The notes under the pieces are model-generated. The model did no database searches. It was given only the letters and a program-made list of their open reading frames with translations, and was not told where the DNA came from. A DNA stretch of 64,000 nt from Solirubrobacter pauli (GTDB lineage Bacteria; Actinomycetota; Thermoleophilia; Solirubrobacterales; Solirubrobacteraceae). Shown here piece after piece: positions 1 through 64,000 of the stretch. The DNA lies in assembly GCF_003633755.1 (NCBI RefSeq), contig NZ_RBIL01000001.1, positions 1,039,426 to 1,103,425 of the forward strand, read 5' to 3'. Every line of letters begins with the position of its first letter. Position 1 is the first letter of the stretch. The position numbers and the translations under genes were made by a program.

Positions 1-1
1 C

Positions 2-708
<707 letters not shown>

Positions 709-709
<1 letters not shown>

Positions 710-2886
710 TGAGCGACACGATCCGCTGGGAGCAGGACGGCGACGGCGTCGTCATCCTCACGCTCGACGACCCGAGCCAGTCCGCGAACACGATGAACGA
801 GGCCTACAAGGCCTCGATGCGCGCGACGGTGGAGCGCCTCGAGGCCGAGAAGGACTCGATCACCGGCGTCGTCATCACGTCCGCCAAGAAGACGTTCTTC
901 GCCGGCGGCGACCTCAACGACCTCAAGCAGGCCCGCAAGGAGGACGCCGCCGAGGTCGCGCAGATGGTGCGCGAGCTCAAGGCCGACCTGCGGACGCTCG
1001 AGACGCTCGGCAAGCCGGTCGTGGCCGCCATCAACGGCGCCGCGCTGGGCGGCGGGCTGGAGATCGCGCTCGCCACGCACCACCGCGTGATCGTCGACGA
1101 CCCGAAGGCCGTGCTCGGCTTCCCGGAGGTGCAGCTCGGGCTGCTGCCGGGCGCGGGTGGCGTCACGCGCTCCGTGCGCATGTTCGGCATCGCCGACGCG
1201 CTGATGAAGCTGCTGCTGCTCGGCACCCGCCACCGCCCGGCCGCCGCGAAGGAGATGGGCCTCGTGGACGAGGTCGTCGCCACGCGCGAGGAGCTCGTCC
1301 CGGCCGCGAAGGCCTGGATCGCCGCCAACCCCGAGGCCGTTCAGCCGTGGGACGTCAAGGGCCACAAGATCCCGGGCGGCACGCCGTCGAACCCCAAGTT
1401 CGCGGCCAACCTGCCCGCGTTCCCGGCCAACCTGCGCAAGCAGATCAAGGGCGCGAACTACCCGGCGCCGCACCACATCATGGCCGCGGCGGTCGAGGGC
1501 GCGCAGGTCGGCTTCGACGTGGCGCTGGAGATCGAGGGCCGCTACTTCGTGGACCTCGTCACCTCCCAGGTCGCGAAGAACATGATCCAGGCGTTCTTCT
1601 TCGACCTGCAGGCGGTGCAGGGCTCGCGCGGGCGCCCCGAGTCGCTGGAGCCGACCGCGGTCAAGAAGGTCGTGATCCTCGGCGCCGGCATGATGGGCGC
1701 CGCGATCGCCTACGTGTCCGCCAAGGCGGGCATCGAGGTCGTGCTCAAGGACGTGTCGCTGGAGGCGGCTCAGAAGGGCAAGGGCTACTCCGAGAAGCTC
1801 GTGGCCAAGGGCATCGAGCGCGGCAAGACGACGCAGGAGAAGGGCGACAAGCTGCTGTCGCTGATCACCCCGAGCGCCGACGCCGCGGACGCGGCCGGCG
1901 CGGACCTCGTGATCGAGGCCGTGTTCGAGGACCCGGGCGTCAAGAAGGAGGTCATGGCCGAGATCGAGCCGCACCTCGCCCCCGACGCGCTGCTCGGCTC
2001 GAACACCTCCACCCTGCCGATCACGCTGCTGGCCGAGAACGTCTCCCGGCCGGCCGACTTCATCGGCCTGCACTTCTTCAGCCCGGTCGACAAGATGCCG
2101 CTGCTGGAGATCATCAAGGGCGAGAAGACGAGCGACGCCGCGGTCTACCGCGCGCTGGACTTCGCCAAGCAGATCGCCAAGACGCCGATCGTCGTCAACG
2201 ACTCGCGCGGCTTCTTCACCTCGCGCGTGATCGGCACGTTCATCAACGAGGGCATCTCGATGCTCGCCGAGGGCATCCCCGCGGCGTCGATCGAGCAGGC
2301 CTCGTCCCAGGCGGGCTACCCGGCGCCGGTGCTGCAGCTCTCCGACGAGCTGAACCTCAAGCTCATGCGCCGCATCCGCAAGGCCTCCGCCGACGCGGCC
2401 GGCGACGCGTGGGTCAGCCACCCCGCCGACGCCGTGATCGACCGCATGCTCGACGAGTTCGAGCGTCCGGGCAAGCTCGAGGGCGCGGGCTTCTACGAGT
2501 ACGCCGACGGCCGGCGCACGCGGCTGTGGCCGGGCCTGCGGGACGCCTTCCCGCCGGTCGAGGACCCGTCCTCGATCGACCTGCGCGACCTCCAGGAGCG
2601 CCTGCTGTTCATCGAGGCGATCGAGTCGGTCAAGTGCGTGGACGAAGGCGTGATCGAGTCCGTCGCCGACGCGAACATCGGCTCGATCATGGGCATCGGC
2701 TTCCCGGGCTGGTCCGGCGGCGTCCTGCAGTACATCAACGGCTACGAAGGCGGCCTCGCCGGCTTCGTCGCCCGGGCGCGTGAGCTCGCCGAGCAGTACG
2801 GCGCGCGCTTCACGCCACCGGAGTCGCTCGTCGCCCGCGCGGAGAGCGGCGACGAGTACTTCGACAAGGCGCTGACGACGGTCTAG
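709..2886 (+). CDS. fadB: 3-hydroxyacyl-CoA dehydrogenase / enoyl-CoA hydratase (FadB/FadJ type)
   Basis: This 725-residue multifunctional protein hydrates enoyl-CoA and oxidises 3-hydroxyacyl-CoA with NAD in fatty acid beta-oxidation. The N-terminal crotonase domain (about 1-190) has the oxyanion-hole motif NGAALGGGLEIA near residue 108 and LGFPEVQLGLLPGAGG with a catalytic Glu. A Rossmann domain follows with VVILGAGMMGAAIA near residue 320. The dehydrogenase motif GLHFFSPVDKMPLLEII near 455 carries the catalytic His. C-terminal 3HCDH domains fill the rest. I chose the ATG at 709, which overlaps the thiolase stop, over an upstream in-frame ATG at 661 that lies inside the thiolase. The length matches the family. 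The gene symbol is given by architecture. Confidence 0.93.
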
Positions 2887-3641
2887 AGCTCCCTGCGGCG
2901 TGCTCCGATGAGCGCGACGTAGATCAGGCCCGCGGTCGTGATCACGGTCACGACCGCCGGCCTGACGTAGTCGCCGAGCTCGCGCTTGCCCGACGGCAGC
3001 TCGACGAGCGCGGTGGCGAGCGCCGACGGCAGCCACTGGCCGACCACGTCGACGGCGCCGACCACCGGCAGCACGAGCAGCGACAGCAGCGCGACCATCA
3101 CGGTCGCCAGCACGCCCTTCGTCCATTGCGCGGCGGCCGCGGTCGTCGCCACGACGTAGGCGAGGAAGACGATGCCGAGCGCGATGCCGGCGATCACGTC
3201 CCCGGCCGGCAGCGCGCCGAGCAGCGCCCACGTCTCGTACCAGGCGGCGAGCGCGCCGAGCGTGAAGGCGAGGCTGACGGCGCCGAAGCTGACCACCAGG
3301 CGCGGCAGCAGCAGCCGCCACACCGAGCGGACGCGGGTGCGCAGGAACGCGCCCATCTCCGGGGTGGCGTCGAGCGCCAGCGCGCCCGCGGCGACCACGA
3401 CGGTCACGACGAGGCCGACCTGCATCGCGTTGGCGGCGTACTGCGCCATGCCGTCGTGCGGAACCGGCTCGGGCAGCTCGATCGTCGCGCCCTCGAGGTC
3501 GTCGCCCGCCAGCTCCAGCAGGTCGCTGAGATAGCGCGCCGTGAGCGGGCCGAGGAAGCCGAACAGCAGGTACACCGCGAACAGCGCGAGGCCGCGGCGC
3601 GTGCGGGTCAGCCGCAGCAGCTCCAGGCGCCAGAGGCTCAC
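2883..3641 (-). CDS. ABC-2 type transporter permease
   Basis: This 252-residue polytopic membrane protein begins SLWRLELLRLTRTRRGLALFAVYLLFGFLG. About six hydrophobic segments follow, with an external loop near residues 50-75, the usual layout of ABC-2 exporter permeases. The GTG at 3641 overlaps the stop of the ATPase gene (GTGA), so the two are coupled. An open frame continues further upstream inside the ATPase gene, but those codons read as an Arg/Ala-rich shadow. The permease should form the membrane channel for the ATPase next door. The substrate is unknown. The 3' end overlaps the convergent fadB stop by four bases. Confidence 0.88.
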   Translation of the reverse strand: MSLWRLELLRLTRTRRGLALFAVYLLFGFLGPLTARYLSDLLELAGDDLEGATIELPEPVPHDGMAQYAANAMQVGLVVTVVVAAGALALDATPEMGAFLRTRVRSVWRLLLPRLVVSFGAVSLAFTLGALAAWYETWALLGALPAGDVIAGIALGIVFLAYVVATTAAAAQWTKGVLATVMVALLSLLVLPVVGAVDVVGQWLPSALATALVELPSGKRELGDYVRPAVVTVITTAGLIYVALIGARRREL

Positions 3642-4504
3642 TGCGTGAGGGCGAGGAACGCGCGCTCGAGCGTCAGCTCCTCGGGGCCGAGGGACACGAC
3701 GAGGGCATCCGCGGCGGCGAGCGCGCGCGGCAGCTCGGCTTCCGCGTACTCCAGGGCGGTGACGCCGACCGTGAGCTGCTCCGGCCCGGTCTCGACGTGG
3801 GTCACCCACGGGTGTGCGCGGAGGGCGTGCGCCACGTGGTCGACGGGGCCGCGCAGGCGGACGACGTAGCGCGGGCCGGCGGCGCCGACGAGCAGGTCGT
3901 CGATCGGCCCCTGGAACAGCAGCCGGCCGTGGTCGAGGACGCCGACCGTGTCGCACACCTCCTGCACGTCGCCGAGGATGTGGCTGCTGAAGAGCACGGT
4001 CGCCGTGCCGCGCAGGCGCGCGATCAGGTCGAGGACCTCACGACGCCCCTGGGGGTCCAGCGCCGACGCCGGCTCGTCGAGCAGCAGCAGCCGTGGGCGG
4101 CCGACGATCGCGGCGGCGACGCCGAGCCGTTGCAGCATCCCGCGCGAGTACCCGCCGACGCGGCGGCCCTTGGCGTCGGTCAAGCCCGCCTGGTCGAGCA
4201 CGCCGTCGATGTCGCCCTCGGGGTCGGTGAGCCGCTGGGCGAGCGCCACGACCTCGCGGCCGGTGAGCCATGGGTCGAACCGCGGCGCGTCGGCGAGCAC
4301 GGCCACGCGCTCGGGCGGGGCGTCGATGGTGACCGTGCCGCTCGTCGCCCGGCGCAGGCCCGCGAGGATGCCGATCAGCGTCGTCTTGCCGGCCCCGTTG
4401 CGGCCGGCGAGCCCGTACACCGAGCCCTCGGGGACGTGCAGCGCCACCTCGTCGAGCGCGAGGTGCTCGCCGTAGCGCTTGCTCAGCGCGGTCGTCGCGA
4501 TCAT
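3638..4504 (-). CDS. ABC transporter ATP-binding protein
   Basis: This is a 288-residue CcmA/DrrA-type ATPase. It has Walker A (AGRNGAGKTTLIG) near residue 38, an ABC signature in degenerate form (VGGYSRGMLQRLGVA), Walker B LLLLDEPASALDP and an H-loop (FSSHIL). An extra ~90-residue C-terminal region follows, as in drug and antibiotic ABC exporters. The start ATG at 4504 overlaps the stop of the small upstream gene; longer in-frame starts would run into that gene. The product pairs with the permease at 2883-3641 to make an exporter. Three genes in a row overlap by four bases, so this is one operon transcribed leftward. Confidence 0.92.
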   Translation of the reverse strand: MIATTALSKRYGEHLALDEVALHVPEGSVYGLAGRNGAGKTTLIGILAGLRRATSGTVTIDAPPERVAVLADAPRFDPWLTGREVVALAQRLTDPEGDIDGVLDQAGLTDAKGRRVGGYSRGMLQRLGVAAAIVGRPRLLLLDEPASALDPQGRREVLDLIARLRGTATVLFSSHILGDVQEVCDTVGVLDHGRLLFQGPIDDLLVGAAGPRYVVRLRGPVDHVAHALRAHPWVTHVETGPEQLTVGVTALEYAEAELPRALAAADALVVSLGPEELTLERAFLALTQ

Positions 4505-4683
4505 CCCTGGCGCCGGCCGAGCAGCAGGTAGACGATCCCGCCAAGGGGTACGGACAGGAGGCAGATCGCCGCCCACGCCCACTTCGGCAGATGCTGCACC
4601 TCACCGCGCACGATGTCCACGAGGCAATAGACGACGAACGCGACGCCGAGGACGATGATCGGCGCGAAGGCGGCCCACTCCAT
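4501..4683 (-). CDS. Small membrane protein, PLDc_N-like (phospholipase D nuclease N-terminal)
   Basis: The protein has 60 residues and two hydrophobic segments: FAPIIVLGVAFVVYCLVDIV and WAWAAICLLSVPLGGIVYLLLGR. The connecting VQHLPKWAWAAI is the hallmark of the PLDc_N family, small two-helix membrane proteins that often sit at the head of ABC exporter operons. I chose the ATG giving MEWAAFAPII because it puts the first helix at the N-terminus. The stop overlaps the ATPase start by four bases, so the product is likely made together with the exporter. Its function is not established; a role as an accessory subunit is inference. Confidence 0.8.
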   Translation of the reverse strand: MEWAAFAPIIVLGVAFVVYCLVDIVRGEVQHLPKWAWAAICLLSVPLGGIVYLLLGRRQG

Positions 4684-4733
4684 GAGCCCCGAGCCTAGCT
4701 GTCGCCGTGCCCGCACCTGGGTAGGGCGCCCGT

Positions 4734-6083
4734 GTGACCACGCTTGCCTCTCCCCCGGAAACGCTCGACGTGCTCGACCCGTCCACGGGCGAGCCGATCG
4801 CCACCGTCGAGATCGGCGACGCCGACGCGGCCGTGCGGGCCGCCCGCGCCGCCGCTCCCGCCTGGGCGCGGACCGCGGCCGCCGAGCGCGCGGAGCGGTT
4901 GAAGGCCGGCGCGCGCCGGCTGCGCGAGCACGTGGACCAGCTCGCCGAGCTGCAGTCGCGTGAGGGCGGCAAGCCGCTCGCCGACTCGCGCGGGGGCATC
5001 GAGGCCGGCATCGGCGCGATCGAGCAGTACGCCGAGCTCGGCCCGCTGCACCGCGGCAAGGCGCTGCAGGGCGGCTGGAACGCGACGGACGTGATGGTCC
5101 ACGAGCCGCGCGGCGTGGTCGCGCTGCTCGTGCCGTGGAACGACCCGGTGGCGATCGCGTGCGGCCAGATCGCGGCCGCGCTCGTCGCCGGCAACGCGGT
5201 CGTGTTCAAGCCGTCGGAGAAGACGCCGCTGAGCGGCGCGCGGATCGTCGAGCTGCTGGACATCCCCGGCGGGGCCTTGCAGCTCCTGCAGGGCGACGCG
5301 CGCGTCGGGCGGCCGCTCGCCGCGCATCCGGACGTGGACCTGGTGATGCACACCGGGTCGGTGCAGACGGGGCGCGAGATCGCCGACGTGGTCGCGGGGC
5401 GGATGGGCAAGGCGCTGCTCGAGCTCGGCGGCAAGGACGCGCTGATCGTCGACGCGGACGTCGACCCCGCGTGGGCGGCCGAGCAGGCCGCGCTCGGCGC
5501 GTACGCGAACGCGGGGCAGATCTGCACGTCGGTCGAGCGCATCTACGTGCACGAGGCGGTCGCCGAGCCGTTCGTCGAGGCGCTCGCCCGCGCCGCCGAC
5601 GGCTGGACGATCGGGCCCCTGATCGACGCCCGCCAACGCGAGGTGGTGCACGCGCACGTGACCGACGCGGTCGAGCGCGGCGCGCGACTGGTGCGCGGCG
5701 GCGCGGTGCCCGACGGGCCCGGCTTCTTCTACCCGCCGACCGTGCTGGTCGGCGGGGACCGCGACGCGCCCGTGCTGCGCGAGGAGACGTTCGGACCGGT
5801 GGCGGCCGTGCAGGTCGTGACGTCGTTCGACGAGGCACTCGCGCTGGCCGACGACACCGAGTACGGGCTGGCGGCCACCGTCCTGACCAAGAACCCGGAG
5901 CACGCGCAGCGCGCGGTCCGTGAGCTCGCCGTCGGCACCGTGAAGATCAACGCGGTCTTCGGCGGCGCGCCCGGCGGCGCCGCCGAGCCGGCACGGCTGT
6001 CCGGCAGCGGGTTCGGCTACGGGCCCGAGCTGCTCGACGAGCTCACGCGCACGAAGGTCGTGCACATGGGCATCGCGCCTTAG
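4734..6083 (+). CDS. Aldehyde dehydrogenase family protein
   Basis: This 449-residue NAD(P)-dependent dehydrogenase oxidises an aldehyde to an acid. It has the cofactor-site segment VPWNDPVAIACGQIAAALVAGNAVVFKPSE, the general-base Glu in LLELGGKDALIV near residue 229 and the nucleophile Cys in GQICTSVERIY near residue 264. FGPVAAVQVV and a typical oligomerisation tail follow. It is a little shorter than the usual 480-500 residues because the N-terminus is trimmed. The substrate is not evident; the closest feel is to betaine or semialdehyde dehydrogenases. The stop codon TAG lies inside the left arm of repeat copy A. Confidence 0.92.
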   Translation: MTTLASPPETLDVLDPSTGEPIATVEIGDADAAVRAARAAAPAWARTAAAERAERLKAGARRLREHVDQLAELQSREGGKPLADSRGGIEAGIGAIEQYAELGPLHRGKALQGGWNATDVMVHEPRGVVALLVPWNDPVAIACGQIAAALVAGNAVVFKPSEKTPLSGARIVELLDIPGGALQLLQGDARVGRPLAAHPDVDLVMHTGSVQTGREIADVVAGRMGKALLELGGKDALIVDADVDPAWAAEQAALGAYANAGQICTSVERIYVHEAVAEPFVEALARAADGWTIGPLIDARQREVVHAHVTDAVERGARLVRGGAVPDGPGFFYPPTVLVGGDRDAPVLREETFGPVAAVQVVTSFDEALALADDTEYGLAATVLTKNPEHAQRAVRELAVGTVKINAVFGGAPGGAAEPARLSGSGFGYGPELLDELTRTKVVHMGIAP

Positions 6084-6245
6084 GGCTCGTCGAAGAAGTT
6101 CCGCCACGCCTGCTGCGGCACATCCGCGGCACCTCGCGCCACCCACTCGGCTCACGTGCTGGCGCACGCATCGCTCTCGCGTGCGGCCCGAGGCACTGGC
6201 GGCTGCACCACATCAGACGCACCGCCCATTCCTCGACGAACCCTA
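6081..6245 (+). repeat. Structured intergenic repeat, copy A
   Basis: This 165-base element matches copy B at 46328-46490. Two blocks are identical in both copies: 47 bases at 6112-6158 and 36 bases at 6179-6214. Between them lies a variable loop region that forms a hairpin in both (GCACGC with GCGTGC). The ends pair as a long imperfect stem: TAGGG (6081-6085) with CCCTA (6241-6245), and TCGTCGAAGAA (6087-6097) with TTCCTCGACGA (6229-6239), one mismatch. Inside the core, CGCCA pairs with TGGCG and CTCGG with CCGAG. It fills the gap between two convergent genes exactly; both stop codons lie in its arms. The family is unknown to me. Strand is given by alignment with copy B, not by transcription. 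Confidence 0.8.
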
Positions 6246-7118
6246 GGCCTTCACCTGGATCCGCCCGTCCTCCACCCGCACCGCGAGCACCGGCTGCGGG
6301 TAGGCGGACGGGCCGCGCTCCACCGAGCCGTCGTCGAGGCGGAACTCGCTGGCGTGCAGCGGGCAGACGACGCACTCGCCCTTGAGCTCGCCGTCGGCGA
6401 GGGAGCCGCCGCGGTGCGCGCAGCGGTCGGCGAGCGCGTGGACGGTGCCGTCGCGGCGGGCGAGCACGATCGGGCGGCCGTCGACCTCGACGCCACGCAG
6501 CTCGCCCTCGGGCAGGGCGGCGTCGTCGAGCACGTCGGTCCACGTCTCCGGGCCCGACTCGAACACGGTCTGGTCGACGCCGACACCCTTGGCGTAGGAC
6601 AGGTGGCCGCCGAGATGCCCACCGGCGCCGACCGCGCCCATGCCGGCGAGGCCGAGCGCCACGCCCCGGCCGTGGTGGCCGCCGCGGCGGGCGGCGAGCG
6701 AGGCCGTGAAGAGCCCGAGCGCGGCGACGTTGGCCAGCGCGTGCACCGCGCCCACGCGGCGCACCTCGTCGCTCGCGGGCGTCGTGTCGGCCCAGTCGTT
6801 GAGGCCGCTGGCCGCGGTCGGCAGCGAGGAGAGCAGCCCCGCGGCGATCAGCCGGCGCGCGGCGGGGCGTGAGGCCTCGCCGCCCACGAGGTCGAGCACC
6901 GTGGCCGACATCCAGGTCCCGATCGGCATCACGATCATCAGCGGGTGCGCGGCGTGGCCGAGCGGCACGCCGCTGAGCGCGTCCTTGAACGGGCCCTTCG
7001 GGATCGCGCCGCGGGCCCACTTGGCGACGGCTTCGGCGGGTCCGTCCAGGGCGGCCGCGGCACCGATGCGCTCGGCCAGGTGATGGAGGCGGGGTCGGGA
7101 CGCTTGGACGTTGCTCAT
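6243..7118 (-). CDS. DUF2231 membrane domain fused to Rieske [2Fe-2S] domain
   Basis: The protein has 291 residues. The N-terminal ~170 form a DUF2231-type membrane domain (HPLMIVMPIGTWMSATVLDLVGG, then three more hydrophobic stretches). The C-terminal ~100 are a Rieske domain with both cluster motifs, CAHRGG (Cys233, His235) and CPLH (Cys252, His255). Such fusions are predicted electron carriers at the membrane; the partner is unknown. The gene faces away from the ArsR operon at 7194 and shares the 75-base gap with its promoter. Its stop lies in the right arm of repeat copy A. Confidence 0.9.
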   Translation of the reverse strand: MSNVQASRPRLHHLAERIGAAAALDGPAEAVAKWARGAIPKGPFKDALSGVPLGHAAHPLMIVMPIGTWMSATVLDLVGGEASRPAARRLIAAGLLSSLPTAASGLNDWADTTPASDEVRRVGAVHALANVAALGLFTASLAARRGGHHGRGVALGLAGMGAVGAGGHLGGHLSYAKGVGVDQTVFESGPETWTDVLDDAALPEGELRGVEVDGRPIVLARRDGTVHALADRCAHRGGSLADGELKGECVVCPLHASEFRLDDGSVERGPSAYPQPVLAVRVEDGRIQVKA

Positions 7119-7147
7119 GGCGAGGCACTACCCCACTCACGTCCGTA

Positions 7148-7202
7148 AACCAATCGGTTGACAGAGCGGGAGCAGCGGCGTACTCTCAACCGCATGGTTG
7201 AG
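7148..7202 (+). promoter_or_regulatory. Promoter with two AACC-N4-GGTT operators for the ArsR operon
   Basis: A near-consensus promoter is visible: -35 TTGACA (7158-7163), a 17-base spacer, and -10 TACTCT (7181-7186). The predicted transcription start falls on the ATG at 7194, so the mRNA should be leaderless. Two dyads of the form AACC-N4-GGTT flank it: 7148-7159 at the -35 box and 7188-7199 over the start codon. The second lies within an 18-base palindrome at 7185-7202. Their centres are 40 bases apart. This is the expected layout for autorepression by the ArsR protein; binding itself is inference. Confidence 0.8.
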
Positions 7203-7511
7203 GATTTGGACGTGGTCTTCCACGCGCTCTCCAGCGAGCCGCGCCGGGCGATGCTCGACGCGCTCACCGGGGGCGAGCGCACCGTGGGCGACCTCGCGGA
7301 GCCGTTCGCGATGTCGCTGGCGGGCGTCTCCAAGCACTTGAAGGTGCTCGAGGGCGCCGGGCTCGTGGAGCGCCGCGTGCAGGGCCGGACGACGGTCTGC
7401 GCGCTGCGCGCGGCACCGCTCGCGGACGCGGCCGCGTGGGTGCGGCACTACGAGCGCTTCTGGGAGGACGCGCTCGACCGCCTGCAGGCGCTGGTGGAGG
7501 AGGGGGAATGA
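7194..7511 (+). CDS. ArsR-family transcriptional regulator
   Basis: This 105-residue winged-helix regulator has the ArsR fold: FHALSSEPRRAMLDAL, then the recognition helix MSLAGVSKHLKVLEGAGLVERR and the wing QGRTTVCAL. No Cys metal site is present, so it belongs to the non-metal ArsR group usually paired with SRPBCC (AHSA1) proteins. The ATG at 7194 is chosen because it follows the -10 box by seven bases and starts MVEDLDVVFHAL. An upstream in-frame GTG at 7158 would lie inside the -35 box. The stop overlaps the next start (ATGA), so this leads a three-gene operon and probably represses it. Confidence 0.93.
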   Translation: MVEDLDVVFHALSSEPRRAMLDALTGGERTVGDLAEPFAMSLAGVSKHLKVLEGAGLVERRVQGRTTVCALRAAPLADAAAWVRHYERFWEDALDRLQALVEEGE

Positions 7512-7942
7512 GGCGGTTCGCCGTGCAGGTGTCCCGCGTCATGCGGGCGCCGCGATCACGCGTGTACCGCGCGTTCCTGGACCCCGAGCTGGTGGCGCGC
7601 TGGTGGGCGCCGATGGACTCGGTCGTGGCGACCGCGACCGTCGACGAGCGCGTCGGCGGCGTGCACCGGATCGAGATGCTCACCGCGGCCGGCGAGCCGC
7701 ACCGGTTCGACGCCGTCATCCAGGAGCTCGTCCCCGACGAGCGGATCGTCCTGATCTTCAAGTTCGCCCCCGACGCCGAGGAGACGTTGCTGACCGTGAC
7801 GTTCCGCGACGCACCGGGCGGCACCGAGGTGCTCCTCGACCACCAGAACGTCACGGCCGAGGGGCCGCTGAACGAGCAGTCGGTCGACGCCGGCTGGAGC
7901 TCCGTCCTCGACAAGCTGGAAGGAATCGCCCATGCCCTCTGA
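7508..7942 (+). CDS. SRPBCC (AHSA1-like) family protein
   Basis: This 144-residue START/Bet v1-like protein contains the AHSA1 signatures: RVMRAPRSRVYRAFLDPELVARWWAP near the start and TEVLLDHQNV...GWSSVLDKLEGI at the end. Proteins of this family form a hydrophobic pocket, and in bacteria they are typically encoded directly after an ArsR regulator, as here. Ligand and reaction are unknown. The ATG at 7508 overlaps the arsR-type gene by four bases, and the 3' end overlaps the next gene by eleven bases. Confidence 0.88.
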   Translation: MRRFAVQVSRVMRAPRSRVYRAFLDPELVARWWAPMDSVVATATVDERVGGVHRIEMLTAAGEPHRFDAVIQELVPDERIVLIFKFAPDAEETLLTVTFRDAPGGTEVLLDHQNVTAEGPLNEQSVDAGWSSVLDKLEGIAHAL

Positions 7943-8603
7943 TGCCCGCCTCAAGCTGCTCGAGCGCGAGAAGGCGCTGACGCGTCTGAGCGACGAGCTC
8001 GCCCGCGAGCGCGCCGCGCTGCCGTGGGAGGAGGTGACGGCCGAGTACGTGTTCGACACCGAGCACGGTCCGCGCACGCTCGCAGAGCTGTTCGACGGCC
8101 GCTCGCAGCTGCTCGTCTACCACTTCATGTTCGCGCCCGACGAGCAGCGCGTGTGCGCGAGCTGCACGTCGATCGCGCACCACATGGACCTGCCGCGCGT
8201 GTACCTCGAGCACCACGACGTCACGTGGACGGCGGTCTCGCGCGCCCCGCTCCAGCAGCTGCTCGCCTACCGCGAGCGGATGGGCTGGACGCTGCCGTGG
8301 GCATCCTCGTACGGCAGCGACTTCAACTTCGACTTCCACGTGTCCTCGACGGTCGAGCGGCCGATCGCCGAGTACAACTTCCGGGCCTGGCCGGCGGACG
8401 AGCCGTACGTCGGCGAGCTGCCGGGCATGAGCGCGTTCGCGTTGCGGGACGGCAAGGTCTTCCACACCTACTCGGCCTACGCGCGCGGGCTGGACGCGAC
8501 CTGGGGCATCTACCAGTGGCTCGACCGCGCGCCGCTGGGCCGCAACGAGGCCGACGGCTACTGGTTCAAGCGCCCGGACGAGCTCGGCGCGGCCGTGGCA
8601 TGA
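7932..8603 (+). CDS. DUF899 family thioredoxin-like protein
   Basis: The product has 223 residues. DUF899 proteins have a thioredoxin-like fold and often accompany SRPBCC proteins. Seen here: an N-terminal helix with ALTRLSDELARERAALPWEEV, then the sheet segment LLVYHFMFAPDEQRVCASCTSIAHHMD with a Cys-x-x-Cys pair. A later DFNFDFHVS and SAFALRDGKVFHTYSAYARGLD are typical of the family. No enzymatic activity is established. It is the third gene of the ArsR operon, starting eleven bases before the previous stop. Confidence 0.87.
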   Translation: MPSDARLKLLEREKALTRLSDELARERAALPWEEVTAEYVFDTEHGPRTLAELFDGRSQLLVYHFMFAPDEQRVCASCTSIAHHMDLPRVYLEHHDVTWTAVSRAPLQQLLAYRERMGWTLPWASSYGSDFNFDFHVSSTVERPIAEYNFRAWPADEPYVGELPGMSAFALRDGKVFHTYSAYARGLDATWGIYQWLDRAPLGRNEADGYWFKRPDELGAAVA

Positions 8604-8893
8604 CCTTCGCCCACCTGGCGGGCGTGCCCGTCGAGGAGCTGCTGCCGCTCGCGCTGGCGAGCGGCGGGCTGCTCGCCGGCGTGCTCCGACATCACGTCGT
8701 GCACGCGGTGCGATGGGTAGGACGCTGCCACCGCCATGTCCGCTTTCGCCCACGTCCTCGGATCGGCGCTGCGCCGGTTCTGGGAGCAGAACATGTTCCA
8801 CCACGCCGCGGCGCTGACCTACCACGCGCTGCTGGCGCTGTTCCAGGTGCTGCTGCTGGGCGTCGCGCTGCTCGGCCTGCTCGGCACGGCTGA
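8600..8893 (+). CDS. Possible small membrane protein with runaway 3' end
   Basis: An ATG overlaps the DUF899 stop (ATGA) and opens MTFAHLAGVPVEELLPLALASGGLLAGVL, which looks like one real transmembrane segment and is the sort of short protein seen in actinobacterial operons. The frame then continues without a stop for 97 residues, and its last ~50 residues are an Arg/Pro-rich shadow of the next gene, which starts at 8736. Either the protein has an unusual tail or a stop codon has been lost by frameshift. I am unsure that it is a gene. Confidence 0.35.
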   Translation: MTFAHLAGVPVEELLPLALASGGLLAGVLRHHVVHAVRWVGRCHRHVRFRPRPRIGAAPVLGAEHVPPRRGADLPRAAGAVPGAAAGRRAARPARHG

Positions 8894-9644
8894 GACCGTC
8901 GACGACGCCGGGCGCTTCCTGATCGACCGCGGCGCGGACCCGCAGGTGATCGACGCCGTGACCGCGGCCGGCCGGCACGCGATCGAAGCCCGCGGGGCGT
9001 CCGCCGCCGCGCTGGCCGTCGCGGTGGTGTTCGCGCTCTTCATCGCGTCGTCGGCGTACCTGGCGGCGACGGTGGCGCTGAACGTGGTCGTCGAGGCGCG
9101 CGACGAGCGCAATCCGTTCCAGCGCCGCGCCTGGGCGCTCTTCGGGGCCTCCGTGGGCATCCTGCTGGGCGTCGGCGCGGTGGTGGCGGTGTTCCTCGGC
9201 GGCGATCTCGCCGGAGAGGCCGCCGGCGTCTTCGGCCTGGGCGACACCGCCGAGTCGGCGTGGCGCCTGCTGCGCCTCCCGCTCGCCGCGGTGCTGGCCA
9301 TGACGGGGTTCGCGTGGATGTACTACTCGGCGCCGACGGTCGACGACCCACGGTGGAAGTGGATCTCCGTCGGCGCGTGCGTCGCGGTCGCCGTCTGGCT
9401 CGTGGCCTCGGTCGGGCTGTTCCGGTTCGCGGCGGCGTTCGGCACCTACAACGCCACGTACGGGACGTTCGCCAGCGCGATCATCCTCGCCGTGTGGCTC
9501 TGGCTCACCAGCGCCGCGCTCCTGCTCGGCGCGGAGATCAACGCGGCGGGCCGCTACGCGGACAACCACGCCCACCCGATCAGCCGCTCCGGGCACAGCC
9601 CCGAGCGAGCCCAGCACGAGGCCGCGCGCACGGCCGCCGACTGA
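8736..9644 (+). CDS. YihY/BrkB family inner membrane protein
   Basis: This 302-residue integral membrane protein begins RRFWEQNMFHHAAALTYHALLALFQVLLLGVALLGLLG, the characteristic N-terminal motif of the BrkB/YihY family, with six hydrophobic segments in total. It ends in a cytoplasmic polar tail rich in His, Ser and Glu. The family was once mis-annotated as ribonuclease BN; its true role is unknown, with transport suggested. The gene follows the ArsR operon by 132 bases or overlaps the doubtful small ORF. It converges with the MocR gene, leaving only six bases between the stops. Confidence 0.9.
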   Translation: MSAFAHVLGSALRRFWEQNMFHHAAALTYHALLALFQVLLLGVALLGLLGTAETVDDAGRFLIDRGADPQVIDAVTAAGRHAIEARGASAAALAVAVVFALFIASSAYLAATVALNVVVEARDERNPFQRRAWALFGASVGILLGVGAVVAVFLGGDLAGEAAGVFGLGDTAESAWRLLRLPLAAVLAMTGFAWMYYSAPTVDDPRWKWISVGACVAVAVWLVASVGLFRFAAAFGTYNATYGTFASAIILAVWLWLTSAALLLGAEINAAGRYADNHAHPISRSGHSPERAQHEAARTAAD

Positions 9645-9650
9645 GCGCGC

Positions 9651-11027
9651 TCACGCGAACAGCCGGCGCACGCCTTCCGCGAGGCGCTCGGGCGGCTCGG
9701 CGGCGAACGTCAGCCGGAGGAACGGCCCTGGGGGCTCGGCGGCGAAGAACGGCCGTCCGGGTTGCACCAGCACCCCGGCCGCCGCGGCGCGCTGCGCGAG
9801 GTCGACGTCATCCGTGCCCGGCGGCAACGGCACCCACAGGTTCATCCCGCCCTCGGGCACGACCACCGGCAGCGGGACCGCCGCCACGAGCGCGTCCCGG
9901 CGCTCGGCCAGGACCGTGCGCAGCTTGCGCAGGTGCGCGCGCCACGCGGGCGCGCCGACGATCTCCAGCGCCGCCTCCTGCAGCGGCCCGGTGACGAACA
10001 GGTCCTCGACGATCCGCGCCGCCCTGAGCCGAGCCGCGGCCGGCCCGCGGGCGATCACGGCCGCGATCCGCAGCCCGGGCGCCGACGCCTTCGTGAGCGA
10101 CCGGATCCGCACCACGTGCCCGTCCTGGTCGTCCGCGAACAACGGCGGCGGCACGACCGCCGCGCCGCGCCGCCCGTGTGCCGGGCCCAGCGCGAGGTCG
10201 CGGAACGCGTCGTCCTCGACGATGAAGGCGCCCGCCGCGCGGACCGCCTCGAGCACCTCGGCGCGGCGCTCGGGCGCGAGCGTGGCGCCGTGCGGGTTGG
10301 CGAAGATCGGCTGCAGGTAGACGACGCGCGCCCCGGAGGCGGCGAGCGCGTCCGCGAGCAGGTCCGGACGGATGCCGTGGGCGTCGGCGGGCACCGGGAC
10401 CGGGCGCAGGCCCTGCGCGCGAGCGGCGACGAGCGCGCCCAGGTACGACGGCGACTCGACGATGATCGCCGCGCCGGGCGCGGCCAGCCCGCGGAAGCAG
10501 GCGGCGAGGGCCGCCTGCCCGCCGGGCGTGACCAGCACGTCGCCGGGGCTCGCGCCGGCCTCGGCGGCGAAGTACGCACGCAGTCCGCTGATGCCCTCGA
10601 GCGGGACGCGGTCCCACGCCCCGGGCCGGCGGGCGGCGCGGGCCAGCGCACCGCCGAGCAGCGCCGTCGGCTGCAGGTCCGCGGGCAGGTACCCGGACGA
10701 CAGCACGAGCGCGTCCGGCGACGGCGGCCGCAGCAGCCGCACCAGCGCGTCCGCGTCGATCGAGCGCGCCCCGAGCGGCACCGCCTGCCACGACGGATCG
10801 GGCACCCGAGGCTCGCTGCGCGCGGCCACGAACGTGCCCCGGCCGGGCCGCGCCTCGACGAGCCCACGCGCCGCCAGCTCCGCGATCGCCCGTTGCACCG
10901 TCGCCGGCCCGGCCCGGTGCCGCGCCATCAGCTCGCGCACCGACGGCAGGCGCTCCCCGGGCGCGCTCACGGCCACCTCGGCCTCCAGCGTTGCGGTTAT
11001 GGCGGTCGCTGCGTTATCGTCAGGCAT
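9651..11027 (-). CDS. MocR-type regulator (GntR winged helix + class I aminotransferase domain)
   Basis: This 458-residue regulator has an N-terminal GntR DNA-binding domain, APGERLPSVRELMARHRAGPATVQRAIAELAARGLVEARPGRGTFV. A fold-type I aminotransferase domain (about 90-458) follows, with VTPGGQAALAACF, ANPHGATL and the PLP lysine in IRSLTKASAPGLR. MocR proteins bind PLP and usually control neighbouring genes. The start ATG (11025-11027) overlaps the divergent transporter's ATG (11026-11028) in opposite orientation. Four TAACGC-like half sites surround the pair. The EamA transporter is the likely target. Confidence 0.92.
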   Translation of the reverse strand: MPDDNAATAITATLEAEVAVSAPGERLPSVRELMARHRAGPATVQRAIAELAARGLVEARPGRGTFVAARSEPRVPDPSWQAVPLGARSIDADALVRLLRPPSPDALVLSSGYLPADLQPTALLGGALARAARRPGAWDRVPLEGISGLRAYFAAEAGASPGDVLVTPGGQAALAACFRGLAAPGAAIIVESPSYLGALVAARAQGLRPVPVPADAHGIRPDLLADALAASGARVVYLQPIFANPHGATLAPERRAEVLEAVRAAGAFIVEDDAFRDLALGPAHGRRGAAVVPPPLFADDQDGHVVRIRSLTKASAPGLRIAAVIARGPAAARLRAARIVEDLFVTGPLQEAALEIVGAPAWRAHLRKLRTVLAERRDALVAAVPLPVVVPEGGMNLWVPLPPGTDDVDLAQRAAAAGVLVQPGRPFFAAEPPGPFLRLTFAAEPPERLAEGVRRLFA

Positions 11028-11068
11028 GAAGGATGCCAGTAACGCTATCGGCCGCACCGTGGTAACGC
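10993..11068. promoter_or_regulatory. Divergent MocR/EamA control region with TAACGC half sites
   Basis: Four copies of one hexamer surround the overlapping start codons. GCGGTTA (10993-10999, degenerate) and GCGTTA (11011-11016) point one way; TAACGC (11040-11045) and TAACGC (11063-11068) point the other. The inner pair forms an inverted repeat centred on the two ATGs. MocR regulators are known to bind paired repeats near divergent genes, so these are candidate operators. The half sites lie partly within both open frames, which is unusual and may mean the transporter really starts downstream. Confidence 0.6.
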
Positions 11069-12216
11069 AAGACACCCCCGAGGGGCCGGGCGAGGACCGG
11101 CGTGCGGCGGGCGAGCCGCGCGGGGCGGGCGGGGCCGACAACGCGCGCGCGGCCGGCGAGCCGCACCCGCCGGCGGCCACGACGGCCGTCGCCGTCGCCC
11201 TCGCGCGCGCGGCCGGCGAGCCGCACCCGCCGGCGGGCGCCGTCGCCGGGCGCGGCGCCCATCCCGGGGCGTGGAAGGCCGTGGCCTGGGGCTTCCTGGG
11301 CGTGCTGGCGTTCTCGTTCACGCTGCCGCTCACGCGCCATGCGGTCGAGGAGCTCGACGCCACGTTCGTCGGGCTCGGCCGGGCGCTCGTGGCCGCCGCG
11401 CTCGCCGGGGCGCTGCTGGCGATGCGCCGGGAGCCCCTGCCGGAGCGGCGGGACCTGCCGCGGTTCGCGGCGGTCGCCCTCGGGGTCGTGATCGGCTTCC
11501 CACTGTTCAGCACGCTGGCGCTCAGGCACTTGGAGGCGGCGCACGCGAGCGTGATCGTCGGGCTCCTGCCGGCCGCCACGGCCGTGTTCGCCGTCCTCCG
11601 GGCGGGTGAGCGGCCCAGCCGCGCGTTCTGGGTCGCGGCGGCCGCCGGGCTGGTCGCCGTCCTCGTGTTCGCCGCCACGCAGGGCGTGAACGGGCTCCAG
11701 CCGGCGGACCTGCTCGTGCTCGCGGCCGTCGCGTCGGCGGGGCTCGGCTATGCGGAGGGCGGCGTGCTGGCGCGCCGGTACGGCGGCTGGCAGGTGATCT
11801 GCTGGGCGCTCGTGTTCACGGCGCCGTTCCTGGTCCTCCCCACCGCGCTCTCCGCCGACGGCCTCGGGCACGTCAGCGTGACGGTGTGGCTGTGCTTCGC
11901 CTACGTCAGCGCCGTGAGCATGTTCCTCGGCTTCTTCGCCTGGTACCACGGGCTGGCGCTCGGCGGCGTCGCCAAGATCGGCCAGACGCAGCTCGCGCAG
12001 CCGGTGCTCACGCTCGCGTGGTCCGCTCTGCTCCTCGGCGAGCACATCACGCCGGGCATGGTCGTCGCCGCGCTGGCGATCGTCGCCTGCGTGCTCGCCA
12101 CGCAGCGCACGAGGGCTACAGCGGCTCCGCGACCTGGAACGCGAGCCGCGACCCGTCAGGCGCCCACGCCAGCTCACCCCGCTCCGCACCCTCCGGGAAG
12201 CGGTGGACCTCTGTGA
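11026..12216 (+). CDS. EamA/DMT family transporter with repetitive N-terminal extension
   Basis: The membrane part (about residues 85-360) has ten hydrophobic segments and the duplicated EamA layout of drug/metabolite exporters, from WKAVAWGFLGVLAFSFTLPLTRHAVEELD to VVAALAIVACVLATQR. Before it, the frame holds ~80 Ala/Gly/Pro-rich residues with the phrase RAAGEPHPPA encoded by a duplicated 35-base DNA repeat. The true start may lie further downstream near 11250; the ATG at 11026 is used here because it is the only ATG before the first helix. The last ~33 codons run antisense into the lipoprotein gene. Substrate is unknown; control by the divergent MocR is likely. Confidence 0.8.
   Translation: MKDASNAIGRTVVTQDTPEGPGEDRRAAGEPRGAGGADNARAAGEPHPPAATTAVAVALARAAGEPHPPAGAVAGRGAHPGAWKAVAWGFLGVLAFSFTLPLTRHAVEELDATFVGLGRALVAAALAGALLAMRREPLPERRDLPRFAAVALGVVIGFPLFSTLALRHLEAAHASVIVGLLPAATAVFAVLRAGERPSRAFWVAAAAGLVAVLVFAATQGVNGLQPADLLVLAAVASAGLGYAEGGVLARRYGGWQVICWALVFTAPFLVLPTALSADGLGHVSVTVWLCFAYVSAVSMFLGFFAWYHGLALGGVAKIGQTQLAQPVLTLAWSALLLGEHITPGMVVAALAIVACVLATQRTRATAAPRPGTRAATRQAPTPAHPAPHPPGSGGPL
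11142..11236 (+). repeat. 35-base direct repeat, two copies 60 bases apart
   Basis: Bases 11142-11176 and 11202-11236 are identical, including GGCCGGCGAGCCGCACCCGC, and a partial third copy occurs near 11102-11120. They encode RAAGEPHPPA twice in the transporter's N-terminal extension. The 60-base period keeps the reading frame. The repeat could be a recent tandem duplication or an untranslated regulatory repeat if translation begins downstream. Confidence 0.75.
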
Positions 12217-13036
12217 CCGTCCCGGAGTCGGCGTCGATCACCGACACGGCCCACTGGCCGTCCGCGCGGTAGCCGTAGGTCGCGATCGCGCGGCCGTCCG
12301 GCGACCACGCGACCTCCAGCGCCACGACCGGCGCCGTGCGGACCGCGCCGGACGTGAGGTCGGCCCACGCCACGACCCGGCCACTCGCGGCGGCGACGCG
12401 CTCGCCCACCGGCGACCATGAGGGCCGCTCGGCCCCTGCGGGGAGCGCCACGCGCTTGCGCCGGCCGTCGGCGACCGCCGTGATGACCAGACCGCGCTTG
12501 TCGCCGGTGACGACGCGCTTGCCGTCGGGCGAGAACGGCTGCCGCCCCAGATAGCCTGTGCCGCTCGTGATCGTCCGCAGCCGTCGCCCCGTCGCCGCGC
12601 TGAACACGACACCGCCGCGCCAGCCCTCGCTCTCGACGATCAGGCGCCGCGCGTCCGGCGACCAGAACGCGCGCGGCTCGTCGAGCGCGGAGTCCGGGAT
12701 CTTGATGCGCCGCGTGCCGACGGCGAGGCGGATCCCGCGTCGCCCGGCACGGAACGACGCGACCGCGCGGTGCCCGGGACGCAACGCGGCACCGACGACC
12801 TCGCACGTCGGATCGACCGGCGGCGCGTCGATGATCGGGTCCTGCACCGGACGGACTTCGCACGGCGCGTCGCTGAGGACGGCCAGCGCCTGCCCGCCTG
12901 AGAACCCGAGGTCGAGCACGAGCTTCGGCACGGGGACGGGAACGGGCACCGGCGGCGCCGTCCGCACCGCTTCCCCGGCGCTCGAGGCGCCGCACCCGAC
13001 GAGCAGGAGGCACACGGGCAGGGCGGAGCGCCGCAT
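12116..13036 (-). CDS. Secreted lipoprotein with WD40/TolB-like propeller
   Basis: The product has 306 residues. Residues 1-15 form a lipoprotein signal, MRRSALPVCLLLVGCGASS, with lipobox LVGC. A short Pro-Val linker (PVPVPVPVP) follows. The rest shows repeated propeller blades such as AFWSPDARRLIVES, PFSPDGKRVVTGD, PSWSPVGERVAAA, VAWSPDGRAIATYGY and LAWAPDGSRLAFQ. It is predicted to sit on the outer face of the membrane; no ligand is known. Its 3' end overlaps the convergent transporter frame by 101 bases. Confidence 0.85.
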   Translation of the reverse strand: MRRSALPVCLLLVGCGASSAGEAVRTAPPVPVPVPVPKLVLDLGFSGGQALAVLSDAPCEVRPVQDPIIDAPPVDPTCEVVGAALRPGHRAVASFRAGRRGIRLAVGTRRIKIPDSALDEPRAFWSPDARRLIVESEGWRGGVVFSAATGRRLRTITSGTGYLGRQPFSPDGKRVVTGDKRGLVITAVADGRRKRVALPAGAERPSWSPVGERVAAASGRVVAWADLTSGAVRTAPVVALEVAWSPDGRAIATYGYRADGQWAVSVIDADSGTVTEVHRFPEGAERGELAWAPDGSRLAFQVAEPL

Positions 13037-13057
13037 GCCCGCACTGTAGTCCGCGGC

Positions 13058-13642
13058 TCAGCCGAGCACGAAGGACGGCGGCGGGGTGCCCTCGATGCGC
13101 ACCGGCACCTGCGCCAGCGGGCTGCGCTCCCACACGTCCCGCACGAGCGCGAACACGACCACGTCGTGCATCTCGTCGCCGTGCCGGTGCCACGCGCGCA
13201 ACACGCCCTCGCGGCGGAAGCCGACGCGCTCCAGCGCCCGCTGCGAGCGCCCGTTGCGCGTGTTCGCCCACGCGGTGAGCCGCTCCGCGCCGAGCCGGCG
13301 GAACGCCAGCCCGGAGATGAGCGCCTTGGCCTCGGAGTTCGCCCCCGAGCCCCAATGCGGCTCGCCCATCCACGAGCCGACCGTCGCCCGCCGGTCACGC
13401 TTGGAGACCTCGGTCAGGCCGGTCACGCCGAGCACGCCGTCGGGCGAGTCGACCACGAAGTCCATGATCTCCCCCGACTCGCGCTTGGACGCCTGCGCGG
13501 CGATCCACGCCTCCGCCTGCCCGACTTCCGCGTACGGACCCCACGAGAACCAGCGCGTCACGAGCGGGTTCGAGGCGAGGTCGAACAGCCGCGGCGCGTC
13601 CTCCGCCGCCGGATACCGCAACGTCAGGCGCGGCCCGCTCAC
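13058..13642 (-). CDS. GNAT family N-acetyltransferase (RimJ/RimL-like)
   Basis: The 194-residue product reads LTLRYPAAEDAPRLFDLASNPLVTRWFSWGPY at the start. The acetyl-CoA-binding region follows (LISGLAFRRLGAERLTAWANTRNGRSQRALERVGFRREGVLRAWHRHGDEMHDVVVFAL), which is diagnostic of the RimJ/RimL subgroup of GNAT enzymes. The substrate may be a protein N-terminus or a small amine. The GTG at 13642 is the first acceptable start in frame with the domain; the frame stays open upstream but has no ATG nearby. It is the last gene of the leftward run after the small Cys/His protein. Confidence 0.85.
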   Translation of the reverse strand: MSGPRLTLRYPAAEDAPRLFDLASNPLVTRWFSWGPYAEVGQAEAWIAAQASKRESGEIMDFVVDSPDGVLGVTGLTEVSKRDRRATVGSWMGEPHWGSGANSEAKALISGLAFRRLGAERLTAWANTRNGRSQRALERVGFRREGVLRAWHRHGDEMHDVVVFALVRDVWERSPLAQVPVRIEGTPPPSFVLG

Positions 13643-13668
13643 GACGAGCGGGTCACGCTCGTGCGGCG

Positions 13669-13839
13669 TCAGGAGTCCATGGCGTCGTAGGCCTCGCGGT
13701 CGACCGTCTGGTGGATCTCGTCGTCCGACGGGGACTCGTCGTGCTCGTCGGCGAGGTGGTCCTTGAGCTGCTTGGCCAGGCTGTCGTCGTCGGCGGCCGT
13801 GAGGGGCTCGCCACAGACGTTGCACTCGATCGTACGCAC
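13669..13839 (-). CDS. Small Cys/His protein, DUF1059-like
   Basis: This 56-residue acidic protein reads VRTIECNVCGEPLTAADDDSLAKQLKDHLADEHDES, with a C-x-x-C followed by H-x4-H, the metal-binding pattern of DUF1059 proteins. The GTG at 13839 is preceded by GGGAG at a good distance and lies 13 bases after the rpiB stop. An in-frame ATG at 13878 would begin inside rpiB and is less likely. Function is unknown. Its place at the end of the pentose phosphate operon may be only co-transcription. Confidence 0.75.
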   Translation of the reverse strand: MRTIECNVCGEPLTAADDDSLAKQLKDHLADEHDESPSDDEIHQTVDREAYDAMDS

Positions 13840-13852
13840 GCTTCCCAACTCC

Positions 13853-14314
13853 CTAGATGTCGTCCCGGAGGAACTCACGCTCGATGCCGTCGATCTTCGC
13901 CAGGCGTCGCTTGTGGCGATCCTCCCCGGTGAACTCGGCGGCCAGATACGCCTTGATGATGTCCGCGGCCAGCGACGGCCCGATCACCCGTCCGCCGAGG
14001 CAGAGGACGTTGCAGTCGTCGTGCTCGACGGACTGGTGCGCCGTGTAGGTGTCGTGGGCGACGACGGCGCGGATGTTCGGGAACTTGCACGCCGCCACGG
14101 CGACGCCCGCGCCCGACCCGCAGACCAGGATCGCGCGGTCGGCGGTGCCGCCGCGGACCGCCTCGGAGGCGAGGCGGGCGGTGTCCGGGTAGTCGACCGG
14201 GTCGGTCGACCAGGTGCCGAGGTCGTGCACCTCGTGCCCCTCGGCCTCGATCGCCGCGATCACCATCGGCTTGAGCGGGAACCCGGCGTGGTCGAACGCG
14301 CAGGCGATCTTCAT
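13853..14314 (-). CDS. rpiB: Ribose-5-phosphate isomerase B
   Basis: This 153-residue RpiB/LacAB-family enzyme interconverts ribose 5-phosphate and ribulose 5-phosphate in the non-oxidative pentose phosphate branch. It has the N-terminal CAFDHAGFPLK, the active-site Cys in ILVCGSGAGVAVAACK and the His-rich segment AHDTYTAHQSVEHDDCNVLCLGGRVIG. The start ATG overlaps the ROK kinase stop by four bases. It belongs to the tkt-pgi-gnd-zwf-opcA-pgl-ROK-rpiB series, all read leftward. Confidence 0.93.
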   Translation of the reverse strand: MKIACAFDHAGFPLKPMVIAAIEAEGHEVHDLGTWSTDPVDYPDTARLASEAVRGGTADRAILVCGSGAGVAVAACKFPNIRAVVAHDTYTAHQSVEHDDCNVLCLGGRVIGPSLAADIIKAYLAAEFTGEDRHKRRLAKIDGIEREFLRDDI

Positions 14315-15312
14315 GCGTGCTCCCCCGAGATCGCGCCCTGCAGGTTGCGGCCCGTGCTCTCGGCGTACTCCTGCGCCGCGATCAGCGCCGCGCCGAGCAC
14401 GCCGGCGCGCGGCCCGTGGCGCGCGATCCGGATCGTCGTGTTCAGGCCCAGCCCCGGGACGACGTGGCGGAAGGCCGCGTCCTTGGCGGGCTCGAGGATG
14501 AGCGCGCCGGCACGCGAGACGCCGCCGCCGAGCACCACCTCGAGCGGGTCGAACGTGTTGATCGCGTTGGCGATGCCGATCCCGATCCGCTCGCCGAGCA
14601 CGCGCAGGCACCACAGGCAGGCGTCGTCGCCCGCCTCGGCGCCGGCGACCACGTCGTGGCCGTCCACGTTGCCCTTCTTGGCGGTGACCTTGCCCAGGTG
14701 CGAGTCCGGGTACTGGATCGCGGCGTAGTCGGCCAGCCGGTCCAGCGCGCGACCACTCGCCAGCGTCTCCAGCGATCCCCGCTGCGGGAACGGGTCGCCC
14801 GGCACGTTGTTGCCGAACTGCACGTCGCGCCCGATGATCGTGTGCCCGACCTCCGCGGCCGACGTGGTCGCGCCGCGGTAGAGCTTGCCGCCCAGCACCC
14901 AGCCGCCACCGACGCCGGTGCCGATCGTCAGCATGACCAGCGAGTCGACGACGATCTTGCCGTCGTCGAACGCCTCGGCCAGCGCCGCGCAGCCCGCGTC
15001 GTTCTCGACGTAGACCGGCACGCCCATGCGCTCGGTCAGCAGCGAGCGCAGCGGGATGTCGTGCAGCGGGATGTTGACGGAGGCGAGGATCTTGCCCGTC
15101 TTGAACTCGATGATCGACGGCATGCCGATGCCGATGCCGCGGGTCTCGGGCGTGATCGCGCTCTCGATCGCGACCGCGAGCTGCTCCACGAGCGCTTCCT
15201 GCGACGCCTGGTTGGTCGGCGTGACTACAGGATCGGACAGCTCTCCACCTTCCAAGACCGACACCGCGATCTTGGTCCCCCCCACATCGACTCCGATGAA
15301 CTGATCGCTCAC
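14311..15312 (-). CDS. ROK family sugar kinase (glucokinase-like) lacking the zinc motif
   Basis: The product has 333 residues. ATP-binding motif FIGVDVGGTKIAVSVLEGG opens the protein; VENDAGCAALAEA holds the catalytic Asp; LTIGTGVGGGWVLGGKLYRG and EVGHTIIG follow, as in glucokinases of the ROK family. The usual zinc site, C-x-C-G-x-x-G-C-x-E, is replaced by FPQRGSLETLASG, so all its cysteines are gone. In its operon it would feed glucose 6-phosphate to Pgi and Zwf, which fits glucokinase. Substrate specificity remains inference. The start overlaps the pgl stop by four bases. Confidence 0.88.
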   Translation of the reverse strand: MSDQFIGVDVGGTKIAVSVLEGGELSDPVVTPTNQASQEALVEQLAVAIESAITPETRGIGIGMPSIIEFKTGKILASVNIPLHDIPLRSLLTERMGVPVYVENDAGCAALAEAFDDGKIVVDSLVMLTIGTGVGGGWVLGGKLYRGATTSAAEVGHTIIGRDVQFGNNVPGDPFPQRGSLETLASGRALDRLADYAAIQYPDSHLGKVTAKKGNVDGHDVVAGAEAGDDACLWCLRVLGERIGIGIANAINTFDPLEVVLGGGVSRAGALILEPAKDAAFRHVVPGLGLNTTIRIARHGPRAGVLGAALIAAQEYAESTGRNLQGAISGEHA

Positions 15313-15995
15313 GCGAGCTCCTTGGCCGCAGCCGGATCCAGTACGACGAGCAACTCTCCCGCACCTGGACGCACGAATGCCGCGGGCGAGTCGGCATCCG
15401 GTGTAGCAGCAAACGCGCGCGCGACGGCCTTCGCCTTGTCCGCACCGGTGACCAGGAACACCGTCAAACGCCCGCTGTTCAAGGCCGGAAGCGTCAAAGA
15501 GATGCGCGGAACCTGCGGTTCCATGCCTGCAAGTTCCACGCCGGTCACGAGCCGCGAGCGCTCCTGCACCTCCGGCTTGCCGGGGAACAGCGAGGCGCAG
15601 TGCGCGTCCGGGCCGAGGCCGAGCAGCAGCAGGTCCCAGCGCGGCTCCGAGCCGAGGCGCTCGCGCACGGACGCCTCGTAGGACGCGCTGCCGGCGTCCG
15701 GGCCGAGCTCGCCCTCCATCCGCATCACGGTCGGCCGCACGCCGCGGTCCAGGCGCCCGAGCAGCGCCTCGTTCGCCATCCGGAAGTTCGACAGGCCGCT
15801 CTCCGGCGGCACGCAGCGCTCGTCGCTGAACCAGACGGTCGCGCTGCTCCAGTCCGCCCCGGCGCGGGACGCGATCTCGTACGCCAGCTTGGGCGTGGAC
15901 CCGCCCGTGAGCACGAGGTCACCCCCCGCTGACGCGGCATCCACCAGCAGCCCGGCGACCACTTCCGCCGGGTTCTCCTCCACTCGGATCTCCAC
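15309..15995 (-). CDS. pgl: 6-phosphogluconolactonase
   Basis: This 228-residue enzyme of the DevB/NagB-like family hydrolyses 6-phosphogluconolactone. Clear motifs are DLVLTGGSTPKLAYEI, VWFSDERCVPPESGLSNFRMANEALL and WDLLLLGLGPDAHCASLFPG, with the catalytic DxHxASLFP pattern. It starts at an ATG overlapping the opcA stop by one base and ends overlapping the kinase start. The order zwf-opcA-pgl is the standard actinobacterial arrangement. Confidence 0.93.
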   Translation of the reverse strand: MEIRVEENPAEVVAGLLVDAASAGGDLVLTGGSTPKLAYEIASRAGADWSSATVWFSDERCVPPESGLSNFRMANEALLGRLDRGVRPTVMRMEGELGPDAGSASYEASVRERLGSEPRWDLLLLGLGPDAHCASLFPGKPEVQERSRLVTGVELAGMEPQVPRISLTLPALNSGRLTVFLVTGADKAKAVARAFAATPDADSPAAFVRPGAGELLVVLDPAAAKELA

Positions 15996-17044
15996 TACAC
16001 CACCATCGCCTCGGCTGATTTCAGCGCCGGACGATAGGTGGGATCGCGCAGCAGTGCTTGCCGGACGCCCTCGCCGAGGATGCCGCCCTCGCCGCGCGAG
16101 GCCCCCATGACGGTCCAGGCGCGCTCGGTGCCGTCGCGGTCACGGCGCATCGCGCGCAGCCCGCCGGGGGACCGGTCGAGCGCCATCGCCTGGCCGTTCG
16201 CGAGCTCGATCGTCACGCCGGCGAGGCCGGGCGAGCTCATCTCGACGGGTTCGAGCGTGAGCTTGATGTCCTGCCGGCGCGTGTGCGCGGTGCCCGTCCA
16301 ACGGCCGCGGCCGGCGCTCAGCGGCCCCGGCTCCCAGCCCAGCCGGGAGGCCAGCCAGCCGCAGAACAGCACGCCGGAGGCCAGCGAGTCCTCGCGATGG
16401 CGGACGGTCACGGCGCTGATCGCCTTCAGGTCCGGCCGCCGCCGCGGGGAGTCGAACGCCGCCGCCACGCGCTCGCGCCACGGCGTCGAGCGCAGCCACG
16501 CGAGGTCGACGACGTACGTGTCGTCGGTGAGGCTGTCGGCGCGCAGCAGCGCGCGCTCGACGTCCTGCTCGTCCTGGGAGTCGATCAGCGTGATCTGCGC
16601 GAGCTTGCGCAGCTCGTCGACCGCCTCGGGGTAGCCGTGCGGTGACCACACCATCGTCGCCAGGTCGGTGACGACGAGCGGGTCGAGGATCGTGTCGAGC
16701 TTCTTGAGGTGCTTCTCCCCGACGAGCAGCGACACGCGCTCGCGCCCGACGGAGATCGAGCCCGACTTGGGCGCGTCGACCGTGCCGACGCGCACGCTCG
16801 CCGCCAGCCGTGTGCGGCCGGGGTCGACGAGCACGAGCAGCAGCCGCGACGGGTGGAACCGGCCCACGCGCTGCAGCCGGTTCTCGACCTCGCCGCGGAA
16901 CTCGCGGTCGGCGATCACGACCATGTTCATCACGCGCGCCGGAACGTACGCGCGCTCCTCCTTGTGCCGCGCGATGAACATGTTGCGCAGCGCGGCCTCG
17001 ATCCGGCCGGGCGTCGTGTCGTCCTCGCGCCAGAGGTCTTCCAC
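15995..17044 (-). CDS. opcA: Glucose-6-phosphate dehydrogenase assembly protein OpcA
   Basis: The product has 349 residues. OpcA is an allosteric partner needed for full activity of Zwf in cyanobacteria and actinobacteria. The protein begins VEDLWREDDTTPGRIEAALRNMF, and shows the two conserved parts: an N-terminal domain (ARVMNMVVIA, VGRFHPSRLLLVLV) and a C-terminal one (HTRRQDIKLTLEP). The GTG at 17044 shares a base with the zwf stop. It is encoded directly after zwf, as expected for its partner. Confidence 0.9.
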   Translation of the reverse strand: MEDLWREDDTTPGRIEAALRNMFIARHKEERAYVPARVMNMVVIADREFRGEVENRLQRVGRFHPSRLLLVLVDPGRTRLAASVRVGTVDAPKSGSISVGRERVSLLVGEKHLKKLDTILDPLVVTDLATMVWSPHGYPEAVDELRKLAQITLIDSQDEQDVERALLRADSLTDDTYVVDLAWLRSTPWRERVAAAFDSPRRRPDLKAISAVTVRHREDSLASGVLFCGWLASRLGWEPGPLSAGRGRWTGTAHTRRQDIKLTLEPVEMSSPGLAGVTIELANGQAMALDRSPGGLRAMRRDRDGTERAWTVMGASRGEGGILGEGVRQALLRDPTYRPALKSAEAMVV

Positions 17045-18588
17045 TACAGGCCTCGCCACTTGTGCGGAGCGATCAGCTCGTCGGCCGCCGTCGGCCCGGC
17101 GCTGCCCGACTCGTAGGTGTGCAGCTTGCCCTTGTCCGCGTCCCAGGCCTTCAGGATCGGGTCGATGATCGCCCACTGGGCGAGCACCTCGTCGTTGCGG
17201 GTGAAGAGCGTCGCCTCGCCGCGCATCGCGTCCATGATCAGCCGCTCGTAGGCCTCCGGCGACTGCGACATGAACGCCGAGCCGTAGAGGAACTCCATGT
17301 TCACCGGCCGGATGCGCATGCTCGAGCCGGGGATCTTCGCCCCCAGCGACAGCGACACGCCCTCGTTGGGCTGCATGGTGAGCACGAGCTGGTTGGGCTG
17401 CACACCGACCGACCCCTGCGACTGGAACGCCAGGTGCGGCACCGGCTTGAGCTGCACCGCGATCTCGGTCACCTTGCGCGTGAGCCGCTTGCCCGTGCGC
17501 AGGTAGATCGGCACGCCCGCCCAACGCCAGTTGTGGACCTCGAGCTTGATCGCCGCGTACGTCTCGGTGCGCGAGTCGTCCGGCACGCCCTCCTCTTCGA
17601 GGTAGCCGCCGACGTCCTCGCCGCCCTCGTCACCGGCGGTGTACTGCGCCCGCACCGTGCACTGGCGCACCTCCTCCGGGGTCGGCGGGGTGATCGCGTG
17701 CAGGACCTTGACCTTCTCGTCGCGGACCTTGTCGGCCTCGAACGAGGCCGGCGGCTCCATGCACACGAGCGTGAGCAGCTGGAGCATGTGGTTCTGGACG
17801 AGGTCGCGCAGCGCGCCGGCCTGGTCGTAGTAGCCGGCGCGCGTCCCGATGCCGATGTCCTCGGCCGCGGTGATCTGGATGTTCTCGATGTAGTTGCGGT
17901 TCCAGACCGGCTCGAACATGAAGTTCGCGAACCGGAACGCCATCACGTTCTGGACGGTCTCCTTGCCCAGGTAGTGATCGATGCGGTAGACCTGCGACTC
18001 GCGGAAGACGTGCTCGACCACCGACTGCAGCTCGCGCGCCGACTCGAGGTCGACGCCGAACGGCTTCTCGATGATGCAGCGGACGTCGACGTCGGGGTCG
18101 TAGTTGAGGTCCGCGTCCTTGAGCGCCTTGACGATCACCGGGAAGAACTCGGGCGCCGTCGACAGGTAGAAGTCGCGGTTGAGCTTGCCGCCGCCGTCCT
18201 CGTCGAGCTCCTCGATCAGCGTCTTGAGCTTCTTGTAGCTCTCGACGTCCGCGAAGTCGAAGCCGACGTAGCGGACGCGGCTGAGCAGCCCCTCGAGCAC
18301 GGTCGCGTCGGGCTCACGGCGCGAGTACTGCTTGATCGCGTTGCGGGCGACCTCGCGGAACTCGTCGTCCGGCATCTCCCGGCGCGAGATGCCGATCAGG
18401 TTGAAGCGCTCCGGCAGCGCGCCCTCGTGGGCGAGGTTGTAGAGCGCGGGCAGCAGCTTGCGGTGGGCGAGGTCACCCGTGGCGCCGAAGATCGTCAGCG
18501 TGGTCGCCGGGACCGGCAGCCGCTCGAGCCCTTCGATGAGGGGGTTCTCGCCGAGCGTCGCCGGGTCGGGCTTGACGTCCACCGCCAT
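17044..18588 (-). CDS. zwf: Glucose-6-phosphate 1-dehydrogenase
   Basis: This 514-residue first enzyme of the oxidative pentose phosphate path oxidises glucose 6-phosphate with NADP. The cofactor motif is TIFGATGDLAHRKLLPALYNL near residue 33. The substrate and active-site signature RIDHYLGKETVQNVMAFRFAN is intact. Further family segments are KPFGVDLESA and DKGKLHTYESGSAGP. The length is normal. It starts two bases after gnd ends, in a continuous leftward operon. Confidence 0.96.
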   Translation of the reverse strand: MAVDVKPDPATLGENPLIEGLERLPVPATTLTIFGATGDLAHRKLLPALYNLAHEGALPERFNLIGISRREMPDDEFREVARNAIKQYSRREPDATVLEGLLSRVRYVGFDFADVESYKKLKTLIEELDEDGGGKLNRDFYLSTAPEFFPVIVKALKDADLNYDPDVDVRCIIEKPFGVDLESARELQSVVEHVFRESQVYRIDHYLGKETVQNVMAFRFANFMFEPVWNRNYIENIQITAAEDIGIGTRAGYYDQAGALRDLVQNHMLQLLTLVCMEPPASFEADKVRDEKVKVLHAITPPTPEEVRQCTVRAQYTAGDEGGEDVGGYLEEEGVPDDSRTETYAAIKLEVHNWRWAGVPIYLRTGKRLTRKVTEIAVQLKPVPHLAFQSQGSVGVQPNQLVLTMQPNEGVSLSLGAKIPGSSMRIRPVNMEFLYGSAFMSQSPEAYERLIMDAMRGEATLFTRNDEVLAQWAIIDPILKAWDADKGKLHTYESGSAGPTAADELIAPHKWRGL

Positions 18589-18589
18589 C

Positions 18590-19501
18590 TCAGGTCTCCT
18601 CGACCTTCTTCACCGCGTGGCCACCGAACTGGTTGCGCAGCGCGGCCAGCACGCGGGCGGCGTAGTCGCCTTCCTTGCGCGAGTAGAAGCGCGCGTACAG
18701 GGACGCGGCCAGCGCGGGCGTCGGGACCGCCATCTCGATGCCGTCGTTCATCATCCAGCGGCCCTCGCCGGAGTCGTCGACGTAGCCCACGAGGCGGCCG
18801 AGGTCGTTGCCCTCTTCCTCGAACGCCTTCTCGGCGAGCTCGCACAGCCAGGAGCGCACGACCGAGCCGCGGTTCCAGAGGCCGGCGACCTCCTTGAGCT
18901 CGATCGGGAACGGCGACTGGTGCATGAGGTCGAAGCCCTCGGCGTACGCCTGCATCATCCCGTACTCGACGCCGTTGTGGACCATCTTCACGAAGTGCCC
19001 GGCACCCGCGGGGCCGAAGTGGCGCCAGCCGTCCGGCGGGGCGAGCACGTCGAGGATCGGGCTCAGCTGCTGGATCGACTCGTCGGGGCCGCCGGCCATC
19101 ATGCAGTAGCCCACGTCGAGGCCCCAGACGCCGCCGGACGTGCCGACGTCCGCGTAGTTGATCCCCTTGGCCTCGAGCTCGGTCGAGCGGCGCTGGTCGT
19201 CGTGCCAGTTGGTGTTGCCGCCGTCGACGATCGTGTCGCCCTCCTCCAGCAGCTCCGTGAGCTGCGTGATGGTGTCCTCGGTGATCTTGCCGGAGGGCAC
19301 CATCAGCCACACCAGGCGTGGCTTCTCGAGCTTGGAGACGAGCTCCTCGAGCGAGTGGGCGCCGACCGCCCCGTGGCCCTCGGCGGCGGCGACGGCGTCC
19401 GCGTTCGGGTCGAAGGCGACGACCTCATGGTCTGAGTCGCGCTCGATCCGATGGACCATGTTGCCGCCCATCTTGCCGAGGCCGACGAATCCGATCTGCA
19501 T
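18590..19501 (-). CDS. gnd: 6-phosphogluconate dehydrogenase, decarboxylating (short GndA type)
   Basis: This 303-residue enzyme has N-terminal IGFVGLGKMGGNMVHRI with the Rossmann GxGxMG, the substrate region DVGTSGGVWGLDVGYCMMAGG, and KMVHNGVEYGMMQAYAEGFDLM with the catalytic Lys/His region. At about 300 residues it is the short form, which in many bacteria prefers NAD, rather than the 470-residue NADP form. It decarboxylates 6-phosphogluconate to ribulose 5-phosphate. It lies between pgi and zwf. Confidence 0.94.
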   Translation of the reverse strand: MQIGFVGLGKMGGNMVHRIERDSDHEVVAFDPNADAVAAAEGHGAVGAHSLEELVSKLEKPRLVWLMVPSGKITEDTITQLTELLEEGDTIVDGGNTNWHDDQRRSTELEAKGINYADVGTSGGVWGLDVGYCMMAGGPDESIQQLSPILDVLAPPDGWRHFGPAGAGHFVKMVHNGVEYGMMQAYAEGFDLMHQSPFPIELKEVAGLWNRGSVVRSWLCELAEKAFEEEGNDLGRLVGYVDDSGEGRWMMNDGIEMAVPTPALAASLYARFYSRKEGDYAARVLAALRNQFGGHAVKKVEET

Positions 19502-19503
19502 GT

Positions 19504-21066
19504 CTAGAGCTGCTCCTTGATGGCGTCGATGTCGCCGACCGTGATGCGCACCGCGGGGAGGCCGTGGCTGCGCAGGGTCTCGAGGTCGCCGTCCGCCTGA
19601 GCGCGGATCAGCGTCTTGAAGGTGAAGGTCTCGCCGGGCACTTCGAGGTCGCCCGTGGGCTCGTCGACGAGTTGCAGGAAGCGGCCCGTCTTGGGTCCGC
19701 CCTTGTGCAGCTGCCCGGTCGAGTGCAGGAAGCGCGGGCCGTAGCCCCAGGTCGTCGCGACCTTGTACTTGGCCACGATCGCCTCACGCAGGCTCGCCAC
19801 GGCGGCCTCGGTCTCGGACGAGTACGGCAGGTAGCCCATGATCGCGAAGTACGCCGGCGGCTCGAGGCCCTCGGTCAGCTCGCCTAGGCTGCCCGCTTCG
19901 AGGCCACTGGAACCGTCGCGCAGGACGCGGTTCGTGTTGTCCTTGGCCTCTTGCACGTTCGGCTGGTCGAACGGGTTGATCTCCAGCACCCAGCCGGCGA
20001 CGGCGACCGCGAACTCGCTCAGGTAGAAGATCCGGCCCAGGTCGGTCGGGCCCAGGGCGCGGATCGTGATCACCGGGTGGCCGGCGTCCTTGAGCTTGGC
20101 CAGCTTGCCGGCGTTGGTGGAGTGCTCGGTGGCCACGTGGAGGAACACGCGGTCGTCGCCGTAGGCCTCCGGGCCGAGCAGCGGCTCGTCGGCGATCGGC
20201 AGGATGCCGCGGCCGTGCTTGCCGGTGGACTCGGCCACGAGCTGCTCGGCCCAGACGCCGTACGAGCTCAGCGGGTCGTCGGCGACGAACGTCAGCTTGT
20301 CGCGACCGGCGCGGGCCAGCTCGCCCAGCGCCACGCCCAGCCACAGGCCGGGGTTGCCCTGCTCGCCCTGGCACTCCTCCTGGGCGCCGATCGCCGACTC
20401 CAGAACCGCGGCCACGTCGTAGCCCGCGACCACCGCGGGGACGAGCCCGAACGCGCTCAGCGCGCTGTAGCGGCCGCCGATGTTCGGATCGCCGTAGAAG
20501 ACGCGGCGGAAGCCCTGCGCGTTCGCGAGCTCCTCCAGGCCCGAGCCCGGATCGGTGACGGCGGCGAAGTGCGGGCCGTTGATGCGTTCGGCGAACGCCT
20601 TGTACATCGACAGCGGCTCGATCGTCCCGCCGGACTTGGAGGAGACGATCGCGAGCGTCGTCTCCAGCGGCAGCGTGTCGAGGTACTTGCCCACCTCGTC
20701 CGGATGCGTGGAGTCCAGGACGTGCAGCGTGAGCCCGTTCTCCGCGGTCCCGAACGACTGCCGGAAGACCTCGGGCGCCAGGCTCGAGCCACCCATGCCG
20801 AGCACGACGGCGTCCGTATAGCCCTCGCGCAACAGCTCGTCGCGGAAGCCCTCGAGATCGGCGAGCTGCTCGCGCGAGCGCTCGGCGATGTCCAGCCAGC
20901 CCAGGCGATTGGTGACCTCCGGGGTGCCTTCAGGCGCCCACAGCGTCCCGTCCTTGCGCCAGATGCGGCCCACGATGTCCTCGTCCGCGGCGCGGCGAAG
21001 GCGCGTCTGCACGCCATCGGCATATCGCTCGGGGACGTCGGCCTCGATCGTCGTGACGTCACTCAT
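19504..21066 (-). CDS. pgi: Glucose-6-phosphate isomerase, resembling the Pgi half of Tal-Pgi fusions
   Basis: The product has 520 residues. Sugar-phosphate isomerase (SIS) motifs are clear: LGMGGSSLAPEVF, IVSSKSGGTIEPLSMYKAF, DPGSGLEELA, FGLVPAVVAGYDV, ATEHSTNAGKLAKLKDAGHPVITI and LHKGGPKTGRFLQL. The opening ADGVQTRLRRAADEDIVGRIWRKDGTLW recalls the isomerase half of bifunctional transaldolase/Pgi proteins rather than E. coli Pgi. No transaldolase domain or gene accompanies it here. The ATG at 21066 is chosen because upstream codons lie in a hairpin region. Its product would link glycolysis and the pentose phosphate path. Confidence 0.88.
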   Translation of the reverse strand: MSDVTTIEADVPERYADGVQTRLRRAADEDIVGRIWRKDGTLWAPEGTPEVTNRLGWLDIAERSREQLADLEGFRDELLREGYTDAVVLGMGGSSLAPEVFRQSFGTAENGLTLHVLDSTHPDEVGKYLDTLPLETTLAIVSSKSGGTIEPLSMYKAFAERINGPHFAAVTDPGSGLEELANAQGFRRVFYGDPNIGGRYSALSAFGLVPAVVAGYDVAAVLESAIGAQEECQGEQGNPGLWLGVALGELARAGRDKLTFVADDPLSSYGVWAEQLVAESTGKHGRGILPIADEPLLGPEAYGDDRVFLHVATEHSTNAGKLAKLKDAGHPVITIRALGPTDLGRIFYLSEFAVAVAGWVLEINPFDQPNVQEAKDNTNRVLRDGSSGLEAGSLGELTEGLEPPAYFAIMGYLPYSSETEAAVASLREAIVAKYKVATTWGYGPRFLHSTGQLHKGGPKTGRFLQLVDEPTGDLEVPGETFTFKTLIRAQADGDLETLRSHGLPAVRITVGDIDAIKEQL

Positions 21067-21117
21067 AGCTCTATTCCTTCCCGTGGCGGCTCCAGGACTT
21101 GCGCGACGGACGCTAGC

Positions 21118-21148
21118 GAACTGCGCGTGCACGGAGCACGCGCAGTTC
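21118..21148 (-). terminator. 13-base-pair perfect hairpin between tkt and pgi
   Basis: Arms 21118-21130 and 21136-21148 are perfect reverse complements (GAACTGCGCGTGC) around the loop ACGGA. No T-run follows in the leftward direction, so it is not a classic terminator. A weaker second hairpin (AAGGG with CCCTT) overlaps the tkt stop. It may set relative expression of tkt and downstream genes or protect an mRNA end. Confidence 0.6.
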
Positions 21149-21159
21149 ACGCGAAGGGT

Positions 21160-23172
21160 TCAGCCCTTCAACACGCCCCGCGCGACGTCCGCGACGTTCT
21201 CGCCCGTGAAGCCGAAGTGCTTGTAGAGCGCGCCGGCCGGGGCGGAAGCGCCGAACGTCGTCATGGCCACGACCGCGCCACGGTCGCCCACCCACCGGTG
21301 CCAGCCGAGCGGCGCCGCCGCTTCGACCGCCACACGCGCCGTCACGGACGGCGGCAGGACCTCGTCGCGGTAGGCCTGGTCCTGGGCCTCGAAGCGGTCC
21401 AGGCACGGCGCGGAGACGAGGCGTACCTTCACGCCGTCCTCCTCCAGGAGCTTGCGCGCGTCGTTGGCGACGTGCACCTCGGTGCCGGAGGCGATCAGGA
21501 TCACGTCCGGCTCGCCGTCTGAGTCAGCGAGGACGTACGCGCCCCGCTCGATCGCGTCGCTCGGCACGCCGGCCGGGTCCCACACGGGAACGCCCTGGCG
21601 GGAGAGCGCCAGCGCCGTCGGGGTGTCCGTGGCCGAGAGCGCGAAGCGCCAGGCCAGCGCGGTCTCGTTGAAGCCCGCCGGGCGGACCACGTTGATGTTC
21701 GGCGTCGCGCGCAGCGTCGCGAGCTGCTCGATCGGCTGGTGGGTCGGGCCGTCCTCGCCGACGCCGATCGAGTCGTGCGTGAACACGAACGTCGACGGGA
21801 TGTGCATCAGCGCGGCGAGGCGGATCGACGCCTTCATGTAGTCGCTGAAGATGAAGAAGCCGGCGCCGAACGCGCGGAAGCCGGACAGCGTCAGGCCGTT
21901 GACGATCGCGCCCATGCCGTGCTCGCGGATGCCGAAGTGGAAGTTGCGGCCGCCGTAGGAGGCCGTGTTCACGGACCCGCCGTCCTTGATCAACGTCAGC
22001 GTCGACGGCGCGAGGTCGGCGGAGCCGCCGACCATCTCCGGCACCTGCGCGGCCGCCCACTGGATGACGTCCTGGGACGCCTTGCGGGTGGCGATCATGC
22101 CGGAGTCCGGGCCCTTGGTCGGGACCTCGGCGTCCCAGCCCTCGGGGAGCTCGCGGGAGAGCTGGCGCTCGAACTGGTCGGCCAGCTCCGGGAAGGCCTC
22201 GCGGTACGCGGCGAAGCGCTCGTTCCAGGCCGACTCGAGCTCCTCGCCCTTGCCCTCGAGCGAGCGGAAGTGCGCGAGCGCCTCCTCCGGCACGAAGAAC
22301 GGCTCCTCCGACGGCCAGTTGTAGGCCTGCTTGGTGAGCTTGATCTCCTCGTCGCCGAGCGGCGAGCCGTGCGCCTCGTGCGTGTCCTGCTTGTTCGGCG
22401 AGCCCGGGGCGATGTGCGTGCGGACGACGATCAGCGACGGGCGGTCGGTGACGTCCTTCGCGTTCGCGAGCGCCTCCTCGATCCGGTCCAGCCCGATGTC
22501 CTCACCCAAGTTCTGGACGTGCCAGCCGTAGGCCTCGTAGCGCGCGGCGACGTCCTCGGTGAAGGAGATCGCGGTGTCGCCCTCGATCGAGATGTGGTTG
22601 TCGTCCCAGAAGGCGATCAGGCGGCCGAGGCCCAGGTGACCGGCGAGCGAGGACGCCTCGTGCGAGATGCCCTCCTGCAGGTCGCCGTCGGACGCGATCA
22701 CGTACGTGTAGTGATCGACGATCTCGTGGCCGTCGCGGTTGTAGCGCTCGGCCAGCATGCGCTCGCCGAGGGCCATGCCGACCGCGGTCGAGATGCCCTG
22801 GCCGAGCGGGCCGGTGGTGGTCTCGATGCCGGCGGCGTGGCCGTACTCGGGGTGGCCGGCGGTCGGCGAGCCGAGCTGGCGGAAGTTCTTGAGGTCGTCG
22901 AGCGTGAGGCCGTAGCCGGTCAGGTACAGCATCGAGTACAGGAGCATCGACGCGTGGCCGCACGACAGCACGAAGCGGTCACGATCCGCCCACTTGGCGT
23001 TCTTGGGGTTGTGCTCCATCACCCGCGTGTAGAGCACGTACGCGAGCGGCGCGAGCGCCATCGGCGTACCGGGATGGCCGGAGTTGGCCTTCTGGACCGC
23101 ATCCATCGAGAGGGTGCGGATCGTGTTCACGCAGAGCTCGTCGAGGGTGGACCGATCTTCTGCGACGGACAA
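21160..23172 (-). CDS. tkt: Transketolase
   Basis: The product has 670 residues. Thiamine-diphosphate motif [36 protein letters not shown], the N-terminal [19 protein letters not shown], and the pyrimidine-domain motif [25 protein letters not shown] are all intact. It transfers two-carbon units in the non-oxidative pentose phosphate path. The start is a TTG at 23172 preceded by a strong GGAGG six bases upstream; no ATG or GTG lies before the conserved N-terminus. It is the first gene of the leftward carbohydrate operon. Confidence 0.96.
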
Positions 23173-23341
23173 CGCAAGCCTCCAAGGGGTCGAATTCGCG
23201 ACCCGAGAAGCTAGCGTGCCGGTTGATCGAGCGACTGCGCGACGACTAAGGCACCGCGCTCAGCGACGTAAGGGGTGCGTCGCCGGAGCCCGCTGCGAAC
23301 GCCCGATGTGTGACGGTCGTCTCAGGCGCAGGATGAGGCTC

Positions 23342-23494
23342 ATGCATCCCCAACTGATGACGATGTTCGCCGACGCGCAGTCGCAGGCGCTGCGCGATGC
23401 CGCCACCGCCCGTCGTCGCGGGCGCGTCGCACGGCCCGCCACGGGCTGGTCGCTGCACTTCCGACTCCCCAGGAGGACGCGCGTCGCGGTGTAG
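23342..23494 (+). CDS. Small basic hypothetical protein (50 aa)
   Basis: The frame [28 protein letters not shown] resembles the short helical proteins, beginning Met-His-Pro, that are scattered through actinobacterial genomes. It has an N-terminal amphipathic helix and an Arg-rich tail. An in-frame ATG also exists at 23333; the sequence ATGAGG before 23342 can serve as a ribosome binding site. The stop TAG forms part of the TAGAAT hexamer before msrB. Function is unknown. Confidence 0.5.
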
Positions 23495-23519
23495 AATCTC
23501 AGTCATGGCGACTGAGATT
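23492..23519 (+). promoter_or_regulatory. msrB -10 box and inverted repeat flanking its start codon
   Basis: TAGAAT (23492-23497) lies seven bases before the ATG at 23505, so transcription would begin at or next to the start codon. AATCTCAGTC (23495-23504) and GACTGAGATT (23510-23519) are perfect reverse complements around ATGGC. This could be a repressor operator or, in RNA made from an upstream promoter, a hairpin hiding the start codon. No convincing -35 box is seen. Confidence 0.6.
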
Positions 23520-23903
23520 GAGAAGACTGACGCGCAGTGGCGTGAGGAGCTCACGCCGGAGCAGTACGCGGTGCTGCGGCAGGCGGGTACGGAGCGTGCG
23601 TTCACCGGGAAGTACTGGGACGCGCACGAGGACGGGATGTACCGCTGTGCCGGCTGCGGCGCGGAGCTGTTCTCCAGCGACACCAAGTTCGAGTCCGGCT
23701 CGGGCTGGCCGTCGTTCACGGAGCCCGCGTTCGCCGCGAACGTGGAGACCAAGCAGGACGTCTCGCACGGCATGATCCGCACCGAGGTGCTGTGCAAGCG
23801 CTGCGGCGGCCACCTCGGGCACGTGTTCCCGGACGGCCCGCGCGAGGCCGGCGGCCTGCGCTACTGCATCAACAGCGCGGCGCTGGACCTCGAGACCAAG
23901 TAA
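23505..23903 (+). CDS. msrB: Peptide-methionine (R)-S-oxide reductase MsrB
   Basis: This 132-residue enzyme reduces methionine R-sulfoxide in proteins. It has both zinc Cys pairs (CAGCG and CKRCG), the substrate motif [10 protein letters not shown] and the catalytic Cys in RYCINSAAL. The length is normal for a stand-alone MsrB. The ATG is chosen for the conserved N-terminus [28 protein letters not shown] rho-independent terminator follows directly. Confidence 0.95.
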
Positions 23904-23924
23904 CGCGTCCGCGCCCGGTCGCGC

Positions 23925-23942
23925 GCCCCTGAGCGGGGCTTT
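23925..23942 (+). terminator. Rho-independent terminator after msrB
   Basis: GCCCC (23925-23929), loop TGAGC, GGGGC (23935-23939) and then TTT form a compact GC hairpin with a short T-run, 22 bases after the msrB stop and before the ABC operon. Confidence 0.7.
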
Positions 23943-23965
23943 AGAGAGCGGTCTACGGTGGGTGG

Positions 23966-24634
<669 letters not shown>

Positions 24635-24647
24635 CGGGCCCGCGCGC

Positions 24648-26891
24648 GTGATCCGCGACGCGCTGGCGGCGCTGCGCGCGCGCCGCGGCCGCACCGTGCT
24701 CGCTGCGCTCGGCGTGCTGGCCGCGTCGCTCGTGGTCGGCACGAGCGTGACCGTCGGCTACTCCCTCGCGACCGGCTTCCAGCGCTCCGCCGAGCAGGCG
24801 CAGCTGCCGGACGTTATCGCGCGCTTCCCGGAGCGCCGGCTGAGCGAGATCGACGCCCGCGTCTCGGCGCTACCCAACCTCGCGACGCGCTCGTACCGGT
24901 TCGAGCGGCTCAACCAGGAGCTCGCCGCCGACGGCCACTTCACCCGCAAGGGCGCGGTCACGACCGTGTTCGAGGGCCGCCGCGGCTACAAGGTCGTCGA
25001 CGGCCGCGACGTGCGTGACGGCTCCACCGGTGACGTCGTCATCGAGCGCGGCCTCGCCCGCGAGTGGGACCTTCACGTGGGCGACGAGCTGTCGGTGCAG
25101 CGCCGTGGCCTCCTGCGCGTGAGCGGCATCGCGGTCTCGCCCGACAACGTCGCCTATCCGCTCGCGAGCGCCGCCCGCGTCTACATCGCGGAGGCCGAGC
25201 ACCGCCGCTCGCCACCGCCGAACGTCGCGCTCCTGTGGCTGGCCGACCCCGACAAGGCCGACGTCACGCTCGCGCAGGCTCGCGCCGTCACCTTCGGCCT
25301 CGGCAAGCTCCAGTTCATCACGCGCACGGGCGTCGAGATCCTGCTCTCGCAGGCGGCGGGCATCGTGATCTCCCTGCTCGTGGCGTTCTCGCTCGTCGCG
25401 CTCGTCGCCGCCGGGACGATGCTCGCCGCGAGCGCCCACGCCGACGTCCAGCGCCGCCTCACCGGCCTCGGCGTCCAACGCGCGCTCGGGTTCGGCCCTG
25501 GCCGGATCGCCGCCCAGCAGGCCGTCGAGGCCGTGCTGCTCGCGGTCCCCGCCGCCGTGGTCGGCATCGCGCTCGGCGCCCTCGTCGTCGCCGGCCCCTC
25601 CGCGCAGCTGATCGCCGCGCTCAACGAGCTCGGCCCGGGCGTCGCGCTGCTCGGCCCGCTCGCGCTGTCGGCCGCCGCGGTGGTGGCGATCGTGGTCGCC
25701 GCCGCGACCTGGCCGGCCTGGCGCGCCGCCCGCCGGCCACCCGTGGAGATCCTCCGCGGCGGCGACCTCGCACGCACGCCGCAGCGCGCGGCGCGTCTCC
25801 CCCACGGCTTGCTGGCGCTCGGCGTGCGCTTCGCCACCGCGGCCCGCGCGCGCTGGCTGGCGGCGGTCGCGACCATCGCGGTGTGCGCGGGCGTCGTCAC
25901 GCTCATGCTCGCGCTCGCCAGCCTGCTCGAGCGCCTGCGGGAGGACCCGGGCACGGTCGGCAAGCGCTACCAGCTCGCGGTCCAGCTGGCCCCCGAGCGC
26001 ATCCCCGAGGCACGGCGGCTCGACGGCGTGGCCGACGTCGGCGAGCGCTACTCGATCGACGCCGCCGACTCGTTCCGGCTCGGCGAGCCGATCCGGCTCG
26101 TCGCCTACCCCGGCGACCACACGCGCTTCGAGAACCCGCCGCTCGCCGAGGGACGCCGCATCCGCGGGCCGGACGAAGTCGAGGTCGGCGTCGGCATGGC
26201 CGACGCGCTGGGCCTGCGGCCCGGCAGCACGCTCGCCGCGCAGGTGCCCGACGGCGGCGAGATCCGCTTCCGCGTCGCAGGCGTGGTCCGGGCGCTCGAG
26301 AACGACGGTCGGATCGCGTGGATCCGACCGGACAAGCTGCTCGAGACGCGCCCGGACCTCAGCCCGCAGGTCGTCGTCCGGCTCGACTCGAACGCCGACC
26401 CGGCCCAGGTCACGCGCGCGCTCGTGGGCCTCGGGGCGCAGCTGCAGCCCGTGGGCGCCGCGCAGACCGACAACGCCGCGTTCCTCGCCGTGCTGGCGGC
26501 GGTGCTCCGCGGCGTCGGCCTCGCGGTCGGGCTCGTGTGCCTGTACGCGCTGATCCAGGCGCTGACGGTCACGGCCCGCGAGCGGCGAGGGGCGGTCGCG
26601 CTGCTCAGGGCCACCGGGGCCGACGCGCCCACGATCTCCCTCGTGCTCGCGGGGGCGGCGATCGCGGTCGCCGTCCCCGCCGCGATCGCCGGCGTGGCGC
26701 TCGAGCTGCTCGTGTTCGGCCCGGCCGTGTCGCGGCTCGCGGCGAGCTTCGCGTCGCTGCCGCTCGGCGCGTCCAACGGCCAGATCGCGCTCGTGTTCGC
26801 CGGCCTGCTGGCGCTGTCCGCCCTCGCCACCGTGCTCGTCGCCCGGCGGGTCATGCGCGAGCCGATCATCGCGGGGCTGCGCGAGGAATGA
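24648..26891 (+). CDS. FtsX-like ABC permease
   Basis: This 747-residue protein has an N-terminal membrane helix (VLAALGVLAASLVVGTSVTVGYSLATG), then a ~200-residue external domain. Three helices follow (IVISLLVAFSLVALVAAGTML and on), a second N-terminal-like helix, another external domain and three more helices, the double FtsX-fold arrangement. It partners with the LolD-like ATPase. The cargo could be a lipoprotein, lipid or peptide. It starts with GTG at 24648, and its stop overlaps the next ATG. Confidence 0.9.
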   Translation: MIRDALAALRARRGRTVLAALGVLAASLVVGTSVTVGYSLATGFQRSAEQAQLPDVIARFPERRLSEIDARVSALPNLATRSYRFERLNQELAADGHFTRKGAVTTVFEGRRGYKVVDGRDVRDGSTGDVVIERGLAREWDLHVGDELSVQRRGLLRVSGIAVSPDNVAYPLASAARVYIAEAEHRRSPPPNVALLWLADPDKADVTLAQARAVTFGLGKLQFITRTGVEILLSQAAGIVISLLVAFSLVALVAAGTMLAASAHADVQRRLTGLGVQRALGFGPGRIAAQQAVEAVLLAVPAAVVGIALGALVVAGPSAQLIAALNELGPGVALLGPLALSAAAVVAIVVAAATWPAWRAARRPPVEILRGGDLARTPQRAARLPHGLLALGVRFATAARARWLAAVATIAVCAGVVTLMLALASLLERLREDPGTVGKRYQLAVQLAPERIPEARRLDGVADVGERYSIDAADSFRLGEPIRLVAYPGDHTRFENPPLAEGRRIRGPDEVEVGVGMADALGLRPGSTLAAQVPDGGEIRFRVAGVVRALENDGRIAWIRPDKLLETRPDLSPQVVVRLDSNADPAQVTRALVGLGAQLQPVGAAQTDNAAFLAVLAAVLRGVGLAVGLVCLYALIQALTVTARERRGAVALLRATGADAPTISLVLAGAAIAVAVPAAIAGVALELLVFGPAVSRLAASFASLPLGASNGQIALVFAGLLALSALATVLVARRVMREPIIAGLREE

Positions 26892-28306
26892 GCGTGCCGC
26901 GCACCCGCTCGCTTCCCGCCGCGCGCGCGGCCGTCGCCGGCGCGCTCGCGGCCGCGGCGCTCGCCGTGGCCACGTGCGGCGACGACCCCAAGCCGGCCGT
27001 GTCCGGCGGATCCACGCTCACCTCGACGCTGGTCGACTCCGACGGCGACGGCTTCCTCGAGGCCGGCCCCGGCGAGCCGCTCCGCGACCGTGGCGACGCG
27101 GCCCGCCTCGGCCGCACGCTCGTCACGTTCGGCCAGCTCACGGACACGCACGTCCGCGACGAGGAGTCCCCGGCGCGCGTGCCGTTCCTGGACCGCGTCG
27201 GCGGGCCGTTCACGTCCACGTTCCGCCCGCAGGAGGCGTTCAGCGCGCAGACCCTCGACGCCGCCGTCCGCGCGCTCAACCGCCAGAAGCCGGACGCCGT
27301 CTTCGTCACCGGCGACATCACCGACAACGCGCAACGCAACGAGCTGGACCTCGCGCTGGCCGTGCTCGGGGGTGGCAGAGTCACCCCGGACAGCGGCGCA
27401 CCCGGGTACCGCGGCGTCCAGCAGGCCGACTCCGCCGACCCGTTCTACTACCGCCCCGACTTCGACGCCCCGGCGCACCCGGGCACGCTCGCCCAGGCCC
27501 AGCGCCCGTTCACGGCCGCCGGCCTGGACGCGCCGTTCTACCCGCTCGTCGGCAACCACGACGTGCTCGCCCAGGGCGAGGTCCCGCCGAGCGACGCGAT
27601 CAACGCCCAGGCGACCGGCGACCGGATGGTCCAGGCGCTGGACCCCGAGCTCCTGGACCGCCTGCCGACGGAGGAGATCGACGCGCGCCGGGCCACGGAC
27701 GCCCTGCTGGCGTACGCCTTCCAGCTGCCGAGCGTGAGGGTCCCGGCCGACCGGGCGCGGCACCTGAACGAGCCGGGCGAAGCCGAGCGCAAGCTCGGCC
27801 ACGCGCAGATGGACTACACGGTCGACCTGACCGACCGGGTGCGCGCCGTCACCGTCGACACCGTCAACCGCGACGGCACCTCCCGCGCCCGCATCAACCC
27901 GCAGCAGCTGCAGCGGCTGGACGCGCAGCTCGACACCGACCGCTTCGTCGTCGTCTTCTCCCACAACCCGCTCACGCCCGAGGCGCTCGCCGTGCTCGAC
28001 CGCCACCCGAACGTCGTCGCGAGCATCGCGGGCAACAGCCACCGCAACCGCGTCACGCCGCGCGGCCGCTACTGGCAGATCAGCACGAGCTCCCTCGCCG
28101 ACTTCCCCCAGCAGGCGCGCATGTTCCGGCTGCGCGAGACGACGGACGGCGTCGCGCTGGAGACCTGGATGGTCGACCACGACGGGCGGGGTCTCGCGGG
28201 CACGAGCCGCGAGCTCGCCTACCTCGACGCGCAGGGCGGACGCCCGCAGCGATTCGCGGGTGCCGAGAAAGACCGCAACGTCCGCCTGTTCGTCACCGTT
28301 CCATAA
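26888..28306 (+). CDS. Secreted metallophosphoesterase
   Basis: The product has 472 residues. The N-terminus (residues 1-34) is a signal sequence ending AVATCGDD, possibly a weak lipobox. The calcineurin-like fold is seen from FGQLTDTHVRDE, VFVTGDITDNAQRNE, PLVGNHDV and VVFSHNP, with later GNSHRNR in place of the classical GHxH. It probably hydrolyses phosphoesters outside the cell. The ATG overlaps the FtsX-type gene stop by four bases, so it is co-expressed with that transporter, perhaps as a linked envelope function. Confidence 0.88.
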   Translation: MSVPRTRSLPAARAAVAGALAAAALAVATCGDDPKPAVSGGSTLTSTLVDSDGDGFLEAGPGEPLRDRGDAARLGRTLVTFGQLTDTHVRDEESPARVPFLDRVGGPFTSTFRPQEAFSAQTLDAAVRALNRQKPDAVFVTGDITDNAQRNELDLALAVLGGGRVTPDSGAPGYRGVQQADSADPFYYRPDFDAPAHPGTLAQAQRPFTAAGLDAPFYPLVGNHDVLAQGEVPPSDAINAQATGDRMVQALDPELLDRLPTEEIDARRATDALLAYAFQLPSVRVPADRARHLNEPGEAERKLGHAQMDYTVDLTDRVRAVTVDTVNRDGTSRARINPQQLQRLDAQLDTDRFVVVFSHNPLTPEALAVLDRHPNVVASIAGNSHRNRVTPRGRYWQISTSSLADFPQQARMFRLRETTDGVALETWMVDHDGRGLAGTSRELAYLDAQGGRPQRFAGAEKDRNVRLFVTVP

Positions 28307-28369
28307 CCCGCAACCATTTCCCCTCTCCGCCGTTTCACCGGCAGAGCATCTCAGCGAGAGGAGAAGTAC

Positions 28370-30535
28370 GTGATTTCCAGGGCTTTTCTGGGCACTTGTG
28401 CTGCCCTGAGCCTGGCTGTGGCGTGCCCGCAAGTGGGCACCGCGGCCGTGCAGGTCAGCCAGTCGGGCTGGCAGTGGGGCAACCCGACGCCGCAGGGCAA
28501 CACGGTGCGGGCGATCGACTTCGTCCAGGGCCGCGGGTACGCGATCGGCGACGACGGCACGGCCCTGCGCACCGACGACGGCGGCGCCACCTGGTCGGGC
28601 CTGCCGACCGGCACGTCGCTGGACCTCAACCGCGTCCAGGCCGTCACGCCGGACGTCGTGACGATCCTCGGCGGCGACGGGTGCGTGCTGCGTCGCTCCG
28701 ACGACGGCGGCCGGACCTTCCGCAAGTTCTACGTGCTGACCGAGATCAACTGCCCCGAGCCGGTCGCCGCGACGTACTTCATCACGCCGCAGATCGGCTA
28801 CCTGCTGCTGCGCAACGGCAACGTGCTGCGCACGACGGACGCGGGCGAGAGCTTCAGCCGCGTGACCGCGATCCCCGGCACCTCCGGCAGCGCGGGCGGC
28901 GGCAACGCGACCCCCGCGGACGCGATCTTCACCTCGCCCGACGCCGGCATCGTCTTCCTGGCGGGCTCCAACACCGCCTTCCGCACGACCGACGCGGGCG
29001 CCTCCTGGACGCCGGAGCCCGACGTCGCGCCCGGCAACGTGCAGCGCGTCAAGGCGATCGACGGGAACACGTTCTACGCGTTCGGCCCGAACACGCTGCT
29101 GCGCTCCGCGGACGCCGGCCAGACGTGGCAGGCCAAGCCGATCGCGGCGACGGTCACCGGCGTCAGCTGCGCGACCCTCGACCTCTGCCTGCTCACCACC
29201 GACCGCGGCGACCGCCTGCTGCGGACCGAGAACGGCGGTGACACGTTCGAGTCGATCACCGCCTCCACCGCGCCGCTCTACGCCGCCGGGTTCGCGAACC
29301 CGAGCCGCGCCGTCGCGGCCGGCAACGGCGGCGCCACGGCCGTCTCCGACGACGGCGGGCGCAACTACACGGCGGTCGGCGGGGACATCGCCGGCTCGTT
29401 CCAGTTCGGCCTGCGGCTCGGCCCCGCGCCGAACATCGCGCTCGCGCTCGGCGCGCGCGGCCAGCTCGCCCGCACGACCGACAACGGCGTCACCTGGAAG
29501 GCGATCAACGTCGCGACCTCCTCCGACATGCGCGACACGTCGTTCAGCAGCGAGAGCGAGGGCTACGCGCTCGACGTGCGCGGCGGCCTGTTCCGCACCA
29601 ACAACGGCGGCTCGAGCTGGCAGCCGATCGACCCCGGCACGACCAGCGCACCGCAGGCCGTGATCACCAGCGGCACGACCGTCCTGCTGGCCGGCCCGCG
29701 CGGTGTGCGCCGCGCCTCCGGCGGCGGGCAGTTCAGCCTCGCCGAGAGCCGTGCGCGCGTGGACGCGTTCGACCGCGCCGGCAGCGCGATCTTCGCCTAC
29801 GGCACGAACGCGATCATCCGCACCACCAACGGCGGCCGCGCGTGGAAGACGATCAAGCGGCCGGGCCGGCTCGCGGACCTGGAGATGACGTCCGCGAACG
29901 GCGGCTACGCGCTGACCACGAACGGCCGCGTGTGGCGCACCACCAACGGCGGCAAGCGCTGGAGCGAGCTGCCCGCGGTCGGCACCGGGCGGGGCCTCGC
30001 GCTCGCGTTCGGCTCCGCCACCGACGGCTACCTGACGCTCGAGGGCTACCCCGCCGACAACAACGTCGCCTACGTGCAGCGCACCACCGACGGCGGCAAG
30101 CACTGGCGTCCGCAGCGGATCGCGAGCGGCCGCTTCCCCGGCACGGAGGGCGTGATCAGCCCGAGCGCCGCCCGCTCGTACGCGCTGACCTCGACGCCCG
30201 CGGCGGGCGGGAACGTCTTCCGCAGCCTGTTCACCACCAGCTCCGGCGGCGACTTCGGCTCGCGCTCGACGATCTCGCTCTCCCGCGCGCGCCGTTCCGG
30301 CCGTACCGTCACCGTCAGCGGTCAGCTCAAGGGCGCGCAGGGCGGCGAGGCGATCGTCGTCTCGGCCCGCACCGGCTCCCGCTGGAGCGAGCAGGTGGTG
30401 ACCGCGGGCGCCAACGGCGGCCGCTTCACCGCGAGCTTCCGCGTCTCCGGACGCGTGCAGTTCGTCGCCCGCTGGGCCGGCGACTCCGGTCGCCAGGGCG
30501 CGGGCTCGTCCGTCCTCACACTGAAGAAGAAGTAG
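28370..30535 (+). CDS. Secreted Ycf48/BNR-type propeller protein
   Basis: The product has 721 residues. A signal peptide MISRAFLGTCAALSLAVACPQVGTAA comes first. About twelve repeats follow containing the blade phrases RTTDAG.SW, RTTDNGVTW, RTNNGGSSW, RTTNGGRAW and RTTDGGKHW. These are the Asp/Asn-Gly-Gly-x-x-Trp repeats of Ycf48-like and BNR propellers. A C-terminal Ig-like region (VTVSGQLKGAQGGEAIVVSAR) ends with LKKK. It starts with GTG after GAGAGGAG. It is probably a cell-surface or extracellular recognition protein; no enzyme residues are seen. Confidence 0.85.
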   Translation: MISRAFLGTCAALSLAVACPQVGTAAVQVSQSGWQWGNPTPQGNTVRAIDFVQGRGYAIGDDGTALRTDDGGATWSGLPTGTSLDLNRVQAVTPDVVTILGGDGCVLRRSDDGGRTFRKFYVLTEINCPEPVAATYFITPQIGYLLLRNGNVLRTTDAGESFSRVTAIPGTSGSAGGGNATPADAIFTSPDAGIVFLAGSNTAFRTTDAGASWTPEPDVAPGNVQRVKAIDGNTFYAFGPNTLLRSADAGQTWQAKPIAATVTGVSCATLDLCLLTTDRGDRLLRTENGGDTFESITASTAPLYAAGFANPSRAVAAGNGGATAVSDDGGRNYTAVGGDIAGSFQFGLRLGPAPNIALALGARGQLARTTDNGVTWKAINVATSSDMRDTSFSSESEGYALDVRGGLFRTNNGGSSWQPIDPGTTSAPQAVITSGTTVLLAGPRGVRRASGGGQFSLAESRARVDAFDRAGSAIFAYGTNAIIRTTNGGRAWKTIKRPGRLADLEMTSANGGYALTTNGRVWRTTNGGKRWSELPAVGTGRGLALAFGSATDGYLTLEGYPADNNVAYVQRTTDGGKHWRPQRIASGRFPGTEGVISPSAARSYALTSTPAAGGNVFRSLFTTSSGGDFGSRSTISLSRARRSGRTVTVSGQLKGAQGGEAIVVSARTGSRWSEQVVTAGANGGRFTASFRVSGRVQFVARWAGDSGRQGAGSSVLTLKKK

Positions 30536-30555
30536 GGCAACTACCCTCGTAGTCC

Positions 30556-30909
30556 ATGTCACTCGCCCGCGCCGTGGTCGGCGTCTCGTTCATCGCCACC
30601 GGGGTCTTGCACTTCGTGCGCCCGAAGCTGTACGAAGCGATCATGCCGCGCTACCTCCCGGCCCACCGTGAGCTCGTGCTCGCGAGCGGGGTGGCGGAGA
30701 TCGCCGGCGGCGCGGGCGTGCTGCATCCTTCCACGCGCCGCGCCGCGGGCTGGTGGCTGGTGGCCACGCTCGTGGGCGTCTTCCCGGCCAACGTCGAGAT
30801 GGCGTTGCATCCCGAGCGCTTCCGGAAGATCCCCAAGTCGTTGCTGTACGCACGCCTGCCCCTGCAGGGTGCGATGATCGCCTCGGTGTGGAAGACCGCG
30901 CTGCGCTAG
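30556..30909 (+). CDS. DoxX-like small membrane protein
   Basis: This 117-residue protein has four hydrophobic stretches, beginning SLARAVVGVSFIATGVLHFVRPKLYEAIMPRYLP, the typical DoxX/DUF4267-like opening. Then come ASGVAEIAGGAGVLHPSTRRAAGWWLVATLVGVFPANVEMAL and a final helix. Function is unknown. TACCCT lies eight bases before the ATG. The 3' end overlaps the phosphotransferase gene. Confidence 0.82.
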   Translation: MSLARAVVGVSFIATGVLHFVRPKLYEAIMPRYLPAHRELVLASGVAEIAGGAGVLHPSTRRAAGWWLVATLVGVFPANVEMALHPERFRKIPKSLLYARLPLQGAMIASVWKTALR

Positions 30910-31721
30910 AAGCGGCAGTCGCAGTCGCCCGGGCGAACGGGCTGCGCGTCGACGACGCCGTCATCCTCCGCGACCGGCTGAACGTGCTCGTGCACCTGCG
31001 GCCGGCGCCGGTCGTCGCCCGCGTGGCGGGCACGATCACGCGTGCACGCCAGGGGACGGCGTGGCAGGAGCGCGAGCTGAGCGTCGCCGGCCACCTTGCG
31101 CGCGCGGGCGCGCCCGTGGTCGCCCCGAGCGCCGAGCTGCCGCCCGGCCCGCACGTGCACGCGGGCCGCGTGCTCTCGTTCTGGGACTACGTGCCGCCCG
31201 CCGACCCGGTGGACGCGGCCGCGGCGGGCGAAGCGCTCGCGCACTGCCACGAGGCGCTGCGCACCTACGAGGGCTCGCTCCCGCTGCTCGGCACGCTCAC
31301 CGAGGCCGAGGCGCTGCTCGCCCGCCTGGCCGCCGAGGAGACGATCGACCCGGACACGGCGACGGACCTGCTGCTGCGCATCCACGAGCTCACGCCGATG
31401 CTCACCGAGCTGCGGTCCCCGGTCCAGCCACTCCACGGCGACGCCCACCTGGGCAACGTGCTCGGTGGACCGCTGTGGAACGACTGGGAGGACACGTGCC
31501 TCGGCCCGGTCGGGTGGGACGCCGCCTGCCTGCTCGCGGGGCGCCACGGCCGCGGGCGCCAGGAGGCGGCCTACGCCGCCTCCCGCATGGGCGTCGATCC
31601 GGGGGAGCTGGAGCTGTGGATCGACGCGCGCTCGCTGCAGGTCACGATCTGGCGCTACGTCAGCGCCGGCACCACGTCACCCTCGGGGTCGACCGGCGTG
31701 CGCGGCGACACGAGGATGTAG
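30888..31721 (+). CDS. Aminoglycoside phosphotransferase (APH) family kinase
   Basis: The product has 277 residues. The kinase-like fold is shown by RDRLNVLVHLRPAPVVARVAG, the catalytic HGDAHLGNVL and the metal-binding NDWEDTCLGPVGWDAACLL. These enzymes phosphorylate small molecules and need not confer resistance. The GTG at 30888 overlaps the DoxX-like gene by 22 bases; no other start precedes the conserved part. The last ~20 codons run antisense into the MFS exporter gene. Confidence 0.8.
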   Translation: MEDRAALEAAVAVARANGLRVDDAVILRDRLNVLVHLRPAPVVARVAGTITRARQGTAWQERELSVAGHLARAGAPVVAPSAELPPGPHVHAGRVLSFWDYVPPADPVDAAAAGEALAHCHEALRTYEGSLPLLGTLTEAEALLARLAAEETIDPDTATDLLLRIHELTPMLTELRSPVQPLHGDAHLGNVLGGPLWNDWEDTCLGPVGWDAACLLAGRHGRGRQEAAYAASRMGVDPGELELWIDARSLQVTIWRYVSAGTTSPSGSTGVRGDTRM

Positions 31722-33091
31722 GCCAGCAGCGCGCCGACGACGGCCATGCCGGCGCCGACCGTGATGGCCACCTGGAAGCCCTCGGTCATCGCGTTCGGCA
31801 GCGCGCTGCCCGCCTCCAGCGCGGAGTCGCGACGCGAGTTGGCGATCGAGGCCAGCACGGCGAGGCCGAGCGCGCCACCGATCTGCTGGCTCGTGTTGAT
31901 CAGGCCGGAGGCCAGGCCGGCCTCGTGCGGCTCGACGCCGGCGACCGCCGCGATCGTCATCGGCACGAACGCGAAGCCCAGGCCGAAGGCGCTGATGATC
32001 GACGGGAACAGGATGTCGCTGACGTAGCTGCCGCCGACCGAGATCTGCGAGAACCACAGCAGGCCGATGGCGGTCAGCAGCATGCCGGCGACCAGCACGG
32101 GGCGCACGCCGACGCGGGTGACGAGCGTCGAGGCGACGCCCGCGGAGACGATGATGCCGCCCGCGAGCGGGAGGTAGCCGAGGCCGGTCTCGAGCGCGTC
32201 GAAGCCGAGCACCTGCTGCAGGTAGAGCGAGATGAAGAAGAACATCGAGAACAGCGAGGCCGCGACCAGCAGGCCCGTGATGTTCACGCCGCGCACGGTG
32301 CGCAGCCGGAAGATGCCCGGGAACGGGACGAGCGGAGCCTTGTTGCGGCGCTCGATCACGTAGAACGCGCCGAGGATGACGACCGCGATGCCGACGAGCA
32401 GGAGCGTCTCGGCGGACGTCCAGCCGGCGTCGTTGGCGTTCACCAGCGAGTAGACGAGCAGCGAGAGGCCGGCGGTGACCGTGACCGCGCCCGCGATGTC
32501 GAAGTGGCGGTGACCGTCCTGGCGCGACTCGGGCAGCAGGCGCGGGGCGATCGCCGCGGCGGCGAGGCCGATCGGCACGTTCACGAACAGCACCCACTCC
32601 CAGCCGGCCCACTCGGTGAGCATGCCGCCGAGGAGCACGCCGGCGGCACCACCGGAGCCGGCGACCGCACCCCAGACGCCCATGGCCTTGTTGCGCTCGG
32701 CGCCCTCCTTGAACAGCTCGGTGACGAGCGAGAGCGCGGCGGGCGAGAGCAGGGCGGCGCCGAGACCCTGGACGGCGCGCGCGGCGATCAGCCAGATGTC
32801 GCTCTGGGCCAGGCCACCCGCGAGGGAGGCGCCGGCGAACAGCACGAGGCCGAGGATGAAGAGCCGTCGCCGGCCGAGCAGGTCGGCGAGACGACCGCCG
32901 AGCAGCAGGAAGCCGCCGAAGGTGAGCGTGTACGCGTTGACGACCCACGAGAGGTCGTCCGGGCTGAAGTCGAGCGCCGTCCCGATCGAGGGCAGCGCGA
33001 CGTTCACGATCGACGCGTCGAGCACGACGACGAATTGCGCCAGTGCGAGAAGTGCCAGCGCCAACCAGCGCCGGTCTGTGGTGGAAGACAT
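31655..33091 (-). CDS. MFS transporter, DHA2 (EmrB/QacA) family
   Basis: This 478-residue protein has 14 predicted helices. Motifs include VVLDASIVNVALPSIG in helix 1 and GRLADLLGRRRLFILG in loop 2-3 (MFS motif A), with WEWVLFVNVPIGLAA typical of DHA2 drug exporters. It is expected to export hydrophobic drugs by proton antiport. It is divergent from a TetR gene 95 bases away with a palindrome between, so substrate-induced derepression is likely. The 3' end overlaps the APH gene by 67 bases. Confidence 0.93.
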   Translation of the reverse strand: MSSTTDRRWLALALLALAQFVVVLDASIVNVALPSIGTALDFSPDDLSWVVNAYTLTFGGFLLLGGRLADLLGRRRLFILGLVLFAGASLAGGLAQSDIWLIAARAVQGLGAALLSPAALSLVTELFKEGAERNKAMGVWGAVAGSGGAAGVLLGGMLTEWAGWEWVLFVNVPIGLAAAAIAPRLLPESRQDGHRHFDIAGAVTVTAGLSLLVYSLVNANDAGWTSAETLLLVGIAVVILGAFYVIERRNKAPLVPFPGIFRLRTVRGVNITGLLVAASLFSMFFFISLYLQQVLGFDALETGLGYLPLAGGIIVSAGVASTLVTRVGVRPVLVAGMLLTAIGLLWFSQISVGGSYVSDILFPSIISAFGLGFAFVPMTIAAVAGVEPHEAGLASGLINTSQQIGGALGLAVLASIANSRRDSALEAGSALPNAMTEGFQVAITVGAGMAVVGALLAYILVSPRTPVDPEGDVVPALT

Positions 33092-33186
33092 GGAGAGACC
33101 CCTGGGGAGGAAGTGGAAGTGGAGTTCCGTTTCAACTTAGACGATACGGAGTTGCCATTCCGTTTGTCAAGCCCTACAGTCGACGT
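33092..33186. promoter_or_regulatory. Divergent MFS/TetR promoter with palindromic operator
   Basis: The palindrome ACGGA-N8-TCCGT lies at 33146-33163. Rightward, TTGCCA (33152-33157), 17 bases and TACAGT (33175-33180) form a promoter whose start falls on the tetR-type ATG at 33187. Leftward, TTGACA (33166-33171 in complement) and TATCGT 18 bases on serve the exporter. The operator covers the rightward -35 and the leftward spacer, so one bound repressor could shut both. A related half site GGAGTTCCGT lies at 33121-33130. Confidence 0.72.
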
Positions 33187-33774
33187 ATGACCCAAGCCGC
33201 CCAGCGCCCGCTCAGAGCCGATGCGCGTCGCAACCGCGAGCGGGTCCTGGAGGGCGCCCGGGAGGTGTTCGCCGAGCACGGGCGCGACGCCCAGATGGAC
33301 GACGTCGCCAAGCGCGCGGGCGTCGGCGTCGGCACCGTGTACCGGCACTTCCCGACGAAGGAGGCGCTGGTCGCGGCGCTCGCGGTCTCACTGTTCGAGA
33401 AGGTCCTGCAGGCCGGGCGCGACGCGCTCGAGCACGAGGACCCCTGGGAGGCGCTCACGAACGCGCTGTGGACCGGCGGCGAGACGCTCTCGTCCGACCG
33501 TGCGTTCACCGAGATCGTCGGCCAGGCCGAGGTCCCGTTCTCCCCGGAGCTCCAGACGGAGATGTACGAGGTCTACTCGACCCTGCTCGACCGGGCCAAG
33601 GCCTCCGGCGACCTGCGCCCGGACATCGTCATGGACGACATCCCGATGTTCATGTGCGGCATCGGCATGGCGACGGTCAAGCCGCACTGCTGCCCGAACG
33701 CCTGGCGCCGGCATTTGACGGTGCTGATCGACGGCCTGCGCGCCGACAACGCCTCGGGTCCGCTGCCGTCGTAG
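33187..33774 (+). CDS. TetR-family transcriptional regulator
   Basis: The product has 195 residues. The N-terminal DNA-binding domain is clear: RRNRERVLEGAREVFAEHGRDAQMDDVAKRAGVGVGTVYRHFPTKEALVAAL. The C-terminal ligand domain is less conserved and has Cys pairs (MFMCGIG, PHCCPNAW). The ATG at 33187 lies six bases after TACAGT, so the mRNA should be leaderless. It is the probable repressor of the divergent DHA2 exporter and of itself. Confidence 0.93.
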   Translation: MTQAAQRPLRADARRNRERVLEGAREVFAEHGRDAQMDDVAKRAGVGVGTVYRHFPTKEALVAALAVSLFEKVLQAGRDALEHEDPWEALTNALWTGGETLSSDRAFTEIVGQAEVPFSPELQTEMYEVYSTLLDRAKASGDLRPDIVMDDIPMFMCGIGMATVKPHCCPNAWRRHLTVLIDGLRADNASGPLPS

Positions 33775-33784
33775 CATCGGAGGG

Positions 33785-35605
33785 ATGAGCTCCCCCGATA
33801 CCGTGAGCGACCCCGAGCTGCAGGAGGTCGCGTGGGACCTCACCGATCTGCTGAACGGCGCGGGTGACCAGGATCCGCAGGCCGGCGTCGACGCACTGCT
33901 GGCCGACGCGCAGGCGCGAGCCGACCGGTTCGCCGACACCTACGCCGGCAAGCTGGCCGAGATCGACGGCGCCGGGCTCGTCGGCGCGATGCGCGAGCTG
34001 GCCGAGATCGAGGAGATCGCGGCCCGCGCGGGCACGTACGCCCACCTGGCGTTCAGCGTCGACACCCAGTCGCCGGCCAACGGCGCGCTGCTTCAGCGCG
34101 TCGAGGAGAAGGGCACGGCGATCGAGACCAAGCTGCTGTTCTTCCACCTCGAGTGGGCGGCGCTCGACGACGCCAAGGCCGACGAGCTGCTGGCGACGGA
34201 CGGCCTGGACTTCGCGCGCCACCACCTGGCGACCGCGCGCCGCTACCGCCCGCACCTGCTGAGCGAGCCCGAGGAGCGCATCCTCACCGAGAAGCAGCTG
34301 TCGGGCCGCAGCGCCTGGACGCGGCTGTTCGAGGAGCAGACCGCGTCGATCACGGTCGACCTGCCCGACGCCGGCGAGGTGCCGCTGGACGCCGCGCTCT
34401 CGCAGCTGTTCCACCCGGACCGCAGCGTGCGCCAGGACGTCGCCGCGCGCGTCACGACGGCGCTGCAGCCGGGCCTGCGCACGCGGGCCTACGCGTTCAA
34501 CACGCTGCTCGCCGACAAGATGACCGACGACCGGCTGCGCAACTACCCGCACTGGCTGGCGGCGCGCAACCTGTCCAACGAGGCGTCGGACGAGTCCGTG
34601 CAGGCGCTGGTCGACGCGGTCCGCGGGCGCTACGAGCTCGCGCGGCGCTGGTACCGGCTGAAGGCGAAGCTGCTGGGCGTCGACAAGCTCGCCGACTACG
34701 ACCGGATGGCCGCGGTCACGCAGGACAACGAGAAGATCGCCTGGCCCGAGGCCAAGCGGATCGTGCGCGAGTCCTACGCGAACTTCTCCGGCGAGCTGGG
34801 CGGCATCATCGACCAGTTCCTCGAGAACCCGTGGATCGACGGCCCGGTGCGGCCGGGCAAGCGCGGCGGCGCGTTCTGCTCGTACGGCGTGCCGAGCGAG
34901 CACCCGTACGTGCTCCTGAACTACACGCACCTGCGCCGGGACGTCCTCACGCTCGCGCACGAGCTGGGCCACGGCGTGCACGCGGTGCTCGGCGGGTCGC
35001 AGGGCGTCTTCCACATGGCGACGCCGCTGACGCTGGCCGAGACCGCGTCGGTGTTCGGCGAGACGCTCGTGTTCGGCGAGCTGCTCGAGGCCTCTCCCAC
35101 GCCCGAGTCGCGCCTGTCGCTGCTCGCGGAGTCGATCGAGGGCTCGATCGCGACGGTGTTCCGCCAGATCGCGATGAACCGCTTCGAGCACCTCGTGCAC
35201 ACCGCGCGGCGCGAGGAGGGCGAGATCTCCGTCGAGCAGTTCGGCGAGCTGTGGGCCACCTCGCAGGAGGAGATGCTGGGTGACTCCGTCGAGATCACCG
35301 AGGGCTACAAGTCCTGGTGGTCCTACGTCCCCCACTTCGTCGCCTCGCCGGGCTACGTGTACGCGTACGCCTACGGGCAGCTGCTCGCGCTCGCCGTCTA
35401 CGGCCGCTTCGAGGAAGAGGGCCCGGGCTTCGAGGCCGACTACGTGAACCTGCTCCGCGCGGGCGGCTCCAAGTCGCCGGAGGAGCTGGGCAAGATCGTC
35501 GGCGTCGACCTCGCCGACCCGGGCTTCTGGGACAAGGGCCTGGACCTCGTCGAGCGCAAGCTCGACGCCGCCGAGCAGGCCGCGAAGGACGCCGGCCGGA
35601 TTTGA
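33785..35605 (+). CDS. pepF: Oligoendopeptidase F family (M3) zinc peptidase
   Basis: This 606-residue cytoplasmic peptidase has the zinc motif HELGHGVHAVLG near residue 395, with the third ligand in ETASVFGETLVFGELL. The family phrases GKRGGAFCSYGVPSEHPYVLLNYTHLRRDVLTLAHELGH and HFVASPGYVYAYAYGQLLALAVYGRF are also present. It degrades short peptides. GGAGGG precedes the ATG, and TAGCAT (overlapping the previous stop) is seven bases upstream, so it may be transcribed alone. Confidence 0.94.
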   Translation: MSSPDTVSDPELQEVAWDLTDLLNGAGDQDPQAGVDALLADAQARADRFADTYAGKLAEIDGAGLVGAMRELAEIEEIAARAGTYAHLAFSVDTQSPANGALLQRVEEKGTAIETKLLFFHLEWAALDDAKADELLATDGLDFARHHLATARRYRPHLLSEPEERILTEKQLSGRSAWTRLFEEQTASITVDLPDAGEVPLDAALSQLFHPDRSVRQDVAARVTTALQPGLRTRAYAFNTLLADKMTDDRLRNYPHWLAARNLSNEASDESVQALVDAVRGRYELARRWYRLKAKLLGVDKLADYDRMAAVTQDNEKIAWPEAKRIVRESYANFSGELGGIIDQFLENPWIDGPVRPGKRGGAFCSYGVPSEHPYVLLNYTHLRRDVLTLAHELGHGVHAVLGGSQGVFHMATPLTLAETASVFGETLVFGELLEASPTPESRLSLLAESIEGSIATVFRQIAMNRFEHLVHTARREEGEISVEQFGELWATSQEEMLGDSVEITEGYKSWWSYVPHFVASPGYVYAYAYGQLLALAVYGRFEEEGPGFEADYVNLLRAGGSKSPEELGKIVGVDLADPGFWDKGLDLVERKLDAAEQAAKDAGRI

Positions 35606-35645
35606 AGCAGGGACATCCCCTCCGCCCCACCCCGATCATCCGTCC

Positions 35646-36857
35646 TCAAAACTGAGCACGAGCGATCGCCCGGATCATCGTCCGGGCGATCGTCACCAGC
35701 TCGTCCGTCGAGACGTGCTCGTCCACGGCGTGGGCGAGCTCGATGCCGCGCGTGCCGACCATCACGGCCGGGATGCCGCGCGCGGTGAACAGGCGCATGT
35801 CGGCGCCCCACGGGACCCCCGCGAGCGGCGCGCTGCCGGTCTCGGCCGCGAGCGCGCCCTGCACGGTCTTCACCCACGGGTGCTCGGGGTCGGTCGTGCC
35901 GGGTGCGAACGCACCGCCTTCCCAGGTGAGCACGCAGCGCGGGAGGCCGTCGTCGAGGGCACGGTCGACGACCGCCTGCAGGTCGGCGCGCGCCTGGTCG
36001 AGGTCGGCGCCGACGGGCACGCCGAGCCGCCCCTCGAAGTGCAGCTGGTCCGGGACCATGCTCGACCACTCGCCCGCCCGGACCTGGCCGACGAGCAGCG
36101 GGTAGGGCAGCTCGAGATCGCGCATGAGGACGTTCTCGACGTTCGTGTTGACGGCGCGCTCGTGCTCGGCGAACGCAGCGTGGACCTTCACGTAGCGGTC
36201 GATCGCCGAGTGACCGGCGAGCCGCTCGGCCGCGTGCGCGGCGACGCCGCGGATCTCGCCCTTGAACGTGAGCGCGCCCGCCTGCGCGCAGACGACGCGC
36301 AGGCCGGTTGGCTCGGGGAGCAGCGCGGCGTCGAAGCGGTCGTCGCGCTCGAGCTCCGCGAACGTGCCGAGCCCGCCGTCCTCCTCGGACGGGACGGCCA
36401 TCAGCACGACCTCGGGGTGGTCGGTCTCGCGCAGCGCGAGCATGGCGTGCAAGGCGGCGATCACCGCGCCTTTCATGTCCACGCTGCCACGGCCGTGCAG
36501 CCGGCCGTCCTCGACGGCGCCCGACCACGGACCCAGCCGCCACGGCTCCGTGCCGGGCGAGACGACGTCCACGTGGCCGTTGAGCGCGATCCGGCCGGGC
36601 CGGGTGCCGGGGAGGCGGATCGTCAGGCCCCATAGCTCGTCGCGCGGCGCCTCCTCGCCCGGATGCTGCGGGTGCGTACGCAGCGCGGCCAGGTCGTGCT
36701 GGTGGAGGTCGGCTTCCAGACCGAGCGCGGCCGCCCGGTCGGCGAGCCACTCGAGCGCTTCCCGCTCGTCGCCCGTGACGCTCGGCACGCGCAAGAATCG
36801 CGCGGCGTCGCCGATCAGAGTGGATGTATCAAGCGCAGCAACGACCGACTCCTCCAT
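35646..36857 (-). CDS. M20 family metallopeptidase / ArgE-DapE type deacylase
   Basis: The product has 403 residues. Zinc ligands appear in LNGHVDVVSPGTEPW (HxD), GRGSVDMKGAVIAAL, VPSEEDGGLGTF (catalytic Glu) and a later GTRGIELAHAVDEHVS with the last His. A dimerisation domain occupies the middle. It removes an acyl or amino-terminal group from an amide substrate; ArgE-like, DapE-like or succinyl-diaminopimelate use cannot be told apart by sequence alone. Confidence 0.9.
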   Translation of the reverse strand: MEESVVAALDTSTLIGDAARFLRVPSVTGDEREALEWLADRAAALGLEADLHQHDLAALRTHPQHPGEEAPRDELWGLTIRLPGTRPGRIALNGHVDVVSPGTEPWRLGPWSGAVEDGRLHGRGSVDMKGAVIAALHAMLALRETDHPEVVLMAVPSEEDGGLGTFAELERDDRFDAALLPEPTGLRVVCAQAGALTFKGEIRGVAAHAAERLAGHSAIDRYVKVHAAFAEHERAVNTNVENVLMRDLELPYPLLVGQVRAGEWSSMVPDQLHFEGRLGVPVGADLDQARADLQAVVDRALDDGLPRCVLTWEGGAFAPGTTDPEHPWVKTVQGALAAETGSAPLAGVPWGADMRLFTARGIPAVMVGTRGIELAHAVDEHVSTDELVTIARTMIRAIARAQF

Positions 36858-36904
36858 GTGGCGAGCCTAGTACGTCCGTGGAGACCTGAACGATCGAGGA
36901 GGAC

Positions 36905-37468
36905 ATGGCGGCACCCACGAAGCAGATGATCGTCGCGATGGACCCGCCTCTCGTCACGGCCTCCGCGCTCGGCCTGTGCTTCGGTCGGCGCGCGGTGCTC
37001 TCGGGGATCGACCTCGCGGTCGCACCCGGCGAGGTGCACGGGGTGCTCGGGCCACGCGGGTGTGGGAAGAGCGTGCTGCTGGGGGTCTTCGCCGGCGCCC
37101 TGCAGCCGTCGACGGGCTCGGCCCGCGCGGACCGCGCGGTCCTGGTCGCCGAGGGCGGCGGCGCCTCCTTGGCGGTCGCCCGCGCGCTCGCGGGCGCGCC
37201 GCTCGTGCTGCTGATCGACGAGCCCGCCGACGGGTTCGACGCGGTCACGCGCACGGCCGTGCGCGAGCTCGTGGCGCGGCACGCCCGGCGCGGCGGCGCG
37301 GCGCTGTGGGCGACACGCCGCCTGGACTCGCTGCAGGGCGTGGCCAGAACCCTGACGTTGATGACCGACGGCCGCCCCCGCTACACCGGCTCCGTGGAGG
37401 CGCTGGCGCTGCGCGCGCTGGCGGAATCCGCCGCGGACGTCGCCGACCGGCTCCGGCACGCCGCGTAG
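36905..37468 (+). CDS. Reduced ABC-type ATPase domain protein
   Basis: The product has 187 residues. Walker [17 protein letters not shown] is followed after only ~30 residues by [31 protein letters not shown], which reads like a collapsed signature motif joined to Walker B. The Q-loop and the helical subdomain of normal ABC ATPases are missing. The usual H-loop His is replaced in [13 protein letters not shown]. No permease lies nearby. It may be a regulator or a decayed ATPase; the first is favoured by intact reading frame and Walker motifs. Confidence 0.72.
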
Positions 37469-37537
37469 CTCTGATCAAAAGCCCAGGTTGTGGCGTGGTG
37501 ACAGTTTTCGTCGTCTCAGGCGTTAGTCTGAAAGACG

Positions 37538-38095
37538 GTGCTTAGTGACGCTGCTTCCACCAACGGTTTTGAGACGGACCTCGGCGCCCGCGTTCGGTCG
37601 CTGCGCCGGGAACGCGGGCTGACGCTCAAGGGCCTCGGCCGCCTGGCCGGGCTCTCGCATCCCTTCCTCTCGCAGGTCGAGCGTGGGCTCGCCCAGCCGA
37701 GCGTCGGCTCGATCGAGCGGATCGCCGCCGCGCTGGACGTGTCGGTCGCGCACCTGTGGGCCCCGCCGCGGCGCGGTGACGCGGTGCGCATCGTCCGCCA
37801 CGACGAAGGCACGGTCGACGAGCGCGCCGACGGCGTGTTCCGCGAGGTTCCGGGCGAGCCGGGCGAGCCGTCGCTGCGCGAGTGGACCGCCCGCGGCCGG
37901 CGCTGGCCCGCGGAGCCGTCGGTCACGCGCGGCGAGGTGGCGATCTACGTCGCCCGCGGCGCGGTCGAGGTCGACCTCGACGGCACGGTCCAGAAGCTCG
38001 AAGAGGGCGACACGCTGCGCTTCGACGGCACGATCCCGCACCGCCTGCGCCGCGCGGGCGGCACCAACACCCGCGCGCTGCTCGTCACCAGTTAA
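37538..38095 (+). CDS. XRE-family regulator with C-terminal cupin domain
   Basis: This 185-residue regulator has helix-turn-helix LGARVRSLRRERGLTLKGLGRLAGLSHPFLSQVERGLAQPSVGSIERIAAALDVS. A cupin domain (about 115-185) follows: GEVAIYVARGAVEVDLDGTVQKLEEGDTLRFDGTIPHRLR. Such proteins sense a small metabolite through the cupin barrel. It starts with GTG. Upstream, GTCTCAG (37513-37519) and CTGAAAGAC (37528-37536) form an imperfect inverted repeat, and TAGTCT lies eight bases before the start. Confidence 0.9.
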   Translation: MLSDAASTNGFETDLGARVRSLRRERGLTLKGLGRLAGLSHPFLSQVERGLAQPSVGSIERIAAALDVSVAHLWAPPRRGDAVRIVRHDEGTVDERADGVFREVPGEPGEPSLREWTARGRRWPAEPSVTRGEVAIYVARGAVEVDLDGTVQKLEEGDTLRFDGTIPHRLRRAGGTNTRALLVTS

Positions 38096-38110
38096 ACGTC
38101 CTGGACGTTT
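38094..38110. terminator. 17-base palindrome between convergent genes
   Basis: AAACGTCC (38094-38101), T, GGACGTTT (38103-38110) is a perfect palindrome that begins within the XRE gene stop TAA and is followed by ATTGCTTGG. As RNA it forms a seven-base-pair stem with a three-base loop and a weak T-rich tail. It may end rightward transcription. A protein-binding site is the alternative. Confidence 0.5.
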
Positions 38111-38123
38111 ATTGCTTGGTCAA

Positions 38124-38888
38124 CTACGGACGGTTGGCCAGGTCCGCGGGCGGGTCGCCGCCGCCGAGCAGGGTCTTGGCCGTGCGGCCGAGGGCGGCCA
38201 TCGCCGAGCCCAGCGGGCCGGGGCCGTAGCTCACGCGCGGGATGCCGAGGCGGGCCAGCTCGTCGAGCGTCGGGCCGTTGGCGCTGCCGAAGACCGAGAT
38301 CGGGCCGCGGATCTTGATCACGAGCTGCTCGAGCGTGGCGACGTCGCTCACGCCCGGGACGAAGATCACGTCCGCGCCGGCGGCGAGGTACGCGCGGGCG
38401 CGCGTCACGGCGTCCTCGAACTCGCCGCCGGTGAGGAAGACGTCGGTGCGCGCGTTGATCACGACCGGGACGCCCGCCGCCTCTCCGGCCGCGCGGGCGG
38501 CTCGGACGTTGGCGGCGTGCTCCTCGACCGGCTTGAGGGCGCCGGTGCCGTCGGAGTCCTCGAGGTTGCAGCCGACCGCGCCCGCGTCGATCGCGCGGGC
38601 GACCGTGGCGCCCGCATCCCCGAAGCCACGCTCGAGGTCGGCGGTCACGGGCAGCTCGACGGCGCGGGCGACGATCCCGACCGCGTCGATCATCTGGTCG
38701 AGCGGGATCTGCTCGCCGTCGCCGTATCCACGGGAGGCGGCGATCGACCAACTGGCGGTGGCGATCGCCTTCGCGCCGGCGTCGGCGACCACGCGGGCGC
38801 TCACGGCGTCCCAGGCGTTGACCAGCACCAGCGGCTCGGGCGCCGCGTGCAGGCGGCGCAGCTCTTCGGCTTTCTCTCGCTGCGTCAT
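38124..38888 (-). CDS. Isocitrate lyase / PEP mutase superfamily enzyme
   Basis: The product has 254 residues. Hallmarks of the PEP mutase/isocitrate lyase group are LVLVNAWDAVSARVVADAGAKAIATASWSIAASRGYGDG, LPVTADLERGFGD, GCNLEDSDG, VINARTD and FVPGVSD. This subgroup lacks the KKCGH loop of isocitrate lyase; members act as lyases or mutases on C-C or C-P bonds. The substrate is unknown. The stop side faces the XRE/cupin gene, and the start overlaps the methyltransferase stop. Confidence 0.86.
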   Translation of the reverse strand: MTQREKAEELRRLHAAPEPLVLVNAWDAVSARVVADAGAKAIATASWSIAASRGYGDGEQIPLDQMIDAVGIVARAVELPVTADLERGFGDAGATVARAIDAGAVGCNLEDSDGTGALKPVEEHAANVRAARAAGEAAGVPVVINARTDVFLTGGEFEDAVTRARAYLAAGADVIFVPGVSDVATLEQLVIKIRGPISVFGSANGPTLDELARLGIPRVSYGPGPLGSAMAALGRTAKTLLGGGDPPADLANRP

Positions 38889-39502
38889 GTCCGGGAGCCT
38901 CGCAGACGCATCCGGTGGATCGCGCCCTGGGGGATCTCCTTCGCCGGCCGGGTCTCGATCGCGAACGTCTCGGCCGCGTGCTCGAGGAACGGCCCGGCAG
39001 CCTTGCGGCCCGGGTCGGCGAGCCAGATCTCGCCGCGCTCGTCGATCAGCCGCGGGAGCAGCGGCAGCAGCGCGACGCCGTTGCGCGGCTCGTAGAGCAC
39101 GTCGCTCGCGAGCACGAGGTCCCACGGCGCGCGGGCGACGATGGCCTCGGGCGCACCCCAGTCGACGCACAGCGCCTCGAGCGTGAGCGCGTTGCGCTGC
39201 GCGTTGCGCTCGAGCAGGGTGATCGAGTCCGGCGCCCAGTCGGTCGCGGTGACGCGTCCCCCAGCGGCGGCCGCGGCGAGGCTCACGAGGCCGAGCCCGC
39301 ACCCGAGCTCCAGCGTCCGCGCGCCCCGCAGGGCACGGGCGGCGACCACGCGCGAGAGCGCCAGCGCGCTCGGCCACAGGTCCGCCCAGTACGGCAGGAA
39401 CTCGTCGTGCGCGAAGGCCTCCTCGCTGATCAGCGCCTCCGCGTCGCGGGGACGCAACAGCGCCAGGTCGCGACCCGCGACGCCCACCACTTCCTCCACC
39501 AA
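38885..39502 (-). CDS. Class I SAM-dependent methyltransferase (nicotinamide N-methyltransferase-like)
   Basis: The product has about 205 residues. The SAM motif is TLELGCGLGLVSLAAAAAGGRVTATDWAPDSITLLERNAQRN, followed by PWDLVLASDVLYEPRNGVALLPLLPRL, the DVLY pattern of the METTL21/NNMT-like family that methylates proteins or small amines. The start is uncertain: a TTG at 39502 is eight bases from GGGAGG; GTG codons at 39499 and 39511 are also in frame. The stop overlaps the PEP mutase-type start by four bases. Confidence 0.82.
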   Translation of the reverse strand: MVEEVVGVAGRDLALLRPRDAEALISEEAFAHDEFLPYWADLWPSALALSRVVAARALRGARTLELGCGLGLVSLAAAAAGGRVTATDWAPDSITLLERNAQRNALTLEALCVDWGAPEAIVARAPWDLVLASDVLYEPRNGVALLPLLPRLIDERGEIWLADPGRKAAGPFLEHAAETFAIETRPAKEIPQGAIHRMRLRGSRT

Positions 39503-39520
39503 GTCGTCCACCTCCCTAGC

Positions 39521-40498
39521 ATTGCGGAGATCACCGCTCCGCCACGTGTCACCAGCGTCGACGTCGCGCGCCGCGCCGGCGTCTCGCAGTCGACGGTCTC
39601 GCTCGTGCTCTCGGGCAAGGCCCGGGGCCGCATCTCCGCCCGGACCGAGGAGGCCGTGCGCGCCGCGGCCGCCGAGCTCGGCTACCGCCCGAACGTCGCC
39701 GCCCGCGCGCTGCGCACCGGTGTCGCCCGCAGCGTGGCGCTCGTCGTCCCGGACATCACGAACCCGTTCTTCGGCCGCGTGCTGCGCGGCGCCCAGCGCG
39801 CCGCCCAGGAGGCGAGCTACACCGTCGTGCTGGTCGACATCGGCAACAACCGCGCCTGGGAGGCCGCCTCGGTCGAGGCCCTGCTCGCGGGCCCCGCCGA
39901 CGGCCTGCTGCTGTTCGAGGCCGACCTCCCGCCCGGCACGAGCGAGCACGCCATCCAGATCGAGATGGCGCCCGGCGGCGAGTTCCCGGTCGTCCGGCTG
40001 GACGTCGAGGCCGGCGTCGACCACGCGCTGGACCACCTGCTCGAGCTGGGCCACACGAAGATCGGCCACGTCGCCTCGAACTTCGACGCCCCCACCTTCG
40101 ACCTGCGCGCGGCCCGCATCGCCGCCCGCCTCGGCCCCGTCCCGACCGTGATGGCGCCGTTCACCTTCGAAGGCGCGAAGGTCGCCGCCGCCGCCATGCT
40201 CGACGAGGACGTCACGGCCGTCTTCTGCGACGACGACATCCTCGCCGGCGGGCTCTACCTGGCCGCGCGCGAGCGCGGCGTCTCGATCCCCGGCGACCTC
40301 TCCGTCGTGGGCTTCGACGACCTCGACTTCGCGCGCGTGCTCGCCCCGCCGCTGACGACGGTCGCCGTGGACGCCGAGGGCCTGGGCGCGCTCGCGTTCT
40401 CGGCGCTGGCCGCCGACCTGGCGGGCGAGTCCGTCCCGCCCGAGCAGGTCATGCCGGTCTCGTTGACCGTGCGCGAGTCGACGGCACCGCCCGCCTGA
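39521..40498 (+). CDS. LacI-family transcriptional regulator without a canonical start codon
   Basis: About 325 residues are visible. The DNA-binding domain is VTSVDVARRAGVSQSTVSLVLSGKARGRISARTEEAVRAAAAELGYRPNVAARALRTG. A periplasmic-binding-like sensor follows (VALVVPDITNPFFGRVLRG ... VVGFDDLDFARVLAPPLTTV). No ATG, GTG or TTG occurs in frame between the upstream methyltransferase coding sequence and the helix-turn-helix. The nearest candidates are ATT at 39521 and ATC at 39530. TAGCAT (39517-39522) lies seven bases before the ATC. The coordinates use the ATT. Confidence 0.85.
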   Translation: MAEITAPPRVTSVDVARRAGVSQSTVSLVLSGKARGRISARTEEAVRAAAAELGYRPNVAARALRTGVARSVALVVPDITNPFFGRVLRGAQRAAQEASYTVVLVDIGNNRAWEAASVEALLAGPADGLLLFEADLPPGTSEHAIQIEMAPGGEFPVVRLDVEAGVDHALDHLLELGHTKIGHVASNFDAPTFDLRAARIAARLGPVPTVMAPFTFEGAKVAAAAMLDEDVTAVFCDDDILAGGLYLAARERGVSIPGDLSVVGFDDLDFARVLAPPLTTVAVDAEGLGALAFSALAADLAGESVPPEQVMPVSLTVRESTAPPA

Positions 40499-40550
40499 GG
40501 AGCACCCGACGGTCCGCCAGCGGCTCAAGTCTTAACGTTGTCCGCCGAAG

Positions 40551-40577
40551 TCATACGTATTATGCTCATTCGTATGA
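40551..40577 (+). promoter_or_regulatory. Inverted repeat and -10 box over the start of the secreted small protein
   Basis: TCATACG (40551-40557) and CGTATGA (40571-40577) are perfect reverse complements 13 bases apart. Between them lies TATTAT (40558-40563), a good -10 box, ten bases before the ATG at 40574, which sits in the right arm. A repressor binding here would block both transcription and the start site. Confidence 0.55.
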
Positions 40578-40951
40578 CGAAGATCCAGATGAAGCTCGCC
40601 GCCGTGGCGGGCGTGCTCGCGGTGTTCGCGGGCTCTGCGATCGCGAGCCCCGAGCCCGGCAGCACCAAGTCGGCGATCGTGGTGGCCGGCAGCGCCGCCA
40701 CGGACAGGGACGCACTCGCGAACGCGCACGAGGTCGCCGAGGCGACCGGTTCCGACCTGAAGGTCGTGAGGAGCAGCGCCGAGCAGCTCGGCGTGGTCCA
40801 CATGCTGGCCGCGCGGGGGTACGACAAGGTCGTGACCGTCGGTGTGGACCGGCGCACGGCGATCGCGCCGGTCGCGGGGAAGTACCCGCGCGTCCGCTTC
40901 GTCGCGGCCGAGGCCAATGGCCTCAGCGCGGCGATCAGCGGCGCGGTGTAG
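40574..40951 (+). CDS. Small exported protein with BMP-like segment
   Basis: This 125-residue protein has a signal peptide, MTKIQMKLAAVAGVLAVFAGSAIASPEPG. The mature part reads SAIVVAG, then LGVVHMLAARGYDKVVTVGVDRRTAIAPVAGKYPRVRFVAAEANG. The latter recalls one strand-helix-strand unit of BMP-type substrate-binding proteins (G-Y-D-x-V ... Y-P-x-V-x-F). The full BMP domain is about 300 residues, so this is a fragment or a reduced form. It starts inside an inverted repeat that may control it. Function is unknown. Confidence 0.65.
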   Translation: MTKIQMKLAAVAGVLAVFAGSAIASPEPGSTKSAIVVAGSAATDRDALANAHEVAEATGSDLKVVRSSAEQLGVVHMLAARGYDKVVTVGVDRRTAIAPVAGKYPRVRFVAAEANGLSAAISGAV

Positions 40952-40961
40952 CGCCTACGGC

Positions 40962-41180
40962 CTACTTGTAGCGGTAGACGATGCGCCCGCGGTTGAGGTC
41001 GTACGGGGAGACCTCGACCCGGACCTTGTCGCCCGGAAGGACGCGGATGCGGAACCGGCGCATCTTGCCGGCCAGGTGCGCGAGCAGCTCGTGGTCGTTC
41101 TCGAGCTTGACGCGGAACAGCAGGTTCGGGAGGGCTTCAGTGACCTCGCCGTCGATCTCCAGCTTTTGCTCTACTGCCAT
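40962..41180 (-). CDS. infA: Translation initiation factor IF-1
   Basis: The product has 72 residues. The S1/OB fold is [72 protein letters not shown] in pieces that match IF-1 throughout. It binds the ribosomal A site during initiation. Unlike many bacteria, no ribosomal protein genes lie beside it here. The ATG at 41180 follows GAAAGG. Transcription should start from the promoter near 41248-41274, leaving a leader of roughly 60 bases. Confidence 0.96.
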
Positions 41181-41247
41181 AAACGCCTTTCGTGCGTGGT
41201 GAGGTGATGCGGGCGCGCGAAAGCGCGACTGCCGCGGGACACAGTCC

Positions 41248-41274
41248 ATTCTACCCCTCACATCCAGGCGTCAA
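41248..41274 (-). promoter_or_regulatory. infA promoter
   Basis: On the minus strand, TTGACG (41269-41274) and TAGAAT (41248-41253) are spaced by 15 bases, slightly tight. The predicted transcript has a ~60-base leader containing a small hairpin of alternating G and C around 41213-41228. The -35 box overlaps the first possible start of the divergent ogt gene. Confidence 0.6.
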
Positions 41275-41783
41275 TGCGCGTTTCACCGGTCATGCACGTC
41301 GCACTGCTCCCCAGCCCCGTCGGCCCGCTCCACGTGGGCGTCGAAGACGGGCACCTGACCGCCCTCTACACGGCCGAGCACCGGCTCTACGCCGCCGATG
41401 AGGCGCCACGGGACGAGACCTTCGGCGCGATCCGGCAGCAGCTCGACGAGTACTTCGCCGGCACGCGGCGGACGTTCGACCTGCCGCTGCACGAGCGCGG
41501 CACGCCCTTCGAGCGCGCGGTCTGGGCACGCTTGCGGGTCATCCCGTTCGGCGAGACCGTCACGTACGGCGAGATCGCGCGCGAGCTGGGCAGTGCGCCG
41601 CGAGCCGTGGGCCGCGCGAACGGCCGCAACGCCATCTCGATCATCGTCCCCTGCCACCGGGTGGTAGGCGCGAACGGCAGCCTGACCGGCTACGCGGGAG
41701 GTCTCCCGACGAAGCGGCAGCTGCTCGTTCACGAGAGCTTGTTCGCCGGGCGGCTATCCGAGCCGCCCGGCGTCGCGTTCTAA
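41274..41783 (+). CDS. ogt: Methylated-DNA-protein-cysteine methyltransferase
   Basis: The product has 169 residues. The suicide active site IIVPCHRVVG is intact, with GETVTYGEIARELGSAPRAVGRANGRN before it and GSLTGYAGGLPTKRQLLVHE after it. The enzyme removes alkyl groups from O6 of guanine in DNA. The start could also be the ATG at 41292 (MHVALLPSPVGPL), which fits the family N-terminus better and avoids the infA -35 box. Its stop overlaps the stop of the small zinc-ribbon gene. Confidence 0.93.
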   Translation: MRVSPVMHVALLPSPVGPLHVGVEDGHLTALYTAEHRLYAADEAPRDETFGAIRQQLDEYFAGTRRTFDLPLHERGTPFERAVWARLRVIPFGETVTYGEIARELGSAPRAVGRANGRNAISIIVPCHRVVGANGSLTGYAGGLPTKRQLLVHESLFAGRLSEPPGVAF

Positions 41784-41887
41784 CGAGGCGTGGCGTCGAG
41801 GGCGCCGCCGCAGTGGGGGCAACCTGCCCGCTCCGCAACGCGCGCCTCCGGCCACAGCCGAAGACAGCGAAGGCAAAGGATCCTCAT
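41780..41887 (-). CDS. 35-residue zinc-ribbon protein
   Basis: The frame encodes MRILCLRCLRLWPEARVAER followed by AGCPHCGGALDATPR, with two Cys-x-x-Cys pairs (C5/C8 and C23/C26) spaced as in a rubredoxin-type zinc ribbon. An excellent ribosome binding site, AAAGGAGG, ends five bases before the ATG. The stop overlaps the ogt stop from the other strand. It lies divergent from the glucan phosphorylase. Function is unknown; nucleic-acid or protein binding is possible. Confidence 0.62.
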   Translation of the reverse strand: MRILCLRCLRLWPEARVAERAGCPHCGGALDATPR

Positions 41888-41979
41888 TGATCCTCCTTTC
41901 ATCGAAGCTGAGTGCGCTCCATGGCGCTCGATCAGCACCTCCAAGCATATCGGCAGGCATATAGGGAACCTGAAGACCT

Positions 41980-44118
41980 ATGCTGGCCCACGTGCAAGCA
42001 GGCAGCCGCGACCTCGAGCGAGCGGCCCAGGCCCTCGCGACTCGTCTTCCAGACAGCCTGGGCGTCTTCGCCCGTCTCGCCTACAACTACCGCTGGGCTT
42101 GGGACCCGGACGGCCCCGACGTCTTCCGCGACATCGATCCCGAACGCTGGGAGAAGGTCGCCGAGAACCCCGTCAAGCAGCTGCAGGAGGCTGCGACTGA
42201 CCGGTTGACCGCGGCGGCGGCGAACACGGAGCTGCTCGCGCGGGCGGCCGCCGTGGAGGAGCGCGTGAGCGCCGACCTCAACCGCCCGGCCCACGACGGC
42301 CCCGCGTCCCCCGAGCGCCCGATCGCGTACTTCTCCGCCGAGTACGGCTTCCACGGCTCGTTCCCGATCTACTCGGGTGGCCTCGGCGCTCTCGCCGGCG
42401 ACATCCTCAAGGAGGCCTCCGACCGCGCCTGGCCGCTGGTCGCGATCGGCCTCCTGTACCGCAACGGCTACTTCCGGCAGCGGATCGACAACCGCGGCTG
42501 GCAGCACGAGTACTGGGTCGACACCGATCCGGACCGACTGCCCGCCGCGCTCGTCACCGACGACGCGGGCGAGCCGATCACGGTCTGCGTGACCGTCGGC
42601 ACCGAGGAGGTCGTCGCCCAGATCTGGCGGACCAACGTCGGCCGCATCCCGCTCTACCTCCTGGACGCCGACCGCCCGGAGAACTCCGAGTCCGCGCGCT
42701 GGATCACCTCGCGCCTGTACATCGGCGACGAGGACACGCGCCTCGCCCAGTACCTGCTGCTGGGCATCGGCGGCGTGCGCGCGCTCGAGGCGATGGACAT
42801 CGACCCGAGCATCGTGCACCTCAACGAGGGCCACGCGGCGTTCGCGTCGCTCGAGCTCGCCAAGCGCGAGTACAGCGGCAACGGGTCGCTGTCCGCCGCG
42901 CTCGAGATCGCCAAGCAGCGGACGATCTTCACGACGCACACGCCGGTCCCGGCCGGCAACGACACGTACCCGGCCTCGCAGGTCGAGAACGTGCTCGAGC
43001 ACATGGCCGGCACGCTGGGCGTCGACGCCGCGGAGATCATCAGCCTCGGCCGCACGAACCCGGCGGAGGCGGCCGAGCCGTTCGGCGTGACCCAGTTCGC
43101 GCTGCGCACGAGCCGGGCGGCCAACGGCGTCGCCAAGCGCCACGGCGAGGTCGCGCGCGAGATGTGGCAGGCGATGTGGCCCGACAAGGCCGTCGACGAC
43201 GTGCCGATCACCCACGTCACCAACGGCGTCCACATCCCGACGTGGCTCGGCAAGCCGGTCTGGAACCTGCTCAACCAGCACCTCGGCGAGGACTGGCTGG
43301 ACCGCGCGACCGACCCCGCGACCTGGGCGCCGGTCGACGACATCCCAGCCAAGGAGCTGTGGGAGGTCCGCCGCCAGCAGCGCGCCGAGCTGATCGAGTA
43401 CGTCCGCCATCGCGCCGTGGTCGACCGCCTGGCACGCGACGAACCGCGCCCGTACGCGGAGGCCGCCGCGAGCTTCGACCCGGACGTGCTGACCGTCGGC
43501 TTCGCCCGCCGTCTCGCCACGTACAAGCGCCTGAACCTGCTCCTGCAGGACGTCGAGCGCGCGATCCGCGTGGTCGGCGGTGACCGCCCGATCCAGGTGC
43601 TGCTGGCCGGCAAGGCGCACCCCCGCGACGACGCCGGCAAGTCGCTGGTGCAGGGCCTGTTCAGCATGAAGCACGCGCCGGGCTTCGCCGGCCGCGTCGC
43701 CTACCTCGACGACTACGACCTGCGGATGGCCGCCCACCTCGTGCGCGGCTGCGACGTGTGGATCAACCTCCCGCGTCCCCCGCTCGAGGCCTCCGGCACG
43801 TCCGGCATGAAGAACGCCGTCAACGGCGGCCTGCAACTGTCGGTGCTCGACGGCTGGTGGGCGGAGGGCTACGACGGCCACAACGGCTGGGCGCTCTCCG
43901 GCGACGTGGATCACGACCACGGCGCGCAGGACGCCCGCCACGCGCACGAGCTCTTCCGGCTGCTCGAGGAAGAGGTCGCGCCGGAGTTCTACAAGGCCAG
44001 CGGCGACGGCATCCCGCGCGACTGGGTCGCCCGCATCCGCCGCTCGCTGCGCACGCTCGGGCCCGAGTTCGGCGCCGGGCGCATGCTCGAGGACTACGAG
44101 CGCAAGGTCTACACCTAG
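41980..44118 (+). CDS. glgP: Alpha-glucan (glycogen) phosphorylase, GT35
   Basis: The product has 712 residues. The short form of the family is shown by an N-terminal DUF3417-like region (LGVFARLAYNYRWAWDPDG), then YFSAEYGFHGSFPIYSGGLGALAGDILKEASD, VHLNEGHAAFASLEL and the PLP-site region EASGTSGMKNAVNGGLQLSVLDGWWAEG. It releases glucose 1-phosphate from alpha-1,4-glucan by phosphorolysis. It could supply hexose phosphates to the pentose phosphate enzymes encoded at 13853-23172, although not co-transcribed with them. Confidence 0.94.
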   Translation: MLAHVQAGSRDLERAAQALATRLPDSLGVFARLAYNYRWAWDPDGPDVFRDIDPERWEKVAENPVKQLQEAATDRLTAAAANTELLARAAAVEERVSADLNRPAHDGPASPERPIAYFSAEYGFHGSFPIYSGGLGALAGDILKEASDRAWPLVAIGLLYRNGYFRQRIDNRGWQHEYWVDTDPDRLPAALVTDDAGEPITVCVTVGTEEVVAQIWRTNVGRIPLYLLDADRPENSESARWITSRLYIGDEDTRLAQYLLLGIGGVRALEAMDIDPSIVHLNEGHAAFASLELAKREYSGNGSLSAALEIAKQRTIFTTHTPVPAGNDTYPASQVENVLEHMAGTLGVDAAEIISLGRTNPAEAAEPFGVTQFALRTSRAANGVAKRHGEVAREMWQAMWPDKAVDDVPITHVTNGVHIPTWLGKPVWNLLNQHLGEDWLDRATDPATWAPVDDIPAKELWEVRRQQRAELIEYVRHRAVVDRLARDEPRPYAEAAASFDPDVLTVGFARRLATYKRLNLLLQDVERAIRVVGGDRPIQVLLAGKAHPRDDAGKSLVQGLFSMKHAPGFAGRVAYLDDYDLRMAAHLVRGCDVWINLPRPPLEASGTSGMKNAVNGGLQLSVLDGWWAEGYDGHNGWALSGDVDHDHGAQDARHAHELFRLLEEEVAPEFYKASGDGIPRDWVARIRRSLRTLGPEFGAGRMLEDYERKVYT

Positions 44119-44132
44119 CGGTGTCTCCCGGG

Positions 44133-44158
44133 GCGCGCCGGCCGCGAGGGCGGCGCGC
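44133..44158. terminator. GC hairpin between convergent genes
   Basis: GCGCGCCG (44133-44140) and CGGCGCGC (44151-44158) pair around a ten-base loop, between the glgP stop and the opposite gene's stop. There is no T-run. It may act in both directions. Confidence 0.5.
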
Positions 44159-44628
44159 TACGGGTTGATGATCTCCGGCTCGGGCGACGGCGTCGGCGTG
44201 CTGTCCGCGCCCGGGTCCGGGGTCGTCTCACCCTCGACCGTCGGCGTCTCGGTCGGTGCGGCGGTGACGGTGGGCGCCGGCGTCGGCGTGGGCAGCGGCG
44301 TCGCGGTCGGAGCGGGCACGGTGCCCGTGCCGGTCTGCGGCAACGCCTGCAGCTGGCGCTGGACGTCCGTGCGGATGCGGTCGAAGTTCGCGTCCACGCG
44401 CGTGTTGACCTCGTCCACGCGGTCGTTGACCTCTTGGACGGTCAGGTAGAACATCGCGGCGAACGCGAGCAGCACGACCACCACGGCGGCCACCAGCATC
44501 CACGGGGTCACGCCCTGACCGCTGCGGAAGCTCGCCGTGCAGTACGGGCACTGCGGACCGGTCGCCCACGAGATCCGAGCGCACTTGGGACACACGCGCT
44601 GCGGCGGCGCGGCGACTGAACCCTCCAT
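44158..44628 (-). CDS. Zinc-ribbon, single-TM, coiled-coil protein with Pro/Thr-rich tail
   Basis: The product has 156 residues. Residues 13-30 hold RVCPKCARISWATGPQCPYC (two Cys-x-x-Cys pairs). One transmembrane segment, TPWMLVAAVVVVLLAFAAMFYLTV, lies at about 41-64. A heptad-like stretch VNDRVDEVNTRVDANFDRIRTDVQRQLQAL is a probable coiled coil. The tail is almost only Pro, Thr, Ala and Glu. The zinc ribbon would be cytoplasmic and the tail external. It shares this layout with the PASTA protein at 48515. Function is unknown. Confidence 0.8.
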   Translation of the reverse strand: MEGSVAAPPQRVCPKCARISWATGPQCPYCTASFRSGQGVTPWMLVAAVVVVLLAFAAMFYLTVQEVNDRVDEVNTRVDANFDRIRTDVQRQLQALPQTGTGTVPAPTATPLPTPTPAPTVTAAPTETPTVEGETTPDPGADSTPTPSPEPEIINP

Positions 44629-44647
44629 GCCCCTAGCGTAGAAGCGA

Positions 44648-44679
44648 TTCGCCCCCGCCCGCGGTGTGGCAGGGGCGAA
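44648..44679 (-). terminator. Hairpin after the subtilase gene
   Basis: TTCGCCCC (44648-44655) and GGGGCGAA (44672-44679) pair, with a further GGGC/GCCC-like extension inside the loop. It lies 12 bases after the protease stop in the leftward direction and before the next gene. No strong T-run is present. Confidence 0.5.
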
Positions 44680-44691
44680 CCTTTATCTAGC

Positions 44692-46209
44692 TCAGGGGCG
44701 CGACCAGCTCAGCGTGAACGCGCCGCTGCCGCTCCACGACGTGACGCGCCAGTAGTAGTAGCCCGCCGTACCGGCGTAGCTGATCTGCTCCGTGGACGTC
44801 GATCCCTCGGAGTTGGCGACGCGCGTCCACGACGCGCCGTTGTACTTGTAGAGCGCGAGGTCGAAGTCGGCGTTCGCCGGGCCGGTGAGCGACGCGCGGT
44901 GCGTGCCGCTCGTGGTCGACTGGTAGTAGGTGCCGTCCGGCTGGACCGATGACGCGCCCGTGCCGGAGAGCGTGCCCGTGCGCGTCTCGGTGCCCGGTGT
45001 GGGCGTCGTGGTCGGCGTCGGCGTCACGGTCGGAGTCGGCGTGGGCGTCGGGTTGGGGTTGGTGCCGCCGGTGGGCGGCTGGATGTAGAGCAGCCGGTTC
45101 GGCGAGCCGGTGCCGGGGCTCGTGACCTTGCCCGTGGTGGCGTTGCCGATCAGCGCGGTCGCGACGGTCGCGGGGCTCGCGGTCGGGTTGGCCTGCAGGT
45201 ACACGGCCGCCGCGCCCGCGACGTGCGGCGAGGCCATCGACGTGCCGCTGATCGTGTTCGTCGCGGTGTTGCTCGTGTACCAGGCCGACGTGATGCCGTT
45301 ACCCGGTGCGAAGAGATCCACGCACGTGCCGTAGTTGGAGAACGAGGCGCGAGCGTCCGTGCGGGTCGTCGCGCCGACCGTGATCGCCTCGGCCGTGCGC
45401 GCCGGCGAGGAGTTGCACGCGTTGGCGCTCTCGTTGCCGGCCGCGAGCGCGTAGGTCACGCCGTCGGCGACCGAGTTGCGCACGGCGGTGTCCAGCGCGC
45501 TCGAGACGCCGCCGCCGAGGCTCATGTTCGCCACCGCCGCCTGCCCCGCCTGGTGGTTCGTCGTCACCCAGTTCACGCCGCCGATGACGCCCGACGTGGA
45601 GCCTTCGCCGTTGCAGTCGAGCACGCGCACGGCGACGAGCGAGACGCCCTTGGCGACGCCGTACGTCGACCCGCCGACCGTGCCGGCGACGTGCGTGCCG
45701 TGGCCGTTGCAGTCGTCGGCCGAGCCGCCGTCGATCGCGTCGTAGCCGCTGCTCGCCCGCCCGCCGAAGTCGTTGTGCGTGAACCGGATGCCGGTGTCGA
45801 TGATGTAGGCCTTGACGCCCGCGCCCGTCTTGTCGTAGCTGTAGGTGGTGCTGAGCGGCAGGTCCCGCTGGTCGAGCCGGTCGAGGCCCCAGGTGGCGTT
45901 CGCCTGCGTGGCGCTGAGCCGGACCACCCGGTCCTGCTCGACGAAGTCCACGGCGGAGTCGGCCTTCACGGCCGCCAGCGCCTTGCTGTCGAGCTTGGCG
46001 CTGAACCCGTTGAGCACGCGGCCGAAGCTCTCACGCTGGATCCGCCCGCCGCGATCCCGCGCCTTGGTCTTCGCCCGATCCGCCGACGCCGTGCTCGCGT
46101 TGTCCTTGAGCACGACGATGTACTGCCCGTCGATCGCTTCCTGCGCCTGCGCGCTCGACGGAACGACCACGAGCGCTGCCGCGAGCAGCGCAAGGGTGAA
46201 TGACTTCAC
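44692..46209 (-). CDS. Secreted S8 subtilisin-like serine protease
   Basis: The product has 505 residues. Signal peptide (1-22, ending SSAQA), I9 inhibitor propeptide (about 27-98, ending VDFVEQDRVVRLSA), and peptidase S8 domain with Asp138 (AYIIDTGI), His170 (NGHGTHVAG) and Ser324 (SGTSMASPHVAG) come in order. A Pro-Thr linker then joins a ~95-residue beta-sandwich resembling pre-peptidase C-terminal domains. The length matches the proteinase K/aqualysin group. The GTG start follows AAAGGGAGG. It is exported and self-processing. Confidence 0.95.
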   Translation of the reverse strand: MKSFTLALLAAALVVVPSSAQAQEAIDGQYIVVLKDNASTASADRAKTKARDRGGRIQRESFGRVLNGFSAKLDSKALAAVKADSAVDFVEQDRVVRLSATQANATWGLDRLDQRDLPLSTTYSYDKTGAGVKAYIIDTGIRFTHNDFGGRASSGYDAIDGGSADDCNGHGTHVAGTVGGSTYGVAKGVSLVAVRVLDCNGEGSTSGVIGGVNWVTTNHQAGQAAVANMSLGGGVSSALDTAVRNSVADGVTYALAAGNESANACNSSPARTAEAITVGATTRTDARASFSNYGTCVDLFAPGNGITSAWYTSNTATNTISGTSMASPHVAGAAAVYLQANPTASPATVATALIGNATTGKVTSPGTGSPNRLLYIQPPTGGTNPNPTPTPTPTVTPTPTTTPTPGTETRTGTLSGTGASSVQPDGTYYQSTTSGTHRASLTGPANADFDLALYKYNGASWTRVANSEGSTSTEQISYAGTAGYYYWRVTSWSGSGAFTLSWSRP

Positions 46210-46327
46210 AGTGGCCTCCCTTTGACCCCTGCCTGAATTGTTCGAGGCGCTTGCACGCCCCGCTCCCGCGCCGCAGAGTAGGGACCCGCCGGGCGTCCTG
46301 CTGACACGGTGTCCGTGCGCGGACCCT

Positions 46328-46490
46328 GGAGCACCCCGGGGAATACCGGCGCGCCCGCTGCGGCACATCCGCGGCACCTCGCGCCACCCACTCGGCTCAC
46401 GTGCCAGAGGCACGCCACGCTCGAGCGTGCGGCCCGAGGCACTGGCGGCTGCACCACATCGGGCGCACCGAACATTCCCCGGGGCACTCC
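46328..46490 (+). repeat. Structured intergenic repeat, copy B
   Basis: This 163-base copy matches copy A (6081-6245). The identical blocks are 46357-46403 and 46425-46460. The variable loop between them is CCAGAGGCACGCCACGCTCGA, hence again a GCACGC/GCGTGC hairpin. The ends pair perfectly with sequence unlike that of copy A: GGAG (46328-46331) with CTCC (46487-46490), and CCCCGGGGAAT (46334-46344) with ATTCCCCGGGG (46474-46484). An inner arm, CGGCGCGCCCG, pairs 10 of 11 with CGGGCGCACCG. Here it lies between divergent genes, 13 bases before the ArsC-like gene. Confidence 0.8.
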
Positions 46491-46502
46491 TACGATCTTC
46501 AC

Positions 46503-46877
46503 GTGCCCACCCTGACCCTCCTCCACAACCCTCACTGCCCCACGTCCGTGCACGCGCTCGACGCGCTCACGGAGGCCGGCCACGAGGTCCAGATCCGCAA
46601 GTACCTGCTCGTCGCCGAGCGCCTCGACGAGGCCGAGCTGCGGTCGCTCGCCGAGCGCCTCCAGGGCGATCCCGTGGACGCGCTCATCCGGCGCGACAAG
46701 AAGTACAAGGACCTCGGGCTCGAGGCGGACGGCTGGGATGTCGACCAGGTCGTCGCCACGCTGCTGGAGCACCCGTCGCTGCTGCAGCGCCCGATCCTCG
46801 ACGACGGGACGGCGGCCATGATCGGCCGCCCGCGCACCCGCCCCGCGGAGTGGGCGAAGGCCGGGCGCGTGGTCTAG
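46503..46877 (+). CDS. ArsC/Spx-like thioredoxin-fold protein
   Basis: The product has 124 residues. The opening LTLLHNPHCPTSVHALDAL has the active-site Cys of the ArsC family; DALIRRDKKYKDLGL and HPSLLQRPILDDGTAAMIGRPRTRPAEW match the ArsC C-terminal half with its conserved Arg-Pro-Ile. It may be an arsenate reductase-like or redox protein; no ars genes are near. The GTG at 46503 is chosen because it is the first start outside repeat copy B. The stop overlaps the next convergent gene by four bases. Confidence 0.82.
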   Translation: MPTLTLLHNPHCPTSVHALDALTEAGHEVQIRKYLLVAERLDEAELRSLAERLQGDPVDALIRRDKKYKDLGLEADGWDVDQVVATLLEHPSLLQRPILDDGTAAMIGRPRTRPAEWAKAGRVV

Positions 46878-47872
46878 GCGGCGGCCGCCGCGGCCGCCGC
46901 TTCGATCTCGGCCTGCTCGCGCGGGACGGCGCGCCCGCCGCGCCACAGCGCGAGTGCCGCGCCGAGCAGCGCCCAGCCGACGAGCACCGCGATCGGGCCG
47001 AGGATGCGGGCGCCGTCGAAGTAGAGGATCGAGCGCACGAGGTCGACGCCCGCGCCGGGCGGCAGCAGCCCGCCGACCGTGCCCCAGAAGCCGGGCAGCA
47101 ACGGCCGGGCGTACGCGCCGCCCGCGGCCGGGTTGCCCAGGATCACGAACAGCAGGATCACGAGCCCCGTGCCCGCCATGCCGGCCAGCGCCTGCAGGCC
47201 GCTCGACGCCACCGCGGTCGCGAACACGATCAGCGCGCCCGCCGCCCAGACGGCGAAGAAGGAGCCCGTGAGCACGTCGAAGCCGAGACGGACGACGAGC
47301 AGCGTCAGCAGGCTGCCGAGCACGGCGAACGCGGCCAGCGCGCCGACGCGCAGGCCCGCGAGGTTGCGCGAGGAGCTGCGGTTGCCTGCGACCATCCCGA
47401 GCAGCACCGCCGCGAAGTAGCCGCCGAACACCCATGCGATCACCACGTAGAAGAGCGACGTGCCGTTCGGATCGCTCGCGCTGAGCGGCTTGACGTCCTG
47501 CACCTGCGCCGCCGGGCGGTCCTGCGACGCTTGCACGCGGTTGATGGTCAGCTCGAGCGCGGTCGCCGCGGCGCGGTTGGACGCTGAGGCGGTGTAGAGC
47601 GTGTTGGCGCTCGGGTCGTAGACGCCGTAGACCTCGCGGTCGTCGAGCTGCTGCAGGGCCGCGGCGCGGTCGCCCACCGCGCGCACTTCGAGCGGTTGAC
47701 CGTCCAGTGCGTTGAGCTGCGCCGCCTGCTCGGCGGTGCCGACCACTGCGACCGGCATCTTGCGCGGCGTCGGGTCGTGGAACGCGCCGACGTAGGACGT
47801 GGCGAAGGCGACCATCAGGATCAGGGCGCCGACCAGCAGCAGGGCGGCGGCTTTGCGGGGGTTCTCAGGCAT
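46874..47872 (-). CDS. ABC-2/YhgE-Pip-like membrane protein
   Basis: The product has 332 residues. One N-terminal helix (KAAALLLVGALILMVAFATSYVGAF), then a ~140-residue external domain (PVAVVGTAEQAAQLNALDGQPLEVRAVGDRAAALQQLDDREVYGVYDPSANTLYTASASN), then five helices and an Ala-rich end. This is the layout of YhgE/Pip and DUF3533 proteins, relatives of ABC-2 permeases. Its start overlaps the TetR gene, so it is the likely regulated target. Function may be export or envelope integrity. Confidence 0.82.
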   Translation of the reverse strand: MPENPRKAAALLLVGALILMVAFATSYVGAFHDPTPRKMPVAVVGTAEQAAQLNALDGQPLEVRAVGDRAAALQQLDDREVYGVYDPSANTLYTASASNRAAATALELTINRVQASQDRPAAQVQDVKPLSASDPNGTSLFYVVIAWVFGGYFAAVLLGMVAGNRSSSRNLAGLRVGALAAFAVLGSLLTLLVVRLGFDVLTGSFFAVWAAGALIVFATAVASSGLQALAGMAGTGLVILLFVILGNPAAGGAYARPLLPGFWGTVGGLLPPGAGVDLVRSILYFDGARILGPIAVLVGWALLGAALALWRGGRAVPREQAEIEAAAAAAAA

Positions 47873-48431
47873 GGAAGACCAGTCGTTCGAGGAAGTCGGT
47901 GGCGACGGGCGCGAGCGCGCGGATGTCGTCCGGTGAGCCGGCGCGCAGGGCGAGCTCGTTGATCGCGGCCACGGCGGCCAGGGCCAGCGGCGGCGACAGC
48001 GGGCGCAGCTCGTCGAACGCGGCGGCCAGGTCGGCGCTGATGTCGACGACAACGGACGCGAAACGATCCTGCCCGATGACGCGCGACGCACGCCCGGCAG
48101 GTCCGATCGATGCCACCTCGAGCAGCGAGGCGCGTTCGCCGTCCGACGCCGAGGCCATCGCGTCGACGTACGCCCCGACCATCGCGGCCAGCCGATCCCG
48201 CCAGCCGCCGGTGGCCGCGCGGTGTGCGGCCAGCACGGCTTCGACCACGCGCGCCCCGAGCTCCTGGTGCAGCGCGATCAGCGCGCTGTCCTTGTCGGGG
48301 AACTGCGCGTAGACCGTCGTGCGCGAGGCGCGCGCGGCCTTGGCGATGTCGGCGATCGTCGTCGCCGAGTAGCCCTTGGCGGCGATCGCGTCGGCGACGC
48401 CGCGGAGCACCTGTTGCCGTTGCTCACTCAC
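47865..48431 (-). CDS. TetR-family transcriptional regulator
   Basis: The product has 188 residues. DNA-binding domain: QRQQVLRGVADAIAAKGYSATTIADIAKAARASRTTVYAQFPDKDSALIAL. The ligand domain follows without recognisable specificity. The GTG start at 48431 is the first base of a double operator; TACGAT lies eight bases upstream, so the mRNA should be leaderless. It overlaps the membrane protein gene by eight bases, and so probably represses it and itself. Confidence 0.93.
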   Translation of the reverse strand: MSEQRQQVLRGVADAIAAKGYSATTIADIAKAARASRTTVYAQFPDKDSALIALHQELGARVVEAVLAAHRAATGGWRDRLAAMVGAYVDAMASASDGERASLLEVASIGPAGRASRVIGQDRFASVVVDISADLAAAFDELRPLSPPLALAAVAAINELALRAGSPDDIRALAPVATDFLERLVFHA

Positions 48432-48468
48432 AGTACGGAATCGTACTCACGAGTACGAATCCGTACTG
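48431..48468 (-). promoter_or_regulatory. Double TetR operator (AGTACG-N4-CGTACT twice)
   Basis: Two 16-base palindromes, AGTACG-GAAT-CGTACT (48432-48447) and AGTACG-AATC-CGTACT (48452-48467), sit 20 bases centre to centre, two helical turns. Together they form an 18-base inverted repeat with 17 matches and a two-base gap. They cover the -10 box and the regulator's start codon. This is a very strong candidate autoregulatory site. Confidence 0.85.
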
Positions 48469-48514
48469 CGACGCTGCGCACACAGCGCTCGTCGGGACGC
48501 TCCGAGACCGGTGG

Positions 48515-50857
48515 TCAGCCCGCCCAGGCGGGGTTGACGCCGTTCGGCAGGCGGCCGACGCGCGGCCGCTCACGGGTGACGTCGAGCAGCGTGATCGTGC
48601 CGTCGGCGGAGGAGCGCTCGCCGCCCCGGAGGGCGACGTGGCGGCCGCTCGCGGCGAGCTCGTGGCCGGTCAACGACGGGAAGTCCTTGAGCGGCGCGAA
48701 CGTGCCGTCGGGGCGGCGCGTGAGCAGCCGCAGATGCGCCGGTGCGGCCGCGTGGTCGGCGACGAGCACGGCGAGGCGCTGGTTGCCGACCCAGGCCGCC
48801 GAGCGGATCGAGCCGGCCCGGTAGGCGGTCTTCGGCGCCTTCCAGGTGGACGCGTCGCCGCCTGTGGCCGCGTAGCTGACCAGCCGCGTGTACGTGCCGG
48901 CCCCGCCGGTCGCGAGGGCGAGTACCGAGCGGCCGTCCGGCGCCCACGTGGGCCGGCCGAGGCGCAGGCCGCGCGCCTTCGCGCACGTCGGCGCGACCGG
49001 GTCCTGCGGGTCGAGCACGCACACGCGGCCGGCGTCCGCCGGGCCCTTGCCCGTGCGATCGATGAACGCGAGCAGCCCACGGTCCTTGGAGAACACGGGG
49101 CGGTGATAGTCGCCGTCAGCCAGCGGCTCGACGGTCGTGCCGTCGGCGGAGATGCGCACCAGGTGCCGCGCCTTGCCGGTGACGTGCACGGCCGCGTACC
49201 CGTTGTCGGTGCGGGTGGGTGTCTCGAGCCGGTACTTGGCCGCGGTGAGCCGAGCGGCCTGCTTGTCCGCGCTCGTCCACTGGTAGAGCTGGCCGCTGGT
49301 GGCGCCGGCGAACACGAGGTGCGAGGGCAGCTTCGCCGCCTTCGCCGCGGTCGCGGTCGGCTTCTTCGCCACGGGAGCCTTCTTCGGGGCGGCGGCGGAC
49401 TTCGCGGAGGCGGCCTTGGCGGCGGCCACCGTCGGGGTCGGTGAGGGCGAAGGCGTGGGCGTCTGGCTCGGCGTCGCCGCGTCGGCGGGCGTCGGGTCCT
49501 CGACGGCGAGGATCACCGGGCTGCCGAGCGCGCGCTTGGTGCCCGGTGCCGGGTCCTGGCGGATCACGACCCAGTCGTTGCCCGCGCTCGACGGCTGCGG
49601 GCTGTACCCGAACTTCGCGCCGGTCAAGGCGTCGGCGGCCTGCGCGAGCGTCATCCCGTTCACGGGCGGGACGACGCCCGTCTTGGCGGGCGCCGCGAGC
49701 GTGATGTTCACGCGCTCGCCCTTCTCCATGCCGTCGCCGCCGGCGGGGCTCTGGGCGATGACCGTGCCGAGCGCCGCGCCCTTCGGGGCGGTCGCGTAGG
49801 TGGTGCGGCCGAGCTGGAGGCCGTGCTTCTCGAGGATCACGAGCGCTTCGGGGACGGTCGAGCCCTTGAGCTTCGGCACCTCCGTGTCGCGCTTGAGCAG
49901 CGCCACCACGATGGCGACGGTGGCGAACGCGAGGACCGTCGCGGGCAGCCACCAGGGGAGCCACGGCTTCTGGCGGAACACGACGCGGCGCGGCACCGGC
50001 TCGGACTCGACGCCGCTGACGCGGTGCGTGACGTCGACCTGGTGGTCGGCCGGACGGCCGACGAGGATCGGGCGTGCCACGCCGACGCGGACGACGGCGA
50101 CGCCGGTTCCGCCGACGGGCACGAGCGTCCGCTCCGGGTACACCGCGACCGGGCAGCTCGCCTCGGTGTCGGTGGCGCCGACGACGATCTCCATCGGGCA
50201 GTTGCCCTGGTTGGTGACCGCGACCTCGAACTGCGCGTGCCGGCGTCCGCGCCGGCGCTCGGGCGCGACGTGCATGACCGTGTTCTGGAACGGCTGGACG
50301 GTCAGCGTCGCGGGCACCCAGGCCACGTCGACGCCGCGTGTGCGCGAGCGCGCGACGACCATCAGCGGCCATGCGCGCGCCTCCGACGCGGGCGTGCGCG
50401 GCGGGTGCAGTCGCACGAGCACGTCCTGCTGGTAGTCGCCGGCCGTGCCCCACGGGTTCAGGAAGACGGTCGGGGTCGAGATCGTCCACCACGACTCGGG
50501 CAGGCCGTCGACACGCAGGTCGTACGTGTCCACGATCTCGCCCTGGTTGCGCAGCGTGGCGAGCACGGCGACCTCGATGCCCGGCACCACGGAGACGGCG
50601 ACGGCCGCGCTCGGGTCGTCCACGCGCGCGGGGTCGCGCAACGTCAGCAGGGTGGCGGGGCGCGCCTCAGCCGGCTCGGGCGGACGGTACCCCGGCGGCT
50701 GCGCGGCGGGCGCGGGCGCGTCCTCGTCAGTGGCCAGCACGAGCTCCCACCCCAGGTACTCACCACAGGCGCAGAAGTCCCGGTTGAGCGCGACCGTGCC
50801 GCACTTCGGGCATTCGAGCTCGCGGGCCGCCGGCGAGATCATCTGGGGTTCGGGCAT
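48515..50857 (-). CDS. Zinc-ribbon / beta-sandwich / PASTA / propeller membrane protein
   Basis: The product has 780 residues. Order: a zinc ribbon (ECPKCGTVALNRDFCACG, residues 15-32), two COG1470-like beta-sandwich regions (about 80-310), one transmembrane helix (WLPATVLAFATVAIVVALL, about 322-340), two PASTA domains (EVPKLKGSTVPEALVILEKHGLQLG; VPPVNGMTLAQAADALTGAKFG), a Pro-Thr and Ala-Lys linker, and a C-terminal propeller (PVFSKDRGLLAFID, PTWAPDGRSVLALA). PASTA domains usually bind cell-wall fragments on kinases; no kinase domain is present here. The zinc ribbon side is probably cytoplasmic. I do not know a named family with this full order. Confidence 0.82.
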   Translation of the reverse strand: MPEPQMISPAARELECPKCGTVALNRDFCACGEYLGWELVLATDEDAPAPAAQPPGYRPPEPAEARPATLLTLRDPARVDDPSAAVAVSVVPGIEVAVLATLRNQGEIVDTYDLRVDGLPESWWTISTPTVFLNPWGTAGDYQQDVLVRLHPPRTPASEARAWPLMVVARSRTRGVDVAWVPATLTVQPFQNTVMHVAPERRRGRRHAQFEVAVTNQGNCPMEIVVGATDTEASCPVAVYPERTLVPVGGTGVAVVRVGVARPILVGRPADHQVDVTHRVSGVESEPVPRRVVFRQKPWLPWWLPATVLAFATVAIVVALLKRDTEVPKLKGSTVPEALVILEKHGLQLGRTTYATAPKGAALGTVIAQSPAGGDGMEKGERVNITLAAPAKTGVVPPVNGMTLAQAADALTGAKFGYSPQPSSAGNDWVVIRQDPAPGTKRALGSPVILAVEDPTPADAATPSQTPTPSPSPTPTVAAAKAASAKSAAAPKKAPVAKKPTATAAKAAKLPSHLVFAGATSGQLYQWTSADKQAARLTAAKYRLETPTRTDNGYAAVHVTGKARHLVRISADGTTVEPLADGDYHRPVFSKDRGLLAFIDRTGKGPADAGRVCVLDPQDPVAPTCAKARGLRLGRPTWAPDGRSVLALATGGAGTYTRLVSYAATGGDASTWKAPKTAYRAGSIRSAAWVGNQRLAVLVADHAAAPAHLRLLTRRPDGTFAPLKDFPSLTGHELAASGRHVALRGGERSSADGTITLLDVTRERPRVGRLPNGVNPAWAG

Positions 50858-50905
50858 GGCCTTCCGGGGATCGGCCCCCGAAGCCCGGACCTTGAGCGCG
50901 CTCCG

Positions 50906-51514
50906 TCAGGCGAACGACGGCCGGTTCGCGCGGTCGGAGGACGACGCCCGCCGGTCCAGCCACCACGCCGCGACGACACCACCGACGGCGCCGAAGGCAT
51001 GCCCCTGCCACGAGACGCCCGGCGTCGGCACGAGCCCGAACGCGAGCGTGCCGCCGTAGATGAAGAGCACGAGCACCCCCGCCACCAGGTGCAGCGCACG
51101 GCGGCTGAACGCCCCGCGCGCGATCAGGTACGCGGCGAAGCCGAACACGAGCCCGCTGGCGCCGATGTGCACCGTGTTCGCCGGCGCGACGAGCCACGTC
51201 CCGAGCCCGCCGACGACCGCGACGATGGCGGTGACCGCCGCGACCCGTGCGAGCCCGGACAGCGCGATCACGCCGCCGAGCACGAGGAACGGGATCGTGT
51301 TCCCGATCAGGTGCCCGAAGCCGCCGTGGAGCACCGGGGCGAGGGCGACCCCGACGAGGCCTTCCGGGTCGCGCGGCCGGATCCCGGCGGAGTCCAGGTC
51401 GCCCGCGAACACGTCGACGATCTCGACCGCCCACATCACGGCGACCATCGCCGCGACGAGCAGGAACCCGCGCACGCGGGGGTCGGCCTTCACCTCGGGG
51501 GTCGTGCTCACCAT
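50906..51514 (-). CDS. Rhomboid-family intramembrane serine protease
   Basis: The product has 202 residues. Six helices with family motifs HGGFGHLIGNTIPFLVLGG, the catalytic Ser in HIGASGLVFGFAAYL and the catalytic His in SWQGHAFGAVGGVVAAWWL. It cleaves membrane proteins within the bilayer. The ATG at 51514 lies seven bases after TACCGT, a possible leaderless start; an in-frame GTG at 51523 would add three residues. Confidence 0.9.
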   Translation of the reverse strand: MVSTTPEVKADPRVRGFLLVAAMVAVMWAVEIVDVFAGDLDSAGIRPRDPEGLVGVALAPVLHGGFGHLIGNTIPFLVLGGVIALSGLARVAAVTAIVAVVGGLGTWLVAPANTVHIGASGLVFGFAAYLIARGAFSRRALHLVAGVLVLFIYGGTLAFGLVPTPGVSWQGHAFGAVGGVVAAWWLDRRASSSDRANRPSFA

Positions 51515-51554
51515 GCGCGTCACGGTAGGGCAGCTCGTTTACGGACAGCTCAAG

Positions 51555-54341
51555 TCAGGCCGCCTGGCGCAGCGCGCCCGCCAGCTCGCGCCGGCTCTTG
51601 AGGTCGAGCTTGCGGAACGCCGCGCGCAGGTGCGTCTCGACCGTCTTGGGCGTCACGAACAGCGCCTGGGCGATCTCGCGGTTGGTGAGCCCGTCGGCGG
51701 CCAGGCGGGCGGTGCGCAGCTCGCTCGGCGTGAGCTGGCCGCGCGTGCCGTCCCGCGCACCGCTCGCGGGCTGGACGCCGCACGCCTCGAGCTCCTCCTG
51801 CACGGTCGCGCGCAGGCCGAGCGCTCCGCACTCCAACGCGATCTCCAGCGCGCGCAGCAGCGGCTCGCGGGCCTCGCCGGGACGGCCGCTGCGGCGCAGA
51901 TGGCCGCCCAGGGCGAGACGGGCGCGCGCGTCGACGAGCGGCACGCCCGCCGTCCCGGCGAGCTCGACCGCCTCGCGCAGGCGGCCTTCGCGCTCGTCGG
52001 CCGCGGCCGTCTCGCCCAGCACGACCAGCGCGTCGGCGACGGCGGCGGGCGCGCCGAAGGCCACGCACAGCTCGTGGTGCGCGACGGCGAGCTCGAGCGC
52101 GGCGGGATCGCCTTCGAGGCGCAGGGCGATCGCGAGCTCGCGCCGCCACGGCAGGTGCACGGGCTGCTCGATGAAGGCGCCGTCCATCGCGTCCCGCAGC
52201 GCCTCGGCCTCCGCGCGTGCGGTGCGGGCGTCGCCGAGTGCGTTGGCCACCCGCGCGCGTGCGGCGCGCGCCATCAGGCCTTGGATGACCGGCGGGATCG
52301 CGAGCGGCCCTTCGCCGAGCCGCTCGAGCGCCTCGGCGGCCGCGTGCGCGCCGCGCCGCTCCACGAGGATCAGGGCGAGGATGGCCACGGCGGCAGCCCG
52401 CCCGACCGGCAGGTCGTCGCCGAACCCGTCGGCGGCGGCGAGCGCCTCGGCTTCGGCCTCGGCCAGCCGGCCCGCCTGCAACCCGGCGAACGCGCGCCAG
52501 GTCGTGACCGCCAGCGTCTGCCACAACGAGCCGGTCTCCCGGGCGGTCCGCGCGGGATCGACCGCGTCCAGGACCTCCTCGTGCAGGCCGAGCGTGGCGG
52601 CGACCGGCAGCAGCCCGAGCGAGGCCGGTCGCTCCACCAGCTCCCGCGGCACGAGCTCGCCGAGGGCGCGTCGCGCGTACGGCGCGACCTGCGTCACCGT
52701 GGCTCCCGGCCGGTAGCCGCGCACCGTCGCCTGCACGGCGTCGACGAGCCGGGCGATCGGCGTTCCCGGTGCCAGGTCCGCCCAGCGCGCGTCCAGGTCG
52801 GTCAGGACGGCATCGCCGACCGGCACCAGCCCGATCAGGCGGCTCGCCGCGGCGTTGGCCGCCAGCACCGCCCGCGCCTCCCGGTCCGCGCCGTCGCTGT
52901 CCAGCCGCGCGAGCCCGGCCTCCAGCCACTCGATGGCCTCGGCCATCCGGCCTTCCAGCTCGGCGACCGCCGCCAGCTCGAACAGCAGGTTGACCTGGGC
53001 CTCGGGCTCGGTCGTCAGCGCGCGAGCGGCCTCGAGGTGCTCGCGGGCTCCGGGCCGCATCAGGTGCCGCTCGGCGATCCCGAGCCGGGTGAGCACCTCG
53101 ACCCGCCGCCGGTCGCCGGGCGGTTCCGCCAGCGCGCGCTCGAGCAGCGCGACCTGCGTCTCGCGGTCGCCCGGTCCCCGTGCCGCGGCGGCGCCGGCCA
53201 GGAGCGCCTCCACCACGTCCGGGTCGCCGAGCGGGTCGGTGGCGAGCAGGTGCTGGGCGGCCCGCGCGGGCGGCGCGCCCGCCGCGCGCAGCACCTCCGC
53301 CGCGCGCCGGTGGGACGCGGCCCGCTGGCCGGCGGGCAGGTCGGCGAGCAGCGCAGCGCCGACGATCGCGTGTGCGAGCTCCAGCGGTCGCCCCGGACCG
53401 AGCACGTGCGCGGCGGTGAGCGCATCCGCGGCCGTCGTGACCGCGTCCGCCGACAACCCGGTGTGGGCGGCGACGTGGCGGACCTCGGCGTCCGCGCCGA
53501 GCACGGCGACCGAGCGCGCCACGGCGACGGCGTCCTCGCCCGCGGCGGTCACGCGGTCGAGCACGAGGCGGACGACGCCGTCAGGGGCGAGCGTCGCCAC
53601 GGCCTCCGGCGCGACCGACGGCACGGCGGCGAGCTCGTCGGCCAGCGCCACGAGGTAGTAGGGATGGCCGCCCGTGGCGGCGAGCGCCGCGTCGACCTGC
53701 GCGTCGGTGGCCTGCGGGGCGAGCTGCGCGACGAGCCGCCGGCCCTCCGCAGGCCCGAGCGGAGCGAGCGCGAGCCGCTCGGTGCGCGCATCGTCGGCGA
53801 GCGCGCCGAGCACGGGCGCGCCGCCTGGGCGCAGGCCGAGCGCGACGGCCACGGGCAGGCCGTCGAGCCGCTCCCGCACGAACGCGAGCGCGCGCAGAGA
53901 CGCGTCGTCGGCCCAGTGCGCGTCGTCGACGACGAGCAGCAGCGGGCCGCGGTCGGCGAGCGCCAGGCAGACCCAGAAGACCGCGTTCAAGGTCGCGAAC
54001 GGGTCGTCGTCGGGCACCGTCCCCCCGCGGGGGTCCAGCAGGCGCCGGGCCGCTTCCGGCGCTTCTTCGAGCACGCCGGCGTCGCGGGCCGCGCGAGCGA
54101 GCAGCCGGACGATCACGCCGAACGCGAGCTGGCCTTCCAGCCGTGCGCCACGCGCCGACAGCACGGTCCAGCCGCGCTCGCGGGCCTCGCCGACGACCGC
54201 CTCGAGCAGCGCCGTCTTGCCGATCCCCGCCTCGGCGACCACCGCCAGCACCGCGCCGTCGCCTCGCGCGGCCGCGGCGAGCCGCTCACGCGCGCGCCGG
54301 AGCTCCGCCGAGCGACCGAAGATGCGGGAGGACGGGTCCAT
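51555..54341 (-). CDS. Large ATP-binding LuxR-family regulator (LAL/MalT type)
   Basis: The product has 928 residues. N-terminal AAA-type ATPase: RIFGRSAELRRARERL, Walker A VVAEAGIGKTALLEAVVG near 33-50 and Walker B LLLVVDDAHWADDASL near 135. A long TPR-like helical middle (about 400-840) follows. The C-terminal LuxR helix-turn-helix is LTPSELRTARLAADGLTNREIAQALFVTPKTVETHLRAAFRKLDLKSRRELAGAL. Such proteins activate transcription when the ATPase and TPR parts sense a ligand. The target genes are not evident from position. Confidence 0.93.
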   Translation of the reverse strand: MDPSSRIFGRSAELRRARERLAAAARGDGAVLAVVAEAGIGKTALLEAVVGEARERGWTVLSARGARLEGQLAFGVIVRLLARAARDAGVLEEAPEAARRLLDPRGGTVPDDDPFATLNAVFWVCLALADRGPLLLVVDDAHWADDASLRALAFVRERLDGLPVAVALGLRPGGAPVLGALADDARTERLALAPLGPAEGRRLVAQLAPQATDAQVDAALAATGGHPYYLVALADELAAVPSVAPEAVATLAPDGVVRLVLDRVTAAGEDAVAVARSVAVLGADAEVRHVAAHTGLSADAVTTAADALTAAHVLGPGRPLELAHAIVGAALLADLPAGQRAASHRRAAEVLRAAGAPPARAAQHLLATDPLGDPDVVEALLAGAAAARGPGDRETQVALLERALAEPPGDRRRVEVLTRLGIAERHLMRPGAREHLEAARALTTEPEAQVNLLFELAAVAELEGRMAEAIEWLEAGLARLDSDGADREARAVLAANAAASRLIGLVPVGDAVLTDLDARWADLAPGTPIARLVDAVQATVRGYRPGATVTQVAPYARRALGELVPRELVERPASLGLLPVAATLGLHEEVLDAVDPARTARETGSLWQTLAVTTWRAFAGLQAGRLAEAEAEALAAADGFGDDLPVGRAAAVAILALILVERRGAHAAAEALERLGEGPLAIPPVIQGLMARAARARVANALGDARTARAEAEALRDAMDGAFIEQPVHLPWRRELAIALRLEGDPAALELAVAHHELCVAFGAPAAVADALVVLGETAAADEREGRLREAVELAGTAGVPLVDARARLALGGHLRRSGRPGEAREPLLRALEIALECGALGLRATVQEELEACGVQPASGARDGTRGQLTPSELRTARLAADGLTNREIAQALFVTPKTVETHLRAAFRKLDLKSRRELAGALRQAA

Positions 54342-54377
54342 TTGCCGCCCGCGATCCTACGCGGACGCGCCGCGCGG

Positions 54378-54803
54378 CTACGCGTCGAGTACGCGGCGCA
54401 GCCCGTCGGCGAGCTCGGGGACGAGGCCGTCCGGGTCGGCGACGAGCTGCACCACGCCGGAAGCGACGTCCTGCGCCGCCTCACGCGCCGGGCCCGCGAG
54501 CGCGTCTCCGGCGATCCCGCCCGCGCTGGCGAGGGCGGCGAGCACCCCGAGGCGCAAGGGAAGCGCGGACGGAAGCTCGAGGCCGGCGTCGAGCGCGGCG
54601 ACGAGCTCCGCGCGGGCCTCACCCGCGTCGGACACGCCGGGCGCGCCGCGCGTCATGGCGACGCGCTCGCGGATCGCGTGGCACGGGTCGGGCGGGAGGG
54701 CGCCGCCGGCCAGCAGGACCTCCCCTACGTCGCCCGCCGCGAGCAGCACGTCGAGGCCCGGCGCACGCGGGGCGAGCAGCGCGAGGTCCTCGGCGAGCGT
54801 CAC
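54378..54803 (-). CDS. Hypothetical protein (141 aa), coupled to its upstream neighbour
   Basis: I do not recognise a family. The protein is mostly helical and acidic, with TLAEDLALLAPRAPGLDVLLAAGDVGEVLLAGGALPPDPCHAIRERVAMTRG and a C-terminal half LRLGVLAALASAGGIAGDALAGPAREAAQDVASGVVQLV. The GTG at 54803 overlaps the preceding stop (GTGA), so the two are co-translated. It lies downstream of, and could be co-transcribed toward, the LuxR giant. Confidence 0.6.
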   Translation of the reverse strand: MTLAEDLALLAPRAPGLDVLLAAGDVGEVLLAGGALPPDPCHAIRERVAMTRGAPGVSDAGEARAELVAALDAGLELPSALPLRLGVLAALASAGGIAGDALAGPAREAAQDVASGVVQLVADPDGLVPELADGLRRVLDA

Positions 54804-55258
54804 GGCACCGTGACCGTGGTGGCCAGGTAGCGCGCGCGGTCCAGCGCGCCCGCGACCGAGCCGAGGCGCGTGAGCGACCACACGACGGCCACGCCGTCCT
54901 GGATGAACACGCGCGCGCCGGGCATCTCGACGCCGTCCGGCGGCGTCGGCGCGCAGTCCGAGGCGAAGACCAGCACGGGCCGGACGGTCGTCGCGTCCTC
55001 GGACGCGCACAGCAGCACCCGCGTGTCACCGCGCCGCAGCACGAGCGCCGTGGGTTCGGGCACGGGCAGCGCGCCGAAGTGCGCGCGCCACGCGTCCGGC
55101 GATTCGAGCCGCATCCCACTGCGCGCGGCCGTCACCAGCGCGTCGGCCGCCCAGGCGGCGTGCGGCGCGACGTCCTCGGTCGGCAGCACCGCACTCAGTG
55201 GACGGCGCTGGCGCGTGCGATCGAGGGCGAAGCGAGGGCGGGGAGTGGCCTGGAGCAT
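54800..55258 (-). CDS. Hypothetical protein (152 aa)
   Basis: I do not recognise a family. The protein reads PLSAVLPTEDVAPHAAWAADALVTAARSGMRLESPDAWRAHFGALPVPEPTALVLRRGDTRVLLCASED and ends in an Ala-rich region with YLATTVTVP. There is no signal or membrane segment. The ATG at 55258 is preferred over upstream frames that cover the divergent ArsR promoter. It pairs with the following 141-residue protein. Confidence 0.6.
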   Translation of the reverse strand: MLQATPRPRFALDRTRQRRPLSAVLPTEDVAPHAAWAADALVTAARSGMRLESPDAWRAHFGALPVPEPTALVLRRGDTRVLLCASEDATTVRPVLVFASDCAPTPPDGVEMPGARVFIQDGVAVVWSLTRLGSVAGALDRARYLATTVTVP

Positions 55259-55368
55259 GGTCGGTAGCGTCGTGCACCCCGAGGCTCCCGCCCTCAGGCA
55301 TGCACCCTGGTCTTCGCACCCTGAGACGGTCTCAAGGTGCACCGGTAGTCGCGCGGAGCAACTGGGGA

Positions 55369-55403
55369 TTGGAAAACAACTGTGCGGTTGTACAGTTGTT
55401 GTT
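55369..55403 (+). promoter_or_regulatory. ArsR promoter with AACAACTGT dyad
   Basis: TTGGAA (55369-55374), 16 bases and TACAGT (55391-55396) form a promoter whose start falls on the ATG at 55404, again leaderless. AACAACTGT (55375-55383) and ACAGTTGTT (55392-55400) are perfect reverse complements eight bases apart, filling the spacer and covering the -10 box. This should be the operator of the ArsR protein. Confidence 0.78.
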
Positions 55404-55757
55404 ATGACCGAGGCCGTTCCCATCCCTCACCCGCTTCCGGAAGCGCTCGTGGAGCTGATCGCGCAGCGCTTCCGCGTGATCGGAGAGCCCATGCGCATCC
55501 GCCTCCTCGATGCGCTGCGCGACGGGCCGATGACCATCGCCGAGCTCACCGACGTGCTCGGCGCGTCCCAGCAGAACGTCTCCAAGCACGTCGGCGTGCT
55601 GGCGCAGGCGGGCATCCTCGCCCGCACCAAGGACGGCAATCGCGTCCGTTGCTCGATCGCCGACGACTCGATCTTCGAGCTCTGCGAGCTGGTGTGCGGT
55701 GGTCTGCGTCAGCAGGTCGCCGGTCTTGACCGGCTGCTGGCCGGCGACGCGACATGA
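55404..55757 (+). CDS. ArsR-family transcriptional regulator
   Basis: The product has 117 residues. The winged-helix region is RVIGEPMRIRLLDALRDGPMTIAELTDVLGASQQNVSKHVGVLAQAGILARTKDGNRVRCSI. A C-terminal FELCELVCGG has two cysteines near the dimer interface that might bind a metal or sense a thiol. It precedes an MMPL exporter by 43 bases and probably represses it and itself through the dyad at 55375-55400. Confidence 0.93.
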   Translation: MTEAVPIPHPLPEALVELIAQRFRVIGEPMRIRLLDALRDGPMTIAELTDVLGASQQNVSKHVGVLAQAGILARTKDGNRVRCSIADDSIFELCELVCGGLRQQVAGLDRLLAGDAT

Positions 55758-55800
55758 CGAGCGTCTGCACAACCCCTCCCACCCCCTCCTCCCCACGTTG

Positions 55801-57918
55801 ATGCCTCTTTCTCCCACGTATGGTCCCGTCGGCCGGCTCGGCCGCTGGACCGCCACACACTTCAAGTTCGTCGTCCTCACCTGGGCGATCATCACCGTCG
55901 GCCTCGGCGTCTTCGCACCGAAGGTCGAGCACGCCCTGTCCGGCGCCGGCTGGGAAGCCACCGGCTCCGAGTCGGTGCAGGTACGCCAGACCGTCGACCG
56001 CGAGTTCGCCGGCCTGTCGTCCTCCGCGCTGATGGTCGTCGTGCACTCGACCGACAAGACGGCGACCGACCCGGCGTTCAAGTCGGTCGTCGCCGGTGCG
56101 CAACGCGTCCTGAGCGGCGACGCGCGGGTGACGGAGGTCGTCGCCCCGCAGGCCGGTCAGTCGATCTCGCGCGACGGGCACACGGCGATCATCCGGGCCG
56201 GCGCCGCCGCTGACGCGAACGAGATGGTCCGCGCCGCCGACGACCTCAAGACCGAGCTCGCCAAGCTGCCCGCGAACGGCGTGCAGGTGTCGCTGACCGG
56301 CGCGTCCGGCATGTGGTCGGATTTCAACGAGGCCAACAAGACGGCGATGATGAAGTCCGAGCTGATCTCCTGGCCGGTGACCCTCGGGATCCTGCTGCTC
56401 GCGTTCGGCTCGCTTGTCGCCGCCGGGCTGCCGCTGATGCTGACCATCCTCGGCCTCGCCGCCTCGGCCGGCTCGCTGTACCTCGGCACGCAGGTGCTCG
56501 ACATCTCGATTTGGGCGATGAACTTCGCGCTGATGTTCGCGCTCGCGCTCGGCATCGACTACGCCCTGTTCGTCGTCATGCGGTTCCGCGGCGCGTTCTT
56601 CGGCTCCAAGCGCTCGGCCGCGGACGCCGTCGCCGAGACGATGGACACGGCCGGCAAGGCCGTGCTGTTCTCGGGCCTGACGGTCCTGATCTCGCTCAGC
56701 GCGGTGCTGCTCGTCCCGTCGCCGGCGTTCCGCTCGATGGCGCTCGGGATCATGCTCTCGGTCCTCTTCATCCTCGCCGCCACGCTCACGCTCCTGCCCG
56801 CCGTCCTCGCCAAGCTCGGCCCGCGCGTCGACAAGCTCGCGCTGCCCTGGGCGCACTCCGGCGAGCACCGCTCGCGGCGCTTCGCCGCCTGGGCCGAGCG
56901 ACTGTGGCGCCGCCCGCTCGCGTACGGCGCGGTCGCCGTCACTGCCCTGGTCCCGCTGGCCATCCCGGTGTTCGGCCTGCAGACCGGCATGCCCTCGATC
57001 AAGGTCGTCCCCGAGCAGGACGGCTCACGCGTCGCCTACGACCAGGTCCAGGACGCGTTCGGCCCGGGCGCGCCCGGCGCATTGCAGATCGTCGCGCCTT
57101 CGCAGGACGCCTCGCGCGTGACCGCGATCGCCAAGGCCGACCCGGGCATCGCCCAGGTCATGCCCGCCATGCCGGGTCGTGCTCAGAACGTGATGGTGCA
57201 GGTCGTGCCCGCGCAGGACCCGTCGGACAAGGCGGTCGGCGCCACGATCGACCGCCTGCGCGGAGACCTTCCCGCCGGCGCGCTGGTCGGCGGCTCGGTC
57301 GCCGAGAACCACGACCTCGAGCAGGCGCTGTCGGCCAAGACCCCGCTGGTGATCGGGGTGGTCCTGACGCTCGGCTTCCTGCTGCTGCTGGTCGCGCTGC
57401 AGGCCCCGATCCTCGCCGCCGTGGGTGTGCTCACCAACCTGCTCGCCGTCGGCGCGGCGTTCGGCGTGGCCCGCCTGATCTTCCAGGAAGGCCACCTCGC
57501 CGGCCTGCTCGCCCTCGAGCCCCAGGGCTTCCTCAACGCCTGGGCGCCCGTGTTCTTCTTCGCGATGGTCTTCGCCATCTCGATGGACTACACGGTCTTC
57601 CTGCTCTCCTCCGCCAAGGAGCACTGGGACCGCAGTCACAACCCGCGCGAAGCGATGGTCGGCGGAGTCGCGCACTCCGGACGAGTCGTCTTCGCCGCCG
57701 CGGCCGTGATGGTCGCCGTGTTCTTCACCTTCGCCCTCTCCGGCCCGCTCCCGCCCAAGGAGATGGGCGTGATCCTCGGCATCGCCGTCCTGCTCGACGC
57801 CGCCCTCGTGCGCCTGCTGCTGGTCCCGGTCGCCCTGAGGCTGCTCGGCAAGTGGGCCTGGTGGTTGCCCAAGCCCCTGGACCGCATCCTCCCCGACGTC
57901 CGTTTCGGACACGCCTGA
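55801..57918 (+). CDS. MMPL-family RND-like transporter
   Basis: The product has 705 residues. The double MMPL layout is shown by an N-terminal helix, an external domain, and a five-helix block with MNFALMFALALGIDYALFVVMRFRGAFF. A second external domain and block follow with FFFAMVFAISMDYTVFLLSSAKEHWDRSHNPREAMVGGV. The Gly-Ile-Asp-Tyr and Met-Asp-Tyr motifs carry the proton-relay Asp residues. Such proteins export lipids or hydrophobic drugs. It sits 43 bases after its ArsR gene. Confidence 0.93.
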   Translation: MPLSPTYGPVGRLGRWTATHFKFVVLTWAIITVGLGVFAPKVEHALSGAGWEATGSESVQVRQTVDREFAGLSSSALMVVVHSTDKTATDPAFKSVVAGAQRVLSGDARVTEVVAPQAGQSISRDGHTAIIRAGAAADANEMVRAADDLKTELAKLPANGVQVSLTGASGMWSDFNEANKTAMMKSELISWPVTLGILLLAFGSLVAAGLPLMLTILGLAASAGSLYLGTQVLDISIWAMNFALMFALALGIDYALFVVMRFRGAFFGSKRSAADAVAETMDTAGKAVLFSGLTVLISLSAVLLVPSPAFRSMALGIMLSVLFILAATLTLLPAVLAKLGPRVDKLALPWAHSGEHRSRRFAAWAERLWRRPLAYGAVAVTALVPLAIPVFGLQTGMPSIKVVPEQDGSRVAYDQVQDAFGPGAPGALQIVAPSQDASRVTAIAKADPGIAQVMPAMPGRAQNVMVQVVPAQDPSDKAVGATIDRLRGDLPAGALVGGSVAENHDLEQALSAKTPLVIGVVLTLGFLLLLVALQAPILAAVGVLTNLLAVGAAFGVARLIFQEGHLAGLLALEPQGFLNAWAPVFFFAMVFAISMDYTVFLLSSAKEHWDRSHNPREAMVGGVAHSGRVVFAAAAVMVAVFFTFALSGPLPPKEMGVILGIAVLLDAALVRLLLVPVALRLLGKWAWWLPKPLDRILPDVRFGHA

Positions 57919-57935
57919 TCCAATGAGCCGCGGCG

Positions 57936-58850
57936 TCAATCGGCGCCGACGAAGATCGTCGCCCAGTCCCGCTGCATGCTGACCACGGTCCATCCCAGGC
58001 GATCGGCGACGTCGGTGATGACCTCGGCGTCCGTGAAGGTCGCGGCCTCGCTCGTGTAGGCGAACTCACGGTCCGCGTCGTCGTGCACGATCAGGACGGC
58101 GAGGCCGCCGTGGGGGCTCGTCTGCGCCCACTCGAGCAGCTCGCGGTCGCCGCCGGAGTTGCCGATCGCGAGGACCGGCGCGCGGCCGACCTGAGCCTGG
58201 ATGTGCTCGAGCTTCGCCCCGCCCTCGTTGGCCGTTCCGCTCTGCGCGATCGTCCGCCGCACGAGCGGCCGGCCGCGGTCGTCGCGGTCGAACCGGTAGC
58301 CGATCAGGGTCCCGACGACCATGCCGGGCTCGACGCCGTAGAAGCGCTTGCTGACCCGGCGCACGAACTCGGTCCCGCCACCCGTCACGATGCCCACGCT
58401 GAACTCGAGCGCGCGGAGCTCGGCGAGCAGCTCGAGCATCGGCCGGTAGATCACGCGGTCGACCGGGACCTCGAGCGTCCGGTGGCGGTGGCGGCCGAGG
58501 AAGTCGTCCACCGCGCCGGCGTACTGCTCCGGGGTCTGCCCGTCGAAGAGCGCGGCGAGGGCGCCGGCGACCTCCGCGAGGCCGATCGCCCCGATCGCCG
58601 CCATGTCGCCGCTCAGGACCGCGGCGAACGCGGGATGCTCGGCGAGCGACGGATCGTCGGCCACGCGCCGTTGGAGCGCGTCGACGAAGAAGTCCTGCTG
58701 GACGTAGGTCGGCTTCTCGCACCACAACGTGCCGTCGTTGTCGACGTAGGCCACGCGCTCGTCGACGGGGATGTCCTGGCTGCGATCCAGGAAGGCGAGG
58801 ACCGCGTCGCGGGTGGGACCAGGACGCCACGCCGGCAGTCGTTCGCTCAT
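57936..58850 (-). CDS. HAD-family phosphatase
   Basis: The product has 304 residues. HAD motif I is YVDNDGTLWCEK (Asp-x-Asp), motif II VGIVTGGGTEF, and motif III/IV AIGNSGGDRELLEW. The cap insertion is large and lies between motifs I and II. It resembles the phosphoserine phosphatase-type HAD enzymes seen beside sulfatases. The ATG at 58850 overlaps the FGE stop by four bases. The substrate is unknown. Confidence 0.88.
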   Translation of the reverse strand: MSERLPAWRPGPTRDAVLAFLDRSQDIPVDERVAYVDNDGTLWCEKPTYVQQDFFVDALQRRVADDPSLAEHPAFAAVLSGDMAAIGAIGLAEVAGALAALFDGQTPEQYAGAVDDFLGRHRHRTLEVPVDRVIYRPMLELLAELRALEFSVGIVTGGGTEFVRRVSKRFYGVEPGMVVGTLIGYRFDRDDRGRPLVRRTIAQSGTANEGGAKLEHIQAQVGRAPVLAIGNSGGDRELLEWAQTSPHGGLAVLIVHDDADREFAYTSEAATFTDAEVITDVADRLGWTVVSMQRDWATIFVGAD

Positions 58851-59782
58851 GTCCGCTCCGGTGCCGGGACGGGCCACACGCAGCGGAAGCCGACGTGGCT
58901 CATCCCGGTGTCGATCATCTGCGCCCGGCGGGCGGCGGGCCGGTAGCGCAGGCAATAGGTGTCCGCGCACAGGTGCGAGCCGCCCTTGATCACCTTGCGC
59001 GGGATCCGGAACTGCGGTTGCGCGGGGTCCAGGCTGGCCTCGCGCGGGTCGATCGGCACGCAGCAGCCGTCCGTCGCGTGCCGGGACGTCCACCAGTCGC
59101 CAGTCCACTCCCAGACGTTGCCCGCCATGTCGTGCAGGCCGAAGCCGTTCGCCGGGAACGACCCGACGGGCGCGGTCCGCTCGAACCCCGACTCGCCGGT
59201 GGACCGCCAGGGGAAGTCGGGCCCGTCCCACGTGTTGGCCATCAGGCGGCCCTCGGGCCGCGGCTGGTCTCCCCAGGTGAACGCCGCGCCTTCAAGCCCG
59301 CCGCGGGCCGCGAACTCCCACTCCGCCTCGGTGGGCAGCCGCGCTCCCGCCCACGTGGCGTAGGCGGCGGCGTCGTCGTACGCGACGTGCACGACCGGGT
59401 GCTCCCAGCGGTCCTCGACCGACGAGCCGGGTCCCTCGGGCGCTCGCCAGGAGGCGCCCCGCATCCAGGTCCACCACTGGCTCAGGTGGCGCAGGTCGAC
59501 CGGGCCGGGCGGAGGCGTGAACACCATCGAGCCGGGCACCAGGTTCTCGGCCGGCGCGCCGGGGAAGTCGGCCGGGTCGAGTGGACGCTCGGCGACGGTC
59601 ACGTGCCCGGTCGCGGCGACGAACTCGGCGAAGCGGGCGTTCGTCACCTCATAGGCGTCGATGGCGAACGCGTTCACCTGGACGCGGTGGACCGGCGCTT
59701 CCTCGGAGTAGTGCGCCTCGGACCCCATCGCGAACGTGCCGCCCGGCAGCTCGACCCGGCGGCGGCTCGCCGGGTGATGCAT
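58847..59782 (-). CDS. Formylglycine-generating enzyme (sulfatase-modifying factor)
   Basis: The product has 311 residues. FGE fold: LPGGTFAMGSEAHYSEEAPVHRVQVNAFAIDAYEVTNARFAEFVAATG, VVHVAYDDAAAYATWAGARLPTEAEWEFAARGG and DMAGNVWEWTGDWW. The catalytic, copper-binding Cys pair is intact in KGGSHLCADTYCLRYRPAAR. It converts a Cys in sulfatases into formylglycine. The sulfatase gene, with a suitable Cys, lies immediately upstream in the same operon, eight bases away. Confidence 0.95.
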   Translation of the reverse strand: MHHPASRRRVELPGGTFAMGSEAHYSEEAPVHRVQVNAFAIDAYEVTNARFAEFVAATGHVTVAERPLDPADFPGAPAENLVPGSMVFTPPPGPVDLRHLSQWWTWMRGASWRAPEGPGSSVEDRWEHPVVHVAYDDAAAYATWAGARLPTEAEWEFAARGGLEGAAFTWGDQPRPEGRLMANTWDGPDFPWRSTGESGFERTAPVGSFPANGFGLHDMAGNVWEWTGDWWTSRHATDGCCVPIDPREASLDPAQPQFRIPRKVIKGGSHLCADTYCLRYRPAARRAQMIDTGMSHVGFRCVWPVPAPERT

Positions 59783-59790
59783 CGGAGCTC

Positions 59791-61293
59791 TCAACTGCTT
59801 CCCGCCGCGCCGGTCTTGAGCTTCTCCAGCACCTGGTCGACGCTGAACGACGCCGGCTCCTGCCGCGGCGGGAACTCGGCGAGCGTCTGCAGCATCTGCG
59901 CCACGTACTGCTGAGCCGGGATCAGCAGCCACGCGTGGTTGATCATCCAGTCGTAGTACGTGTTCGACGTGATGTTCGCGCGCTCGTACGGATCGGTGCG
60001 CAGGTTGAAGACCAGTGGCACGCGCAGCTCCACGTACGGCTCCGACCAGACGCGCAGCGTCCCGACCGCCCGTTGCTCGAGAAACACGAACTTCCAGTTG
60101 TCGAACCGCAGCGCCGTCAGGTCGCCGTCGTCGGACACGTAGAAGAAGTGCGTGCGCGGACTTTCTCCGCTCGCACCGGTGAAGTACTCGAGCTGGTTGA
60201 ACCCGTCAAGGTGCACCTTGTACGTCGTGCCGGCCAGCTCCGCACCGGACCGGAGCTGCTCGGCGATGTCGGGGTTCCCGGCCGCGGCCAGCAGCGTCAC
60301 GAACCAGTCGTTGTGGCTGACGATCCCGTTGAGCACCCGGCCCGCCGGGACCCGAGCCGGCCAGCGGAGCAGCGCGGGCACCCGGTACGCGCCCTCCCAG
60401 TTGGAGTTCTTCTCGTTGCGGAACGGCGTCATCCCGGCGTCCGGCCACGAGTTCATGTGCGGGCCGTTGTCGGTCGAGTACATGACGATCGTGTTGTCCG
60501 CGATGCCGAGCGACTCGAGCTCGTCGAGCACCTGACCGACGATCTCGTCGTGGTAGAGCATCGTGTCGTGGTAGGGCGACTGCCACCGCCCGGCCCGGCC
60601 CAGATCCTCGTCGCGGGTGTGGGTCCGGAAGTGCATGTGGGTGGTGTTGAACCAGACGAAGAACGGCGTGCCGGCGTCGTGCTGGCGGCGCATGAAGTCG
60701 ACCGCGGCGTCCCGGAACTCCTCGTCGCAGGTCTTCATCCGCTCCCTGGTCAGCGCCCCGGTGTCCTCGATGCGCTGGGTCCCGTCACCGTTGGCCCACG
60801 TGTGCAGCACGCCCCGCGGTCCGAACCGCCGGCGGAAGTCGGGGAACTCGTCGTCGGTCGGGTAGTCAGGGTGCTCGGGCTCCTCCTCCGCGTTGAGGTG
60901 GTAGAGGTTGCCGAAGAACTCGTCGAAGCCGTGCATCGTCGGCAGGAACTCGTCGCGGTCGCCGAAGTGGTTCTTGCCGAACTGCCCGGTCGCGTAGCCC
61001 TCGTGCCTGAGCGCCGTCGCGATCGTCGGATCCTCCGCCCGCAGGCCGATGTCGGCCCCGGGGAAGCCGACCTTGGTCAACCCGGAGCGCAACGGGTTCT
61101 GACCGGTGATGAACGCGGCACGCCCGGCTGTGCAGCTCTGCTCACCGTATGCGTCGGTGAACCGGACCCCCTCCTCGGCGAGCCGATCGATGTTCGGGGT
61201 CCGGTAGCCCATCAGCCCGTGCGTGTAACAGCTCAGGTTGGAGATCCCGATGTCGTCGCCCCAGATGATCAGGATGTTCGGCTTGTCCGCCAC
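59791..61293 (-). CDS. Arylsulfatase (alkaline phosphatase superfamily)
   Basis: The product has 500 residues. The metal site begins NILIIWGDDIGISNLSCY. The formylglycine motif is SCTAGRAAFITGQ, with Cys54 in C-x-A-x-R form. GQFGKNHFGDRDEFLPT, WFNTTHMHFRTHT and YSTDNGPHMNSWPDAG follow, as in type I sulfatases. No signal peptide is visible, so it may be cytoplasmic or use another route. The GTG at 61293 follows GAGAGGGGG. With FGE and HAD it forms a sulfatase operon. Confidence 0.94.
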   Translation of the reverse strand: MADKPNILIIWGDDIGISNLSCYTHGLMGYRTPNIDRLAEEGVRFTDAYGEQSCTAGRAAFITGQNPLRSGLTKVGFPGADIGLRAEDPTIATALRHEGYATGQFGKNHFGDRDEFLPTMHGFDEFFGNLYHLNAEEEPEHPDYPTDDEFPDFRRRFGPRGVLHTWANGDGTQRIEDTGALTRERMKTCDEEFRDAAVDFMRRQHDAGTPFFVWFNTTHMHFRTHTRDEDLGRAGRWQSPYHDTMLYHDEIVGQVLDELESLGIADNTIVMYSTDNGPHMNSWPDAGMTPFRNEKNSNWEGAYRVPALLRWPARVPAGRVLNGIVSHNDWFVTLLAAAGNPDIAEQLRSGAELAGTTYKVHLDGFNQLEYFTGASGESPRTHFFYVSDDGDLTALRFDNWKFVFLEQRAVGTLRVWSEPYVELRVPLVFNLRTDPYERANITSNTYYDWMINHAWLLIPAQQYVAQMLQTLAEFPPRQEPASFSVDQVLEKLKTGAAGSS

Positions 61294-61388
61294 GTCGCCC
61301 CCTCTCGGCTCAGGAGCAGGGACCGTCCCAAGACGGCGGGTGACGTCACCTCGTCCGACGTGGGTGAGCCGGGTCCCGCCGGGCCAAC

Positions 61389-61423
61389 AAAAAAGCCGCC
61401 GCACAGGTGTCCTGTGCGGCGGC
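61389..61423 (-). terminator. Strong rho-independent terminator of the tmRNA
   Basis: On the minus strand, GCCGCCGCACAGG and CCTGTGCGGCGGC form a perfect 13-base-pair stem with a three-base loop, followed by TTTTTT (61389-61394). It lies five bases past the tmRNA 3' end. It is the best terminator in the window. Confidence 0.92.
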
Positions 61424-61428
61424 TGAAG

Positions 61429-61809
61429 TGGAGACGGCGGGAATTGAACCCGCGTCCGCAGTCGCGTCAAGCCGACGTCTACGAGCGTATCCGGTGATCT
61501 AGATCTCGCCCATCCCTAACTACACCGGCAAGGTTGGTCAGGGCCAGCCTGATCAAAAGTCCCCTTCATCGGCTCAGGCAAGCGTCTGAAGGGCAAGCCT
61601 ACTTATTACTCGGCGTGATCCCGTCGTAGGCCTCGGGCGCCAAGGCTCAATCTAGTTTCAGCTAGACGAGAGCGTACTCGTGGGCCTCATCGGCCACGAG
61701 AGCGGGATTAGAGTCCGCATTTGTGTTTGTGCTGGTTTTTAACGGGGCCTCCAGCACCCCGGCTCGCAACCGACCCCACGAACCGACCACGTCGAAGCCT
61801 GTCGTCCCC
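61429..61809 (-). ncRNA. ssrA: Transfer-messenger RNA
   Basis: This 381-base tmRNA rescues stalled ribosomes by adding a degradation tag. The 5' end GGGGACG pairs with CGTCTCC before the encoded CCA, giving the tRNA-like acceptor stem, and the T-arm reads GGTTCAATTCCCGCC. The 5' GACAGGCTTCGACG is typical. The tag frame reads ADSNPALVADEAHEYALV and then TAG; the resume codon is GCG. ADS is as in mycobacteria, but the end is ALV rather than ALAA. A strong terminator follows. Confidence 0.94.
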
Positions 61810-61826
61810 TGGATGTCGCACAGCCC

Positions 61827-61855
61827 ATTCTAGACGCTCGGCGCGGGCCAGTCGA
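61827..61855 (-). promoter_or_regulatory. Promoter of the tmRNA gene
   Basis: On the minus strand, TCGACT (61850-61855), 17 bases and TAGAAT (61827-61832) lie upstream of the tmRNA 5' end at 61809, leaving a short leader to be trimmed. The TAGAAT box contains the stop codon TAG of the upstream TetR gene. Confidence 0.65.
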
Positions 61856-62420
61856 GTCCACGGAGGAGCTCGACGGCGGCGCCCAGGTGCGCGTGGGGCG
61901 GGACCTCCGGCTGGAGCAGCACCAGACGGCGCGCGGCCTGCATCGTCCCCATGAAGGTGCCCGCCAGCAGCTCGGCGCGTTGCGGGTCCGCACCGCGGCC
62001 GATCAGGAAGTCGACGACCGCCGCGTGGTGGTCGGCGACCAGCGCGGCGTCGCGACGCTGCAGCTCGGGCTCGCGGTCGAGCACGCGCAGCATCGTCCCG
62101 TCCGATGCGGGGTCGTCCAGGCGCAGCATCGCCAGCAACGCGCCGACGAGCGCGTCGAGCGCGCCCTGGTCCGCGGGCTGCGCGTCCAGCAGCTGCGCGA
62201 ACCGACCGACCTGCTCGGCGTGACGGTGGAAGACGATGTCCTCCTTGCGCGGGAAGTGCCGGAAGACGGTCCGCGGCGCGACGCCGGCCGCCTCGGCGAT
62301 CTGCTCGACCGAGGTGGCGGCGAACCCCTGGGCGAGGAAGAGCCGCTGCGCCGCCGCGACGATCTCCGCTCGCGCACGGGCGCGGTTGCGTTCACGGAGC
62401 GACGGATGCGGGTCTGGCAC
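61830..62420 (-). CDS. TetR-family transcriptional regulator
   Basis: The product has 196 residues. DNA-binding domain: RARARAEIVAAAQRLFLAQGFAATSVEQIAEAAGVAPRTVFRHFPRKEDIVFHR. The C-terminal half resembles the AcrR-like repressors of efflux genes (MLRVLDREPELQRRDAALVADHHAAVVDFL). GTG at 62420 lies seven bases after TAGGAT, giving another probable leaderless start. Divergent from an MMPL gene, its likely target. Confidence 0.92.
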   Translation of the reverse strand: MPDPHPSLRERNRARARAEIVAAAQRLFLAQGFAATSVEQIAEAAGVAPRTVFRHFPRKEDIVFHRHAEQVGRFAQLLDAQPADQGALDALVGALLAMLRLDDPASDGTMLRVLDREPELQRRDAALVADHHAAVVDFLIGRGADPQRAELLAGTFMGTMQAARRLVLLQPEVPPHAHLGAAVELLRGLDWPAPSV

Positions 62421-62438
62421 AGCGAAAATCCTAACCGC

Positions 62439-62464
62439 CTAAGCTGACAGTCACTGCCACTTAG
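62439..62464. promoter_or_regulatory. TetR/MMPL divergent operator
   Basis: CTAAG (62439-62443) and CTTAG (62460-62464) are reverse complements 16 bases apart, with a nested palindrome CAGT-C-ACTG (62448-62456) at almost the same centre. They lie between the tetR-type -10 box (ATCCTA, 62428-62433, complement) and the MMPL gene. This is a probable repressor-binding site. Confidence 0.6.
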
Positions 62465-62486
62465 ACAGTTGGAGTCAGTTCTCACG

Positions 62487-64000
62487 ATGCAACGCCTTCT
62501 TCTCCTGCCCACGGGCCGCCGATCGCGGTACGTGGTCGCCGTGCTCGCCGTGCTGATCGCGGGCGGGTTGTCCTCGCAGGCGGGCAAGCTCGAGTCGGTC
62601 CAGAAGCGCGACCTGGCGGCGTTCCTGCCCGGTGACGCCGAGTCCGTCGCGGCGCTGAAGGCGACGCGCGGGTTCCCGTCCGGCGACGTGAGCCCCGCCG
62701 TGGTCGTCGTCGCGCGCGAGGCCGGGCTGACCGAGCAGGACCGACAGGCGCTGAACGCGCTGCGCGAGCTCGACCTGCCGCTCGCGTCTCCCCGCGCACC
62801 GGAGCCGACGTTCACCGAGGACGGGCAGGCCGGCCTGCTGGCGCTGCCGCTGAAGGGCGAGAACTCCGACACCGTGTCCGAGGCGGTCGAGCGGCTGCGC
62901 GACCAGTCGTTCCCCGACGGGCTCCAGCACGCCGTCACGGGGCCCGCGGGCTTCTCCACCGACCTCAAGAACGTCTTCGCCGGCGCGGACACGCGGCTGC
63001 TCGCGGTCACCGGCGGCCTCGTCCTGCTCCTGCTGATCCTGATCTACCGCTCGCCGATCTTCTGGCTGATCCCGTTCTTCACGGTGATCCTCACCGAGGG
63101 CGCGACCCGTGGCCTCGCGGCGCTGCTGGGCGAGGCCGGCCTGGTCATCAACGGCCAGAACGCCGGCATCCTCTCCGTGCTCGTCTTCGGCGCCGCGACG
63201 GACTACGCGCTGCTGCTGGTCGCGCGCTACCGGGAGGAGCTCACGCGTCACGAGACCTCCGGCGCCGCGATGGCGCAGGCGCTCAAGGGCGCCGCCCCCG
63301 CGATCCTCGCGTCGGGCGCGACCGTCATCGCCGGCCTGCTGACGCTCGTGTTCGCCGCGGTCGACTCGTCCGCGTCGATCGGCCCGCTCGGCGCCGCGGG
63401 CGTCGCCGTCGCGCTCGCCTTGAGCGTCACCCTCCTCCCCGCCACGCTCGTGATCGCCGGACGGCGGGCGTTCTGGCCGCGGATCCCGCACCATGGCGAC
63501 GACGTGAGCGACGACCACCGCGTCTGGCACCGCCTCGGCGGCGCGATCGCCAAGCGCCCACGCCCGTTGTGGGTCGGCTCGACCGTCGTGCTGGTGATCC
63601 TCGCGCTCGGCCTGACCGGCCTGGACACGTCGCTCACGCAGGAGCAGCAGCTGCGCGGGAACCCGGAGGCGGTCGCCGGCCAGGAGCTGCTGGGCGAGCA
63701 CTTCCCGGCCGGGCTGTCGGCGCCGGCGAGCGTGATCGTCCCGCGCGGCGGTGACGTGCAGGCCGTCAAGAACGCGATCGACAACGACATCCAGCGCGAG
63801 GAGGAGGGCGAGCCGGGCACGCAGCTCAGCGTCGTCCTCGCCGACGACCCGTTTAGCGAGGACGCCGTGCAGGCGATCCCGCGGCTGCGCGCCGCGGTCC
63901 ACGCGGCCGAGCCGAAGGCGCTCGTCGGCGGCCAGACCGCGCAGTCCTACGACCTGCGTGACGCGGCCGAGCGCGACAACCTCGTGATCCCGCCGCTGAC
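62487..64000 (+). CDS. MMPL-family RND-like transporter, 5' part
   Basis: The frame from the ATG at 62487 stays open to the window end, giving 504 residues. MQRLLLLPTGRRSRYVVAVLAVLIAGGL is the first helix; an external domain follows; then VTGGLVLLLLILIYRSPIFWLIPFFTVILTE and the proton-relay region SVLVFGAATDYALLLVARYREELTRH. A second N-terminal helix and external domain come next (WVGSTVVLVILALGLTGLD). It is a second MMPL exporter, under a TetR rather than an ArsR repressor. Substrate is unknown. Confidence 0.93.
   Translation, partial: MQRLLLLPTGRRSRYVVAVLAVLIAGGLSSQAGKLESVQKRDLAAFLPGDAESVAALKATRGFPSGDVSPAVVVVAREAGLTEQDRQALNALRELDLPLASPRAPEPTFTEDGQAGLLALPLKGENSDTVSEAVERLRDQSFPDGLQHAVTGPAGFSTDLKNVFAGADTRLLAVTGGLVLLLLILIYRSPIFWLIPFFTVILTEGATRGLAALLGEAGLVINGQNAGILSVLVFGAATDYALLLVARYREELTRHETSGAAMAQALKGAAPAILASGATVIAGLLTLVFAAVDSSASIGPLGAAGVAVALALSVTLLPATLVIAGRRAFWPRIPHHGDDVSDDHRVWHRLGGAIAKRPRPLWVGSTVVLVILALGLTGLDTSLTQEQQLRGNPEAVAGQELLGEHFPAGLSAPASVIVPRGGDVQAVKNAIDNDIQREEEGEPGTQLSVVLADDPFSEDAVQAIPRLRAAVHAAEPKALVGGQTAQSYDLRDAAERDNLVIPPL

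What the first reader, a model, noticed from the sequence alone, without database searches (positions are those of the whole stretch)
6081..6245. A ~164-base structured element occurs twice, with conserved core and covarying ends
Seen: copies at 6081-6245 and 46328-46490 share identical blocks of 47 and 36 bases, have almost equal length, and both fold with a variable-loop hairpin between the blocks. Their terminal arms differ in sequence (TCGTCGAAGAA here, CCCCGGGGAAT there) but pair with the opposite end within each copy. An inner arm also changes from U-A to C-G pairs. Inference: pairing rather than sequence is conserved at the ends, so this is a structured RNA family or a hairpin-recognised mobile element. 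It does not look like any family I know.
Basis: partly seen in the sequence, partly recalled or inferred. Interest (0 to 1): 0.88.

Follow-up and report, generated by a model that had tools for sequence, protein, structure and literature searches.

The report
Mobile long-hairpin repeat of Solirubrobacter relatives
The two copies belong to a large, apparently undescribed family of about 165-180-base DNA elements that fold into one long hairpin, jump into the ends of genes across a whole class of soil bacteria, and keep their base pairing while their sequence changes; how they move is unknown.

Summary
There each copy folds into one near-continuous rod (copy 2: -136 kcal/mol, z -11.9). It is a dispersed family: 3 full-length copies, 1 shortened copy and 2 diverged copies in this genome, and at least 40 in a congener. 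Covariance models find full-length relatives (about 174-180 nt) in 49 of 399 genomes sampled from the class. Hits outside the class are weak.

Pairing is strongly conserved: 97.4% of cells are paired, 38 of 57 pairs show double changes, and G-U outnumber A-C cells 639 to 8. One specific single strand is therefore the selected form.

The family is mobile. Nearly every insertion site is lineage-specific, and empty orthologous sites exist. The site of copy 1 is an intact CTAG made of two overlapping convergent TAG stop codons. About nine in ten copies abut a gene's 3' end, and 46% lie between convergent genes (background 10%).

There is no match in Rfam, plasmids, phages or E. coli. IS630 transposases are absent and RAYT does not track the element, so the mobilising enzyme is unknown. 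Best reading: a new ERIC/REP-like family of non-autonomous hairpin elements, probably mobilised through a folded single strand. RNA versus ssDNA is undecided.

The parts
6081..6245 (-). Copy 1 of the hairpin element, 165 nt; folded strand is minus; 52 Watson-Crick and 14 G-U pairs
   Evidence: fold -110.5 kcal/mol, z -7.7, pair counts; covariance-model hit 148-157 bits
46328..46490 (-). Copy 2 of the hairpin element, 163 nt; 59 Watson-Crick and 12 G-U pairs
   Evidence: fold -136.3 kcal/mol, z -11.9, pair counts; covariance-model hit 161-172 bits
6112..6159 (-). Identical 48-base block (inner stem and apical side), copy 1; matches 46357-46404
6179..6214 (-). Identical 36-base block (opposite inner stem), copy 1; matches 46425-46460
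6081..6083 (+). TAG stop codon of the aldehyde dehydrogenase gene 4770-6083, inside the terminal arm of the element
   Evidence: sequence, ORF, Pfam Aldedh; empty site CTAG in relatives
6243..6245 (-). TAG stop codon of the convergent Rieske/DUF2231 gene 6243-7118, inside the other terminal arm
   Evidence: sequence, ORF, Pfam Rieske and DUF2231

Best explanation
Both copies belong to one family of dispersed, non-coding, non-autonomous mobile elements, each a single imperfect hairpin of about 165-180 nt. New copies insert at short TA-containing targets, often CTAG. These targets are mostly stop codons at gene 3' ends, especially overlapping stops of convergent genes, and the element's own ends again supply stop codons, so neighbouring genes survive. 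The form under selection is the folded single strand of one defined strand (minus in this window). The conserved inner and apical part would be the recognition module and the freely covarying basal arm only has to pair. Most likely mechanism: an enzyme encoded elsewhere recognises the folded strand, as ssDNA during replication or as an RNA copy, and inserts it at TA/CTAG. Shown: hairpin, strand-specific pairing, compensated evolution, mobility, target context. Inferred: trans-acting enzyme, single-strand intermediate, RNA or ssDNA nature.
For: Fold and strand. Covariation in 71 genus copies: 97.4% paired cells, 38 of 57 pairs with double changes, 0/500 shuffles and no slid control as good. Across the class: 90.9% paired against 70.4% shuffled, 32 of 40 pairs with double changes, covariation score 0.596 against 0.23. 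G-U 639 and A-C 8 cells. In the 26 relatives, 5-16 G-U pairs on the folded strand and 0-6 on the complement. Mobility: orthologous empty sites for copy 1, for a third copy and for many copies of two other species. No flank shared between species in an orthologous arrangement. Context: 71 of 78 copies with both neighbours called touch a gene 3' end; 36 of 78 convergent against 20 of 197 background pairs. Same end context in other genera. Orientation does not follow the neighbouring mRNA: folded strand sense to the upstream gene in 48, downstream gene opposed in 59, so strand selection seems to belong to the element.
Against: No partner enzyme was found. No transcript or ssDNA evidence was available. 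Target duplication is unclear: 0-2 nt in the cleanest cases, TA at most. G-T wobble is also allowed in DNA, so RNA is not proven. Compensated double changes could partly come from template switching between arms.
Confidence: 0.6

Rival explanations
1. Classical MITE: a deletion derivative of an IS (IS630 or IS5 type), moved as double-stranded DNA by a DDE transposase that recognises terminal inverted repeats and duplicates TA or YTAR. The hairpin is a by-product.
For: TA/CTAG targets and apparently duplicated TA in copies 1 and 3. RUP, a similar bacterial repeat, is attributed to IS630-Spn1 (PMC2229807).
Against: No DDE_3 (IS630) transposase in any of 7 genus genomes. The outermost arm is not conserved in sequence, only in pairing. 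The strand-specific G-U excess is not expected for a double-stranded substrate. Several junctions show no duplication. IS5-type transposases were not searched.
Confidence: 0.17
2. Host-useful RNA element at mRNA 3' ends: a bidirectional barrier, RNase III substrate or mRNA-stability module, retained after insertion as reported for ERIC and NEMIS. May be true in addition to mobility.
For: Strong bias to 3' ends and convergent genes; very stable hairpins; ERIC and NEMIS precedents (PMC2229807, PMC10969869). Near neighbours keep pairing through 67 double changes.
Against: Orientation does not make the folded strand the sense strand of the adjacent gene: it is antisense to the downstream neighbour in 59 of 78. 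Insertion sites are not conserved between species. By inspection the 3' flanks have no U-run.
Confidence: 0.3
3. REP/REPIN-like element mobilised by the RAYT (Y1 tyrosine) transposases that these genomes encode.
For: RAYT-like genes in all 6 genus genomes rich in copies, none in G004. REPs are single-strand hairpin substrates; GT pairing and alternative complementary stems are described for them (PMC3733652, PMC8266576).
Against: The RAYT loci have no significant match to the element. Seven genomes of other genera with the element lack Y1 genes and two with Y1 genes lacked it. G004 does have weak copies. No unpaired GTAG tag; element is 4-5 times longer than a REP.
Confidence: 0.07
4. A vertically inherited non-coding RNA gene that has merely been duplicated.
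For: Ancient, structure-conserved family with length kept near 175 nt across the class.
Against: Sites differ in every species, many empty sites, up to dozens of copies, presence patchy.
Confidence: 0.04
5. The covariation is mostly mutational: quasi-palindrome template switching copies one arm onto the other, without selection for structure.
For: Many double changes are transversions without intermediates (A-U/C-G/G-C in one pair), and double changes are frequent even between near neighbours.
Against: Template copying would turn G-U into Watson-Crick pairs and remove internal mismatches, yet G-U pairs such as columns 45-143 and 48-140 stay in 70 of 71 copies. G-U to A-C is 639 to 8.
Confidence: 0.1

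Closest known systems
ERIC (enterobacterial repetitive intergenic consensus, 127 bp)
   Same: Non-coding repeat of similar size, whole-length RNA stem-loop, intergenic and 3'-end location, TA at the termini, no known transposase (PMC2229807, PMC10969869).
   Different: No sequence match in 5,426 E. coli genomes; different class; 165-180 nt; strong strand-specific G-U bias and class-wide pair covariation measured here.
REP / REPIN with RAYT transposase
   Same: Hairpin repeat with covarying stems and frequent G-T pairs; dispersal through a folded single strand proposed (PMC3733652, PMC8266576).
   Different: No unpaired GTAG tag, much longer, no link to RAYT genes.
RUP (IS630-Spn1), Correia/NEMIS and other MITEs
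   Same: About 100-200 bp, TA target, stable RNA hairpins (PMC2229807).
   Different: No IS630 transposase in the hosts; termini not conserved in sequence.
YPAL/RU-2 (Yersinia palindromic, ~168 bp)
   Same: Almost equal length, palindromic, empty and filled sites known (PMC2229807).
   Different: YPAL termini lack TA and it makes 3-26 bp duplications; here TA-containing ends and at most 2 nt.
Integron attC sites
   Same: Imperfect hairpins in which structure rather than sequence is recognised and only one strand is active (own knowledge).
   Different: No cassette genes or integrase association was seen; not formally tested.

Membership tests
Rfam RNA families | Covariance-model match at the curated score | tested here: not met
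   Only tmRNA in the window at gathering thresholds; relaxed search of copy 2 found nothing, and of four related loci only a chance match outside the element
ERIC | Sequence homology to enterobacterial ERIC | tested here: not met
   No blastn match in the E. coli genomes collection, whose members carry ERIC
ERIC | Single full-length hairpin of about 0.1-0.2 kb, intergenic, TA termini | tested here: met
REP/RAYT | RAYT gene present in host and flanked by the repeat | tested here: not met
   No match to the element at RAYT loci; element-bearing genomes of other genera lack Y1
REP/RAYT | Short hairpin with unpaired GTAG tag | tested here: not met
   165-nt rod; the terminal TAG is paired
IS630-type MITE | IS630 (DDE_3) transposase in the host | tested here: not met
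   0 of 7 genomes
IS630-type MITE | TA target duplication | tested here: inconclusive
   TA on both sides in copies 1 and 3, none at several other junctions
MITE in the broad sense (small non-autonomous mobile repeat) | Empty and filled orthologous sites, no coding capacity, multiple copies | tested here: met
IS5-type MITE | Partner IS5-family transposase with shared ends | not tested
Expressed non-coding RNA | Discrete transcript | not testable with these tools
   No RNA-seq available

The most novel reading that the evidence does not exclude
A class-wide bacterial selfish element whose replication depends on a folded RNA copy (a bacterial SINE-like retroelement) or on a folded DNA strand recognised by an undescribed recombinase that reads shape rather than sequence. 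It targets stop codons so as not to harm its host.
Probability: 0.2. Interest if true: 0.92.

Novelty: new variant of a known kind. Interest (0 to 1): 0.68.

Why it matters
Small hairpin repeats such as ERIC and REP shape bacterial genomes, but for most of them how they move is unproven. This family gives an unusually clean data set: many empty and filled sites, a strict strand signal, compensated arms, subfamilies across a class, and hosts without the usual suspect transposases. That makes the question of whether one folded strand is the mobile form directly testable. It is also a class-wide structured family absent from Rfam, with a striking preference for overlapping stop codons of convergent genes.

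Tried and rejected
Known Rfam family: none. Plasmid, phage or viral origin: no match. RAYT partner: looked promising inside the genus, rejected after testing other genera and after weak copies turned up in the RAYT-less congener. IS630 partner: none present. Longer autonomous version flanking a transposase gene: none of the few partial hits suggested one, but this was not searched for systematically. Replication-strand bias: copies within contigs of G005 have mixed orientation, no clear signal (by inspection only). Exact target duplication: the alignment of junctions gave 0-2 nt but is confounded because the element's ends resemble the target. Literature: no paper found on a repeat of this kind in Solirubrobacter, Conexibacter or Thermoleophilia.

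Full report
OBSERVATION. Both copies are real. They share exact blocks of 48 and 36 bases. The reverse strand folds into one rod from end to end: copy 1 has 52 Watson-Crick and 14 G-U pairs, copy 2 has 59 and 12. Energies are -110 and -136 kcal/mol, with z of -7.7 and -11.9. The minus strand is therefore the structural strand.

COPIES. A search of the host genome with copy 1 gives four places: the two in the window, a third full-length copy at C1:2527829, and a shorter form at C1:1268394 that lacks the middle of the rod. A broader model adds two diverged copies, C2:1048403 and C1:826082, which also fold as rods. Six congeners carry 2 to at least 40 BLAST-detectable copies. With a covariance model the tallies are 64 for G005, 21 for G003, 14 for G006 and 5 for G004. 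These tallies may include some second hits on the opposite strand, because the element is nearly palindromic.

DISTRIBUTION. Model R1 finds relatives in other genera of the family. Model R2 finds full-length matches in 49 of 399 genomes sampled from the class, in 23 of 128 genera, including another lineage with up to 29 hits per genome. Named hits of an exact pattern scan over 84,980 species genomes were all Solirubrobacterales: Solirubrobacter taibaiensis, S. phytolaccae, S. deserti, Siliceabacter and MAGs. In a phylum-wide sample of 397 genomes, one genome outside the class gave weak hits (2.5e-4). Its 180-nt rod has ends resembling one class subfamily, so the family may reach slightly further. 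Matches keep a length near 175 nt at very different sequence.

STRUCTURE IS WHAT IS CONSERVED. In 71 copies of the genus, 97.4% of 4,037 cells form standard pairs. 38 of 57 pairs show double changes, 357 cells carry one, and neither shuffles nor slid registers come near. Over 35 class-wide sequences the figures are 90.9%, 32 of 40 pairs and 274 cells, with a covariation score of 0.596 against 0.230 shuffled and at most 0.148 slid. Every pair of the 17-pair terminal arm has double changes. Among nearest-neighbour copies (87-95% identical), 67 pairs differ on both sides and remain paired. Single-sided changes keep pairing in 63 of 101 cases, against 39% expected for random changes.

ONE STRAND. 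G-U cells number 639 and A-C cells 8. On the opposite strand every G-U would be an A-C mismatch. Individual relatives show the same asymmetry. This is hard to explain by double-stranded DNA recognition alone or by template-switch correction between arms, which would remove G-U pairs. It indicates that a folded single strand of fixed polarity is selected. G-T pairs also occur in single-stranded DNA, so RNA is not proven.

MOBILITY AND TARGET. The orthologous locus of copy 1 in G001/G002 reads GGCATCGCGCC-CTAG-GCCTTCACC without the element. In the window the same flanks enclose it: GCGCC-TTAG-element-CTAG-GCC. In that empty site the two convergent genes (aldehyde dehydrogenase and a Rieske protein) have overlapping TAG stops in one CTAG. 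After insertion each has its own TAG inside an arm of the element. A third copy has an empty site GTA-CTAG-GAC in G003. A chimeric query of 25 junctions from two other species found contiguous empty sites for most of them in congeners. No copy shares both flanks with a copy of another species, except between two near-identical genomes. Junction analysis shows TA-containing targets in most clean cases and 0-2 nt of duplication. The exact rule stays open, because the element's ends look like the target.

CONTEXT. With a codon-usage gene caller trained on the window, 36 of 78 copies lie between convergent genes, against 20 of 197 background pairs. 71 of 78 touch at least one gene 3' end, commonly with the stop codon inside the terminal arm. 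Copy 2 is an exception, between divergent genes. The folded strand is sense to the upstream neighbour in 48 cases and faces an opposed downstream gene in 59. The strand that is selected is thus not simply that of the neighbouring mRNA, which argues that strand selection belongs to the element's own life cycle.

PARTNER. RAYT-like Y1 transposases occur in 6 of 7 genus genomes, but their loci hold no significant match to the element. Element-bearing genomes of seven other lineages lack Y1 genes, and the Y1-less G004 has weak copies. IS630-type DDE_3 transposases are absent from all seven genomes. IS5-type transposases, reverse transcriptases and others were not searched. The partner is unknown.

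VERDICT. This is a new family of non-autonomous hairpin mobile elements. In form it is closest to ERIC and YPAL, and in the likely importance of a folded single strand it is closest to REP and attC-type systems. It is a member of none of those whose defining features were tested. Mobility and structural selection are shown by comparison. The enzyme, the intermediate and any benefit to the host are inferred or open.

Noticed in passing
L213 (G004:C20, near 21050) against L022 (G006): G004 has a 50-nt remnant made of just the two terminal arms at the very site (CTA|GTTAGC) where G006 has a full copy; G001 and G003 are clearly empty there. Either repeated use of one target or an old insertion lost elsewhere.
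   Followed up: partly
L006 (own genome C1:1268394), L089, L094, L091: Short versions of about 90-115 nt lack the middle of the rod but keep a closed hairpin, like the shortened forms known for other palindromic repeats.
   Followed up: partly
L065 (G005:C1:345012-346115): A tandem duplication of about 0.94 kb, with flanks 100% identical over 760 bp, carries two element copies that are not identical to each other.
   Followed up: no
L132, L134, L135, L136: Single-copy RAYT-like genes sit between what look like the same neighbours in four species, as if vertically inherited.
   Followed up: partly
window 61426-61809: tmRNA gene on the minus strand, the only Rfam hit in the window.
   Followed up: no
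L257, L259, L262, L264, L265: A distinct subfamily with ends TAGTGCCCCTTCCAGTAATGC and an inserted CCAAG motif near the middle of the 5' arm; a 180-nt rod in a genome outside the class (L289) has similar ends.
   Followed up: partly
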